Shown here: piece after piece, positions 1 to 41,676 of the stretch | How the letters are laid out: each line of letters begins with the position of its first letter | Position numbering within the stretch: position 1 is the stretch's first letter | NCBI GenBank assembly: GCA_018335655.1 | Contig: JAGXRX010000014.1 | Span: 174,370-216,045 of the forward strand | Source: Erysipelothrix sp. | GTDB lineage: Bacteria; Bacillota_I; Bacilli_A; Erysipelotrichales; Erysipelotrichaceae | Length of the DNA: 41,676 bases | Direction of reading: 5' to 3' | The notes under the pieces: generated by a model | What the model was told of the DNA's origin: nothing | The model's input: the letters and a program-made list of their open reading frames with translations, nothing else | Database searches by the model: none | Position numbers and translations under genes: made by a program

Positions 1-15
1 AGAAACGAGGAATCT

Positions 16-528
16 ATGAGTCATATTAAATCATTTAAGGGGAAGACCCCAGTGATACATCCTACGGCATTCATCCACGAAACTGCAGTCATTGTTGGGG
101 ATGTTGAAATTGGAGAACATGTTAGTGTTTGGCCATATGCAGTAATACGAGGAGATAATAATTTTGTTAAGGTTAAAGCATATTCAAATGTTCAAGATCA
201 TGTAATGATCCACGTAAGTGATGATTGTCCAGCAATCATTGATGAATACGTAACATTAGGACATCGTGCTATCGTTCATGCATGTCACATTAAACATGAT
301 GTCATAGTTGGTATGGGAGCTACAGTTCTTGATGGTGCAGTCATAGGCGAATATAGTCTTGTAGGGGCAAATGCACTTGTAAGTCCAAACAAAACTTTCC
401 CTGAAAAATCAATGATTCTTGGTATGCCAGCGACTAGAACACGTGAACTCAATCAAAAAGATATCGATATAATTCATGAGAATGCTTTACATTATGCAAA
501 AATGAAAGAGTTCTACCGTGAAGATTAA
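16..528 (+). CDS. Gamma-carbonic anhydrase family protein (left-handed beta-helix, YrdA/PaaY-like)
   Basis: The 170-residue protein is built almost wholly of the imperfect hexapeptide repeats of a left-handed beta-helix, with runs such as VIVGDVEIGEHVSVWPYAVI near residues 25-44. Three histidines in the contexts DHVMIHV, GHRAIVHACH and similar fit the metal-binding positions of gamma-carbonic anhydrase-like trimers. Length matches the YrdA/PaaY/CaiE group (about 170-200). Most members are metal-binding proteins of uncertain activity, so reversible CO2 hydration is possible but not assured. An AACGAGG ribosome binding site lies just before the ATG. The stop overlaps the GTG start of the next gene, so the two are probably cotranscribed. 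The operon may begin upstream of the window. Confidence 0.85.
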   Translation: MSHIKSFKGKTPVIHPTAFIHETAVIVGDVEIGEHVSVWPYAVIRGDNNFVKVKAYSNVQDHVMIHVSDDCPAIIDEYVTLGHRAIVHACHIKHDVIVGMGATVLDGAVIGEYSLVGANALVSPNKTFPEKSMILGMPATRTRELNQKDIDIIHENALHYAKMKEFYRED

Positions 529-1165
529 GGCAATATACTTTGATCTAGATGGTACACTTTTAGACACACTTCAAGATATTCATGAAGCCTTAAATTACAC
601 ACTAGAAGAACTTGGTAAATCATTAGTCACTTTTGAGCAAACCCGCTCATTTGTAGGAAATGGTTTAAGAAATGTATTAAGACATGCACTAAGTAGTGAT
701 GATGTTGATTATGCGCTAGAACGCTTTCACCATCACTATTCAACACATCTTGTCGTGAATACAATGCCTTATGAAGGAGTAGTACAACTTCTAGAAGAAC
801 TTAAGAAGATGGACATTAAACTTGGAGTCATTTCGAATAAAACGGATGCTTATGTACATCGATTAGTCGATCATTTCTTCTCAGATACGTTTAATGTGGT
901 CATTGGAGAGCGCACAGATTTAAAGCGAAAACCACATCGAGATATGTTGGATTATGCTTTAAAGGAAACAAATAATGTTATCAATGAAATTATCTTTGTA
1001 GGGGATTCACTTGTGGATGCATCCTTTATTAAAGATCATCAAATTCATGGAGCGCTATTAACATATGGCTTTGATGATGAAGCAAATTTGATTCCAACAA
1101 AGCTTCCATGTTTCAAAGATATAGCATCTTTAAGAAGTTGGATTTTGTCGCATCTCTCAGTTTGA
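518..1165 (+). CDS. HAD-superfamily phosphatase, Gph/PpaX-like
   Basis: This 215-residue protein has all four haloacid dehalogenase motifs: DLDGT at residues 9-13 (nucleophile Asp9 and acid Asp11), VISNKT around residue 107, a Lys in the KRKP segment, and FVGDSLVDA for Mg2+ binding. The helical cap after motif I is typical of phosphoglycolate phosphatase and PpaX. The substrate cannot be told from sequence; pyrophosphate, phosphoglycolate or another small phosphate ester are all possible. The start is GTG at 518, with AAAGAG seven bases upstream, and it overlaps the end of the carbonic anhydrase-like gene by 11 bases. No clear terminator follows it. The next promoter begins about 10-40 bases downstream. 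Confidence 0.85.
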   Translation: MKIKAIYFDLDGTLLDTLQDIHEALNYTLEELGKSLVTFEQTRSFVGNGLRNVLRHALSSDDVDYALERFHHHYSTHLVVNTMPYEGVVQLLEELKKMDIKLGVISNKTDAYVHRLVDHFFSDTFNVVIGERTDLKRKPHRDMLDYALKETNNVINEIIFVGDSLVDASFIKDHQIHGALLTYGFDDEANLIPTKLPCFKDIASLRSWILSHLSV

Positions 1166-1170
1166 ATTTT

Positions 1171-1211
1171 TTGTGAAACCCCTTTCATTTGTAATATAGA
1201 TTCAGTATAAT
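1171..1211 (+). promoter_or_regulatory. Promoter(s) of the leucine dehydrogenase operon
   Basis: A consensus TATAAT sits at 1206-1211, though its -35 region is weak. A second possible promoter, TTGTGA (1171-1176) then 18 bases then TATAGA (1195-1200), overlaps it. From the TATAAT box, transcription would start near 1218, only a few bases before the AACGAGG that precedes the leader peptide. The leader ORF would then be the first translated element of the mRNA. Confidence 0.6.
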
Positions 1212-1233
1212 GTAGATGTAAACGAGGTACTCT

Positions 1234-1275
1234 ATGGAAAATCTTATCTTGATTGGTTTACTAAATAACAAATAA
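1234..1275 (+). CDS. Leu/Ile-rich leader peptide (MENLILIGLLNNK), putative attenuation peptide
   Basis: A 13-codon ORF runs from ATG at 1234 to TAA at 1273-1275 and encodes MENLILIGLLNNK. Six of 13 residues are Leu or Ile, with four Leu codons all different (CTT, TTG, TTA, CTA) and two Ile codons (ATC, ATT). It has a strong ribosome binding site, AACGAGG at 1221-1227, spaced six bases from ATG, the same type as the gene at 16. It ends five bases before a factor-independent terminator and 54 bases before leucine dehydrogenase. Amino acid-rich short leaders in front of terminators are classic attenuation peptides. Here the downstream genes degrade branched-chain amino acids. Translation and regulation are inferred, not shown. 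Confidence 0.65.
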   Translation: MENLILIGLLNNK

Positions 1276-1279
1276 AAAC

Positions 1280-1313
1280 AACCGCTTTTGTGTAGACAAT
1301 TGCGGTTTTTTAT
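1280..1313 (+). terminator. Intrinsic terminator/attenuator before leucine dehydrogenase
   Basis: AACCGC (1280-1285) pairs perfectly with GCGGTT (1302-1307). Inside, after a two-base T/T internal loop, TTGT (1288-1291) pairs with ACAA (1296-1299) around a GTAG loop. A T-rich tract follows (1306-1313). It lies between the leader peptide stop and the ribosome binding site of the dehydrogenase, so it must be read through for operon expression. That placement suggests an attenuator rather than a simple gene-end terminator. Confidence 0.75.
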
Positions 1314-1329
1314 ATAAAGGAGAATTACA

Positions 1330-2409
1330 ATGAATAAATTTGAATACATGGAGAAGTATGGATACGAGCAGATCGTTTACATGTACGATCGCAATTCCGG
1401 TTTAAAAGGAGCGATTTGTATCCATAATACTACACTAGGCCCTGCCTTAGGTGGTACACGCGTTTGGGAATATGAACAAGAAGATGATGCTATCCTAGAT
1501 GTTTTACGTCTTGCGCGAGGTATGACAAAGAAAGCTGCTTGTGCTGGATTAAATCTTGGTGGTGGTAAAGCAGTCATTATTGGTAATTCTAAAAAACTGA
1601 GATCGGATACTGTCCGTCGTGAAGCATTTTGGCGCTCATTTGGACGATATGTAGAATCTCTTGGAGGACGTTACATCACAGCTGAAGATGTGGGAACTAC
1701 TCCTCATGATATGAGCTTAGTTAAAATGGAAACAAACCATGTTGTTGGGCTTCCTTCAACAAGTGGTGATCCTTCTCCTTTTACTGCATATGGTGTTTTC
1801 AAAGGAATTAAAGCAAGTCTAAAAGAAGTATATGGTACAGGTAAACTACAAGGCCGATGTGTTGCTATTCAAGGTGTTGGGGCAGTGGGTGGTCATTTAG
1901 CACGCATGCTACATGATGAAGGTGCAAGTCTTTACATTACTGATATGGATATGGAGCGTTGTGAAGAGATTGCGAAAGAAACAGGAGCAACCATTGTTGA
2001 ACCTTCTAAGATTTATAGCGTTGATTGCGATGTTTTCTCTCCATGTGCTTTAGGTGCTGTCATTAATAATGACACCATTCCTCAGTTCAAATGTAAGATT
2101 ATTGCAGGAGCAGCTAACAATGTATTAAAAGATAGTGATATCCATGGACCAAAAATTCATGAAATGGGGTTTGTTTATGCTCCAGATTATGTTATAAATG
2201 CAGGGGGTCTTATCAATGTCTACCAAGAACTTCTTGGGTATGATAAAGAACAGGCTCTTAAGAAAATTGATGAAATTTATGATCGTGTACGAGAAATCAT
2301 TAGAACTGCTCGAGAAACAAATACACCATCATATTTAGTTGCTGATCGTATGGCGGAGAATCGCATTAATATGATGAGAAATATTAACTCAATTTACGTT
2401 GGAAAATAA
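1330..2409 (+). CDS. bcd: Leucine (branched-chain amino acid) dehydrogenase
   Basis: The enzyme catalyses NAD-dependent oxidative deamination of Leu, Val and Ile to 2-oxo acids in the cytosol. Length (359) matches Bacillus leucine dehydrogenase. The Glu/Leu/Phe/Val dehydrogenase signature is clear: GPALGGTR at 37-44, then two lysines, Lys68 and Lys80 (in NLGGGKAVI). They occupy the same numbered positions as the substrate-binding and catalytic lysines reported for Bacillus leucine dehydrogenase. A Rossmann motif, QGVGAVGGH, follows near residue 175. AAAGGAG precedes the ATG. The gene heads an operon with a 2-oxoacid:ferredoxin oxidoreductase, which would oxidise its products. Phenylalanine or valine dehydrogenase are alternatives, but length and context favour Leu/branched-chain. 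Confidence 0.92.
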   Translation: MNKFEYMEKYGYEQIVYMYDRNSGLKGAICIHNTTLGPALGGTRVWEYEQEDDAILDVLRLARGMTKKAACAGLNLGGGKAVIIGNSKKLRSDTVRREAFWRSFGRYVESLGGRYITAEDVGTTPHDMSLVKMETNHVVGLPSTSGDPSPFTAYGVFKGIKASLKEVYGTGKLQGRCVAIQGVGAVGGHLARMLHDEGASLYITDMDMERCEEIAKETGATIVEPSKIYSVDCDVFSPCALGAVINNDTIPQFKCKIIAGAANNVLKDSDIHGPKIHEMGFVYAPDYVINAGGLINVYQELLGYDKEQALKKIDEIYDRVREIIRTARETNTPSYLVADRMAENRINMMRNINSIYVGK

Positions 2410-2424
2410 AAGGGAGGGATTAAC

Positions 2425-2646
2425 ATGCCCAAAGGCAAAGTTACCTTTGAAGAAGCGTTATGTAAAGGATGTGAGCTATGTGTTCATGCATGTCCAAAGA
2501 AGATATTAAAACTTGATGGACAGCGTGTGAATGCTAATGGCTATAAAGTTGCGATTATTTTTGATCCTGAAGAATGTATTGCGTGTGGTTTATGTGCAAT
2601 GTTTTGTCCAGATACAGTGATTACAGTTGAGAGGTTATCACAATGA
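2425..2646 (+). CDS. vorD: 2-oxoacid:ferredoxin oxidoreductase, delta (ferredoxin) subunit
   Basis: The 73-residue protein carries two 4Fe-4S motifs: Cys13, 16, 19, 23 and Cys51, 54, 57, 61, each ending in Cys-Pro. This is the standard 2[4Fe-4S] electron-transfer subunit of four-subunit 2-oxoacid:ferredoxin oxidoreductases (POR/VOR/KOR). It moves electrons from the thiamine centre to external ferredoxin. A strong GGGAGG lies before the ATG. Its TGA stop overlaps the ATG of the alpha subunit gene, which indicates translational coupling. The Vor assignment comes from the leucine dehydrogenase neighbour; the sequence alone shows only the ferredoxin fold. Confidence 0.85.
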   Translation: MPKGKVTFEEALCKGCELCVHACPKKILKLDGQRVNANGYKVAIIFDPEECIACGLCAMFCPDTVITVERLSQ

Positions 2647-3728
2647 GTAAAATTGAATTTTTAAAAGGAAATGAAGCGATTGCGAAAGCTGCATTAAACT
2701 ATGGGCTTGAAGCATTCTTTGGTTATCCAATTACCCCTCAAAATGAACTCATTGAGACAATGTCGAATATCATGCCAGCGAATGGTCGTGTTTTTGTGCA
2801 AGCAGAAAGCGAAATTGCAGCAATCAACATGGTTTATGGAGCAGCAGGAGCAGGTGCTCGTGTCATGACTTCATCTTCCTCAGTAGGAATTGCTCTCAAA
2901 CAAGAAGGGATATCATATTGTGCGGGAGCTGAGCTTCCATGTGTCATCGTTTCTGTATCACGAAGTGGTCCAGGACTTGGTGGAATATTACCTGCTCAAA
3001 GTGATTATCATCAATCTGTTTATGGTGGTGGTAATGGTGATTATCGTGTTATTGTATTATCCCCAGCGAGTGTTCAAGAAGCAGTTGATGATGTTGGTAA
3101 AGCATTTCAATTAGCTGAGAAATATCGCAATCCAGCAATGGTACTATTAGATGGTGCTATTGCACAAATGATGGCGAGTGTCACACTTCCTACGCAACCT
3201 CTTCCTTATCCTGATAATAAATCTTGGTCTGCAACAGGGGATGCTAAAGAGCGTGGATCACGCAATGTTATTAATTCCTTATATCTTGATCCTGCAAAGC
3301 TCTACGCACATAACCTAAAACTTCAAGAAAAATATCGTGAAATTGCTAAAAATGAAGCTTGGTGTATTGATCATCAACCTGACAGTCATGATGGTGCAAT
3401 TATCGCTTATGGAACAAGTGCAAAGATTGCTCTTGGAGCAGTTCAAAGACTTAAAGACGAACATGGTTTAAACATTAAATGTATTCAATTAAGAACTTTA
3501 TGGCCTTTTCCTAAACAAGCACTAAAAGAAGCAACCGCAGGCATGAAGTTTGTATTAGTGGCAGAAATGTCAATGGGACAACTCTTTCAAGATGTTTTAG
3601 CATTTACTCGCACTGATACAGTCATTGGCTATGTTGGTAAAGCGGGTGGAGAAATCATAACTAGTGATGATATTGTTTTAGGATATCTTGCACAAATGGG
3701 AGGTGAGCAAATTGAGCACAGTATTTAA
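2643..3728 (+). CDS. vorA: 2-oxoacid:ferredoxin oxidoreductase, alpha subunit
   Basis: The 361-residue protein shows features of the pyrimidine-binding/alpha subunit: the N-terminal FLKGNEAIAKAAL segment, the FGYPITPQNELIE segment near residues 26-38, and a middle region with SRSGPGLGG. It binds the thiamine diphosphate pyrimidine side and contributes to 2-oxoacid and CoA binding. With the beta, gamma and delta subunits it converts a 2-oxo acid plus CoA to acyl-CoA, CO2 and reduced ferredoxin. The ATG overlaps the upstream TGA. GAGG at 2631-2634 serves as the ribosome binding site. 2-oxoglutarate or pyruvate enzymes share this fold; the leucine dehydrogenase in the same operon favours branched-chain 2-oxo acids. 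Confidence 0.86.
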   Translation: MSKIEFLKGNEAIAKAALNYGLEAFFGYPITPQNELIETMSNIMPANGRVFVQAESEIAAINMVYGAAGAGARVMTSSSSVGIALKQEGISYCAGAELPCVIVSVSRSGPGLGGILPAQSDYHQSVYGGGNGDYRVIVLSPASVQEAVDDVGKAFQLAEKYRNPAMVLLDGAIAQMMASVTLPTQPLPYPDNKSWSATGDAKERGSRNVINSLYLDPAKLYAHNLKLQEKYREIAKNEAWCIDHQPDSHDGAIIAYGTSAKIALGAVQRLKDEHGLNIKCIQLRTLWPFPKQALKEATAGMKFVLVAEMSMGQLFQDVLAFTRTDTVIGYVGKAGGEIITSDDIVLGYLAQMGGEQIEHSI

Positions 3729-4461
3729 AAAGACTGGTGGATTAACGGATACACCATTCTCATATTGTCCTGGATGTACTCATGGTATTATTCATCGCCT
3801 TGTTGCGGAAGTTCTTGAAGAACTAGGAATTCTAGATCGTAGCATTACAATTGCCTCAGTAGGATGTTCAGTATTTGCGTATGACTACTTTAATACAGAT
3901 GCTTTACAAGCACCTCATGGTCGTGCCCCTGCGGTAGCAACAGGAGTTAAACGTATACATCCTGAAAAGATAGTATTTACTTATCAAGGGGATGGAGATT
4001 TAGCTTCCATTGGTGCTGCTGAGATTATTCATGCGGCAAATCGTAATGAAAATATTACTGTTATATTTGTTAATAACGCAATTTATGGTATGACAGGGGG
4101 CCAAATGGCACCAACAACGCTATATAACCAAGTAACAACCACAACTCCTCATGGACGTGACATCATTAGTGGTGCTCCACTCAAGATGAGTGAAATGATA
4201 GCTACAATGGAACATATTGCCTATGTTGAGCGTTGTATGACTGCTGATGCACCAAGTATTATGAAGACTAAGAAAGCAATAAGAAAAGCCTTTGAGTGTC
4301 AAATGAATAATGAAGGATTTTCAATGATTGAGATATTATCCTCATGTAATATTGGGTGGAAGTTATCACCAGTGGAATCATTATCCTACATTAAAAATAC
4401 AATGACACAAACCTTTCCTTTAGGGGTATTTAGGGAGCGCAAACATGAAGCCAACAATTAA
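3712..4461 (+). CDS. vorB: 2-oxoacid:ferredoxin oxidoreductase, beta (TPP-binding) subunit
   Basis: The thiamine diphosphate-binding subunit has a CPGCTHG motif (Cys19, Cys22), VGCSVFAYDYF at 50-60, the Mg/TPP motif GDGDLASIG at 93-101 with following Asn121-Asn122, and IYGMTGGQ. I place the start at TTG 3712, not upstream, because an almost perfect anti-16S match, GGGAGGTGAG (3698-3707), sits five bases before it. This gives 249 residues and an overlap with the alpha subunit stop. The 3' end overlaps the gamma subunit start by 17 bases. Tight overlaps suggest translational coupling across the whole complex. Gene letters follow a common scheme and vary between databases. Confidence 0.88.
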   Translation: MSTVFKKTGGLTDTPFSYCPGCTHGIIHRLVAEVLEELGILDRSITIASVGCSVFAYDYFNTDALQAPHGRAPAVATGVKRIHPEKIVFTYQGDGDLASIGAAEIIHAANRNENITVIFVNNAIYGMTGGQMAPTTLYNQVTTTTPHGRDIISGAPLKMSEMIATMEHIAYVERCMTADAPSIMKTKKAIRKAFECQMNNEGFSMIEILSSCNIGWKLSPVESLSYIKNTMTQTFPLGVFRERKHEANN

Positions 4462-4966
4462 ACTAATCTGTGCAGGATTTGGTGGTCAAGGGGTACTCTC
4501 AGTAGGTCAACTCATAGGTATGTGTGGCATTGAATTAGGTTACGATGTTAGTTGGATGCCTTCATATGGTCCAGAAATGCGTGGTGGAACTGCAAACTGT
4601 CATGTTGTATTATCAAATATTGGACAATCACCATTTATTGGCAAAGATATGACACATGCTTTACTTATGAATGATGCAGCATTTAATAAATTCAAATCAT
4701 TTATCAAAGATGACACCTCAATTGTTATACATACAGGTTTAATTCACCAAGATTATCCAGGATGTGACTTTTCAACATTAGCTCATGAACATGGTGTAGA
4801 CAAAAGCATGAACATGATTGCATTTGGAATGCTTGTAAGAAGTTTAGGTTGGGATGAACATTTAGGGTATAAAGTCATGAAAAGTAAATTTAAAGGACTT
4901 TCAGAGTCACTTCATACAGATAATGAAAAAGCATTTAAGTTAGGATTCACATACGAAAGTGTGTGA
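4445..4966 (+). CDS. vorC: 2-oxoacid:ferredoxin oxidoreductase, gamma subunit
   Basis: The 173-residue protein has the gamma-domain signature GFGGQGVLSVGQ near residues 9-20 and SYGPEMRGGTANC near 40-52, both typical of the gamma chain of POR/VOR/KOR complexes. It is the last gene of the operon, and all four chains are now present, so the complex should be complete. AGGGAG precedes the ATG. The last codons form the 5' half of a strong terminator. Its role is structural and CoA-related; it has no cofactor motif of its own. Confidence 0.86.
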   Translation: MKPTIKLICAGFGGQGVLSVGQLIGMCGIELGYDVSWMPSYGPEMRGGTANCHVVLSNIGQSPFIGKDMTHALLMNDAAFNKFKSFIKDDTSIVIHTGLIHQDYPGCDFSTLAHEHGVDKSMNMIAFGMLVRSLGWDEHLGYKVMKSKFKGLSESLHTDNEKAFKLGFTYESV

Positions 4967-4978
4967 ATCTTTTCTTTG
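4944..4978 (+). terminator. Intrinsic terminator of the bcd-vor operon, overlapping the last codons
   Basis: GATTCACATAC (4944-4954) pairs with GTGTGTGAATC (4959-4969) over 11 positions with one G-U pair, closed by a GAAA tetraloop and followed by TTTTCTTT. The TGA stop (4964-4966) lies in the 3' arm, so the last codons of the gamma subunit double as a terminator. Confidence 0.88.
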
Positions 4979-4992
4979 TGACATAATTTATA

Positions 4993-4998
4993 TATAAT
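4993..4998 (+). promoter_or_regulatory. -10 box of the sortase gene, predicting a leaderless mRNA
   Basis: TATAAT at 4993-4998 ends six bases before the ATG at 5005. A start about seven bases after the box coincides with the ATG itself. No ribosome binding site lies between. The -35 region is weak and falls in the upstream terminator T-tract. Confidence 0.55.
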
Positions 4999-5004
4999 GA
5001 AACC

Positions 5005-5847
5005 ATGAACAACGAAGAAAAAGAATCTCAACAAGCGAGCGAGAGCAAACTTGTCACTAAACCTAAAAAGAAATTAAGTTTAAATACCATCATTCGCTCC
5101 TTTGGTATTCTTTTAATTATGGTTGCGGTTGGACTTTATGGGTATGAGTATTACTTAACATATATAAATCAACAAGATCTAAACAAAGTCGTAGAACTTA
5201 TGGATGTTCGTGATGAGATAAGAGATCGACTTATTGAAGAAAATCCTGACTTAGACTTTGAAGAGATTGAACGCTTATCACTTGCGGAACTTCATCAGCA
5301 ATTTGCCTCCATTAATAGTGACTATGTCGGATGGATTGTCGTCAATGGAACAAAAATTAATTATCCATTTGTCTTAGGTAATGATAATACGTATTATCTT
5401 AATCGCAATTTCCAAAAGCGATCATTAAAACATGGTGCGATATTCATGGATTATCGTAATCAAGCAGATTTTTCTGATCGTCATATTGTCTTATATGGTC
5501 ATGCGATGCGTGATCAATCAATGTTTGGTTCGATTGATTTATATAAGAACCGCTCATTCTACAATAATCATTCCCTCATAGAAATACGTCTGAAAGATGA
5601 GATAAGAACATATAAGATTTTCTCAGCATATCAGGTAGACGCTACGATTACACGATTAAACATCCCTGCGAATAATCGAAGTTTAAGCAATTTATTCGAC
5701 TTATTTACGTCACGAGCTATATATGATACCAATACAGATCTTACAAATAAAGATCATATCCTCACACTTGTATCATGTACAGATGATGTTGAAAATGGAC
5801 GTATCATTGTTCACGCAGTGCTTCAATCAATTAGTACAAATCCTTAA
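5005..5847 (+). CDS. srtB: Class B sortase
   Basis: This transpeptidase attaches surface proteins to the cell wall by cleaving a C-terminal sorting signal. The 280-residue chain has a charged cytoplasmic N-terminus, one membrane anchor at about residues 30-50 and an extracellular sortase domain from about 90. Catalytic residues are visible: His166 in LYGHAM, Cys258 in LVSCT and Arg266 in GRIIVHA. The NRNFQKRSLKHGAIFMDYRN segment near 133-152 is typical of class B. No protein with an LPXTG- or NPQTN-like C-terminal signal is encoded in the window, so its substrates lie elsewhere. Its promoter sits directly before the ATG and no ribosome binding site is visible, so the mRNA may be leaderless. 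Confidence 0.9.
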   Translation: MNNEEKESQQASESKLVTKPKKKLSLNTIIRSFGILLIMVAVGLYGYEYYLTYINQQDLNKVVELMDVRDEIRDRLIEENPDLDFEEIERLSLAELHQQFASINSDYVGWIVVNGTKINYPFVLGNDNTYYLNRNFQKRSLKHGAIFMDYRNQADFSDRHIVLYGHAMRDQSMFGSIDLYKNRSFYNNHSLIEIRLKDEIRTYKIFSAYQVDATITRLNIPANNRSLSNLFDLFTSRAIYDTNTDLTNKDHILTLVSCTDDVENGRIIVHAVLQSISTNP

Positions 5848-5854
5848 AAAATAT

Positions 5855-5886
5855 AACACCACTTCAAAATCATGAAATGGTGTTTT
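5855..5886. terminator. Bidirectional terminator between sortase and MazG-like genes
   Basis: AACACCACTTCA (5855-5866) pairs with TGAAATGGTGTT (5873-5884) apart from one C/A mismatch. T-rich sequence follows on the plus strand, and an A-run at about 5846-5850 gives a U-tract on the minus strand. It separates two convergent genes. Confidence 0.8.
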
Positions 5887-5910
5887 AATTGTTCAGTTTG
5901 ACAATGAAAT

Positions 5911-6252
5911 TTACTTTAAATGAGTATATTTAATGTTCTTGCCTTTCGCAAGTTCAACGGGATATTTTAAGCGATTACGAATCATCTTGCGCTCAAGTGC
6001 CGCTAAAAGATCAACATCATAAAGTGAAGCAAATCTTAAAACAAAGAATAAACTATCAACGATTTCATCCTCAATTGTTTCTCGTTGTTCTTTAAACATT
6101 TCCATAATCTGCTCGTCACTTTGAAAACGAAATAGTGCTAACAACTCATTGGCTTCTGTAGATAGGCCGATTGCAAGTTCCTTAGGTGAATGGTATTGAT
6201 CCCAATCTCTTTCACTGCAAAATTCATCAATAATCTTCATAAGTTTTTCCAT
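5911..6252 (-). CDS. MazG-like nucleotide pyrophosphohydrolase (dCTPase/RS21-C6 type)
   Basis: The 113-residue all-alpha protein has the MazG metal-binding pattern: Glu33 and Glu36 in STEANELL, then Glu63 and Asp66 in EDEIVDSLFF. The tail, NRLKYPVELAKGKNIKYT, closely follows that of the DCTPP1/RS21-C6 subfamily, which hydrolyses dCTP and modified dNTPs to the monophosphate and pyrophosphate. A house-cleaning role on non-canonical dNTPs is the usual view. GGAGAAC lies before the ATG. It is a single-gene unit convergent with sortase and divergent from the CoA-disulfide reductase gene. Confidence 0.85.
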   Translation of the reverse strand: MEKLMKIIDEFCSERDWDQYHSPKELAIGLSTEANELLALFRFQSDEQIMEMFKEQRETIEDEIVDSLFFVLRFASLYDVDLLAALERKMIRNRLKYPVELAKGKNIKYTHLK

Positions 6253-6292
6253 AGGTGTTCTCCTATGAGTATTCTGTCATAGTCGCATGGTA

Positions 6293-6322
6293 CTGTCAAT
6301 TTATCATTAACTTACGTATAAT
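6293..6322 (+). promoter_or_regulatory. Promoter of the CoA-disulfide reductase gene
   Basis: CTGTCA (6293-6298, four of six -35 positions) is separated by 18 bases from a consensus TATAAT (6317-6322). The transcript would have a short leader holding GAGGTAA before the ATG at 6340. A small inverted repeat, CTATGA (6263-6268) and TCATAG (6277-6282), lies upstream, between the divergent genes. Confidence 0.7.
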
Positions 6323-6339
6323 GAAGTTGAGGTAAACCC

Positions 6340-7671
6340 ATGACAACAATTATAATCGGTGGTGTTGCGGCAGGAATGAGCGTCGCAGCAAAATTAAAAC
6401 GAGAGCAACCTAAAGAAACAATCATTGTACTTGAGATGACAGACACAATCTCCTATGGAGCATGTGGACTGCCATATTATGTTTCAACGGAAAATCCTGA
6501 TCGCACAAAGATGAATATTCGCAGTGTTCAACAAATGATTGATTCAGGCATTGATGTACGTATTTTTCATGAAGTAAAGCATGTAGATACTCATAAAAAA
6601 ATAGTTTCAGGAACAAACAAAGATGGATCTTTTTCACTTCAATATGATCGTTTAGTTATTGCGAGTGGGGCATCACCAATCGTACCCAAAATGTCATCGA
6701 AGCCTATTGATAAAGTGTTTACACTAAAGACATTGGATGATGGTGAGCGCTTAAAACAAGCTTACCTGAAAGCAAAGCGCATTGGAATCATCGGTGGTGG
6801 TTACATTGGTCTTGAACTTGTCGAAGCTGCTGTTCATCTTAAAAAAGATGTCATCCTATTTGAAAAAGCAACACGTCTTATGAATGCTTTTGATCCTGAG
6901 TTTTCGACAATGGTGTATGATGAATTAGTTAGAAATAAAGTAGAAATATATACTGATGAATCATTTATAGATATTAAAGAAACTCAAGACGGATTAACAA
7001 TTATCACAGATAAGCGAGAAGTTGACGTCGATATCCTTGTGTTATCACTTGGAATTCGTCCTAACACATCATTTTTAAAAGACACCGACATTGAGCTAGC
7101 ATCAAATGGCGCAGTGCTTGTGGACACGTACATGAAGACTAACGTTGAAAATGTATATGCAGCAGGGGATTGTAGTGTTGTGACACATATGATTACAGGT
7201 GAACATCGCTATTTACCTTTAGGTACTAACGCAAATAAACAAGGCCGTAATGCTGCAGAGATTATTGCAGGTGAAGATAGTCCATATCCATATGCCTTAG
7301 GATCTGCAATGATTCGAGTATGTGGACTAGAATTTGCGAAAACTGGAATTAGTGAGCAAGAAGCAAATGCAGCCAACATGGATGTTGTGACGACTTTTGT
7401 CACGTCTCATGATCACCCACGCTATTATCCAAATGCAACGGATGTTCATATTAAACTCGTTGCGGATGCAACAACAGGTGTTCTTTTAGGAGCACAATTA
7501 GCTGGTGAAAAGAATGCAGCTTTACGCTCACATGCCTATAGTGTCGCAATTAGTGCAAAAATGAGCGCTAAGATGTATGCAAATATTGATTTAGGGTATG
7601 CACCACCTTTTGCGACAACCTATGATGTTACTCAGATTGCAGCTCAAACTATTAAAACTAAAAAGGTGTAA
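6340..7671 (+). CDS. CoA-disulfide reductase / NADH oxidase-family flavoprotein
   Basis: The 443-residue enzyme belongs to the FAD-dependent pyridine nucleotide-disulfide oxidoreductases with a single active-site cysteine, Cys42 in SYGACGLPYY. The N-terminal GGVAAGMS binds FAD, IGIIGGGYIGLE near 148-159 binds NAD(P)H, and YAAGDC near 273 is the second FAD motif. A C-terminal dimerisation domain ends in YAPPF, conserved in CoA-disulfide and NADH oxidase/peroxidase enzymes. The probable role is reduction of CoA disulfide, CoA persulfide or oxygen; sequence alone cannot choose. GAGGTAA precedes ATG. A longer paralogue with a rhodanese domain lies at 13966-15615 on the other strand. Confidence 0.88.
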   Translation: MTTIIIGGVAAGMSVAAKLKREQPKETIIVLEMTDTISYGACGLPYYVSTENPDRTKMNIRSVQQMIDSGIDVRIFHEVKHVDTHKKIVSGTNKDGSFSLQYDRLVIASGASPIVPKMSSKPIDKVFTLKTLDDGERLKQAYLKAKRIGIIGGGYIGLELVEAAVHLKKDVILFEKATRLMNAFDPEFSTMVYDELVRNKVEIYTDESFIDIKETQDGLTIITDKREVDVDILVLSLGIRPNTSFLKDTDIELASNGAVLVDTYMKTNVENVYAAGDCSVVTHMITGEHRYLPLGTNANKQGRNAAEIIAGEDSPYPYALGSAMIRVCGLEFAKTGISEQEANAANMDVVTTFVTSHDHPRYYPNATDVHIKLVADATTGVLLGAQLAGEKNAALRSHAYSVAISAKMSAKMYANIDLGYAPPFATTYDVTQIAAQTIKTKKV

Positions 7672-7918
7672 CAATATTTATCCACATTCAAAGTAATGAA
7701 ATGATTTTTCATATGGTGTAATTTAGTAATAACCTTTGTTAATAGTCGAAAATTTATGATTGTGACTGTAAGCTTAAAATGTTAATATTGAAATGATATA
7801 AGTGTAGTATTAACTCCAATACTTTTTGTTTTGAAATAATACTCAATATTGCGTTTCTTGATTGTCTATATAATCAAGTCTATTAATGGAAAATTCGAAA
7901 AATCATGAAGGAGTCACC
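7672..7918. other. AT-rich intergenic region with promoter, no gene seen
   Basis: About 247 bases separate the CoA-disulfide reductase and pyrophosphatase genes. A TATAAT at 7869-7874 is the probable -10 box for the pyrophosphatase gene, giving a leader of about 38 bases. Its -35 is not clear. I see no convincing terminator, RNA motif or coding ORF with a ribosome binding site. Confidence 0.6.
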
Positions 7919-9568
7919 ATGGAAAAGAATAATAATGAAGTCGTTTATATAGTAGGTCATCGTCATCCAGACAGTGATTCAATTTGTGCAGCGATTGCTT
8001 ATGCTCACCTAAAACGTGAAAAAGGTATGAATGCGATTGCGGCACGTTTAGGGGATATTAACCACGAAAGTGAGTATTTACTTAATCGTTTTGGTTTCTC
8101 TAAACCTGTTTATCTTGATGATGCCCGCTCACAGCTTTATGAGATTGAAATGGATGAGCCTCTCATTGTGTATGAAGAAACTACAATCTTTGAAGCATGG
8201 AACTTAATGACTTCAAAGAGTAAAGCTACTTTAGTGGTTGCGGATGAGCAAAACAAACTCATTGGTATGGTAACGATGTCTAATATGACTGAAGTTGCGA
8301 TGGGAGATACAGCAAAGAGTATTGAACTTTTAAAAGAAACTCCTATTGACTATATCTCTAAGACTATTAAAGGCAAGCTTCTTTATACACCTAAGAAAAC
8401 TCGCTTAAATGGTAAAGTATCAATTATTGCGATTGCAGCATCAAAACTTGATAACTATGAGCTTAAAGATCGATTAGTCATTGTTGGTAACGATACACAA
8501 GCTCAACTTGAAGTTATTGAAAAAGATGCAGCATGCCTTGTGGTTGTGTGGGCACCCTCAGTGTCTGCAGCTGTTTTATCATTAGCGAAGGAAAAAGGAT
8601 GCGCTGTTATTTTATCAGGACATGGTACGATGAATACTGCACGTTTCTTGTTTTACTCATCACCAATAAAATATGTAATGTCTAGAAACTTAGTCACATT
8701 CAATAAACTTGAGTATGTGAGTGAAGTCGCTAAGAAGATTATTAAATCTCGCCATCGTGCTTATCCTGTTGTCGATGATCGTGGTCATATCTTTGGTCTA
8801 GTCTCTCGTTTTCACTTACTTAATGCTAAAAACAAGAATATCATTCTTGTTGATCACAACGAAGTATCTCAAAGTGTTGAAAACATCCTAGATGCTCAAA
8901 TTCTAGAGATTATTGATCATCATCGTATTGGTGATATTCAAACATCAATGCCGATTAACTTTAGAAATCAACTTGTTGGTTCAACATCAACTATTGTCGC
9001 AATAATGTTTAAAGAACAGCAAGTTGCTATTCCTTCAAACATTGCAGGGTTGCTTCTAGGGGCAATGATGTCAGATACCCTCAATTTTAACTCACCGACA
9101 ACCACATCAGTTGACCGAGAAATTAGCAAAGAATTAGCAGCACTCGCAAATATTGAGCTTGAAGTCTTTGCGAAAGAACTATTCTCAATTTCAAGTAGTG
9201 TTCTAAATCGCTCGGTTCAAGAACTCATTGAGTATGATATTAAAGAATATGCAATTTCAAATTATCGATTCCGCTTAGGCCAAGTTAATATTTATAATTT
9301 AGGAGAGCTAGATACAATTCGAGCAACACTCTTAAGTACTATGGAAGAATACTGTGTTGAGCATAAACTTGACTTACTCCTTATGATCTTTACTTCTATT
9401 GAAAAAAATGGATCAATCATGTTTGTGGCAGGTAAAGAAAAGTGGATTGCAGAAGAAGCATATCCAACAATCCTACATGGAGAAGATATATTCATTGAAC
9501 ATGTTGTCTCACGCAAAAAGCAAATTATTCCACGCTTATCCTTAGTTATAGAAAACGGGGCACGATAA
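7919..9568 (+). CDS. ppaC: Manganese-dependent (family II) inorganic pyrophosphatase with CBS and DRTGG domains
   Basis: This cytosolic enzyme hydrolyses pyrophosphate to phosphate. The DHH-type catalytic domain starts with GHRHPDSDS (metal ligands His14, Asp18, Asp20) and continues after an insert with ILVDHNE and the IDHHRIGD motif; a DHHA2 domain ends the chain. The insert holds two CBS domains (about 65-130 and 255-310) with a DRTGG domain between. This is the layout of the nucleotide-regulated CBS-pyrophosphatases, where AMP/ADP inhibit and ATP or diadenosine polyphosphates activate. The 549-residue length matches that class. I chose ATG 7919, not the in-frame ATG at 7886, because AAGGAG (7908-7913) sits five bases before it. 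Confidence 0.92.
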   Translation: MEKNNNEVVYIVGHRHPDSDSICAAIAYAHLKREKGMNAIAARLGDINHESEYLLNRFGFSKPVYLDDARSQLYEIEMDEPLIVYEETTIFEAWNLMTSKSKATLVVADEQNKLIGMVTMSNMTEVAMGDTAKSIELLKETPIDYISKTIKGKLLYTPKKTRLNGKVSIIAIAASKLDNYELKDRLVIVGNDTQAQLEVIEKDAACLVVVWAPSVSAAVLSLAKEKGCAVILSGHGTMNTARFLFYSSPIKYVMSRNLVTFNKLEYVSEVAKKIIKSRHRAYPVVDDRGHIFGLVSRFHLLNAKNKNIILVDHNEVSQSVENILDAQILEIIDHHRIGDIQTSMPINFRNQLVGSTSTIVAIMFKEQQVAIPSNIAGLLLGAMMSDTLNFNSPTTTSVDREISKELAALANIELEVFAKELFSISSSVLNRSVQELIEYDIKEYAISNYRFRLGQVNIYNLGELDTIRATLLSTMEEYCVEHKLDLLLMIFTSIEKNGSIMFVAGKEKWIAEEAYPTILHGEDIFIEHVVSRKKQIIPRLSLVIENGAR

Positions 9569-9587
9569 ATTTCGTGCCTTTTTTTAA
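9559..9587 (+). terminator. Intrinsic terminator of ppaC
   Basis: GGCACGA (9559-9565) pairs with TCGTGCC (9572-9578), followed by nine T residues. The TAA stop (9566-9568) lies in the loop, so coding sequence forms the 5' arm. Confidence 0.9.
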
Positions 9588-9591
9588 TTTG

Positions 9592-9600
9592 TGGTAAAAT
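9592..9600 (+). promoter_or_regulatory. Possible extended -10 promoter of mgtC
   Basis: TGGTAAAAT gives an extended -10 element 27 bases before the ATG. No good -35 is seen because the region is the preceding terminator. Confidence 0.4.
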
Positions 9601-9627
9601 AAGGGTACATTAACGCAAAGAGGTAAT

Positions 9628-10356
9628 ATGGAAGCACTCATTCAATCATTCATCGATTATCAATTTGTTGTCCCTCGTCTTTTAACTGCTTTAGTTTTAT
9701 CAAGCATGATTGGGATAGAGCGATCAAGGAAAAATAGGGCGGCAGGGCTTCGTACACACGCACTCGTAGGTGTTGCCTCTGCTTTAGTCATGGTGACATC
9801 CACGTATTTGTTTAATCAATATAGTCTTTTAGGAGCTTTTCCTGATCCTGCTCGTATGGGAGCACAAATTATTAGTGGCATCGGTTTCTTAGGTGCTGGA
9901 ACAATCATTCAATCACGAGGTAATGTCAGAGGACTAACCACTGCCGCAAGTCTTTGGAGTGTAGGTACTATTGGGATTGCAGCAGGAAGTGGATTTTATG
10001 TTGGAGCAGTACTTACTACAGTTCTTATATATGTCGTGTTGCGTTTCGCAGTGACACTTGAAAATGACTGGATTAACAAAAGACAACTTACTAAGGTTTT
10101 AGTGTTTACAACTCAACAAGATTTTACAGTTTATGCCCATTTAGCACATAAACGAAACATTAGAATACTTGAACAACTCTTTATTGGTTCAAATCATGTG
10201 GATGATCATAACGAGTACATGCTTATGATTAGTATTAATCATGATCAACGAAGAAATATGCAAGTTCAAGAATATTTAAAGGAAATTGGAGCACTTTCAA
10301 CAACCTCAAAAATTCAACTTGTAGAAAATCAAGATGATCAAAATGATCATGTTTAA
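9628..10356 (+). CDS. mgtC: MgtC/SapB family membrane protein
   Basis: The N-terminal half has about five membrane segments with the family signatures GIERSRKNRAAGLRTHALVG (about residues 29-48), ISGIGFLGAGTII (about 87-99) and RGLTTAASLW. The C-terminal 80-90 residues form a soluble ACT-like domain, present in longer members. MgtC proteins support growth in low Mg2+ and survival in macrophages in several pathogens, possibly by affecting membrane ATP synthase or phosphate uptake. The exact role here is unknown. AAAGAGG precedes the ATG. A weak palindrome, ATGATCA-AAA-TGATCAT (10334-10350), overlaps its last codons but has no real T-tract, so read-through into the lipoprotein gene is possible. 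Confidence 0.88.
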   Translation: MEALIQSFIDYQFVVPRLLTALVLSSMIGIERSRKNRAAGLRTHALVGVASALVMVTSTYLFNQYSLLGAFPDPARMGAQIISGIGFLGAGTIIQSRGNVRGLTTAASLWSVGTIGIAAGSGFYVGAVLTTVLIYVVLRFAVTLENDWINKRQLTKVLVFTTQQDFTVYAHLAHKRNIRILEQLFIGSNHVDDHNEYMLMISINHDQRRNMQVQEYLKEIGALSTTSKIQLVENQDDQNDHV

Positions 10357-10394
10357 TTTATTCTAGGATTCACACAGAATGTTATTTTAGAAAT

Positions 10395-10409
10395 AGTTGA
10401 TTTTCAACT
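10395..10409 (+). promoter_or_regulatory. Short palindrome before the PhnD-like lipoprotein gene
   Basis: AGTTGA-TTT-TCAACT is a perfect six-base inverted repeat ending five bases before the AAGGAG ribosome binding site. It could be an operator or a small mRNA hairpin. I see no convincing promoter of its own in the 68-base gap. Confidence 0.35.
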
Positions 10410-10424
10410 CATCAAGGAGACTAT

Positions 10425-11438
10425 ATGAAGGGTGTTATTCTCTATATCATTATAGTTATGCTCATGAGTGCGTGCACTCCAATGCAGAAGCAAAATGAAA
10501 TAAAAGAACTCATTATTTATGGGTTTCCTTTTTTAGAGCCTGAAGTCATGTTGTCTCGATCTGAGCCATTAAAGAACCTTCTTAAAGAAGAACTATCTTT
10601 ACGTGGTTATAATATTGAAACTGTGTCAATTTATATTGGTACAAGTCAGAATGCGGTTGCGGAAGCTTTAAGTTCTGGAAGTGCTCAGATTGGGTTTTTG
10701 AACTCCTTAACTTATTTATTGTATGAAGAAGAAGATTTAATTCCTCTTCTAAGTGCACTACGAGGTAAATTAAACATTGATTCTGAGAGAATTTCAGATT
10801 GGAATACATTGACACCTATTGTCAGGTATACTGACCAATTAGATTCAACGTATCGCAATGTTATTCTCGCAGGGCCATCCATTAAAGGACAATCGCTCAT
10901 TTCACAATTAAATGATGATATGCCACTATCATGGGAAGAGATTTCAACCGCAAAATGGTGTATGCCTAATCCAGGTAATGCTGGGTATATTTATGGCGCA
11001 CTTTGGGTATATCAAACCTATGGTAAATCCATGAGTGAACTACCAAATCTAACAATTATGGGTGGATATCATGAAATGATACAATCAATGGCAACACTAC
11101 AATGTGATGTGGCATCAATGCCAATGATTTTACGTCGTGATTATCAAACACGTTGGCAGACTGACTTTAATCGAAGTGCTAGTTTTCTCGAAGAAGTTAA
11201 GGTGATTGGATTACCACCAAGAACTCCAAATTCCTTGATTGTTGTGAATAAGGCAGCACTAAATAATGATGAAGAACTCATCAATGCAATTAAAAACTCA
11301 TTTTTAGCAATTATTAAAACTGAAGAAGGTAAACTAGCTATTTCACCATTTAGTGTTGATGGGTTAAGTGAAGTGCCAGATAATCTTTTTGATGCTGATT
11401 TAGCAGCGATTGAACTTCTTGGACTTGGTAGACCATGA
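10425..11438 (+). CDS. PhnD-like substrate-binding lipoprotein without transporter genes
   Basis: The 337-residue protein begins with a lipoprotein signal peptide, with lipobox MSAC and Cys17 as the lipidated residue. The body resembles PhnD-type (phosphate/phosphite/phosphonate) binding proteins: an opening YGFPFLEP strand, GTSQNAVAEALSSGSAQIGFLNSLTY near 67-92, and a PRTPNSLIVVNKAAL hinge region. Those proteins bind phosphonate-like or other small anionic ligands on the outer membrane face. No permease or ATPase gene is near. Its TGA overlaps the ATG of the adenylation-carrier-thioesterase gene (ATGA), so the two are probably translated together. That suggests a role in delivering, sensing or retaining that enzyme's product or precursor. 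The ligand is unknown. Confidence 0.75.
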   Translation: MKGVILYIIIVMLMSACTPMQKQNEIKELIIYGFPFLEPEVMLSRSEPLKNLLKEELSLRGYNIETVSIYIGTSQNAVAEALSSGSAQIGFLNSLTYLLYEEEDLIPLLSALRGKLNIDSERISDWNTLTPIVRYTDQLDSTYRNVILAGPSIKGQSLISQLNDDMPLSWEEISTAKWCMPNPGNAGYIYGALWVYQTYGKSMSELPNLTIMGGYHEMIQSMATLQCDVASMPMILRRDYQTRWQTDFNRSASFLEEVKVIGLPPRTPNSLIVVNKAALNNDEELINAIKNSFLAIIKTEEGKLAISPFSVDGLSEVPDNLFDADLAAIELLGLGRP

Positions 11439-13954
11439 GATCATTATTACTACCTCAACTTCACCAATACAGTAATACTCAACCACACAAAATTGCTTTT
11501 CAAGTTCCAAATCTTGGAACATTAACATACGAAGATCTCTTTAATAATTCGAACAAATGGACGAGTGAGCTTTTATCTATTAATATTCCTAACGAGGCAC
11601 GAATAGGAATTTTTGATATAAATCCACTCGATTTAGCTGGGCTAGGCTGTGCAATCGTAAATCAATTTACTTTTGTAGGTATCGACCATAATATGGGTGT
11701 AGAAGCCATTCTTGAGTATATTAAGTTAATGCACATTGATTTAGTAATCACTCAAAAAAAGGAAGGCATCATTAATCAACTTATTGATTCCTCACATTGT
11801 GGGTGGTATCAAATCAATTCTAAACAACAAACTATTATCTGTATTAAAGAACACGAAATCAAACCATTTTCGAAACGAAATGATATTGTTGGAATGATTA
11901 AAACCTCAGGAACAACATCCACTCCTAAAGTCATTGCGGTGAGTGAAGCTATGCTAATATCACAGTTTGATCAGTATTATTCTCATTTCGAAGTTTCAAC
12001 TGAAGATATTTTTGCTCAACCTGTCAATATGTCACGTCCTATCGCTTTTCTACTTCAAAGTATACGTGTTTGGCGCTGGGGTTGTACACTTGTTTATGTT
12101 GCTGATCTTTCACTAAATCAAATCATGCAAACGATTATTGATTCACACATAACACGATATACTGCTCCTACATTTATGATTCATGCAATGAATGAATATG
12201 TTAAGACAAATGACTTTAAACTTAATCATTCATTAATCCTTACAAACTTAGGTTCAACCCTACATCCTATTCATGTGAGTGCCTTGCAAAGCAATCCGTA
12301 TTTGAAAATTGTAAACAGTTATGGCATGAGTGAAACCGGATTATTGACGTCAACCTATGCTCAACCAAACGAAGATATATTTAGTATAGGTATCGACATT
12401 GGAGTAGGAATCACTCTTATTGATGATGAGATATGCATTAAGTATCCGAATTATTTCGAAGGATATGAAAATGTTGATTCCACATCAAGTTTCACTAAAG
12501 GATACTTTAGAACTGGAGATTTAGCATTCCTTGATAACTCTCTAAACTATCAATTAATAGGTCGAGTGAGTGAAATGATTAATCGTGGTGGAGATAAGAT
12601 TTCACCTTATGAAGTGGAGTCAAAGCTAAGTGAGAATCTTGAACTCAAGGATGTTGCCGTTTTTCCTATTCCATCAATTAGGTGGACACAAGAGGTAGGT
12701 TGTGTTGTTGTCACTGAAATGGATATAACCCTTCCCATGATTCGCGAAATACTTAAACCTCACCTTTCATCCTTCAAAATGCCTACGGTGTTATATCGTT
12801 TAGAAGCCATTCCACGAAGCAGTAATGGAAAAATTGTAAGGTCTTTACTTCACCAATATTGCACACAAGAACATCAAATCATATCTAAGTCACAAAAATC
12901 ATCAATGACACCTTTGCAAGAAAGCATCCACGAAGTGTGGTGTGAAGTTCTTCAAGTTGAAAGTATTGGTAAGGACGCTGATTTTATTAGTTGGGGAGGG
13001 GATTCATTTCGTTTTGCACAAATAGTTGCATCACTTCAGCACAAACTATCACTCTCGCTAGACATATCATTGATGAGTGAGGCGAACACGATTGAAAAGC
13101 AAAGTAATGTAATTTTACAAAGCCAGTCAATGAACTGGGGAGTACTGAACCAATACAAGAAAGGTAATCCTTCAAATCCTACAATCATATTTTTCCATGA
13201 TGTAGCGGGTAATTGCGAAGCATATACATATATGCTTATGAATGATTTCAATGAGTATCCGGTATATGGAGTGAATATGACACTTGATTTACTAGAATCA
13301 TTAGATAACATCTCGCTTCATGAAACTGTGAATGCATATGCAAAACTTATTAAAGCTAAAGGGTTTAACGTAGTATATGTAGGAGGAATTAGTTCGGGAG
13401 GTATCTTTGCATACGAATGTGCTCAACTATTGTCACAAGATGTGAGAGTTAAAGGTGTCTTTATGTTTGATACTTTTGTTACTTTAGATCAACGCTTCAA
13501 AACAAAGTCTGGACGTTTCAAGTCGATTATCCGTAAACATATTCGAAGACTAAGAAATGCTTCATGGAAAAGTAATATCTTTCAACTTCCAACATTAGCT
13601 ATGAAAGCTATTAAAAGATGGCTAGATTTGCAGTTTTATGAACCTAAAAGACAAGCGTCTCTTGAACAGTTTATAAGTAGTAGACAAGGAAAGATTACAA
13701 CTCAACATATTCCAATACTTATAAGACAACTCGTCAACGGGTGGACACCTTCTCAAAGCTTGCTCGATGTTATTTATTTCTATGCTAATCAGGAAACAAA
13801 CCCACATCATTCGTATCTAAGAATTAAACCTAAAGTTAAATCCCTGACATTGATTGAAGAGAACACACACCACTCTGGATTTGTGAGTGAAGCCTTAGCT
13901 CATCAAAGCATTACGAAATTGATGGAAATCATTCAAAAGAAAACGTGTGAATAA
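11435..13954 (+). CDS. Adenylation-carrier-thioesterase protein (NRPS-like, single module, no condensation domain)
   Basis: The 839-residue protein has three domains. Adenylation (about 1-475): A3 TSGTTSTPK at 157-165, A5 NSYGMSETG at 294-302, A7 YFRTGD at 357-362, A8 from Gly376 with MINRGGDKISP, and A10 catalytic Lys466. Carrier (about 490-565): GGDS with phosphopantetheine Ser524. Thioesterase (about 580-835): GISSG with probable nucleophile Ser653, an Asp near 679 and His812 or 813. There is no condensation, reductase or oxidase domain. MINRGGDKISP resembles acyl/aryl acid ligases more than amino acid-activating NRPS domains. I infer activation of a carboxylic acid, loading on the carrier and release by hydrolysis, dimerisation or transfer. 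It needs a phosphopantetheinyl transferase encoded elsewhere. Confidence 0.85.
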   Translation: MRSLLLPQLHQYSNTQPHKIAFQVPNLGTLTYEDLFNNSNKWTSELLSINIPNEARIGIFDINPLDLAGLGCAIVNQFTFVGIDHNMGVEAILEYIKLMHIDLVITQKKEGIINQLIDSSHCGWYQINSKQQTIICIKEHEIKPFSKRNDIVGMIKTSGTTSTPKVIAVSEAMLISQFDQYYSHFEVSTEDIFAQPVNMSRPIAFLLQSIRVWRWGCTLVYVADLSLNQIMQTIIDSHITRYTAPTFMIHAMNEYVKTNDFKLNHSLILTNLGSTLHPIHVSALQSNPYLKIVNSYGMSETGLLTSTYAQPNEDIFSIGIDIGVGITLIDDEICIKYPNYFEGYENVDSTSSFTKGYFRTGDLAFLDNSLNYQLIGRVSEMINRGGDKISPYEVESKLSENLELKDVAVFPIPSIRWTQEVGCVVVTEMDITLPMIREILKPHLSSFKMPTVLYRLEAIPRSSNGKIVRSLLHQYCTQEHQIISKSQKSSMTPLQESIHEVWCEVLQVESIGKDADFISWGGDSFRFAQIVASLQHKLSLSLDISLMSEANTIEKQSNVILQSQSMNWGVLNQYKKGNPSNPTIIFFHDVAGNCEAYTYMLMNDFNEYPVYGVNMTLDLLESLDNISLHETVNAYAKLIKAKGFNVVYVGGISSGGIFAYECAQLLSQDVRVKGVFMFDTFVTLDQRFKTKSGRFKSIIRKHIRRLRNASWKSNIFQLPTLAMKAIKRWLDLQFYEPKRQASLEQFISSRQGKITTQHIPILIRQLVNGWTPSQSLLDVIYFYANQETNPHHSYLRIKPKVKSLTLIEENTHHSGFVSEALAHQSITKLMEIIQKKTCE

Positions 13955-13967
13955 TCACACGTTTTTT
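13941..13967. terminator. Bidirectional terminator after the A-T-TE gene
   Basis: AAACGTGTGA (13941-13950) pairs perfectly with TCACACGTTT (13955-13964) around an ATAA loop, followed by TTT. The A-run before it serves the minus-strand gene. The stops of both convergent genes fall within or beside the hairpin. Confidence 0.88.
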
Positions 13968-15615
13968 AATATTGCTTTGACGCAATCTTGTATAAGTCAT
14001 AACCACCATCAACGTTAATAGCATGATAACCAAGATGATTAAGCATCATCGCAGCGACATAACCACGATGTCCTACACGACAGGTGACATAGATTGGTGT
14101 CTCTTTACTTGGTAATTCATCTAGTCTTGAGCGAAGTTCATCAAGTTCAATATTTGTGGATCCTTTAATGAAACCATAGGATAATTCATCTGGAGTACGA
14201 ACATCAAGAAAGAATGCTCCACTTGAAATTAGTTGATTCACCTCAAGTACATCAATCTTTTCTATTCGACCAGAAAGAATGTTTGACGCTACATAGCCTA
14301 GGATATTCACAGGGTCTTTTGCAGAGCCAAAAGGTGGGGCATAGGATAATTCTAGATCAAGAAGATCTTGGGCTTTAAGACCTCCTAAAATCGCTGTCGC
14401 AATCACATCAATGCGCTTTTCCACGCCTTCATAACCAACCCCTTGAGCTCCATAGATTTGACCTGTATCTGGATTAAAGATAAGTTTCAAATTCATTTCT
14501 TTTGCGTTAGGGTAGTAAGAAGCATGGTTATTTCGTTGAACATGAACGCTTTTAACAGGGTAATTAAGTTGTTTTAAAGTGCGCTCATTAAGTCCTGTTG
14601 TGGCAACTGTTAAATCAAAGACTTTAACAACCGCAGTGCCTAAAGAACCTTTGTATTCATCCTCAATTCCACAAATATGATTCGCGACAACAATTGCTTG
14701 TCGATTTGCAGGCCAAGCAAGTGGAATCTTTGTCGTTAATCCACTAACACGATGTTTTACTTCAACAGCATCACCTAAAGCATATATATCAGGATCTGAT
14801 GTAAGCATGTGCTCATCAACTACGATTCCTTTTAAAGCACCGACTTTAAGATTGGCTTCTCTCGCAAGTTTTACTTCTGAAGACACACCAATCGCAAGAA
14901 TAATCATGTCTGTCTCTACGCTTTGTCCAGATTGATTTACGACTAACTGTCCGTTGTTTTCGAAATGACTAACTCCATCATTAAGTTTTAACTTAATTCC
15001 TTTACGAACAAGTTTCTTGTGGACAATTTGTGCAAATTCAAAATCTAGTGGGGCAAGAACTTGGGGAGCCATATCAATAATTGTGACATCTTTACCAATT
15101 TCTTTTAAGTTTTCAGCAACTTCAACACCAATAAATCCTCCACCAATCACAGCAACCTTTTTCACATCATTGTTTTTTAAAAAGTCCATAATCGCATCAG
15201 TATGAGGAATATTACGTAGAATAAAAACGTTGTTTGCTTCCTTTAATCCTTGAATTGGAGGAACAATCGGGCTTGCGCCAGGGGAAAGAATGAGCTTATC
15301 ATAACTTTCTTCATATTCATGGCCAGTTATTACTTCTTTTACTAAGACAACTTTGCGACTTGGATCGATATGCATAACTTCACTAAAATTGCGAATATCG
15401 AGATTAAAGCGTTTCTCCATACCTTCTTTGGTTTGCACAAGAAGATCATTTCGATCTTCAATGACTCCTGAAATATGATAAGGAAGTCCACAATTCGCAA
15501 ATGAAATATACTCATCTTTTTCAAACATAATAATCTGTGCATCTTCATTTAAACGGCGAAGACGAGCCGCAGCGGTTGCGCCACCCGCAACACCGCCAAT
15601 AATTACAATCTTCAT
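13966..15615 (-). CDS. CoA-disulfide reductase with C-terminal rhodanese domain
   Basis: The 549-residue protein joins a FAD/NAD(P)H disulfide reductase (about 1-445) to a rhodanese domain (about 450-549). The reductase part has GGVAGGATAA for FAD, the single redox Cys42 in FANCGLPYH, a second Rossmann motif, GGGFIGVE, near 158 and YALGDAVEV. The rhodanese loop CRVGHRGY carries the catalytic Cys. Such CoADR-rhodanese fusions reduce CoA disulfide or CoA polysulfide/persulfide, and so link CoA redox to sulfur metabolism. I take ATG 15615 as start, with AAGGAG nine bases upstream, not the TTG at 15618. The ATG overlaps the NUDIX gene stop (TGATG), so the pair is coupled. Confidence 0.9.
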   Translation of the reverse strand: MKIVIIGGVAGGATAAARLRRLNEDAQIIMFEKDEYISFANCGLPYHISGVIEDRNDLLVQTKEGMEKRFNLDIRNFSEVMHIDPSRKVVLVKEVITGHEYEESYDKLILSPGASPIVPPIQGLKEANNVFILRNIPHTDAIMDFLKNNDVKKVAVIGGGFIGVEVAENLKEIGKDVTIIDMAPQVLAPLDFEFAQIVHKKLVRKGIKLKLNDGVSHFENNGQLVVNQSGQSVETDMIILAIGVSSEVKLAREANLKVGALKGIVVDEHMLTSDPDIYALGDAVEVKHRVSGLTTKIPLAWPANRQAIVVANHICGIEDEYKGSLGTAVVKVFDLTVATTGLNERTLKQLNYPVKSVHVQRNNHASYYPNAKEMNLKLIFNPDTGQIYGAQGVGYEGVEKRIDVIATAILGGLKAQDLLDLELSYAPPFGSAKDPVNILGYVASNILSGRIEKIDVLEVNQLISSGAFFLDVRTPDELSYGFIKGSTNIELDELRSRLDELPSKETPIYVTCRVGHRGYVAAMMLNHLGYHAINVDGGYDLYKIASKQY

Positions 15616-16013
15616 CAATGGGTTCTCCTTAGTAGTGACTTGATCTGATCAAAGAGCAAATAGTCTGCATCAAGCCAAGGAACTGATGTAAGCTCATTTT
15701 CGCTGAGCCATACTACATCATCATGGACGCTTAAACGGATATCATATTCATTGACCTTACAATGATACGCATGCAAAGTGATGATAAAATCATCATAAGC
15801 ATAACGAATTGAATCTACATACGATATCAAATCAACCGTCACAGATAGTTCCTCGCTGCACTCACGAATGAGTGCTTGGGCATGACTTTCATTGGCTTCA
15901 ATTTTTCCACCCACAAACTCGTAGAAGCCTGCATATTTACCGTGATTACGACGGAATGCTCCTACTTTTTGATTGTGAATAAAGATTGCTGCTACGCCTG
16001 TGAAATGTTTCAT
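15615..16013 (-). CDS. NUDIX hydrolase, MutT/NudG-like
   Basis: The protein has a NUDIX box: GGKIEANESHAQALIRECSEEL fits G-x5-E-x7-R-E-U-x-E-E. The QKVGAFRR and YEFVGGKIE context resembles MutT/CTP pyrophosphohydrolase (NudG) enzymes, which hydrolyse oxidised or modified nucleoside triphosphates. I place the start at ATG 16013 (132 residues). The in-frame GTG at 16052 has no ribosome binding site and overlaps the -35 element of a promoter whose predicted start site is near 16023. It overlaps the CoA-disulfide reductase gene by one base. The substrate is unknown. Confidence 0.85.
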   Translation of the reverse strand: MKHFTGVAAIFIHNQKVGAFRRNHGKYAGFYEFVGGKIEANESHAQALIRECSEELSVTVDLISYVDSIRYAYDDFIITLHAYHCKVNEYDIRLSVHDDVVWLSENELTSVPWLDADYLLFDQIKSLLRRTH

Positions 16014-16029
16014 ATCTTTGACCTGTCTT

Positions 16030-16058
16030 ATTGTATCACTCTGAAGACACACTTTAAA
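16030..16058 (-). promoter_or_regulatory. Promoter of the NUDIX/CoA-disulfide reductase pair
   Basis: On the minus strand TTTAAA (16058-16053) is followed after 17 bases by TACAAT (16035-16030). The predicted start near 16023 leaves a leader of about ten bases before ATG 16013. The -35 element overlaps the stop of the A24-like gene. Confidence 0.55.
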
Positions 16059-16443
16059 GTGTTTTGAGACAAAAATTCAAGAAATGTCCCAAACACATAA
16101 AAAAGAGAAAGGGAACAACCTTTTTCTTTTTAATAATGACATGTATAAGAGCGAGAAGTGATGAAAGAAAGACAATCATTAACCAATCATGTATTGAATG
16201 CGTTAACAACATTATCATTAGAACATCACGATCTGCTGAACCTATCATATTTCTTAAGACTAATAGTATTAGAAAAATTAAAGTAATACTAAAGTTTATT
16301 AGATTAATCTTAAATCCTTGATTTATTAAAATGGAAATCCCTAGAAAACACCATAAATCAATTTCACATACACTAAATGATTGAGCATCATCCCATCCAA
16401 GTTTAATCCATATCATCCAATAAAAAAGCATGGGAAGTTCCAT
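16054..16443 (-). CDS. Minimal A24 (prepilin peptidase-like) membrane protease
   Basis: The 129-residue, very hydrophobic protein has about four membrane segments. The pattern D-x-Q-x-F-x-V-C-E at Asp19-Glu27 matches the first catalytic Asp motif of type IV prepilin peptidases (D-x-R-x-x-x-I-P-D). GSAD at 68-71 matches their second motif (GxGD/GxAD), and VPFLFFMCLG at 110-119 matches the common C-terminal PFxPFLxLG segment. The methylase-type N-terminal domain of full-length ComC/PilD is absent, so this is a stand-alone A24 core. Oddly, its ATG lies in the 3' flank of the terminator hairpin of gcvPB, with no ribosome binding site or promoter seen. It may be expressed only by read-through, start at a later Met, or be decaying. 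No pilin genes are nearby. Confidence 0.5.
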   Translation of the reverse strand: MELPMLFYWMIWIKLGWDDAQSFSVCEIDLWCFLGISILINQGFKINLINFSITLIFLILLVLRNMIGSADRDVLMIMLLTHSIHDWLMIVFLSSLLALIHVIIKKKKVVPFLFFMCLGHFLNFCLKTL

Positions 16444-16448
16444 GCTTT
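16422..16448 (-). terminator. Intrinsic terminator of the gcv operon
   Basis: Read on the minus strand, AAAGCATGG (16448-16440) pairs perfectly with CCATGCTTT (16433-16425), and the run of U continues to 16422. It lies 15 bases after the gcvPB stop. The ATG assigned to the A24-like gene (16443-16441) is inside its 5' arm. Confidence 0.85.
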
Positions 16449-16462
16449 AATATTGATTCGTT

Positions 16463-17899
16463 TTACTTAGATTCCTTTTGATATTTAACAATCGGAACAC
16501 GAGCAGCCAAGACATCATCAACACGTTTAACCGGTGTTGTGTATGGTGCATTTTGTAGATAACTTGGATCTTCAATCATTCTTTGGTAAAGCATTTTAAA
16601 GAGTGCAATTGCTTCATCAAGTGTTGATTTACTTTCAGTCTCATTTGGTTCAATCATTAATGCTTCATGAACGATTTGAGGGAAATACATGGTAGGAGGA
16701 TGCATATTGAAATCTAGCATTGCTTTTGATAAATCTTTAGCACTGACTTGATATTTGTCTTTTTCTTTTTCAAGAGTTAAGACAAACTCATGCATACAAA
16801 TTTGAGGATAAGCTACAGTAAAGATATCACTTAAATGATGCATCATGTAGTTTGCATTAAGAATTGCAACTTTTGATACTTCGGTAAGACCTTTTCCATT
16901 GAATAAGATGTATGTTAGTGCTCGCATTGTAGTTAAGAAATTACCGTGGAACGAGCGCATACGTCCAATACTTTGACTTGGAGCGAAGGATAATGATTCA
17001 GGATGTTCTCTTAGATAAGAACCTTTAGGTAAGAATGGAGTTAAGAACTTTTTAACACCAACAGGCCCAGATCCAGGACCTCCACCACCATGTGGGGTAG
17101 AGAATGTTTTGTGAAGATTTAAATGCACAACATCAAATCCCATATCACCAGGTCTTGACAGACCCATAATTGCATTTAAGTTTGCCCCATCATAATAGAG
17201 TAAACCACCAGCATCATGTACTAAATCAGCAATGGCTTTAATATTTGGATCAAAGAGTCCTAATGTATTTGGATTTGTTAACATGAGTGCTGCAGTAGTG
17301 TCATCTACAAGTGTTTTTAGTGCTTCAAAATCAACACCACCATTCGCATCAGACTTCACAGTAACAACATCAAACCCTGCCATGACAGCACTTGCAGGAT
17401 TGGTTCCATGAGCAGCATCAGGGACAATAACTTTTGTACGCTTAGTATCATTATTAGTACGATGGTAGGCTGCAATGATAAGCATGCCTGTAAATTCACC
17501 ATGGGCACCAGCCGCAGGTTGAAGTGTAAATTCGTCCATACCACATACTTCACTTAATGCATCTTGAAGGTGTCTCATCGCTTTTAGATTGCCTTGAACA
17601 CTCCATGCTGGTTGATATGGATGAGTTTTCGCAAACCCTTCAAGGCTAGCGACATCTTCGTTGAGTTTTGGATTGTACTTCATTGTACAAGATCCTAGAG
17701 GATAGAAACCAGTATCGACACCATGTGCCATTTTCGATAAACCAATGTAGTGGCGAACAAGATCTATTTCTGCGATTTCAGGAAGATCAGGAAGTGATTG
17801 TGCTTCAAATGCTTTGAAATCAACGTCTTGGCAAGATGTTGAAGGAAACGTTACTGCACGATGTCCAGCAGCACTAAGTTCAAAAATTAGCTTAGCCAT
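16463..17899 (-). CDS. gcvPB: Glycine dehydrogenase (decarboxylating) subunit 2
   Basis: This is half of the split P-protein. With GcvPA it decarboxylates glycine with pyridoxal phosphate and transfers the aminomethyl group to the lipoyl arm of GcvH. The PLP-binding Lys264 is clear in NLHKTFSTPHGGGGPGSG, and AAHGTNPASA at 162-171 is another family signature. Length (478) matches Bacillus GcvPB (about 488). GGAGGTGA stands before the ATG, and the start overlaps the gcvPA stop by eight bases, so the two halves are coupled. It is the last gene of gcvT-gcvH-gcvPA-gcvPB, followed by a strong terminator. Confidence 0.95.
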   Translation of the reverse strand: MAKLIFELSAAGHRAVTFPSTSCQDVDFKAFEAQSLPDLPEIAEIDLVRHYIGLSKMAHGVDTGFYPLGSCTMKYNPKLNEDVASLEGFAKTHPYQPAWSVQGNLKAMRHLQDALSEVCGMDEFTLQPAAGAHGEFTGMLIIAAYHRTNNDTKRTKVIVPDAAHGTNPASAVMAGFDVVTVKSDANGGVDFEALKTLVDDTTAALMLTNPNTLGLFDPNIKAIADLVHDAGGLLYYDGANLNAIMGLSRPGDMGFDVVHLNLHKTFSTPHGGGGPGSGPVGVKKFLTPFLPKGSYLREHPESLSFAPSQSIGRMRSFHGNFLTTMRALTYILFNGKGLTEVSKVAILNANYMMHHLSDIFTVAYPQICMHEFVLTLEKEKDKYQVSAKDLSKAMLDFNMHPPTMYFPQIVHEALMIEPNETESKSTLDEAIALFKMLYQRMIEDPSYLQNAPYTTPVKRVDDVLAARVPIVKYQKESK

Positions 17900-19208
17900 G
17901 ATTCACCTCCGCAAGTATTGTCACAATGTCATCAAGCTTTTGATCGCCTGTTGTTTCACTGACACACCACAACATATGATTGTCATCAAGAATTAAACCA
18001 CTTAAGACACCATGTTTTGCTAAAGTTGACTCAATCAGAGAAGTTGAAACCGGGGTTGTTGTTACAAACTCATGAAAGAACTCATGAGGATAAGTAACTT
18101 TATATCCAATTTTTTCAAGTTTTCGAGCAAACGTATGAGCTTTACTTGCACATTGAGTTGCTACTTCTTTTAACCCAACTGGTCCAATGGAAGAAAGATA
18201 CATTGCAGCAGTTAAGGCACAATGAGCTTGGTTTGAACAAATACTACTTGTCGCTTTTTCACGACGAATGTGTTGTTCACGTGCTTGAAGTGTGAGTGTA
18301 AATGCTCTTTGTCCTTCAGAATCAAGTGTTTGTCCTACAATGCGACCTGGTAAACGGCGCACATATTTGTCGGTTGTACACATAAAGCCAAGATATGGAC
18401 CTCCAAAGGCAAGATTTAAACCAAAAGGCTGAGCTTCACCAACTACGATGTCTGCTCCATAAGATCCAGGATTTGCAAGACGTCCTAAAGTCATTGGATT
18501 AACCGATACAATAAATTTGACTTTTGAATCAGTAATACTTTCACGAATTGAAGACACATCTTCAAGGATTCCAAAGTAATTAGGATGTTGGACTAAAACT
18601 GCACACACCGTTTCATCAAGATGACTCTTTAGAGAATCTACGGATGTTTGTCCATCATGTAGTTCAATCATTTTGATAGTAACATCAAGTTCTTGCACAT
18701 ACGTCTTAATGACTTCAATCGTTTCTGGGTGAAGTGCATGAGAAAGAAGTACTGTTCTTCGACCACGCTCATAGCTCATTGAGATTGCTTCAGCAGCGGC
18801 AGTTGCGCCATCATAGACAGAAGCATTTGCAGCATCCATCCCTGTAAGAGAAGCCATCATGGATTGAAATTCAAAAATGGATTGTAGTATTCCTTGAGAT
18901 AATTCAGATTGATAAGGCGTATAAGCTGTCACAAACTCTTCACGTGCTGATAAATGTTTGACGACAGAAGGAATGTAATGATCATAAGCTCCAGCACCAC
19001 GAAGAATGGTGTTAAATACAACATTTTGAGATGCATAGTTTTTCATTATTTGAAAAACTTCAAATTCGCTTAATCCATCAGGTAAATTTAGCTCACGCTT
19101 TAAGCGTACATTATCAGGTATTGTACTTAAAAGTGAATCCCAAGTTTGTGCAATGGAGGTAAGCATTAATGCTTGATCTTCTTTAGTATGAGGAATATAG
19201 GTTCCCAT
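17892..19208 (-). CDS. gcvPA: Glycine dehydrogenase (decarboxylating) subunit 1
   Basis: The 438-residue N-terminal half of the P-protein opens with MGTYIPHTKEDQALML, typical of GcvPA. Conserved segments include ILRGAGAYDHYIPSVV, YTPYQSELSQGILQ and DAANASVYDGATAAAEA. It has a PLP-enzyme fold without the PLP lysine, as expected for this subunit. It forms a heterotetramer with GcvPB. AAAGGAGG precedes the ATG. The operon order T-H-PA-PB places the lipoyl carrier directly upstream. Confidence 0.95.
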   Translation of the reverse strand: MGTYIPHTKEDQALMLTSIAQTWDSLLSTIPDNVRLKRELNLPDGLSEFEVFQIMKNYASQNVVFNTILRGAGAYDHYIPSVVKHLSAREEFVTAYTPYQSELSQGILQSIFEFQSMMASLTGMDAANASVYDGATAAAEAISMSYERGRRTVLLSHALHPETIEVIKTYVQELDVTIKMIELHDGQTSVDSLKSHLDETVCAVLVQHPNYFGILEDVSSIRESITDSKVKFIVSVNPMTLGRLANPGSYGADIVVGEAQPFGLNLAFGGPYLGFMCTTDKYVRRLPGRIVGQTLDSEGQRAFTLTLQAREQHIRREKATSSICSNQAHCALTAAMYLSSIGPVGLKEVATQCASKAHTFARKLEKIGYKVTYPHEFFHEFVTTTPVSTSLIESTLAKHGVLSGLILDDNHMLWCVSETTGDQKLDDIVTILAEVNHG

Positions 19209-19219
19209 AATAACCTCCT

Positions 19220-19603
19220 TTAATGTAGATCTTCAAGAAACTTAGTGTAATCCTGTGCATTTAAGAGTTCACTTACATCAAGACTGCCTTCAACTTTCAT
19301 AATCCATGTAGCATATGGATTTTGATTTAAAAGCTCAGGAGAATCTTCAAGTGCTCCATTCACTTCAACAATTGAACCACTTATTGGAGAATAAACATCT
19401 GATACGGCTTTTACAGATTCAACATCACAGAAACGTTCATTGAATTTTACAGCATCTCCAACTTCTGGAAGCGCAACATACACAATGTCGCCTAAGGCAT
19501 GTTGTGCATAATCAGAAATACCTACTAAATATGTGGTTTCATCCACGGGTTTGACCCACTCATGAGTCTTTAAATAATAATAACCTTCTTGTACACTGTT
19601 CAT
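19220..19603 (-). CDS. gcvH: Glycine cleavage system H protein
   Basis: This lipoyl carrier shuttles the aminomethyl group between P and T proteins and is reoxidised by dihydrolipoamide dehydrogenase (not in the window). The lipoylated Lys65 lies in VESVKAVSDVYSP, and the HEWV start and GDIVYVALPEVG segment are typical. The 127-residue length is standard. AGGAGG precedes the ATG. The lipoate ligase gene at 20711-21673 is a likely source of its cofactor. Confidence 0.95.
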   Translation of the reverse strand: MNSVQEGYYYLKTHEWVKPVDETTYLVGISDYAQHALGDIVYVALPEVGDAVKFNERFCDVESVKAVSDVYSPISGSIVEVNGALEDSPELLNQNPYATWIMKVEGSLDVSELLNAQDYTKFLEDLH

Positions 19604-19612
19604 AGTGTCCTC

Positions 19613-20659
19613 CTATTTTTTTATAAATGGTAATTTAACAAGCTCAAGACGATACGGTTTACTTCGAATAACACATTCAAAATCTGTATTTAAATCACAG
19701 TCTGCTTTAATAAGTGCCATTGCAATCCCACGTTTTAATGAAGGGGAGAATGTACCACTACTTACAACACCTACCACTTGATTGTTTTGTGTAATCTCAT
19801 AGCCTTCTCGTGGAATGACTTTTTCATTAAGTACAAACCCGATACGTTTGGTATGAGGTACATAATCTTCTAGTCCAAATAGATGGCGTCGTGTTTTAGG
19901 CATAAACATTCCTAGTCCAACATCTAAAGGAGTAAGATGATCATTCAGTTCATGACCATACAGTGGCATTCCAGCTTCAAGTCTTAAACTATCACGAGCT
20001 CCTAGTCCACAAGGCATTACCTTGTCACTTAAACTAAGTAAATAAGTCCACAGATTTATTGCGTCTTTATTTGCCATGATAAACTCATATCCATGCTCAC
20101 CGGTATAGCCTGTACGTGAGATAAACATTTCAAACCCATTAAATGTGCCATGTCTAAAGGTGTAATAGTCTAAAGGTTCAGAGATGAGGTTTTGAATGAG
20201 TGTTTGTGTAAGTGGACCTTGAAAGGCAATAACACTATATAAATCACTTTCATCTTCCACTAACGAATCATCTTTGAATACTTCATGAAGATAGTTCACA
20301 ACTTTATCTTTGTTTGCGCCATTGACAATGATGAGTATTTCATCAGGGCATGTCTTCATACATAAGACATCATCAACCATCGTTCCATCACTTCTTAACA
20401 CAAAACCATATTTGACTTGATTAATGTTTAACACGTCAATGTCCATGGATAAGACTTGTCTTGCTTGATTAAGTGCTCTTTCTCCTTTAAAAAACAGTTG
20501 CCCCATATGGGATACATCAAAAATCCCAGCTTGAGTGCGAACTGCTTCATGTTCTAGAATTATTCCATGTTCATAATGAACGGGGAGTAAGGTATCATAG
20601 AAATCTATCATTTTGGCATGATTCTCTTCATGCCATGGTTTGAGGGCAGTGGTTTTCAT
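19613..20659 (-). CDS. gcvT: Aminomethyltransferase (glycine cleavage T protein)
   Basis: The enzyme transfers the one-carbon unit from aminomethyl-lipoyl GcvH to tetrahydrofolate, releasing ammonia and forming 5,10-methylene-THF. The 348-residue protein has the folate-binding signatures AGIFDVSHMGQ near 47-57, the SRTGYTGEHGYE motif and GLGARDSLRLEAGMPLYGHEL. AAAGGAGC precedes the ATG. It is first in the operon, and its own promoter gives a leader of only about ten bases. There is thus no room for the glycine riboswitch that controls gcv operons in many other Firmicutes. Confidence 0.95.
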   Translation of the reverse strand: MKTTALKPWHEENHAKMIDFYDTLLPVHYEHGIILEHEAVRTQAGIFDVSHMGQLFFKGERALNQARQVLSMDIDVLNINQVKYGFVLRSDGTMVDDVLCMKTCPDEILIIVNGANKDKVVNYLHEVFKDDSLVEDESDLYSVIAFQGPLTQTLIQNLISEPLDYYTFRHGTFNGFEMFISRTGYTGEHGYEFIMANKDAINLWTYLLSLSDKVMPCGLGARDSLRLEAGMPLYGHELNDHLTPLDVGLGMFMPKTRRHLFGLEDYVPHTKRIGFVLNEKVIPREGYEITQNNQVVGVVSSGTFSPSLKRGIAMALIKADCDLNTDFECVIRSKPYRLELVKLPFIKK

Positions 20660-20677
20660 TCGTGCTCCTTTTCTATT

Positions 20678-20707
20678 ATTATACTAAAAATCACTCACGA
20701 CTGTGAA
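20678..20707 (-). promoter_or_regulatory. Promoter of the gcv operon
   Basis: On the minus strand TTCACA (20707-20702, five of six -35 matches) is followed after 18 bases by TATAAT (20683-20678). The start would fall near 20671. The -35 box is part of the lplA terminator hairpin. Confidence 0.72.
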
Positions 20708-20712
20708 TGATT
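20685..20712 (-). terminator. Terminator of lplA, overlapping its stop codon and the gcv -35 box
   Basis: On the minus strand AATCATTCAC (20712-20703) pairs with GTGAGTGATT (20698-20689), with one G-U pair and an AGTC loop, followed by a short T-tract. The TAA stop of lplA (20713-20711) overlaps the first base pairs. Confidence 0.75.
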
Positions 20713-21673
20713 AGGACATAAAAAGTTCATTTATAATATCAATTAAGACTTCTTCATGAGGTTGGTCAATGCATCGTAGTAAAAGGACATCTTTTCTAAA
20801 TGGTTGATTTAAGAATAATGCTTCAATGGTATCTTTTAAATCGACAATAAGACTATCTGTAAACACTTGAACACTTTGAATCATGTTTTGATGAGTGGTA
20901 ATGAATAGAATTAATTCACCAAAACTGAATTTCTTATGAAGAGAAGCCTCAAAAGTTGGAATAGGTTCAAGTCTAAATGAAGTAGAACTATAATAATCAA
21001 TTAAATCACCACAAGCTGTGGTGTCCATCTCAATGGTTTCTAGCTTAGTATCAAACACCGATTCATAGGCTTGAATCAGTGAAGATGATAAAGATTCTAG
21101 TGTGAGAGTAGGATTAAACTCTTTTAAGTTTTTAACACGTTTTCGAACACTTTCAACGCCTTTTGAAGCGAGTTTAACTGAGGACACATTAAGATATTTT
21201 CCTAAATCTTCCATCTTCACATCGAACAATAGTGTACCATGGTGAAGTGAATGAGTGTTTGTATTCGCAAAGGCATTACCACTTACTTTAAATCCTTCAA
21301 CTTCGATGTCATTTCTTCCTGAGAAAGAAGCATTAATGCCAAAGTGCTTTAATGCATCAATAATGACTTGAAGATTCTTTTCAAGATCATAGAAGGTTTT
21401 AGGGGCGATAAATGTGAAATTCAAATTTCCATGATCATGGTATACTGCACCACCACCTGAGGATCTTCGTGCTAAATAGCCACCACTTTCTGTAAGTTCT
21501 TCAACTTTACATTCTTTGAAAGCATTTTGATTCTTTCCAATGACGACAGTATGATGATTCTGCCATAAATAAAACAAGCACTCATCTTCTTTAAGATGAT
21601 GTAATTGATAGTCTTCATAAGCAAGATTAATGTATGGGATGAATTGTGATGATGTCACAAGATAATGTTTCAT
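20711..21673 (-). CDS. lplA: Lipoate-protein ligase
   Basis: The enzyme activates lipoate with ATP and attaches it to lipoyl proteins; here GcvH is the obvious target. The signatures RRSSGGGAVYHDHGNLNFTF and KVSGNAF (catalytic Lys) are present, and a C-terminal accessory domain is retained, as in scavenging LplA/LplJ enzymes. I place the start at ATG 21673 (320 residues) because GGAGG lies five bases upstream. The longer reading from 21724 covers the promoter. It has its own -10 box and a terminator before gcvT, so it is adjacent to but not necessarily cotranscribed with the gcv operon. Confidence 0.92.
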   Translation of the reverse strand: MKHYLVTSSQFIPYINLAYEDYQLHHLKEDECLFYLWQNHHTVVIGKNQNAFKECKVEELTESGGYLARRSSGGGAVYHDHGNLNFTFIAPKTFYDLEKNLQVIIDALKHFGINASFSGRNDIEVEGFKVSGNAFANTNTHSLHHGTLLFDVKMEDLGKYLNVSSVKLASKGVESVRKRVKNLKEFNPTLTLESLSSSLIQAYESVFDTKLETIEMDTTACGDLIDYYSSTSFRLEPIPTFEASLHKKFSFGELILFITTHQNMIQSVQVFTDSLIVDLKDTIEALFLNQPFRKDVLLLRCIDQPHEEVLIDIINELFMS

Positions 21674-21694
21674 ATTTTCCTCCATGTACTTATC

Positions 21695-21700
21695 ATTATA
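21695..21700 (-). promoter_or_regulatory. -10 box of lplA
   Basis: TATAAT on the minus strand (21700-21695), 22 bases before the lplA ATG. A weak -35, ATGCCT, lies 18 bases upstream. It diverges from the tetR promoter. Confidence 0.55.
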
Positions 21701-21727
21701 CATGATGAAAACCCTAAAAGGCATATA

Positions 21728-21756
21728 TTGACATTAACAAATTCTTTGTGTATAGT
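21728..21756 (+). promoter_or_regulatory. Promoter of the TetR-ABC operon
   Basis: A perfect TTGACA (21728-21733) and TATAGT (21751-21756) are spaced by 17 bases. The start is predicted near 21763, inside a palindrome. Confidence 0.8.
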
Positions 21757-21759
21757 AGT

Positions 21760-21777
21760 TATGACAGGGTTGTCATA
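21760..21777 (+). promoter_or_regulatory. Candidate TetR operator at the transcription start
   Basis: TATGACA-GGGT-TGTCATA is a seven-base inverted repeat with a four-base spacer. It covers the predicted start site, the weak ribosome binding site and the first base of the tetR ATG. This is a usual place for autoregulation by a TetR repressor. Confidence 0.6.
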
Positions 21778-22376
21778 TGCCAAAAGAAACATTCATTAAC
21801 CTTCCAATTGAAAAGCAAAAGTTAATCTTTGATGCATGTATCAAGGAGTTTTCAACTTATCCATTTTCACAAGCCTCCATTAATCAAATCATTAAGAATG
21901 CCAATATCTCAAGAGGGTCATTCTATCAATACTTTGAAGATAAATGGGATGCTTATGAAATGATGATGGGTCGTATTGCTCAGGAAAAGTTTTCACTATT
22001 ACCACCACCATCATTGAAAAACCATTTCTTTGACGTGATGGAACAATTTTTCCATGACACGATGAAGTGGATACAACTAAAGCCTGATTATTTTCAAATT
22101 GGGATACTCATTGATTATGATTATGACGAACTCATAGTTAAACTTAGGGAAGCGAGCAAAAGTCGTCTACTATTCCTAGAGGATATGATTCGCTCAGATC
22201 AAGCTCAAGGTTTAATTGATTCAAATGTGAATCCAAGTGATTTGGTGGATATGATTACAGAGATTAGTAAATCAGCATTATTAAAAGCATTTCGCTCATC
22301 TGATTTTGAAGAAATGGAAAAGATTTTTCTTACCCGACTACACATTATAAAAAAAGGAGTACAAGTCCATGTTTAA
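21777..22376 (+). CDS. TetR family transcriptional regulator
   Basis: The 199-residue protein has a TetR helix-turn-helix at about residues 10-58, seen in AINQIIKNANISRGSFYQYFEDK-like sequence (ASINQIIKNA then ISRGSFYQYF). The C-terminal ligand domain is not recognisable. It is the first gene of an operon with an ABC exporter, and its stop overlaps the ATPase start. It probably represses this operon through the palindrome at 21760-21777 and responds to an exported compound. Only a weak AGGG is seen as ribosome binding site, seven bases before the ATG, in a very short leader. Confidence 0.88.
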   Translation: MPKETFINLPIEKQKLIFDACIKEFSTYPFSQASINQIIKNANISRGSFYQYFEDKWDAYEMMMGRIAQEKFSLLPPPSLKNHFFDVMEQFFHDTMKWIQLKPDYFQIGILIDYDYDELIVKLREASKSRLLFLEDMIRSDQAQGLIDSNVNPSDLVDMITEISKSALLKAFRSSDFEEMEKIFLTRLHIIKKGVQVHV

Positions 22377-23226
22377 AGTAGAAAATTTACGATTCGCCTA
22401 CCCAAAGAATAAAGAGGAAACCTTACAAGGTTTATCCTTTGACATTCCTAAGGGCACTATCTTTGGTTTCTTAGGTCCAAGTGGAGCAGGAAAGAGTACA
22501 ACTCAAAAAATCTTAGTAAAACTTCTTGATCATTATCAAGGAGAGATTACTTATGATGGTAGGTCATTAAAATCTCTTGATGATTCATTTTATGAAGATA
22601 TCGGTGTTTGTTTTGAAATGCCAATATCATTTTCAAAATTAACAGGATTAGAAAACTTACAATTTTTTGCGAATCTTTATAAGAATCAAGTGGATGTGGA
22701 ACCATTACTAAAACGTATGGGTCTTTGGGAAGATCGCAATAAACTGGTGAGTGAATACTCAAAAGGCATGAAGATTCGTCTTAACTTTATTCGAGCATTA
22801 CTTAATGATCCTAAAATGCTGTTTCTAGACGAGCCGACTAATGGTCTTGATCCTATGAACGCACGCATTTTAAAAGATATGATTAAAGAGTTCAAGGAAA
22901 AAGGAGGAACTGTTTTCATTACGTCACACATCATGAGTGATATTGATGAGTTATGTGATGAAGTAGCCTTTATTGCGAATGGGGTGATTGTTGCGAAAGA
23001 TTCTCCAAGACAACTTAAGATTGAACATGGACAAAAGAAAGTTATGGTTGAAACTCAAGTTAATCATCATTTAGAAAAACATGTTTTTGATTTTAATGAA
23101 CTAAGTAGCCCACGTTTTATTGAACTTTGCCAATCTAATACGATTGAAACCATTCATTCTATGGAAACGACACTTGAAGATATCTTTATTAAAGTTACTG
23201 GAGTAAAACTTCATGACCATGATTAA
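22369..23226 (+). CDS. ABC transporter ATP-binding protein
   Basis: The 285-residue ATPase has Walker A GPSGAGKST at 36-44, the ABC signature YSKGMKIRL (a common variant of LSGGQ), Walker B MLFLDEPTNGLD and the switch His in ITSHIMSD. It energises export with the two following permeases. The layout (TetR, ATPase, two roughly 240-residue ABC-2 type permeases) resembles fluoroquinolone/drug exporters. The substrate is not evident. AAAGGAG precedes the ATG. Confidence 0.9.
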   Translation: MFKVENLRFAYPKNKEETLQGLSFDIPKGTIFGFLGPSGAGKSTTQKILVKLLDHYQGEITYDGRSLKSLDDSFYEDIGVCFEMPISFSKLTGLENLQFFANLYKNQVDVEPLLKRMGLWEDRNKLVSEYSKGMKIRLNFIRALLNDPKMLFLDEPTNGLDPMNARILKDMIKEFKEKGGTVFITSHIMSDIDELCDEVAFIANGVIVAKDSPRQLKIEHGQKKVMVETQVNHHLEKHVFDFNELSSPRFIELCQSNTIETIHSMETTLEDIFIKVTGVKLHDHD

Positions 23227-23938
23227 ACACTTAGTCAAACATGAATGGTTAAGACTGATCAAATACAATCTTTTGATTGCTTCTCTTGTAGTGTCGTTTA
23301 TTTGGGTTATTGCATCTGCATTTCTTACCTATGAAGAGTTGATGTTATTTCTACCTACAATCTTTCTTGTAGAGGCTTCTGCAATGACAGCTTTGCTTAT
23401 TGGGGCTGAAATGTATTATGAAAAGAAAGAGCATACTATTTCATCCATGTTGATATCTCCAATGAGCACTGTTGACTACATGGTTTCTAAAGTCATTGCT
23501 CATGGATTAAATACACTTCTTATATTTGCAATTATGATCGTTGGGTTTATCTTTACGGTAGATATTCGATTAAACATCTTTGAGTTATTCTTAGGTACTG
23601 TTTTTGTGGCAAGTTTCTATGTTGGTTTGGGATTGTTGTTGTCCTATTTTTCAAAGGATTTCACATCACTACTTGTCAACTATATGATTATGATGATTCT
23701 ATTTCTTATTCCTAGTATTCTTATTCTTGCAGGGATATTACCAGAATCATTGATAAACTATACCAAGTATATTCCTAGTGAAATTAGTTTAAGATTAATG
23801 AGTCTATCATTAGGTGAAGTTGATTGGTCACAAGCGTTTATTGATATGGGAATCACACTTGGGGCGACCTTAGTGATGTATCGTTTTATTTTAATACCTC
23901 GTTTTAAATCGTTCGCAAGCGAACATTTAGGAGTGTAA
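23213..23938 (+). CDS. ABC-2 type transporter permease (first)
   Basis: The 241-residue protein has about six hydrophobic segments, starting around residues 18-38. A YEKKEHTISSMLISPMST loop near 70-87 is typical of ABC-2 type export permeases. It overlaps the ATPase gene by 14 bases, and GGAG nine bases before the ATG supports this start. A second permease of equal length follows after one base, so they are likely to form a heterodimer. Confidence 0.82.
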   Translation: MTMIKHLVKHEWLRLIKYNLLIASLVVSFIWVIASAFLTYEELMLFLPTIFLVEASAMTALLIGAEMYYEKKEHTISSMLISPMSTVDYMVSKVIAHGLNTLLIFAIMIVGFIFTVDIRLNIFELFLGTVFVASFYVGLGLLLSYFSKDFTSLLVNYMIMMILFLIPSILILAGILPESLINYTKYIPSEISLRLMSLSLGEVDWSQAFIDMGITLGATLVMYRFILIPRFKSFASEHLGV

Positions 23939-23939
23939 T

Positions 23940-24665
23940 ATGAAACTAAAACTAATTCTTTTTGAAGTTAAGAATATTATGCGCGATAAACTTATGGTTA
24001 TGTTTGTCTTGTATCCGTTTATTATTGGTGTTTTAGCACGACTACTCATGAATGATCCAAATATGGATGCGCAAGCTGTGGATTTGTTGGTCGTCATGTC
24101 TCTCATTATTTCTGGTTTTATTTTCGGTGCATTAGCAGGATTTTCACTTCTTGATGATCGTGATGATCATGTCTTTACTTCCATTTCTATTTCACCAATG
24201 CCGCTTAAAGATTACATTACAATTAAACTTGGATTTATCACAGTATTAAGTATAGTGTCGTCAATTCTTGTGGTGGTTGTGGCTGGAATAACATCCATAG
24301 AATGGTCATATATTATTCTAGTGGCCTTACTATCCTCGCTTCAAGTTCCACTTCATGGAATGTTAATTAACAGTTTTGCCAGTAATAAAGTTGAAGGATT
24401 TGTGGTCATGAAGGCAAGTGGTTTCTTACTCATTTTCCCAATTGCAGCTTTCTTCTTTGTGAATGAAGTCCAGTGGGTATTTGCGATTGCGCCAGCATTT
24501 TGGCCAGCGAAAGCAATTCAAGCAATTCTTTTAAAACCACTTATTGATGCGAATGTTGTGAATTTAGGATTAAACTATTGGGGATTTTTATTAGCTGGTT
24601 TAGGTGTAATGGTTTTATATCTGTCCTTAACAATTCGATTATTTATTAATAAAGTACTAAGATAA
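23940..24665 (+). CDS. ABC-2 type transporter permease (second)
   Basis: The 241-residue membrane protein has about six membrane segments and a DDRDDHVFTSISISPMPLKDYI loop, parallel to that in the preceding permease. The two appear to be old paralogues. It begins with MKLKLILFEVKNIMRDKLMV, typical of drug-export ABC permeases. It completes the exporter. AGGAG precedes the ATG. Confidence 0.82.
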   Translation: MKLKLILFEVKNIMRDKLMVMFVLYPFIIGVLARLLMNDPNMDAQAVDLLVVMSLIISGFIFGALAGFSLLDDRDDHVFTSISISPMPLKDYITIKLGFITVLSIVSSILVVVVAGITSIEWSYIILVALLSSLQVPLHGMLINSFASNKVEGFVVMKASGFLLIFPIAAFFFVNEVQWVFAIAPAFWPAKAIQAILLKPLIDANVVNLGLNYWGFLLAGLGVMVLYLSLTIRLFINKVLR

Positions 24666-24679
24666 AAAAGGAGGAACTT

Positions 24680-24874
24680 ATGATTTTATCCGTTGTATTA
24701 TTTTTATTAGGGGTATTGTATGGTGTAGCTGCTTTTGTAGAGATTGGAATCTTCTATGAAGGAAATCCAAAGACTAGAACGATGATCAAATGGATGGGTA
24801 AGCGTAATTATAAAATCTTACTCATGGTCATGTCCGTCATCTTTATTGGTTTAGGTATATGGCTTCGTCCATAA
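24680..24874 (+). CDS. Small two-helix membrane protein of the ABC operon
   Basis: The 64-residue protein has membrane segments at about 1-24 and 44-62, joined by a basic loop (KTRTMIKWMGKRNYK). AAGGAGG stands before the ATG, so it is well set for translation. It is the last gene of the TetR-ABC operon and is followed by a terminator. I do not recognise its family; a small transporter-associated or uncharacterised membrane protein is likely. Confidence 0.7.
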   Translation: MILSVVLFLLGVLYGVAAFVEIGIFYEGNPKTRTMIKWMGKRNYKILLMVMSVIFIGLGIWLRP

Positions 24875-24899
24875 AAGTCAACGAGAGTTGGCTTTTTTC
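24875..24899 (+). terminator. Terminator of the TetR-ABC operon
   Basis: AAGTCAAC (24875-24882) pairs with GTTGGCTT (24887-24894) with one G-U pair around a GAGA tetraloop, followed by T-run to 24898. Confidence 0.85.
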
Positions 24900-24920
24900 A
24901 TGCCTAAGTGAATGAATCTT

Positions 24921-24929
24921 TGGTATAAT
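24921..24929 (+). promoter_or_regulatory. Extended -10 promoter predicting a leaderless GNAT mRNA
   Basis: TGGTATAAT is an extended -10 element ending six bases before ATG 24936. The predicted start coincides with that ATG. Confidence 0.55.
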
Positions 24930-24935
24930 ATGGGT

Positions 24936-25430
24936 ATGCTTAAACCTATTATAGATAAGATTAAAACATGGTGGAACCACTCGTTAGTTCTTGAAAACGA
25001 GCAAGTAAGGTTATTACTCATTCATCAAATTACTAGACCCAATGAAGCAAATTGGTTACCGAGTATGGTTTTTGATATTGAAGAAAAAGTTACAGGTAAG
25101 ATTGTTGGACGATGCGATATTCGCTTTGGAATGAATCCTTATATGCGATATATGGGAAACATTGGATACACTATTTATCCACCTTATCGGGGGCATCATT
25201 ATGCAACCCTAGCTACTGCTTTATTACTTGCCCACGCAAAAGAAAGCATGGATGAAGTAATCATTACATGTAATCCTGACAACATTGCTTCTATTAAAAC
25301 AATTCAGCGTCTAGGTGGAGAACTTATTGGAGTTGAAGATGTTCCGCTTGGTCATGAGTTACATGATCAAGGAGAAGCAGTTAAATGTATTTATCGTATA
25401 AAAGTAAAAGAAAGAGGAATTTATGATTAA
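24936..25430 (+). CDS. GNAT-family N-acetyltransferase
   Basis: The 164-residue protein has the GNAT acetyl-CoA site in GNIGYTIYPPYRGHHYATLA, where the R-G-x-x-x-A portion binds the pyrophosphate. The late motif NPDNIASIKTIQRLGGEL follows. It resembles RimJ/RimL-like or general GNAT acetyltransferases; the substrate is unknown. I use ATG 24936 because the promoter -10 box occupies 24924-24929, inside the longer reading from 24912. The mRNA would then be leaderless. The stop overlaps the HAD gene start by eight bases, so a four-gene unit with HAD, cardiolipin synthase and patatin is likely. Confidence 0.82.
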   Translation: MLKPIIDKIKTWWNHSLVLENEQVRLLLIHQITRPNEANWLPSMVFDIEEKVTGKIVGRCDIRFGMNPYMRYMGNIGYTIYPPYRGHHYATLATALLLAHAKESMDEVIITCNPDNIASIKTIQRLGGELIGVEDVPLGHELHDQGEAVKCIYRIKVKERGIYD

Positions 25431-26253
25431 ATGTCTCGTTAGTGATGTCGATGGAACTTTATTTTTAGATGTTGATCCTCCTACAGGGATTATTGAAAAT
25501 ACTACGATCCAACGTATACAAGAATTAACTAAATCAGGAGTTCGTTTTGTCATGGCAAGTGGTCGTGATCATCTTACGGCTCATTATCTTGAATCAAAGC
25601 TCAATGTAAAGGTTGATGGAATTGGTCAAAATGGTGGGGTAGTGATGATTGACAATGAAGTTCTTGTTTCATTTCCGATTGAAGAAACACTTGTGAAAGC
25701 GTTACATACGCTATATCAAAAAACTAATTTTGATGTAAACATTCTATTTATCGATGATCGTGGACATCATGTCTTTGTACGCCCATCAGGATGGATGTAT
25801 GACTTATTTCAAACTATGCTTACACGCAAAGAGATAACCCATCTTTATGAACATGATATTCATCAATATCGAAAAGCAGATAATCATCCGTTTGTTAAAG
25901 CGGTGGTCACATGCAATACTCAAGAAGAGCGTGATGCATTTACTCAAGAAATGGTTGAGTATTTATCGGATTATTCATATGATTGGTTTTATTCATCTCC
26001 TCAATACATTGAGATTATGAGTAAGAATGTGAATAAAGGTACTGGTGTCTTGCATCTAGCAAAAGTATTAAACTTAAAATTAGATGAAATCGCAGTGGTT
26101 GGAGATTCTTATAACGATATTTCAATGTTTAAAGTTACTCCGCATAGTTTCGCTATGGATCATGGCGATGCATTAGTTCGTGCAGAAGCAAATTATGAAG
26201 TAAGTAAGGTTGATGAAGTAATTGATTACATCTTAAAATACAACCAACTATAA
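25423..26253 (+). CDS. HAD-IIB (Cof-like) sugar/nucleotide phosphatase
   Basis: The 276-residue protein begins with motif I, SDVDGTLFLDV (Asp8, Asp10). It has MASGRD as motif II, a type IIB alpha/beta cap, then a late Lys and VVGDSYNDISMF as the Mg2+ motif. Such Cof/YidA enzymes dephosphorylate small metabolites such as sugar phosphates or flavin intermediates; the precise substrate is unknown. AGAGGA precedes the ATG and the gene overlaps the GNAT stop. Confidence 0.88.
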   Translation: MIKCLVSDVDGTLFLDVDPPTGIIENTTIQRIQELTKSGVRFVMASGRDHLTAHYLESKLNVKVDGIGQNGGVVMIDNEVLVSFPIEETLVKALHTLYQKTNFDVNILFIDDRGHHVFVRPSGWMYDLFQTMLTRKEITHLYEHDIHQYRKADNHPFVKAVVTCNTQEERDAFTQEMVEYLSDYSYDWFYSSPQYIEIMSKNVNKGTGVLHLAKVLNLKLDEIAVVGDSYNDISMFKVTPHSFAMDHGDALVRAEANYEVSKVDEVIDYILKYNQL

Positions 26254-26259
26254 AAAAAC

Positions 26260-27786
26260 ATGAAACGCAAGGCAATACGAAAAAAACTTATCTCTAAACC
26301 ATTAATCATTGCGATTGCCTTTTTTCTGCAGCTCGCTTTACTAATGTCGATTGTGTATCAGCTCTCTCAACACTTGTTTGGGTTGTACACTTTTTTTGTA
26401 ATCTTGAGTTATGTCACAGTCATTATAGTATTGAATCGTGATGATAACCCTTCATACCAATTGATATGGACAATCATGATTTTATTCATTCCGCTATTTG
26501 GAGGATTATTATATCTACTTTTTGGTGGGAAGAAAGTTCCAAAAGCACTTCAAAAAGAGATGATGCTTATGGACTCTACAAAACCATATCTTGAAGTGGA
26601 TGATACACAACTTATCGATGATATGCCACAATCACTAGAGCGTTGGAAAAAATTAATCACCTATCTAAGAACTCAAACATATTTTCCATTATTTGCGAAA
26701 ACTCAAAGTATGTATTTACCATTAGGTGAAGATAAGTTTGTCATGATGTGTGAAGCGCTCAAACAAGCTAAGCACTTTATACTCCTTGAGTATTTCATTG
26801 TGAAAGATGGAAAAATGCTTGAAAGTATTTCTAAGATTCTCATTAGTAAAGTGCAAGAAGGTGTTGAAGTGTTATTTGTTGTTGATGACTTTGGTTCCTC
26901 AGAATTATCAACCCAAACAACACAAAATCTAAAAAATGCTGGAGTTAAGCTTGTATTTTTTAATCCTTTGAGACCATCACTTGCCATATTCATGAATAAT
27001 CGTGATCATCGCAAGATTTGTGTTGTTGATAATCGAATTGGGTTTGTTGGGGGCATTAATATTGGTGATGAATATATCAATGTAATTGAGCGCTTTGGTC
27101 ATTGGAAAGACAATGCGATTATGCTTGAGGGGGAAGCAGTAAGTTCTCTCACCATTATGTTTTTAACGATGTATCAATATGTTAGTAAACAAGATATCGA
27201 TATTAAATCATACTTACTCGAGAATAGTATGGAAGATGACGGATATATTCAACCTTTTTCCGATTCTCCAACAGATGAAGAGGCTGTTGGTGAAAGTGTT
27301 CATTTACATCTTATAAACTTAGCAAACAAAAGTATAAAAATTCAAACACCATATCTTATCCTTTCCCATATTATGAAGAATGCATTAATCATTGCAGCAA
27401 AAAGTGGTATTAAGGTAGAGATCATGGTTCCGCATGTTCCAGATAAGCGGCTTGTCTTTGAAGTGACACGCTCGTACTATGAATCACTTATCAATGCAGG
27501 AGTTATCATTGCTGAATATGAACCTGGATTTGTTCATGCGAAGATGATGATTATTGATGATGAAGTAGCAACACTTGGAACAACCAACATGGATTACCGC
27601 TCATACTATCTACATTTTGAATGTGGTGTTATGGTCTATAAGAGTTCGATTATCCAACTTATGAGCGATGATTTTGATAAGACAATGAAAGAATGTGTTA
27701 TAATCACAAAGAAATATGTTGCAGAAACCTCTTTGATTCTTAAGGTGTTTAGAGCTTTATTACGAGTCTTTGCGACAATGCTATAA
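26260..27786 (+). CDS. cls: Cardiolipin synthase
   Basis: This membrane enzyme condenses two phosphatidylglycerols to cardiolipin and glycerol. The 508-residue protein has two N-terminal membrane helices (about 13-36 and 42-58) and the two phospholipase D motifs: His250-Lys252-Asp257 in DHRKICVVDN and His426-Lys428-Asp433 in HAKMMIIDD. Both are complete, so it should be active. It starts six bases after the HAD stop with no clear ribosome binding site, so translation may depend on coupling. The phospholipase-like gene follows eight bases later. Confidence 0.93.
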   Translation: MKRKAIRKKLISKPLIIAIAFFLQLALLMSIVYQLSQHLFGLYTFFVILSYVTVIIVLNRDDNPSYQLIWTIMILFIPLFGGLLYLLFGGKKVPKALQKEMMLMDSTKPYLEVDDTQLIDDMPQSLERWKKLITYLRTQTYFPLFAKTQSMYLPLGEDKFVMMCEALKQAKHFILLEYFIVKDGKMLESISKILISKVQEGVEVLFVVDDFGSSELSTQTTQNLKNAGVKLVFFNPLRPSLAIFMNNRDHRKICVVDNRIGFVGGINIGDEYINVIERFGHWKDNAIMLEGEAVSSLTIMFLTMYQYVSKQDIDIKSYLLENSMEDDGYIQPFSDSPTDEEAVGESVHLHLINLANKSIKIQTPYLILSHIMKNALIIAAKSGIKVEIMVPHVPDKRLVFEVTRSYYESLINAGVIIAEYEPGFVHAKMMIIDDEVATLGTTNMDYRSYYLHFECGVMVYKSSIIQLMSDDFDKTMKECVIITKKYVAETSLILKVFRALLRVFATML

Positions 27787-27794
27787 GGAGCGTT

Positions 27795-28646
27795 ATGAGT
27801 AAATTAGGCCTAGTTTTAGAGGGTGGCGGGTTAAGAGCTGCCTATACCGCAGGTGTCCTGCGTTGGTTTAAAGATAATCAAGTATCAGTTGATTTTGTAG
27901 TAGGTGTATCTTCTGGGGCATTGCTTGCAACACTTTTTGTTGCTGATGAAAATGATGCATTAAAACTATTAGCTGTTGATTATGCTTCAAAGAAAGAAAA
28001 TGTTGGTTGGGGTCCAATGATTAGAGAACTTGCTCCGGTGGGTTACAATTTTTTGTTCAAAGAAATTGTTCAAAAAACATTAAAACTTGATATGAATAAA
28101 GTCATTAACTCATCGATTCCTTTAGAAATTGGAATCTATGATCTATATGATCAAAAAACGTTATGGCTTAAGAATAAAGATTTAGATAAAGAATGGAAGT
28201 TTGTCCATGCATCCTGTGTTTTACCAATTGCTGGTCGTGCAGTGCGTATTGGTAAGAAACGATATCTTGATGCAGGGTTAACGAGTATGATTGCGATAGA
28301 TCGCTCACTTGCTAATGGGTGTGATCGTCATATTGTTATCACTACGAAAGATAAAGACTTTGTGAGACCTCAAAACTCACCATTTCTTCAATTTGTACTA
28401 GACTTAATGTATGCACGTTTTCCAATCATGCGTAAGCAATTTAGACTTCGTACAGGAATCTATTATGAAGAAAAAGCAAAAGTAGAAGCACTTGAGGAAA
28501 AACAAGAAGCGATATTCTTAAGACCAAGTAAAGATCTTGGAGTTAAGCGATTCTCTGGAGATTATGATCAACTTAATGCCCTTTATGACTTAGGTTATCA
28601 AGATACAGAATCAAAAAAAGAAGCAATATTACAGTTTATTCGTTAA
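27795..28646 (+). CDS. Patatin-like phospholipase
   Basis: The 283-residue protein has the oxyanion glycine motif LEGGGLRAAY at 8-17, the nucleophile elbow GVSSG at 37-41 (Ser39) and the catalytic Asp159 in LDAG, a common variant of DGG. Patatins cleave acyl groups from phospholipids or related lipids. No signal peptide is seen, so action at the inner membrane face is likely. AAGGAGC precedes the ATG. Placement directly after cardiolipin synthase suggests membrane lipid remodelling. A strong terminator ends the unit. Confidence 0.88.
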   Translation: MSKLGLVLEGGGLRAAYTAGVLRWFKDNQVSVDFVVGVSSGALLATLFVADENDALKLLAVDYASKKENVGWGPMIRELAPVGYNFLFKEIVQKTLKLDMNKVINSSIPLEIGIYDLYDQKTLWLKNKDLDKEWKFVHASCVLPIAGRAVRIGKKRYLDAGLTSMIAIDRSLANGCDRHIVITTKDKDFVRPQNSPFLQFVLDLMYARFPIMRKQFRLRTGIYYEEKAKVEALEEKQEAIFLRPSKDLGVKRFSGDYDQLNALYDLGYQDTESKKEAILQFIR

Positions 28647-28672
28647 CCCTTGATCATTCAAGGGTTTATTTT
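28645..28672 (+). terminator. Terminator after the patatin gene
   Basis: AACCCTTGA (28645-28653) pairs perfectly with TCAAGGGTT (28658-28666) around TCAT, followed by TATTTTT. The stop codon overlaps the first base pairs. Confidence 0.85.
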
Positions 28673-28682
28673 TGTATATCTA

Positions 28683-28720
28683 TGTAACAAATTACAACAC
28701 ACACAATGTAAAATATTACA
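28683..28720 (+). repeat. Two TGTAA-N4-TTACA palindromes upstream of the peptide transporter
   Basis: TGTAA-CAAA-TTACA (28683-28696) and TGTAA-AATA-TTACA (28707-28720) are the same perfect five-base inverted repeat 24 bases apart, upstream of the -35 box. A further pair of half-sites, TGTAAC (28751-28756) and GTTACA (28779-28784), flanks the -10 box. They look like binding sites for one dimeric regulator. Confidence 0.6.
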
Positions 28721-28738
28721 CTAAATATAATAATTTTC

Positions 28739-28767
28739 TTGACTTGTGAATGTAACATCTCTATAAT
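28739..28767 (+). promoter_or_regulatory. Promoter of the peptide transporter operon
   Basis: TTGACT (28739-28744) and TATAAT (28762-28767) are spaced by 17 bases. One TGTAAC half-site lies in the spacer. Confidence 0.85.
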
Positions 28768-28795
28768 TTAGGAAACTTGTTACATAGGAGGACAA

Positions 28796-30325
28796 ATGAT
28801 GAAGAAGAAATCAGCGATACTATTATCACTGGGAATCATCTTTGGTTTATTGGTAGCTGGATGTGCTCCATCGACACCAACACCAGGGAAAGATTCTTTA
28901 GTGGTGGCAATGGGTGGAAACCCTGTTACTCTTGATCCTCACGGATCAAATGACCAAGCCTCTAGCCGAGTGCATCGTCAAATTTATGAGACTTTAATTT
29001 ATCAAACGGAAGGTTTGGATCTAGTTCCTGCTTTAGCAACTTCTTGGACCCAAATTGATGATTTGACGTTTGAGTTTAAGCTAAAAGCTGGAGTGACTTT
29101 CCATAATGGAGAACCACTCACGGCAAGTGATGTGAAGTTCACACTTGAGCGTGCTCTTGCATCTGCATTCATTGGTCATATTGTAGGACCTCTTGATAAA
29201 GAATCGATTACTGTTGTCGATGATCTCACGATTCGTTTAGCGACAACTCGTCCATTTGCACCATTACTAACACATCTTGCTCACCCAGCAATGGCTATTC
29301 TGAATGAGAAAGCAGTGACTGAAGGCGGGGAAGACTATGGTACTAATCCAGTTGGAACAGGACCATTCAAGTTCGTGTCATGGGATTTTGATGAAAAGGT
29401 TACTTTAGAACGCTTTGATGATTACCATGCTACAAAAGCATTACTACGTGAAATCGTATTTAGAATTATTCCTGATAATACTGTACGTACTATTGAATTA
29501 GAAACTGGTGGAGCAGATATCATTTTTGATATTCAACCTGCAGACGTAAGTCGTGTTGATGCAGATCCTACACTTACACTTGTACGTGATGCAAACTTAT
29601 CAGTAACATATATTGGATTTAACGTTGAAAAAGCACCATTTAATGATGTTCGTGTTCGCCAAGCGATTAACTTAGCCATTGATATGGAAGCGGTTGTTAA
29701 TACTGTATATGCAGGTGTTGGTTCTCCAGCAAAAGGTCCTCTAGGACCAAACGTCTTTGGAGCTAACATGGATTTAGAAGGTTGGGATCGTGATGTTGAC
29801 GCTGCTAAAGCATTACTTGCTGATGCAGGATATGCAGATGGTTTCACCACAACACTTTGGACGAATGATAACTTACAACGTGTACAGATTGCTGAAATTG
29901 TTCAGAATCAACTTGCAGCGGTTGGTATTACAGTTGAAATCGTTGAAGTTGAGTGGTCCAAATACTTAGCTGATACAGCTGCTGGTTTACATGACATGTT
30001 TATCCTTGGATGGACAACTGTGACTGCAGATGCTGACTATGGTCTATTTGCATTATTCCATTCTTCCGCAAAAGGAACACCTGGAAACCGTACATTCTAC
30101 GCGAATGCACGTGTGGATGAACTTCTTGACTTAGGTCGTACAACGACTGATCAAGCTGCTCGTCTTGCGGCATACAAAGAAGCTCAAGAAATCATTCGTG
30201 ATGAAGCCCCTTGGGTATTCACATGGACTGGTGAGAATATTAGTGGTACACATAGTTCAGTTCGTGGATTCTTACAACACCCAGCTGGACATCACCGTTT
30301 AGATAAAGTTTCATTTAGCGAATAA
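28796..30325 (+). CDS. dppA: Dipeptide/oligopeptide ABC transporter substrate-binding lipoprotein
   Basis: The 509-residue protein has a lipoprotein signal with lipobox LVAGC (Cys23) and is a family 5 extracellular solute-binding protein. Family signatures include NPVTLDPHGSND near 41-52, the W-x-x-x-D-DLTFEFKLKAGVTFHNGEP stretch and the late SVRGFLQHP segment. It captures peptides (or nickel, glutathione or similar ligands in relatives). AGGAGG lies at 28786-28791. The first ATG is kept, but the next ATG three bases on has the better spacing. A hairpin separates it from the permease genes, consistent with higher expression of the binding protein. Confidence 0.9.
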   Translation: MMKKKSAILLSLGIIFGLLVAGCAPSTPTPGKDSLVVAMGGNPVTLDPHGSNDQASSRVHRQIYETLIYQTEGLDLVPALATSWTQIDDLTFEFKLKAGVTFHNGEPLTASDVKFTLERALASAFIGHIVGPLDKESITVVDDLTIRLATTRPFAPLLTHLAHPAMAILNEKAVTEGGEDYGTNPVGTGPFKFVSWDFDEKVTLERFDDYHATKALLREIVFRIIPDNTVRTIELETGGADIIFDIQPADVSRVDADPTLTLVRDANLSVTYIGFNVEKAPFNDVRVRQAINLAIDMEAVVNTVYAGVGSPAKGPLGPNVFGANMDLEGWDRDVDAAKALLADAGYADGFTTTLWTNDNLQRVQIAEIVQNQLAAVGITVEIVEVEWSKYLADTAAGLHDMFILGWTTVTADADYGLFALFHSSAKGTPGNRTFYANARVDELLDLGRTTTDQAARLAAYKEAQEIIRDEAPWVFTWTGENISGTHSSVRGFLQHPAGHHRLDKVSFSE

Positions 30326-30346
30326 GATTTAAACATTTATATTTTT

Positions 30347-30379
30347 CTCAAGGGTCATAATTTTATGGCCCTTGAGTTT
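30347..30379 (+). terminator. Intercistronic hairpin/partial terminator between dppA and dppB
   Basis: CTCAAGGGTCATA (30347-30359) pairs with TATGGCCCTTGAG (30364-30376), one G-U pair, followed by only TTTC. The weak T-tract suggests leaky termination or protection of the upstream mRNA. Confidence 0.7.
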
Positions 30380-30401
30380 CTCATGAATAGGATGGTGAAC
30401 T

Positions 30402-31331
30402 ATGGTCAAATACATTTTCAGACGAATTTTATTAGTAATACCTGTCATGATAGGTGTGTCATTTCTTGTGTTCACGATGATTCATTTTACACCAGGAGAC
30501 CCTGTTATCACAATTTTAGGTGAAACAGCTTCACAAGAAAGTATTGATCAACTTCGAGAAGAATTAGGACTTAATGATCCTTTTCTTGTTCAATACTTTA
30601 ATTACGTAAAAAACATTGTGGTTGATCAAGATTTAGGTCGCTCTTATGTGACAAATCGACCAGTCACAAATGAAATTGTTTCAAAATTTCCGAATACTTT
30701 GAGGTTGGCTTTACTTGGGGTTCTTGTGTCAATATCAATAGGCATTCCACTAGGAATTATCTCTGCTGTTAAACAGTATACTTGGGTTGATAATATTGCG
30801 ATGTTCTTTGCCCTTATTGGAGTATCAATGCCGATATTTTGGCAAGGAATATTACTTATAATCTTATTCTCTGTGACTTTTAGGATACTACCATCTTCTG
30901 GATTTAACACCTGGCAACAAATGATACTCCCAGCGCTTACTTTAGGTACTGGTTCTGCAGCGATTGTAGCACGGATGACGCGTTCAAGTATGTTGGAGGT
31001 ATATCGTCAAGATTATATCCGAACAGCACGCTCAAAAGGCTTAGGTGAGTTCACTGTGGTTGTACGTCATGCACTTCGCAATACACTCATTCCTGTTGTT
31101 ACGATTGTTGGGCTACAGTTTGGTTTCTTATTAGGAGGGGCTATTGTCACTGAGACAATCTTTTCAATCCCTGGTGTTGGACGCTTAATGGTTGATGCGA
31201 TTAGACAAAGGGATATGTTGATTGTTCAAGGTGGTGTGCTTATGATTGCCTTTACTTTTAGTATCATTAACTTATTTGTCGATATTATGTATGCATTCCT
31301 TGATCCAAAGATACGTGCACAATACAAATAG
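30402..31331 (+). CDS. dppB: Peptide ABC transporter permease, DppB type
   Basis: The 309-residue protein has six membrane segments. The N-terminal RRILLVIPVMIGVSFLVFTMIHFTPGDP-type start is typical of DppB/OppB, and the EAA motif (RSKGLGEFTVVVRHALRNTLIP, about residues 209-230) contacts an ATPase. It ends with DIMYAFLDPKIR, standard for the family. GGTGAA lies before the ATG. It pairs with the DppC-type permease that follows. Confidence 0.9.
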   Translation: MVKYIFRRILLVIPVMIGVSFLVFTMIHFTPGDPVITILGETASQESIDQLREELGLNDPFLVQYFNYVKNIVVDQDLGRSYVTNRPVTNEIVSKFPNTLRLALLGVLVSISIGIPLGIISAVKQYTWVDNIAMFFALIGVSMPIFWQGILLIILFSVTFRILPSSGFNTWQQMILPALTLGTGSAAIVARMTRSSMLEVYRQDYIRTARSKGLGEFTVVVRHALRNTLIPVVTIVGLQFGFLLGGAIVTETIFSIPGVGRLMVDAIRQRDMLIVQGGVLMIAFTFSIINLFVDIMYAFLDPKIRAQYK

Positions 31332-31343
31332 AAAGGAACATTT

Positions 31344-32207
31344 ATGTCTGTTTATAACGAAAAAAGACAGAGTCTATGGTTAGAAACGTGGCATCGCTTA
31401 CGTAAAAACAAAGCTGCTGTTATAGGTTTAGTCATTCTAGTGTTCCTTATTTTAGTGGCGATATTTGCAGACGTGATTGCACCTTATGACTTTAGAGCGC
31501 AAGATTTAAATGCAACATTTGTAAAACCAAACTCAACTCATTGGTTTGGAACTGATAATTTTGGACGTGATATATTTTCACGTGTTGTTTATGGATCACG
31601 GATTTCACTGCAAATTGGATTTATTGCGGTTGGCATTGCATTATTTGTAGGAGGTTTTATTGGAGCAGTCTCAGGATATTTTGGAGGTATATTTGACACT
31701 TTGTTTATGCGCCTTGTGGATGTGATGCTTGCGGTACCTACAATATTATTAGCAATATCAATTGTAGCTGTATTAGGTCCAGGTATTACAAATCTAATGA
31801 TTGCGGTTGGTGTAAGTAGTATTCCTTCTTATGCTCGTATCGTACGTGCAAACGTAATGTCAATTAAAGAAATGCAATACATTGAGGCAGCACGAGCTAT
31901 GGGAACAACAAATGTGAGTATTATTCTTAAACATGTTATTCCAAATACTTTAGCTCCAGTTATTGTCCAATCAACGATTGGTGTAGCCGGTGCAATACTC
32001 TCTGCTGCTGGATTAGGCTTTATTGGTTTAGGAATCCAACCTCCAAATCCAGAATGGGGTTCAATGCTTAATGCTGGACGTCACTTTATTCGTGATCATC
32101 CTCATCTGACAACCTATCCTGGTTTAGCAATTATGATTACAATCTTATCTTTGAACCTTTTAGGAGATGGACTTCGAGATGTTCTTGATCCTAAATTGAA
32201 AGATTAG
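31344..32207 (+). CDS. dppC: Peptide ABC transporter permease, DppC type
   Basis: The 287-residue protein has a DppC/OppC N-terminus (W-x-x-L-R-K-N-K-A, a membrane segment, APYDF), the HWFGTDNFGRDIFSR motif near 66-80 and the EAA loop EAARAMGTTNVSIILKHVIPN. It ends GDGLRDVLDPKLKD, standard for the family. GAAAGGAAC stands before ATG. No ATPase gene (DppD/DppF) follows, so the transporter must use ATPases encoded elsewhere. Confidence 0.9.
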   Translation: MSVYNEKRQSLWLETWHRLRKNKAAVIGLVILVFLILVAIFADVIAPYDFRAQDLNATFVKPNSTHWFGTDNFGRDIFSRVVYGSRISLQIGFIAVGIALFVGGFIGAVSGYFGGIFDTLFMRLVDVMLAVPTILLAISIVAVLGPGITNLMIAVGVSSIPSYARIVRANVMSIKEMQYIEAARAMGTTNVSIILKHVIPNTLAPVIVQSTIGVAGAILSAAGLGFIGLGIQPPNPEWGSMLNAGRHFIRDHPHLTTYPGLAIMITILSLNLLGDGLRDVLDPKLKD

Positions 32208-32262
32208 TAGACATATATACTCTTAGTTACTGATTCCTCATTTTATTAGAGTTATAACGCAC

Positions 32263-32288
32263 AAACGACATCCTTAGGGATGTCGTTT
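32263..32288. terminator. Hairpin between convergent dppC and pseudouridine synthase genes
   Basis: AAACGACATCC (32263-32273) pairs perfectly over 11 bases with GGATGTCGTTT (32278-32288) around TTAG. T-tracts are short on both strands, so it is a likely but not ideal bidirectional terminator. Confidence 0.65.
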
Positions 32289-32952
32289 AGTCTTTAAAGA
32301 GTGTAAATGGATGCCTTTGGGGCAATGGTAAACTAAATGTTAGTATATCTTTCTTCGTTGGATGTGGAAATGAAAGTTCATAGGCAAACAATGCGATAGG
32401 ATGAGTTGGTTTTGTCTTTGGATTATATCTTTGATCATATAGAATGGGTGAAAACCGTGATGCGGTCTGCACACGAATCTGATGAGATCGCCCACTTACT
32501 AATCTAATCCAAAGTCGCGATGTTTGATCACTTAAGGTATCAACTGCTTCAATGATAAGTTCAGATTTTTTTCCTTTAGGATGTATGATTGTTGTGTTTG
32601 TTTTCTCATCTTTTAGTAGATTATCGACTAAAGTACCAGGTTTTAATGGTCGTGCAGTAATCGCTACATAGCGTTTAACAAACTGATTTAAGCGAACACT
32701 TTCACTCAATCGTGAAGCAGCTTTCGCAGACAAGGCAAACACCATAACACCACCAACAGGACGATCGAGGCGATGAACGAGTGACACATAGGCTTCATTA
32801 GGTTTATTTCGTGTAGTCTTGATGTACTGTTTTATATGTTCAAGTAAAGACTCGTCCAAGGATTCATCTTGATTTACAGGCATCATGGGTGGTTTTTCAA
32901 CCACAATCACATGATTGTCTTCAAATAATACATTAAGATTTAAGGCTTCCAT
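32287..32952 (-). CDS. RluA-family pseudouridine synthase
   Basis: The 221-residue enzyme isomerises uridine to pseudouridine in rRNA or tRNA. The catalytic Asp63 is in HRLDRPVGG, with the conserved IHPKGKKSELI and SGRSHQIRVQ segments further on. It lacks an N-terminal S4 domain, like short RluA/RluC relatives such as YhcT-type or TruC enzymes; the target base is unknown. The start overlaps the stop of the methyltransferase gene by 13 bases with no strong ribosome binding site, so translational coupling is likely. The two form an RNA modification pair. Confidence 0.88.
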   Translation of the reverse strand: MEALNLNVLFEDNHVIVVEKPPMMPVNQDESLDESLLEHIKQYIKTTRNKPNEAYVSLVHRLDRPVGGVMVFALSAKAASRLSESVRLNQFVKRYVAITARPLKPGTLVDNLLKDEKTNTTIIHPKGKKSELIIEAVDTLSDQTSRLWIRLVSGRSHQIRVQTASRFSPILYDQRYNPKTKPTHPIALFAYELSFPHPTKKDILTFSLPLPQRHPFTLFKD

Positions 32953-33797
32953 ATGCCACTAACACCAGCTGGTAATGCAAGATCACTATCATTGATTGGA
33001 AGTCCTATTTCCTCAACACTCACGTTTTCTCCTAAAGTACAACGTAGTATGTTTTCAATAACACTAGCGCTAAGATTGGTGGTGTATGAATTTAGTAAAA
33101 CAAATAGTGGTTCATCACTTAGAACTTGCTTAATTAATTGAAGTAAAGGAACGAGTTGTTCTTCAATTTTCCATACTTCATTGTTTGGTCCACGACCATA
33201 AGATGGGGGATCAAGGATGACAATATCATAACGTCGACCACGTTTTACTTCACGATTTACAAATTTAACACAATCATCCACAAAATAGCGGATGGTTTTA
33301 TGACTTAAGTTATTAAGTGTTGAGTTTTGCTTAGCCCAATCGACCATGCCTTTACTTGCATCGACGTGTGCAACTTCACTAACTTCATCACATTGTGCAC
33401 ATGCAAGGGTTGCCCCTCCAGTGTATGCGAAAAGATTAAGAACTTTTAAATCTGTACGAGCGGATGCTTTAATGCTTTCTTGCATCCAATCCCAGTTTGT
33501 CGCTTGTTCAGGAAATAAACCAAAATGTTTAAAATTGGTGAGTGAAACAGTAAATTTTAGTTTCTTGTAAGGAAGTATCCATTCATCTTTCATCGATGAA
33601 TGTAGTGTCCACGCACCACCACCTTGTTTAGAGCGAGTGTAGGATGCATCAACCTTATTCCATAGTTGTGGTTTTTGTTTTGGCCATATCGCAACAGGAT
33701 CAGGTCTAACAATCACGTACGGTCCAATTTTTTCTAGTTTTTCTTGATCACCTGCATCAAGAATGGTGTAATCTTGCCAATGTTTTGCTTTTCTCAT
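32940..33797 (-). CDS. Class I SAM-dependent methyltransferase, RlmI-like rRNA/RNA methylase
   Basis: The 285-residue protein has an N-terminal accessory part followed by a Rossmann methyltransferase. Motif I is VLNLFAYTGGATLACAQC, the acidic Asp follows in AHVDASKGMVDWAKQN, and the catalytic/base-binding motif IV is DIVILDPPSYGRGP. It resembles the RlmI/RlmL-type group without an obvious PUA domain. The substrate is probably RNA, but this is inferred. GAGGT stands before the ATG. It is cotranscribed with the pseudouridine synthase gene and divergent from pcrA. Confidence 0.82.
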   Translation of the reverse strand: MRKAKHWQDYTILDAGDQEKLEKIGPYVIVRPDPVAIWPKQKPQLWNKVDASYTRSKQGGGAWTLHSSMKDEWILPYKKLKFTVSLTNFKHFGLFPEQATNWDWMQESIKASARTDLKVLNLFAYTGGATLACAQCDEVSEVAHVDASKGMVDWAKQNSTLNNLSHKTIRYFVDDCVKFVNREVKRGRRYDIVILDPPSYGRGPNNEVWKIEEQLVPLLQLIKQVLSDEPLFVLLNSYTTNLSASVIENILRCTLGENVSVEEIGLPINDSDLALPAGVSGIWKP

Positions 33798-33812
33798 AAA
33801 TACCTCTTTAGC

Positions 33813-33821
33813 ATTATAGCA
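33813..33821 (-). promoter_or_regulatory. Extended -10 promoter of the methyltransferase gene
   Basis: On the minus strand TGCTATAAT (33821-33813) is an extended -10 element, 15 bases upstream of the ATG. Confidence 0.6.
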
Positions 33822-33829
33822 TATCCTTA

Positions 33830-33858
33830 CTGACTGATTGTGCTCTCTCTGATATAAT
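33830..33858 (+). promoter_or_regulatory. Promoter of pcrA, with very short leader
   Basis: CTGACT (33830-33835) and TATAAT (33853-33858) are spaced by 17 bases. The predicted start near 33865 is four bases before ATG 33869, with no space for a ribosome binding site. Confidence 0.65.
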
Positions 33859-33868
33859 AGTTAAAGCT

Positions 33869-39040
<5,172 letters not shown>

Positions 39041-39042
39041 AT

Positions 39043-39327
39043 ATGGACAAAGCAACAATATTAGCCTTAGCAACAGAACTTAACTTTAGTTTAAGTGAAG
39101 AAGAAGTTAACAATATTCACATTGAGTTTGAGAGTTTAATCAATCTTTTAGGACTTCTTGAAAAGATTGACACGACACATGTAGAACCGATGGTGTATCC
39201 TTTTGAAATGCCTTTAACGCAAATGCGTGAAGATAAAGTCGATCATGAAATCACACAAGCTGAGGCTTTAATGAATGCTCATGTTCAAAAAGAAGGGTAT
39301 GTATTAGTGCCTAAGGTGGTGAAATAA
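39043..39327 (+). CDS. gatC: Aspartyl/glutamyl-tRNA amidotransferase subunit C
   Basis: The 94-residue protein wraps the GatA-GatB interface. Typical features are the N-terminal LALATELNFSLSEEEV helix, INLLGLLEKIDTTHVEPMVYP and the late LVPKVVK tail. It begins two bases after camS with no visible ribosome binding site, so reinitiation is likely. GatCAB converts Glu-tRNA(Gln) or Asp-tRNA(Asn) to the correct amides. Confidence 0.93.
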   Translation: MDKATILALATELNFSLSEEEVNNIHIEFESLINLLGLLEKIDTTHVEPMVYPFEMPLTQMREDKVDHEITQAEALMNAHVQKEGYVLVPKVVK

Positions 39328-40670
39328 TGGATAAGACAACTTCAATATTGAAACTTAAAGAGATTCAAGCTAGTACTAATGCATGTGTCACAATCATTGA
39401 AAATGATGAGAAAACTCATGAAGGTTTACTTAGTAATATTCCAGTAGCTTTGAAGGATAATGTTATTACTAAAGGAATTCTTACAACGGGTGGTTCAAAA
39501 CTTCTTTCAAATTATATCCCACCATACAGTGCTACGATTGTCCATAAGATTAAACAAGCAGGTGGTGTTATTGTTGCGAAGACATCACTTGATGAACTTG
39601 GTATGGGAGGTACAGGAACAGCATCTTTCAATGGTATTGTTCGCAATCCTCATGACTTAACTCGTCAAGCAGGAGGTTCATCTTCTGGTTCTGCAGTGGT
39701 TGTGGCAGCGAAAGCTGTGGATTATGCCATTGGTTCAGATACTGGAGATAGTGTAAGAAAACCAGCTTCATTTGTTGGGGTAGTTGGAACTAAACCGACA
39801 TATGGGCGTATTTCTCGCTATGGTATTATTCCTTATGCTTCTTCACTCGATCATGTTGGTTACTTTACATCTAATGTTACTCAAGCAGCACTCATGTGCG
39901 ATGTGTTGTCAGGTGTTGATCCTCTTGATCAAACAACACTTCCTGTTTGTCCAACTAATACTTTAGAAACACTTAATGATAATGTTTCGGGGAAGGTGTT
40001 TGGAATATTTGAAGATGTTGTGAATGCAGTCAATGATGAAGAAACACTTAAAAACTTTGAAGCTGTTTGTAATGCTCTTGTTAAGAAGGGAGCCATTCTT
40101 AAATCAATTTCAATGGACGAAGACTTACTTCGTGCATGTTTACCAACTTACTATATTATTGCGAACTGTGAAGCAACCGCAAATCATTCTAACTTAACTG
40201 GGGTAAACTTTGGTTTGACTCAAGATGGTGAGGATGTTGAAGATATCATGACTAAAACACGTACTGTTGGATTTGGTCCTTTGATTCGCAAACGATTTGT
40301 CATTGGTAGCTATGGTCTTAAAGATGAAAATCAAGAAAAATTATTCCGTCAAGCTCAAAAGGTAAGACGAGTGGTGGTGGATGAGTTTACAAAAATGCTT
40401 AATGAGTGTGATGGGTTAATTGCACCTGCCACATCATCATGTGCACCACTTCTTGAAGGGGCAAATACCAATGTCTTATCAAATACTCATCTTATTGCAG
40501 AGAACTATATGGTGATTTCTAACTTCTCAGGTACACCTTCAATTACTATTCCTTCACTTCCTGTAAAAGGACTTCCTAATGGAATTAACATCACATGTAA
40601 GGTTGAAGATGAAGCAACTATGTTTAAGTTGGCATTGGCCGTTGAGTCCTGTGTAAAGGAGTTATTATGA
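39327..40670 (+). CDS. gatA: Glutamyl-tRNA(Gln) amidotransferase subunit A
   Basis: This amidase-signature subunit hydrolyses glutamine to supply ammonia. Lys43 (in VALKDN), the Ser-rich GGSSSGS at 116-122 and Ser142 form the Ser-cis-Ser-Lys triad. The loop reads GSDTGDSVRKPASF where most bacteria have GSDTGGSIRQPA; the nucleophile Ser is kept. At 447 residues it is somewhat shorter than the usual 480-490. Its first base is the last base of the gatC stop, and its TGA overlaps the gatB ATG, so all three are coupled. Confidence 0.95.
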   Translation: MDKTTSILKLKEIQASTNACVTIIENDEKTHEGLLSNIPVALKDNVITKGILTTGGSKLLSNYIPPYSATIVHKIKQAGGVIVAKTSLDELGMGGTGTASFNGIVRNPHDLTRQAGGSSSGSAVVVAAKAVDYAIGSDTGDSVRKPASFVGVVGTKPTYGRISRYGIIPYASSLDHVGYFTSNVTQAALMCDVLSGVDPLDQTTLPVCPTNTLETLNDNVSGKVFGIFEDVVNAVNDEETLKNFEAVCNALVKKGAILKSISMDEDLLRACLPTYYIIANCEATANHSNLTGVNFGLTQDGEDVEDIMTKTRTVGFGPLIRKRFVIGSYGLKDENQEKLFRQAQKVRRVVVDEFTKMLNECDGLIAPATSSCAPLLEGANTNVLSNTHLIAENYMVISNFSGTPSITIPSLPVKGLPNGINITCKVEDEATMFKLALAVESCVKELL

Positions 40671-41676
40671 AAAGAGATGTAGTCATTGGAATAGAAATTC
40701 ACTGTGAGTTAAAAACAGAATCAAAGATGTTTTCAGGATCAAAAAATACCATAAATGATATTCCAAATATTCATGTGAATGAAATTGATTTAGGACATCC
40801 TGGAGTATTACCTACATTAAATCAAAAAGCAGTTGAACTAGCACTTCGTGCATGTGTACTGACACATTGTAAGATTGATCCTTTACTCAAGTTTGATCGT
40901 AAAAACTATTATTATTCCGATCTTCCTAAAGGATTTCAAATTACGCAACAATTTCATCCAGTTGGTAAGGACGGTTATCTTGATATTGTTGTTGAAGGGG
41001 AGACAAAGCATGTTCGCCTAGATCGTATCCATATGGAAGAAGATACCGCAAAACAATATCATATTGATGAACATACTTTTATTGACTATAATCGTGCAGG
41101 CGTACCACTCATTGAAATCGTATCAAAACCTGATATGAGTAGTGCACTTGAAGCAAAAGAATATGTCAGTACACTTCGTAATCTACTTATTTTTGCAGAT
41201 GTCACTGATGGTAAGATGGAAGAAGGTTCAATGCGTTGTGATATTAACATCTCACTTAAGGAAGCTGGTTCAGATGCATTTGGAACTAAAGTTGAAATTA
41301 AGAATCTAAACTCTTTAAACAATATTGATAAAGCCATTGAAGCTGAAATAAAGCGTCAAAATGATTTACTTGATAGCGGTGAAGTGGTCTTAATGCAAAC
41401 ACGTCGCTATGATGAAAACTTAAAAACAACCGTTGCAATGCGCTCTAAAGAGAGTGCAGTAGACTATCGCTACTTTCCAGAACCTAATATTCGACCAATT
41501 CTTCTTGATGCCTCATTTATTGAACATGTCTCAAAGAATTTGCCTTGGACACCATCACAGTGGTTTGATTACCTTACTAATTTAGGTGCCAATGACATTG
41601 AAGCTAACATTCTTATTAACAATAAAACACTACTAGATTTTGGTGCTCGTGTACTTAAAGATGTGAAAGATTCACG
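40667..41676 (+). CDS. gatB: Aspartyl/glutamyl-tRNA amidotransferase subunit B (partial, runs off the window)
   Basis: The reading frame is open from ATG 40667 to the window end (336 codons; GatB is about 475). It begins MKRDVVIGIEIHCELKT, standard for GatB, with DLPKGFQITQQ, RIHMEEDTAK, DYNRAGVPLIEIVSKPD and RYFPEPN. This is the tRNA-dependent kinase/transamidase subunit that activates the misacylated Glu or Asp. AAGGAG precedes the ATG, which overlaps the gatA stop (ATGA). The C-terminal YqeY-like tail domain lies beyond the window. Confidence 0.95.
   Translation, partial: MKRDVVIGIEIHCELKTESKMFSGSKNTINDIPNIHVNEIDLGHPGVLPTLNQKAVELALRACVLTHCKIDPLLKFDRKNYYYSDLPKGFQITQQFHPVGKDGYLDIVVEGETKHVRLDRIHMEEDTAKQYHIDEHTFIDYNRAGVPLIEIVSKPDMSSALEAKEYVSTLRNLLIFADVTDGKMEEGSMRCDINISLKEAGSDAFGTKVEIKNLNSLNNIDKAIEAEIKRQNDLLDSGEVVLMQTRRYDENLKTTVAMRSKESAVDYRYFPEPNIRPILLDASFIEHVSKNLPWTPSQWFDYLTNLGANDIEANILINNKTLLDFGARVLKDVKDS

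Follow-up and report, generated by a model that had tools for sequence, protein, structure and literature searches.

Textbook leader-peptide attenuation turns biosynthesis on when charged tRNA is short. In the 41,676-nucleotide stretch of Erysipelothrix DNA analysed here (the window), a 13-codon ORF rich in leucine and isoleucine codons, with an intrinsic terminator close behind it, precedes a leucine dehydrogenase gene (leuDH) and the genes of a ferredoxin oxidoreductase. What would such a leader control in front of an operon that looks catabolic, and in which direction? A first-pass annotation of the sequence had suggested that the usual logic is reversed here, and the analysis supports this in part, namely by the conservation of the leader, the catabolic context, the absence of an antiterminator and the geometry. 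We put at about 0.5 the probability that the region is a compact, ribosome-controlled, positive-sense attenuator of a branched-chain amino acid fermentation operon.

The leader region and its operon

The phosphatase-like gene (518-1165) and leuDH (1330-2409) are separated by 164 bases. The features of this interval and of the genes that follow are listed below.

1174-1187, + strand: cre-like palindrome TGAAACCCCTTTCA, overlapping the −35 position
1206-1211, + strand: −10 box TATAAT, identical in four species with variable flanks
1216-1218 (near), + strand: putative transcription start, placed from the −10 box
1224-1228, + strand: Shine-Dalgarno sequence GAGGT of the leader ORF, 5 nt before the ATG at 1234; GAGG in four species
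1234-1275, + strand: leader ORF MENLILIGLLNNK, 13 codons, stop codon TAA at 1273-1275; no indels in four species
1243-1254, + strand: codons 4-7, Leu-[Ile/Val]-Leu-[Ile/Leu], presumed control codons together with Leu10 (1261-1263)
1273-1324, + strand: 52-nt block invariant in four species (stop codon, 4-nt spacer, terminator, leuDH Shine-Dalgarno sequence)
1280-1311, + strand: intrinsic terminator; 1280-1285 pairs with 1302-1307 and 1288-1291 with 1296-1299, then U's
1316-1322, + strand: Shine-Dalgarno sequence AAAGGAG of leuDH, read from the sequence
1330-2409, + strand: leucine dehydrogenase (PDB homologues 6acf, E 2e-133, 8hpe, 3vpx and 1leh)
2425-2646, + strand: ferredoxin-like ORF, 73 aa (weaker Por/Kor-family match)
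2643-3728, + strand: VorB (NCBIfam NF005507, above cut-off)
ending at 4461, + strand: oxidoreductase beta subunit (weaker Por/Kor-family match)
4445-4966, + strand: oxidoreductase gamma subunit (weaker Por/Kor-family match)

The first-pass annotation had listed the TATAAT box, the ribosome binding site, the ORF with its four different Leu codons and two Ile codons, a terminator five bases after the stop codon, and the dehydrogenase and oxidoreductase genes downstream, and these parts are confirmed. The Leu codons are CTT, TTG, TTA and CTA, with no repeats, and the Ile codons are ATC and ATT. The terminator stem begins on the fifth base after the stop codon, with 4 nt between them. Only about 20 nt separate the end of the terminator from the leuDH start, which leaves no room for a promoter between the two; all transcripts from the promoter at 1206 therefore meet the terminator.

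The hairpin (1280-1307) consists of an outer stem AACCGC/GCGGUU, a UU/UU internal loop and an inner stem UUGU/ACAA closed by GUAG, followed by U's up to 1311. Its computed fold has an energy of −13.3 kcal/mol (z −4.4), and a d'Aubenton-Carafa-type score was +8.4 with the outer stem taken as CCGC/GCGG and negative with AACCGC/GCGGUU; as judged by these calculations, the terminator is fair rather than strong. A simple consensus scan overlooked it because of the UU/UU internal loop. The leader matched no Rfam family at gathering score, including T-box and the other catalogued riboswitches. At permissive thresholds the best weak match was the trpB motif (20.8 of 59 bits), which came mainly from the terminator and was rejected.

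The −35 sequence of the leader promoter is poor. The pattern TGAAANNNNTTTCA matches the window only once, at the cre-like site, and a match was also present in 32 of 100 shuffles. The palindrome is identical in three genomes of the genus, sister genera carry versions of it (TGAAAACGCTTTCA etc.), and its spacing to the −10 box is constant (17-18 bp) in several genera. The arms TGAAA/TTTCA are constant, and the centre is CC in the window's genus, CG in genus g8 and part of genus g26, and GG at L028, L030 and L031. LacI/CcpA-like proteins are present in the genomes, none of them above the CcpA cut-off, and no CodY above the cut-off was found in six genomes.

The 2-oxoacid:ferredoxin oxidoreductase genes, which are of the Vor type, span 2425-4966. 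In g26, phosphotransbutyrylase and butyrate kinase genes (ptb and buk, named from sequence) lie directly upstream of leuDH; TIGR02707 verified the butyrate kinase, which immediately precedes leuDH at G285 C3, and butyrate kinase is present in 6 of 6 genomes. IlvD was found in none of six genomes, two of which belong to the window's genus (90% and 99% complete), compared with 14 of 14 controls. Ketol-acid reductoisomerase gave marginal matches at best, and none in G000, the window's own genome. Judging from the pairing of leucine dehydrogenase with Vor, from ptb-buk, from the absence of IlvD and from the cre-like site, the operon looks catabolic, serving fermentation over biosynthesis, as had been proposed for it. 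A flux in the opposite direction, which would build amino acids out of branched-chain acids, may be compatible with the sequence.

Between leuDH and vor, sister genera encode a P-loop protein (ITGAYGVGKSEFA, about 218 aa; L018:7080-7739, L022:7076-7729 and L028:7080-7736) that the window is without. Elsewhere in the window, an 839-aa single-module adenylation/carrier/thioesterase-like protein (11435-13954) adjoins a substrate-binding-lipoprotein-like ORF (10425-11438), both named solely by the appearance of their sequences.

Conservation of the leader ORF and the terminator

The leader was found in four of the six genomes of the genus; the other two are incomplete (83% and 65%) and are also without a leuDH match. 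All four sequences come from metagenome assemblies, and leuDH is broken or N-masked in two of them. Among 273 genomes of the family, full-length leader DNA matches occurred only in these four, the rest being short chance pieces. The retention of a Leu/Ile-rich ORF in relatives despite codon changes, which the first-pass annotation had named as a check of its proposal, was borne out: the four peptides (MENLILIGLLNNK, MENLILLCLLNNE, MESLVLLDHLKYQ and MEHLILIVSLNHH) all have 13 codons, with Leu, Ile or Val at codons 4, 5, 6, 7 and 10 in every species, and codons 3, 8, 9 and 11-13 change class. Between the window and G004, 14 of the 42 positions of the ORF differ, spread over all three codon positions. 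When the observed numbers of substitutions were placed at random positions, the frame stayed free of stop codons and at least five branched-chain columns were kept in 0.1-0.3% of trials (P about 0.001-0.003), a value that is suggestive, not rigorous, because the statistic was picked after viewing the alignment.

The evidence from the window sequence alone is weaker than that from the four-species comparison. Leu, Ile and Val make up 6 of 12 residues of the leader peptide, which alone is not rare in this AT-rich genome, where they account for 26% of codons. Across 836 kb of G000, about half of this genome, approximately 10 of the 101 gene-upstream terminator-like hairpins adjoin the end of some ORF preceded by a Shine-Dalgarno sequence, and several of these ORFs are the ends of ordinary genes. 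The leuDH leader was the sole case in the scanned 836 kb with an ATG and such a Leu/Ile-rich short ORF.

This residue count, not extreme for an AT-rich genome, leaves space for plain translation coupling, by which any translating ribosome would suppress the terminator, so that the leader would report general translation capacity and its branched-chain codons would be incidental. Occlusion of a terminator requires translation only (PMC4824070). However, coupling does not account for why precisely the branched-chain columns persist while the other codons change, and we consider it unlikely.

The 52-nt block is invariant in four species, in contrast to the fourfold sites of leuDH, where the difference between the window and G004 is 0.61. 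The stem therefore starts at the same distance from the stop codon, 4 nt, in all of them. That the hairpin loop and the internal loop are invariant as well suggests some further constraint, which the ribosome-occlusion model leaves unexplained. Invariance beyond what a terminator needs would fit a region in which the ORF is unused, and either an RNA-binding protein or a small molecule recognises the 52 nt or the terminator simply holds expression constitutively low; sister genera, whose upstream parts differ, have a related terminator (CGUUUUGUG), which points the same way. Such disuse is nevertheless highly improbable, given that frame and length were kept through the 14 differences from G004 and that no Rfam family reached its threshold.

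Ribosome position and the fate of the terminator

The ribosome footprint was modelled as P−12 to P+15, and the RNA was refolded. With the A-site at codons 2-12 the hairpin was spared, at codon 13 half of the 5′ arm was removed, and with the stop codon in the A-site the hairpin was abolished, the leading edge of the ribosome (1285) coinciding with the end of the 5′ arm. A stall at the branched-chain codons would thus permit termination, and only completion of the leader would prevent it. These folds agree with the earlier prediction that a ribosome at TAA covers the 5′ arm and that one held at the Leu codons leaves the hairpin free.

Complementarity between the leader and the 5′ arm fell below the shuffle mean in each of the four species, where 642-935 of 1000 shuffles equalled or surpassed it, and there is therefore no antiterminator in the genus. 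The weak alternative pairing noted in the first-pass annotation (TGGTT 1254-1258 with AACCG 1280-1284) is present but confined to this species; the annotation's preference for ribosome occlusion over a classic antiterminator stands. Biosynthetic attenuators leave a gap of over 20 bp between leader gene and terminator (PMC4824070), a rule from which the window leader departs with its 4-nt gap. When Li et al. shifted a stop codon so that it lay 5 bp instead of 28 bp before a terminator, termination fell from about 90% to less than 10% in a translation-dependent manner (PMC4824070).

These results also bear on classical negative attenuation, in which leucine dehydrogenase and the oxidoreductase would work in reverse to form leucine from isovalerate and starvation would bring read-through. 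Some Firmicute ilv-leu operons do have leucine-rich leaders (PMC5794164), and since the organism is without IlvD, reductive carboxylation of branched-chain acids could be an amino-acid route. On the other hand, with no antiterminator and a 4-nt gap, a branched-chain stall cannot release read-through, and the ptb-buk neighbours and the cre-like site indicate energy catabolism. Classical attenuation is thus very unlikely.

From these data we infer that the leader is translated, how this is timed, what it responds to and which way the response goes, and reversed attenuation would then proceed as follows. The polymerase would leave the promoter and a ribosome would load on the leader nearly at once. 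Where branched-chain aminoacyl-tRNA is plentiful, the ribosome would be at codon 13 or the stop codon by the time the polymerase transcribes the terminator; the edge of the ribosome, reaching to about 1285, would cover the entire 5′ arm (1280-1285), no hairpin would form, and transcription would proceed into leuDH-vor. With charged tRNA-Leu (or tRNA-Ile/Val) short, the ribosome would be held up at codons 4-7 or at codon 10 and come no closer than 6 nt to the arm, the hairpin would fold and transcription would stop. Catabolism would therefore be off when amino acids are needed for protein. The cre-like site over the −35 position would supply catabolite control in addition. That the leader reads branched-chain tRNA charging positively, with uncharged tRNA-Leu stalling the ribosome short of the terminator and shutting the operon, and with the terminating ribosome acting as the antiterminator, is a tentative reading to which we give slightly less than an even chance.

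A toy kinetic model with assumed rates, which uses the approximately 1 s that a ribosome takes to depart from the trp leader stop codon (PMC1183508), put read-through at 16-56% at full speed. Slowing the branched-chain codons to 1/s brought it to at most 2% without a pause or with a short one, and to 2-8% with slow RNA polymerase or a long pause; under all settings tried, slower branched-chain codons meant less read-through. The model indicates plausibility only. In E. coli, the lag of the ribosome usually lets a terminator act when it lies within 100 bp of the start of a coding region, unless the polymerase pauses (PMC4824070). Firmicute ribosomes may trail the polymerase. At B. subtilis tlrB, the two are kept together by a NusG pause (PMC6851288); besides the invariant hairpin, no conserved polymerase pause site was found in the leader of the four species.

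Known attenuators and sister lineages

The biosynthetic attenuators (trp, his, leu and ilv, and ilv-leu of S. aureus) likewise have a short, cognate-rich leader ORF followed by an intrinsic terminator, and the window leader resembles them in its five branched-chain columns in four species. It differs from them in having no mutually exclusive antiterminator, in the 4 nt, not more than 20, between stop codon and terminator, in its operon, which is catabolic by context, and in the reversed sign predicted for it. The pyrBI attenuator of E. coli senses UTP via polymerase pausing. As in pyrBI, a closely following ribosome would physically block the terminator without an antiterminator; unlike pyrBI, the leader ORF here has branched-chain codons.

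In TnaC (tryptophanase) and SpeFL, as here, a leader peptide precedes an amino-acid catabolic gene, and a ribosome at the stop codon is predicted to block termination. B. subtilis tlrB (yxjB) likewise has a very short Firmicute leader peptide, and there a ribosome stalled near the stop codon blocks termination, as is predicted here. The window leader might encode a TnaC-like arrest peptide, in which arrest by the nascent peptide replaces codon stalling in a leader of the same geometry. The hairpin-blocking geometry would be identical to that of the occlusion model, the operon is catabolic like tna (PMC8429421), an aliphatic block lies 6-9 residues from the C-terminus, and the 9-residue tlrB leader MIIQFIRYR, whose stalled ribosome blocks termination, is a Firmicute precedent (PMC6851288). 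However, the last three residues, those closest to the peptidyl-transferase centre and beside the stop codon, are free to vary (NNK, NNE, KYQ and NHH), and codons 5 and 7 exchange Ile, Val and Leu. In addition, tna uses Rho where the window has an intrinsic terminator, and tlrB has an antibiotic-dependent RYR arrest motif and a NusG pause, whereas the window leader is without RYR. Nascent-peptide arrest is therefore rather improbable, and the reading of codons is preferred over that of a free ligand.

Firmicute leader peptides have been described for hisS/hisZ by Naville and Gautheret (PMC2965389). Among the open-access papers searched, none joined a leader peptide with the regulation of leucine dehydrogenase or ketoisovalerate ferredoxin oxidoreductase, an absence that is weak evidence. 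If reversed attenuation is true, the sign of attenuation would have been inverted by altering the stop-terminator distance alone, which would indicate that its logic is easily reversed. The sign of an attenuator could then be read from sequence, a gap of more than 20 nt meaning that starvation turns the operon on and one under about 10 nt that it turns it off. Such a switch would further explain how an organism in which no pathway for making branched-chain amino acids is detectable spares those needed for protein from fermentation.

In the sister lineages, a terminator with different upstream parts precedes leuDH in g8 (L018-L021) and in part of g26 (L022, L024, L025 and L047); the other g26 species have no terminator before leuDH. 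The sequence CG(C)UUUUGUG is common to several of these terminators. Within a candidate ORF at L022 and at L047 lies a strand whose pairing with the terminator 5′ arm surpasses that in 98% and 99% of shuffles, respectively (41 and 16 of 2000 shuffles). The candidate antiterminators there, AUGAUUGUCA and ACGUCUGUCA, pair with UGACAGUCGU, the terminator 5′ arm. At L047, a Leu/Val-rich ORF (VLLVYNVCQDLINVLTD) stops one base before an AGUCG stem. A pairing of the leader Shine-Dalgarno sequence with the terminator 3′ arm (1:4, g8/g26) was set aside as an antiterminator because the 3′ arm is made too late. Terminator and upstream parts vary among the sister lineages, and the attenuator would therefore be a lineage-specific, fast-evolving addition on a conserved promoter.

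The g8 leader, located about 60-190 nt before leuDH (L018, L019, L020 and L021), has about 50 near-invariant bases that include the palindrome ACCTCTAGAGGT, followed by a strong terminator. Its near-invariant first half is not coding-like, has no Rfam match, and occurs only before leuDH among the 273 family genomes; it is possibly an unrecognised sensor RNA. A homologous leader peptide was considered for g8 and dropped, the ORF being frameshifted at L019 and the substitutions not coding-like. In addition, a c-di-GMP-I riboswitch was detected at L021:5732-5821 on the − strand with a score of 58 bits.
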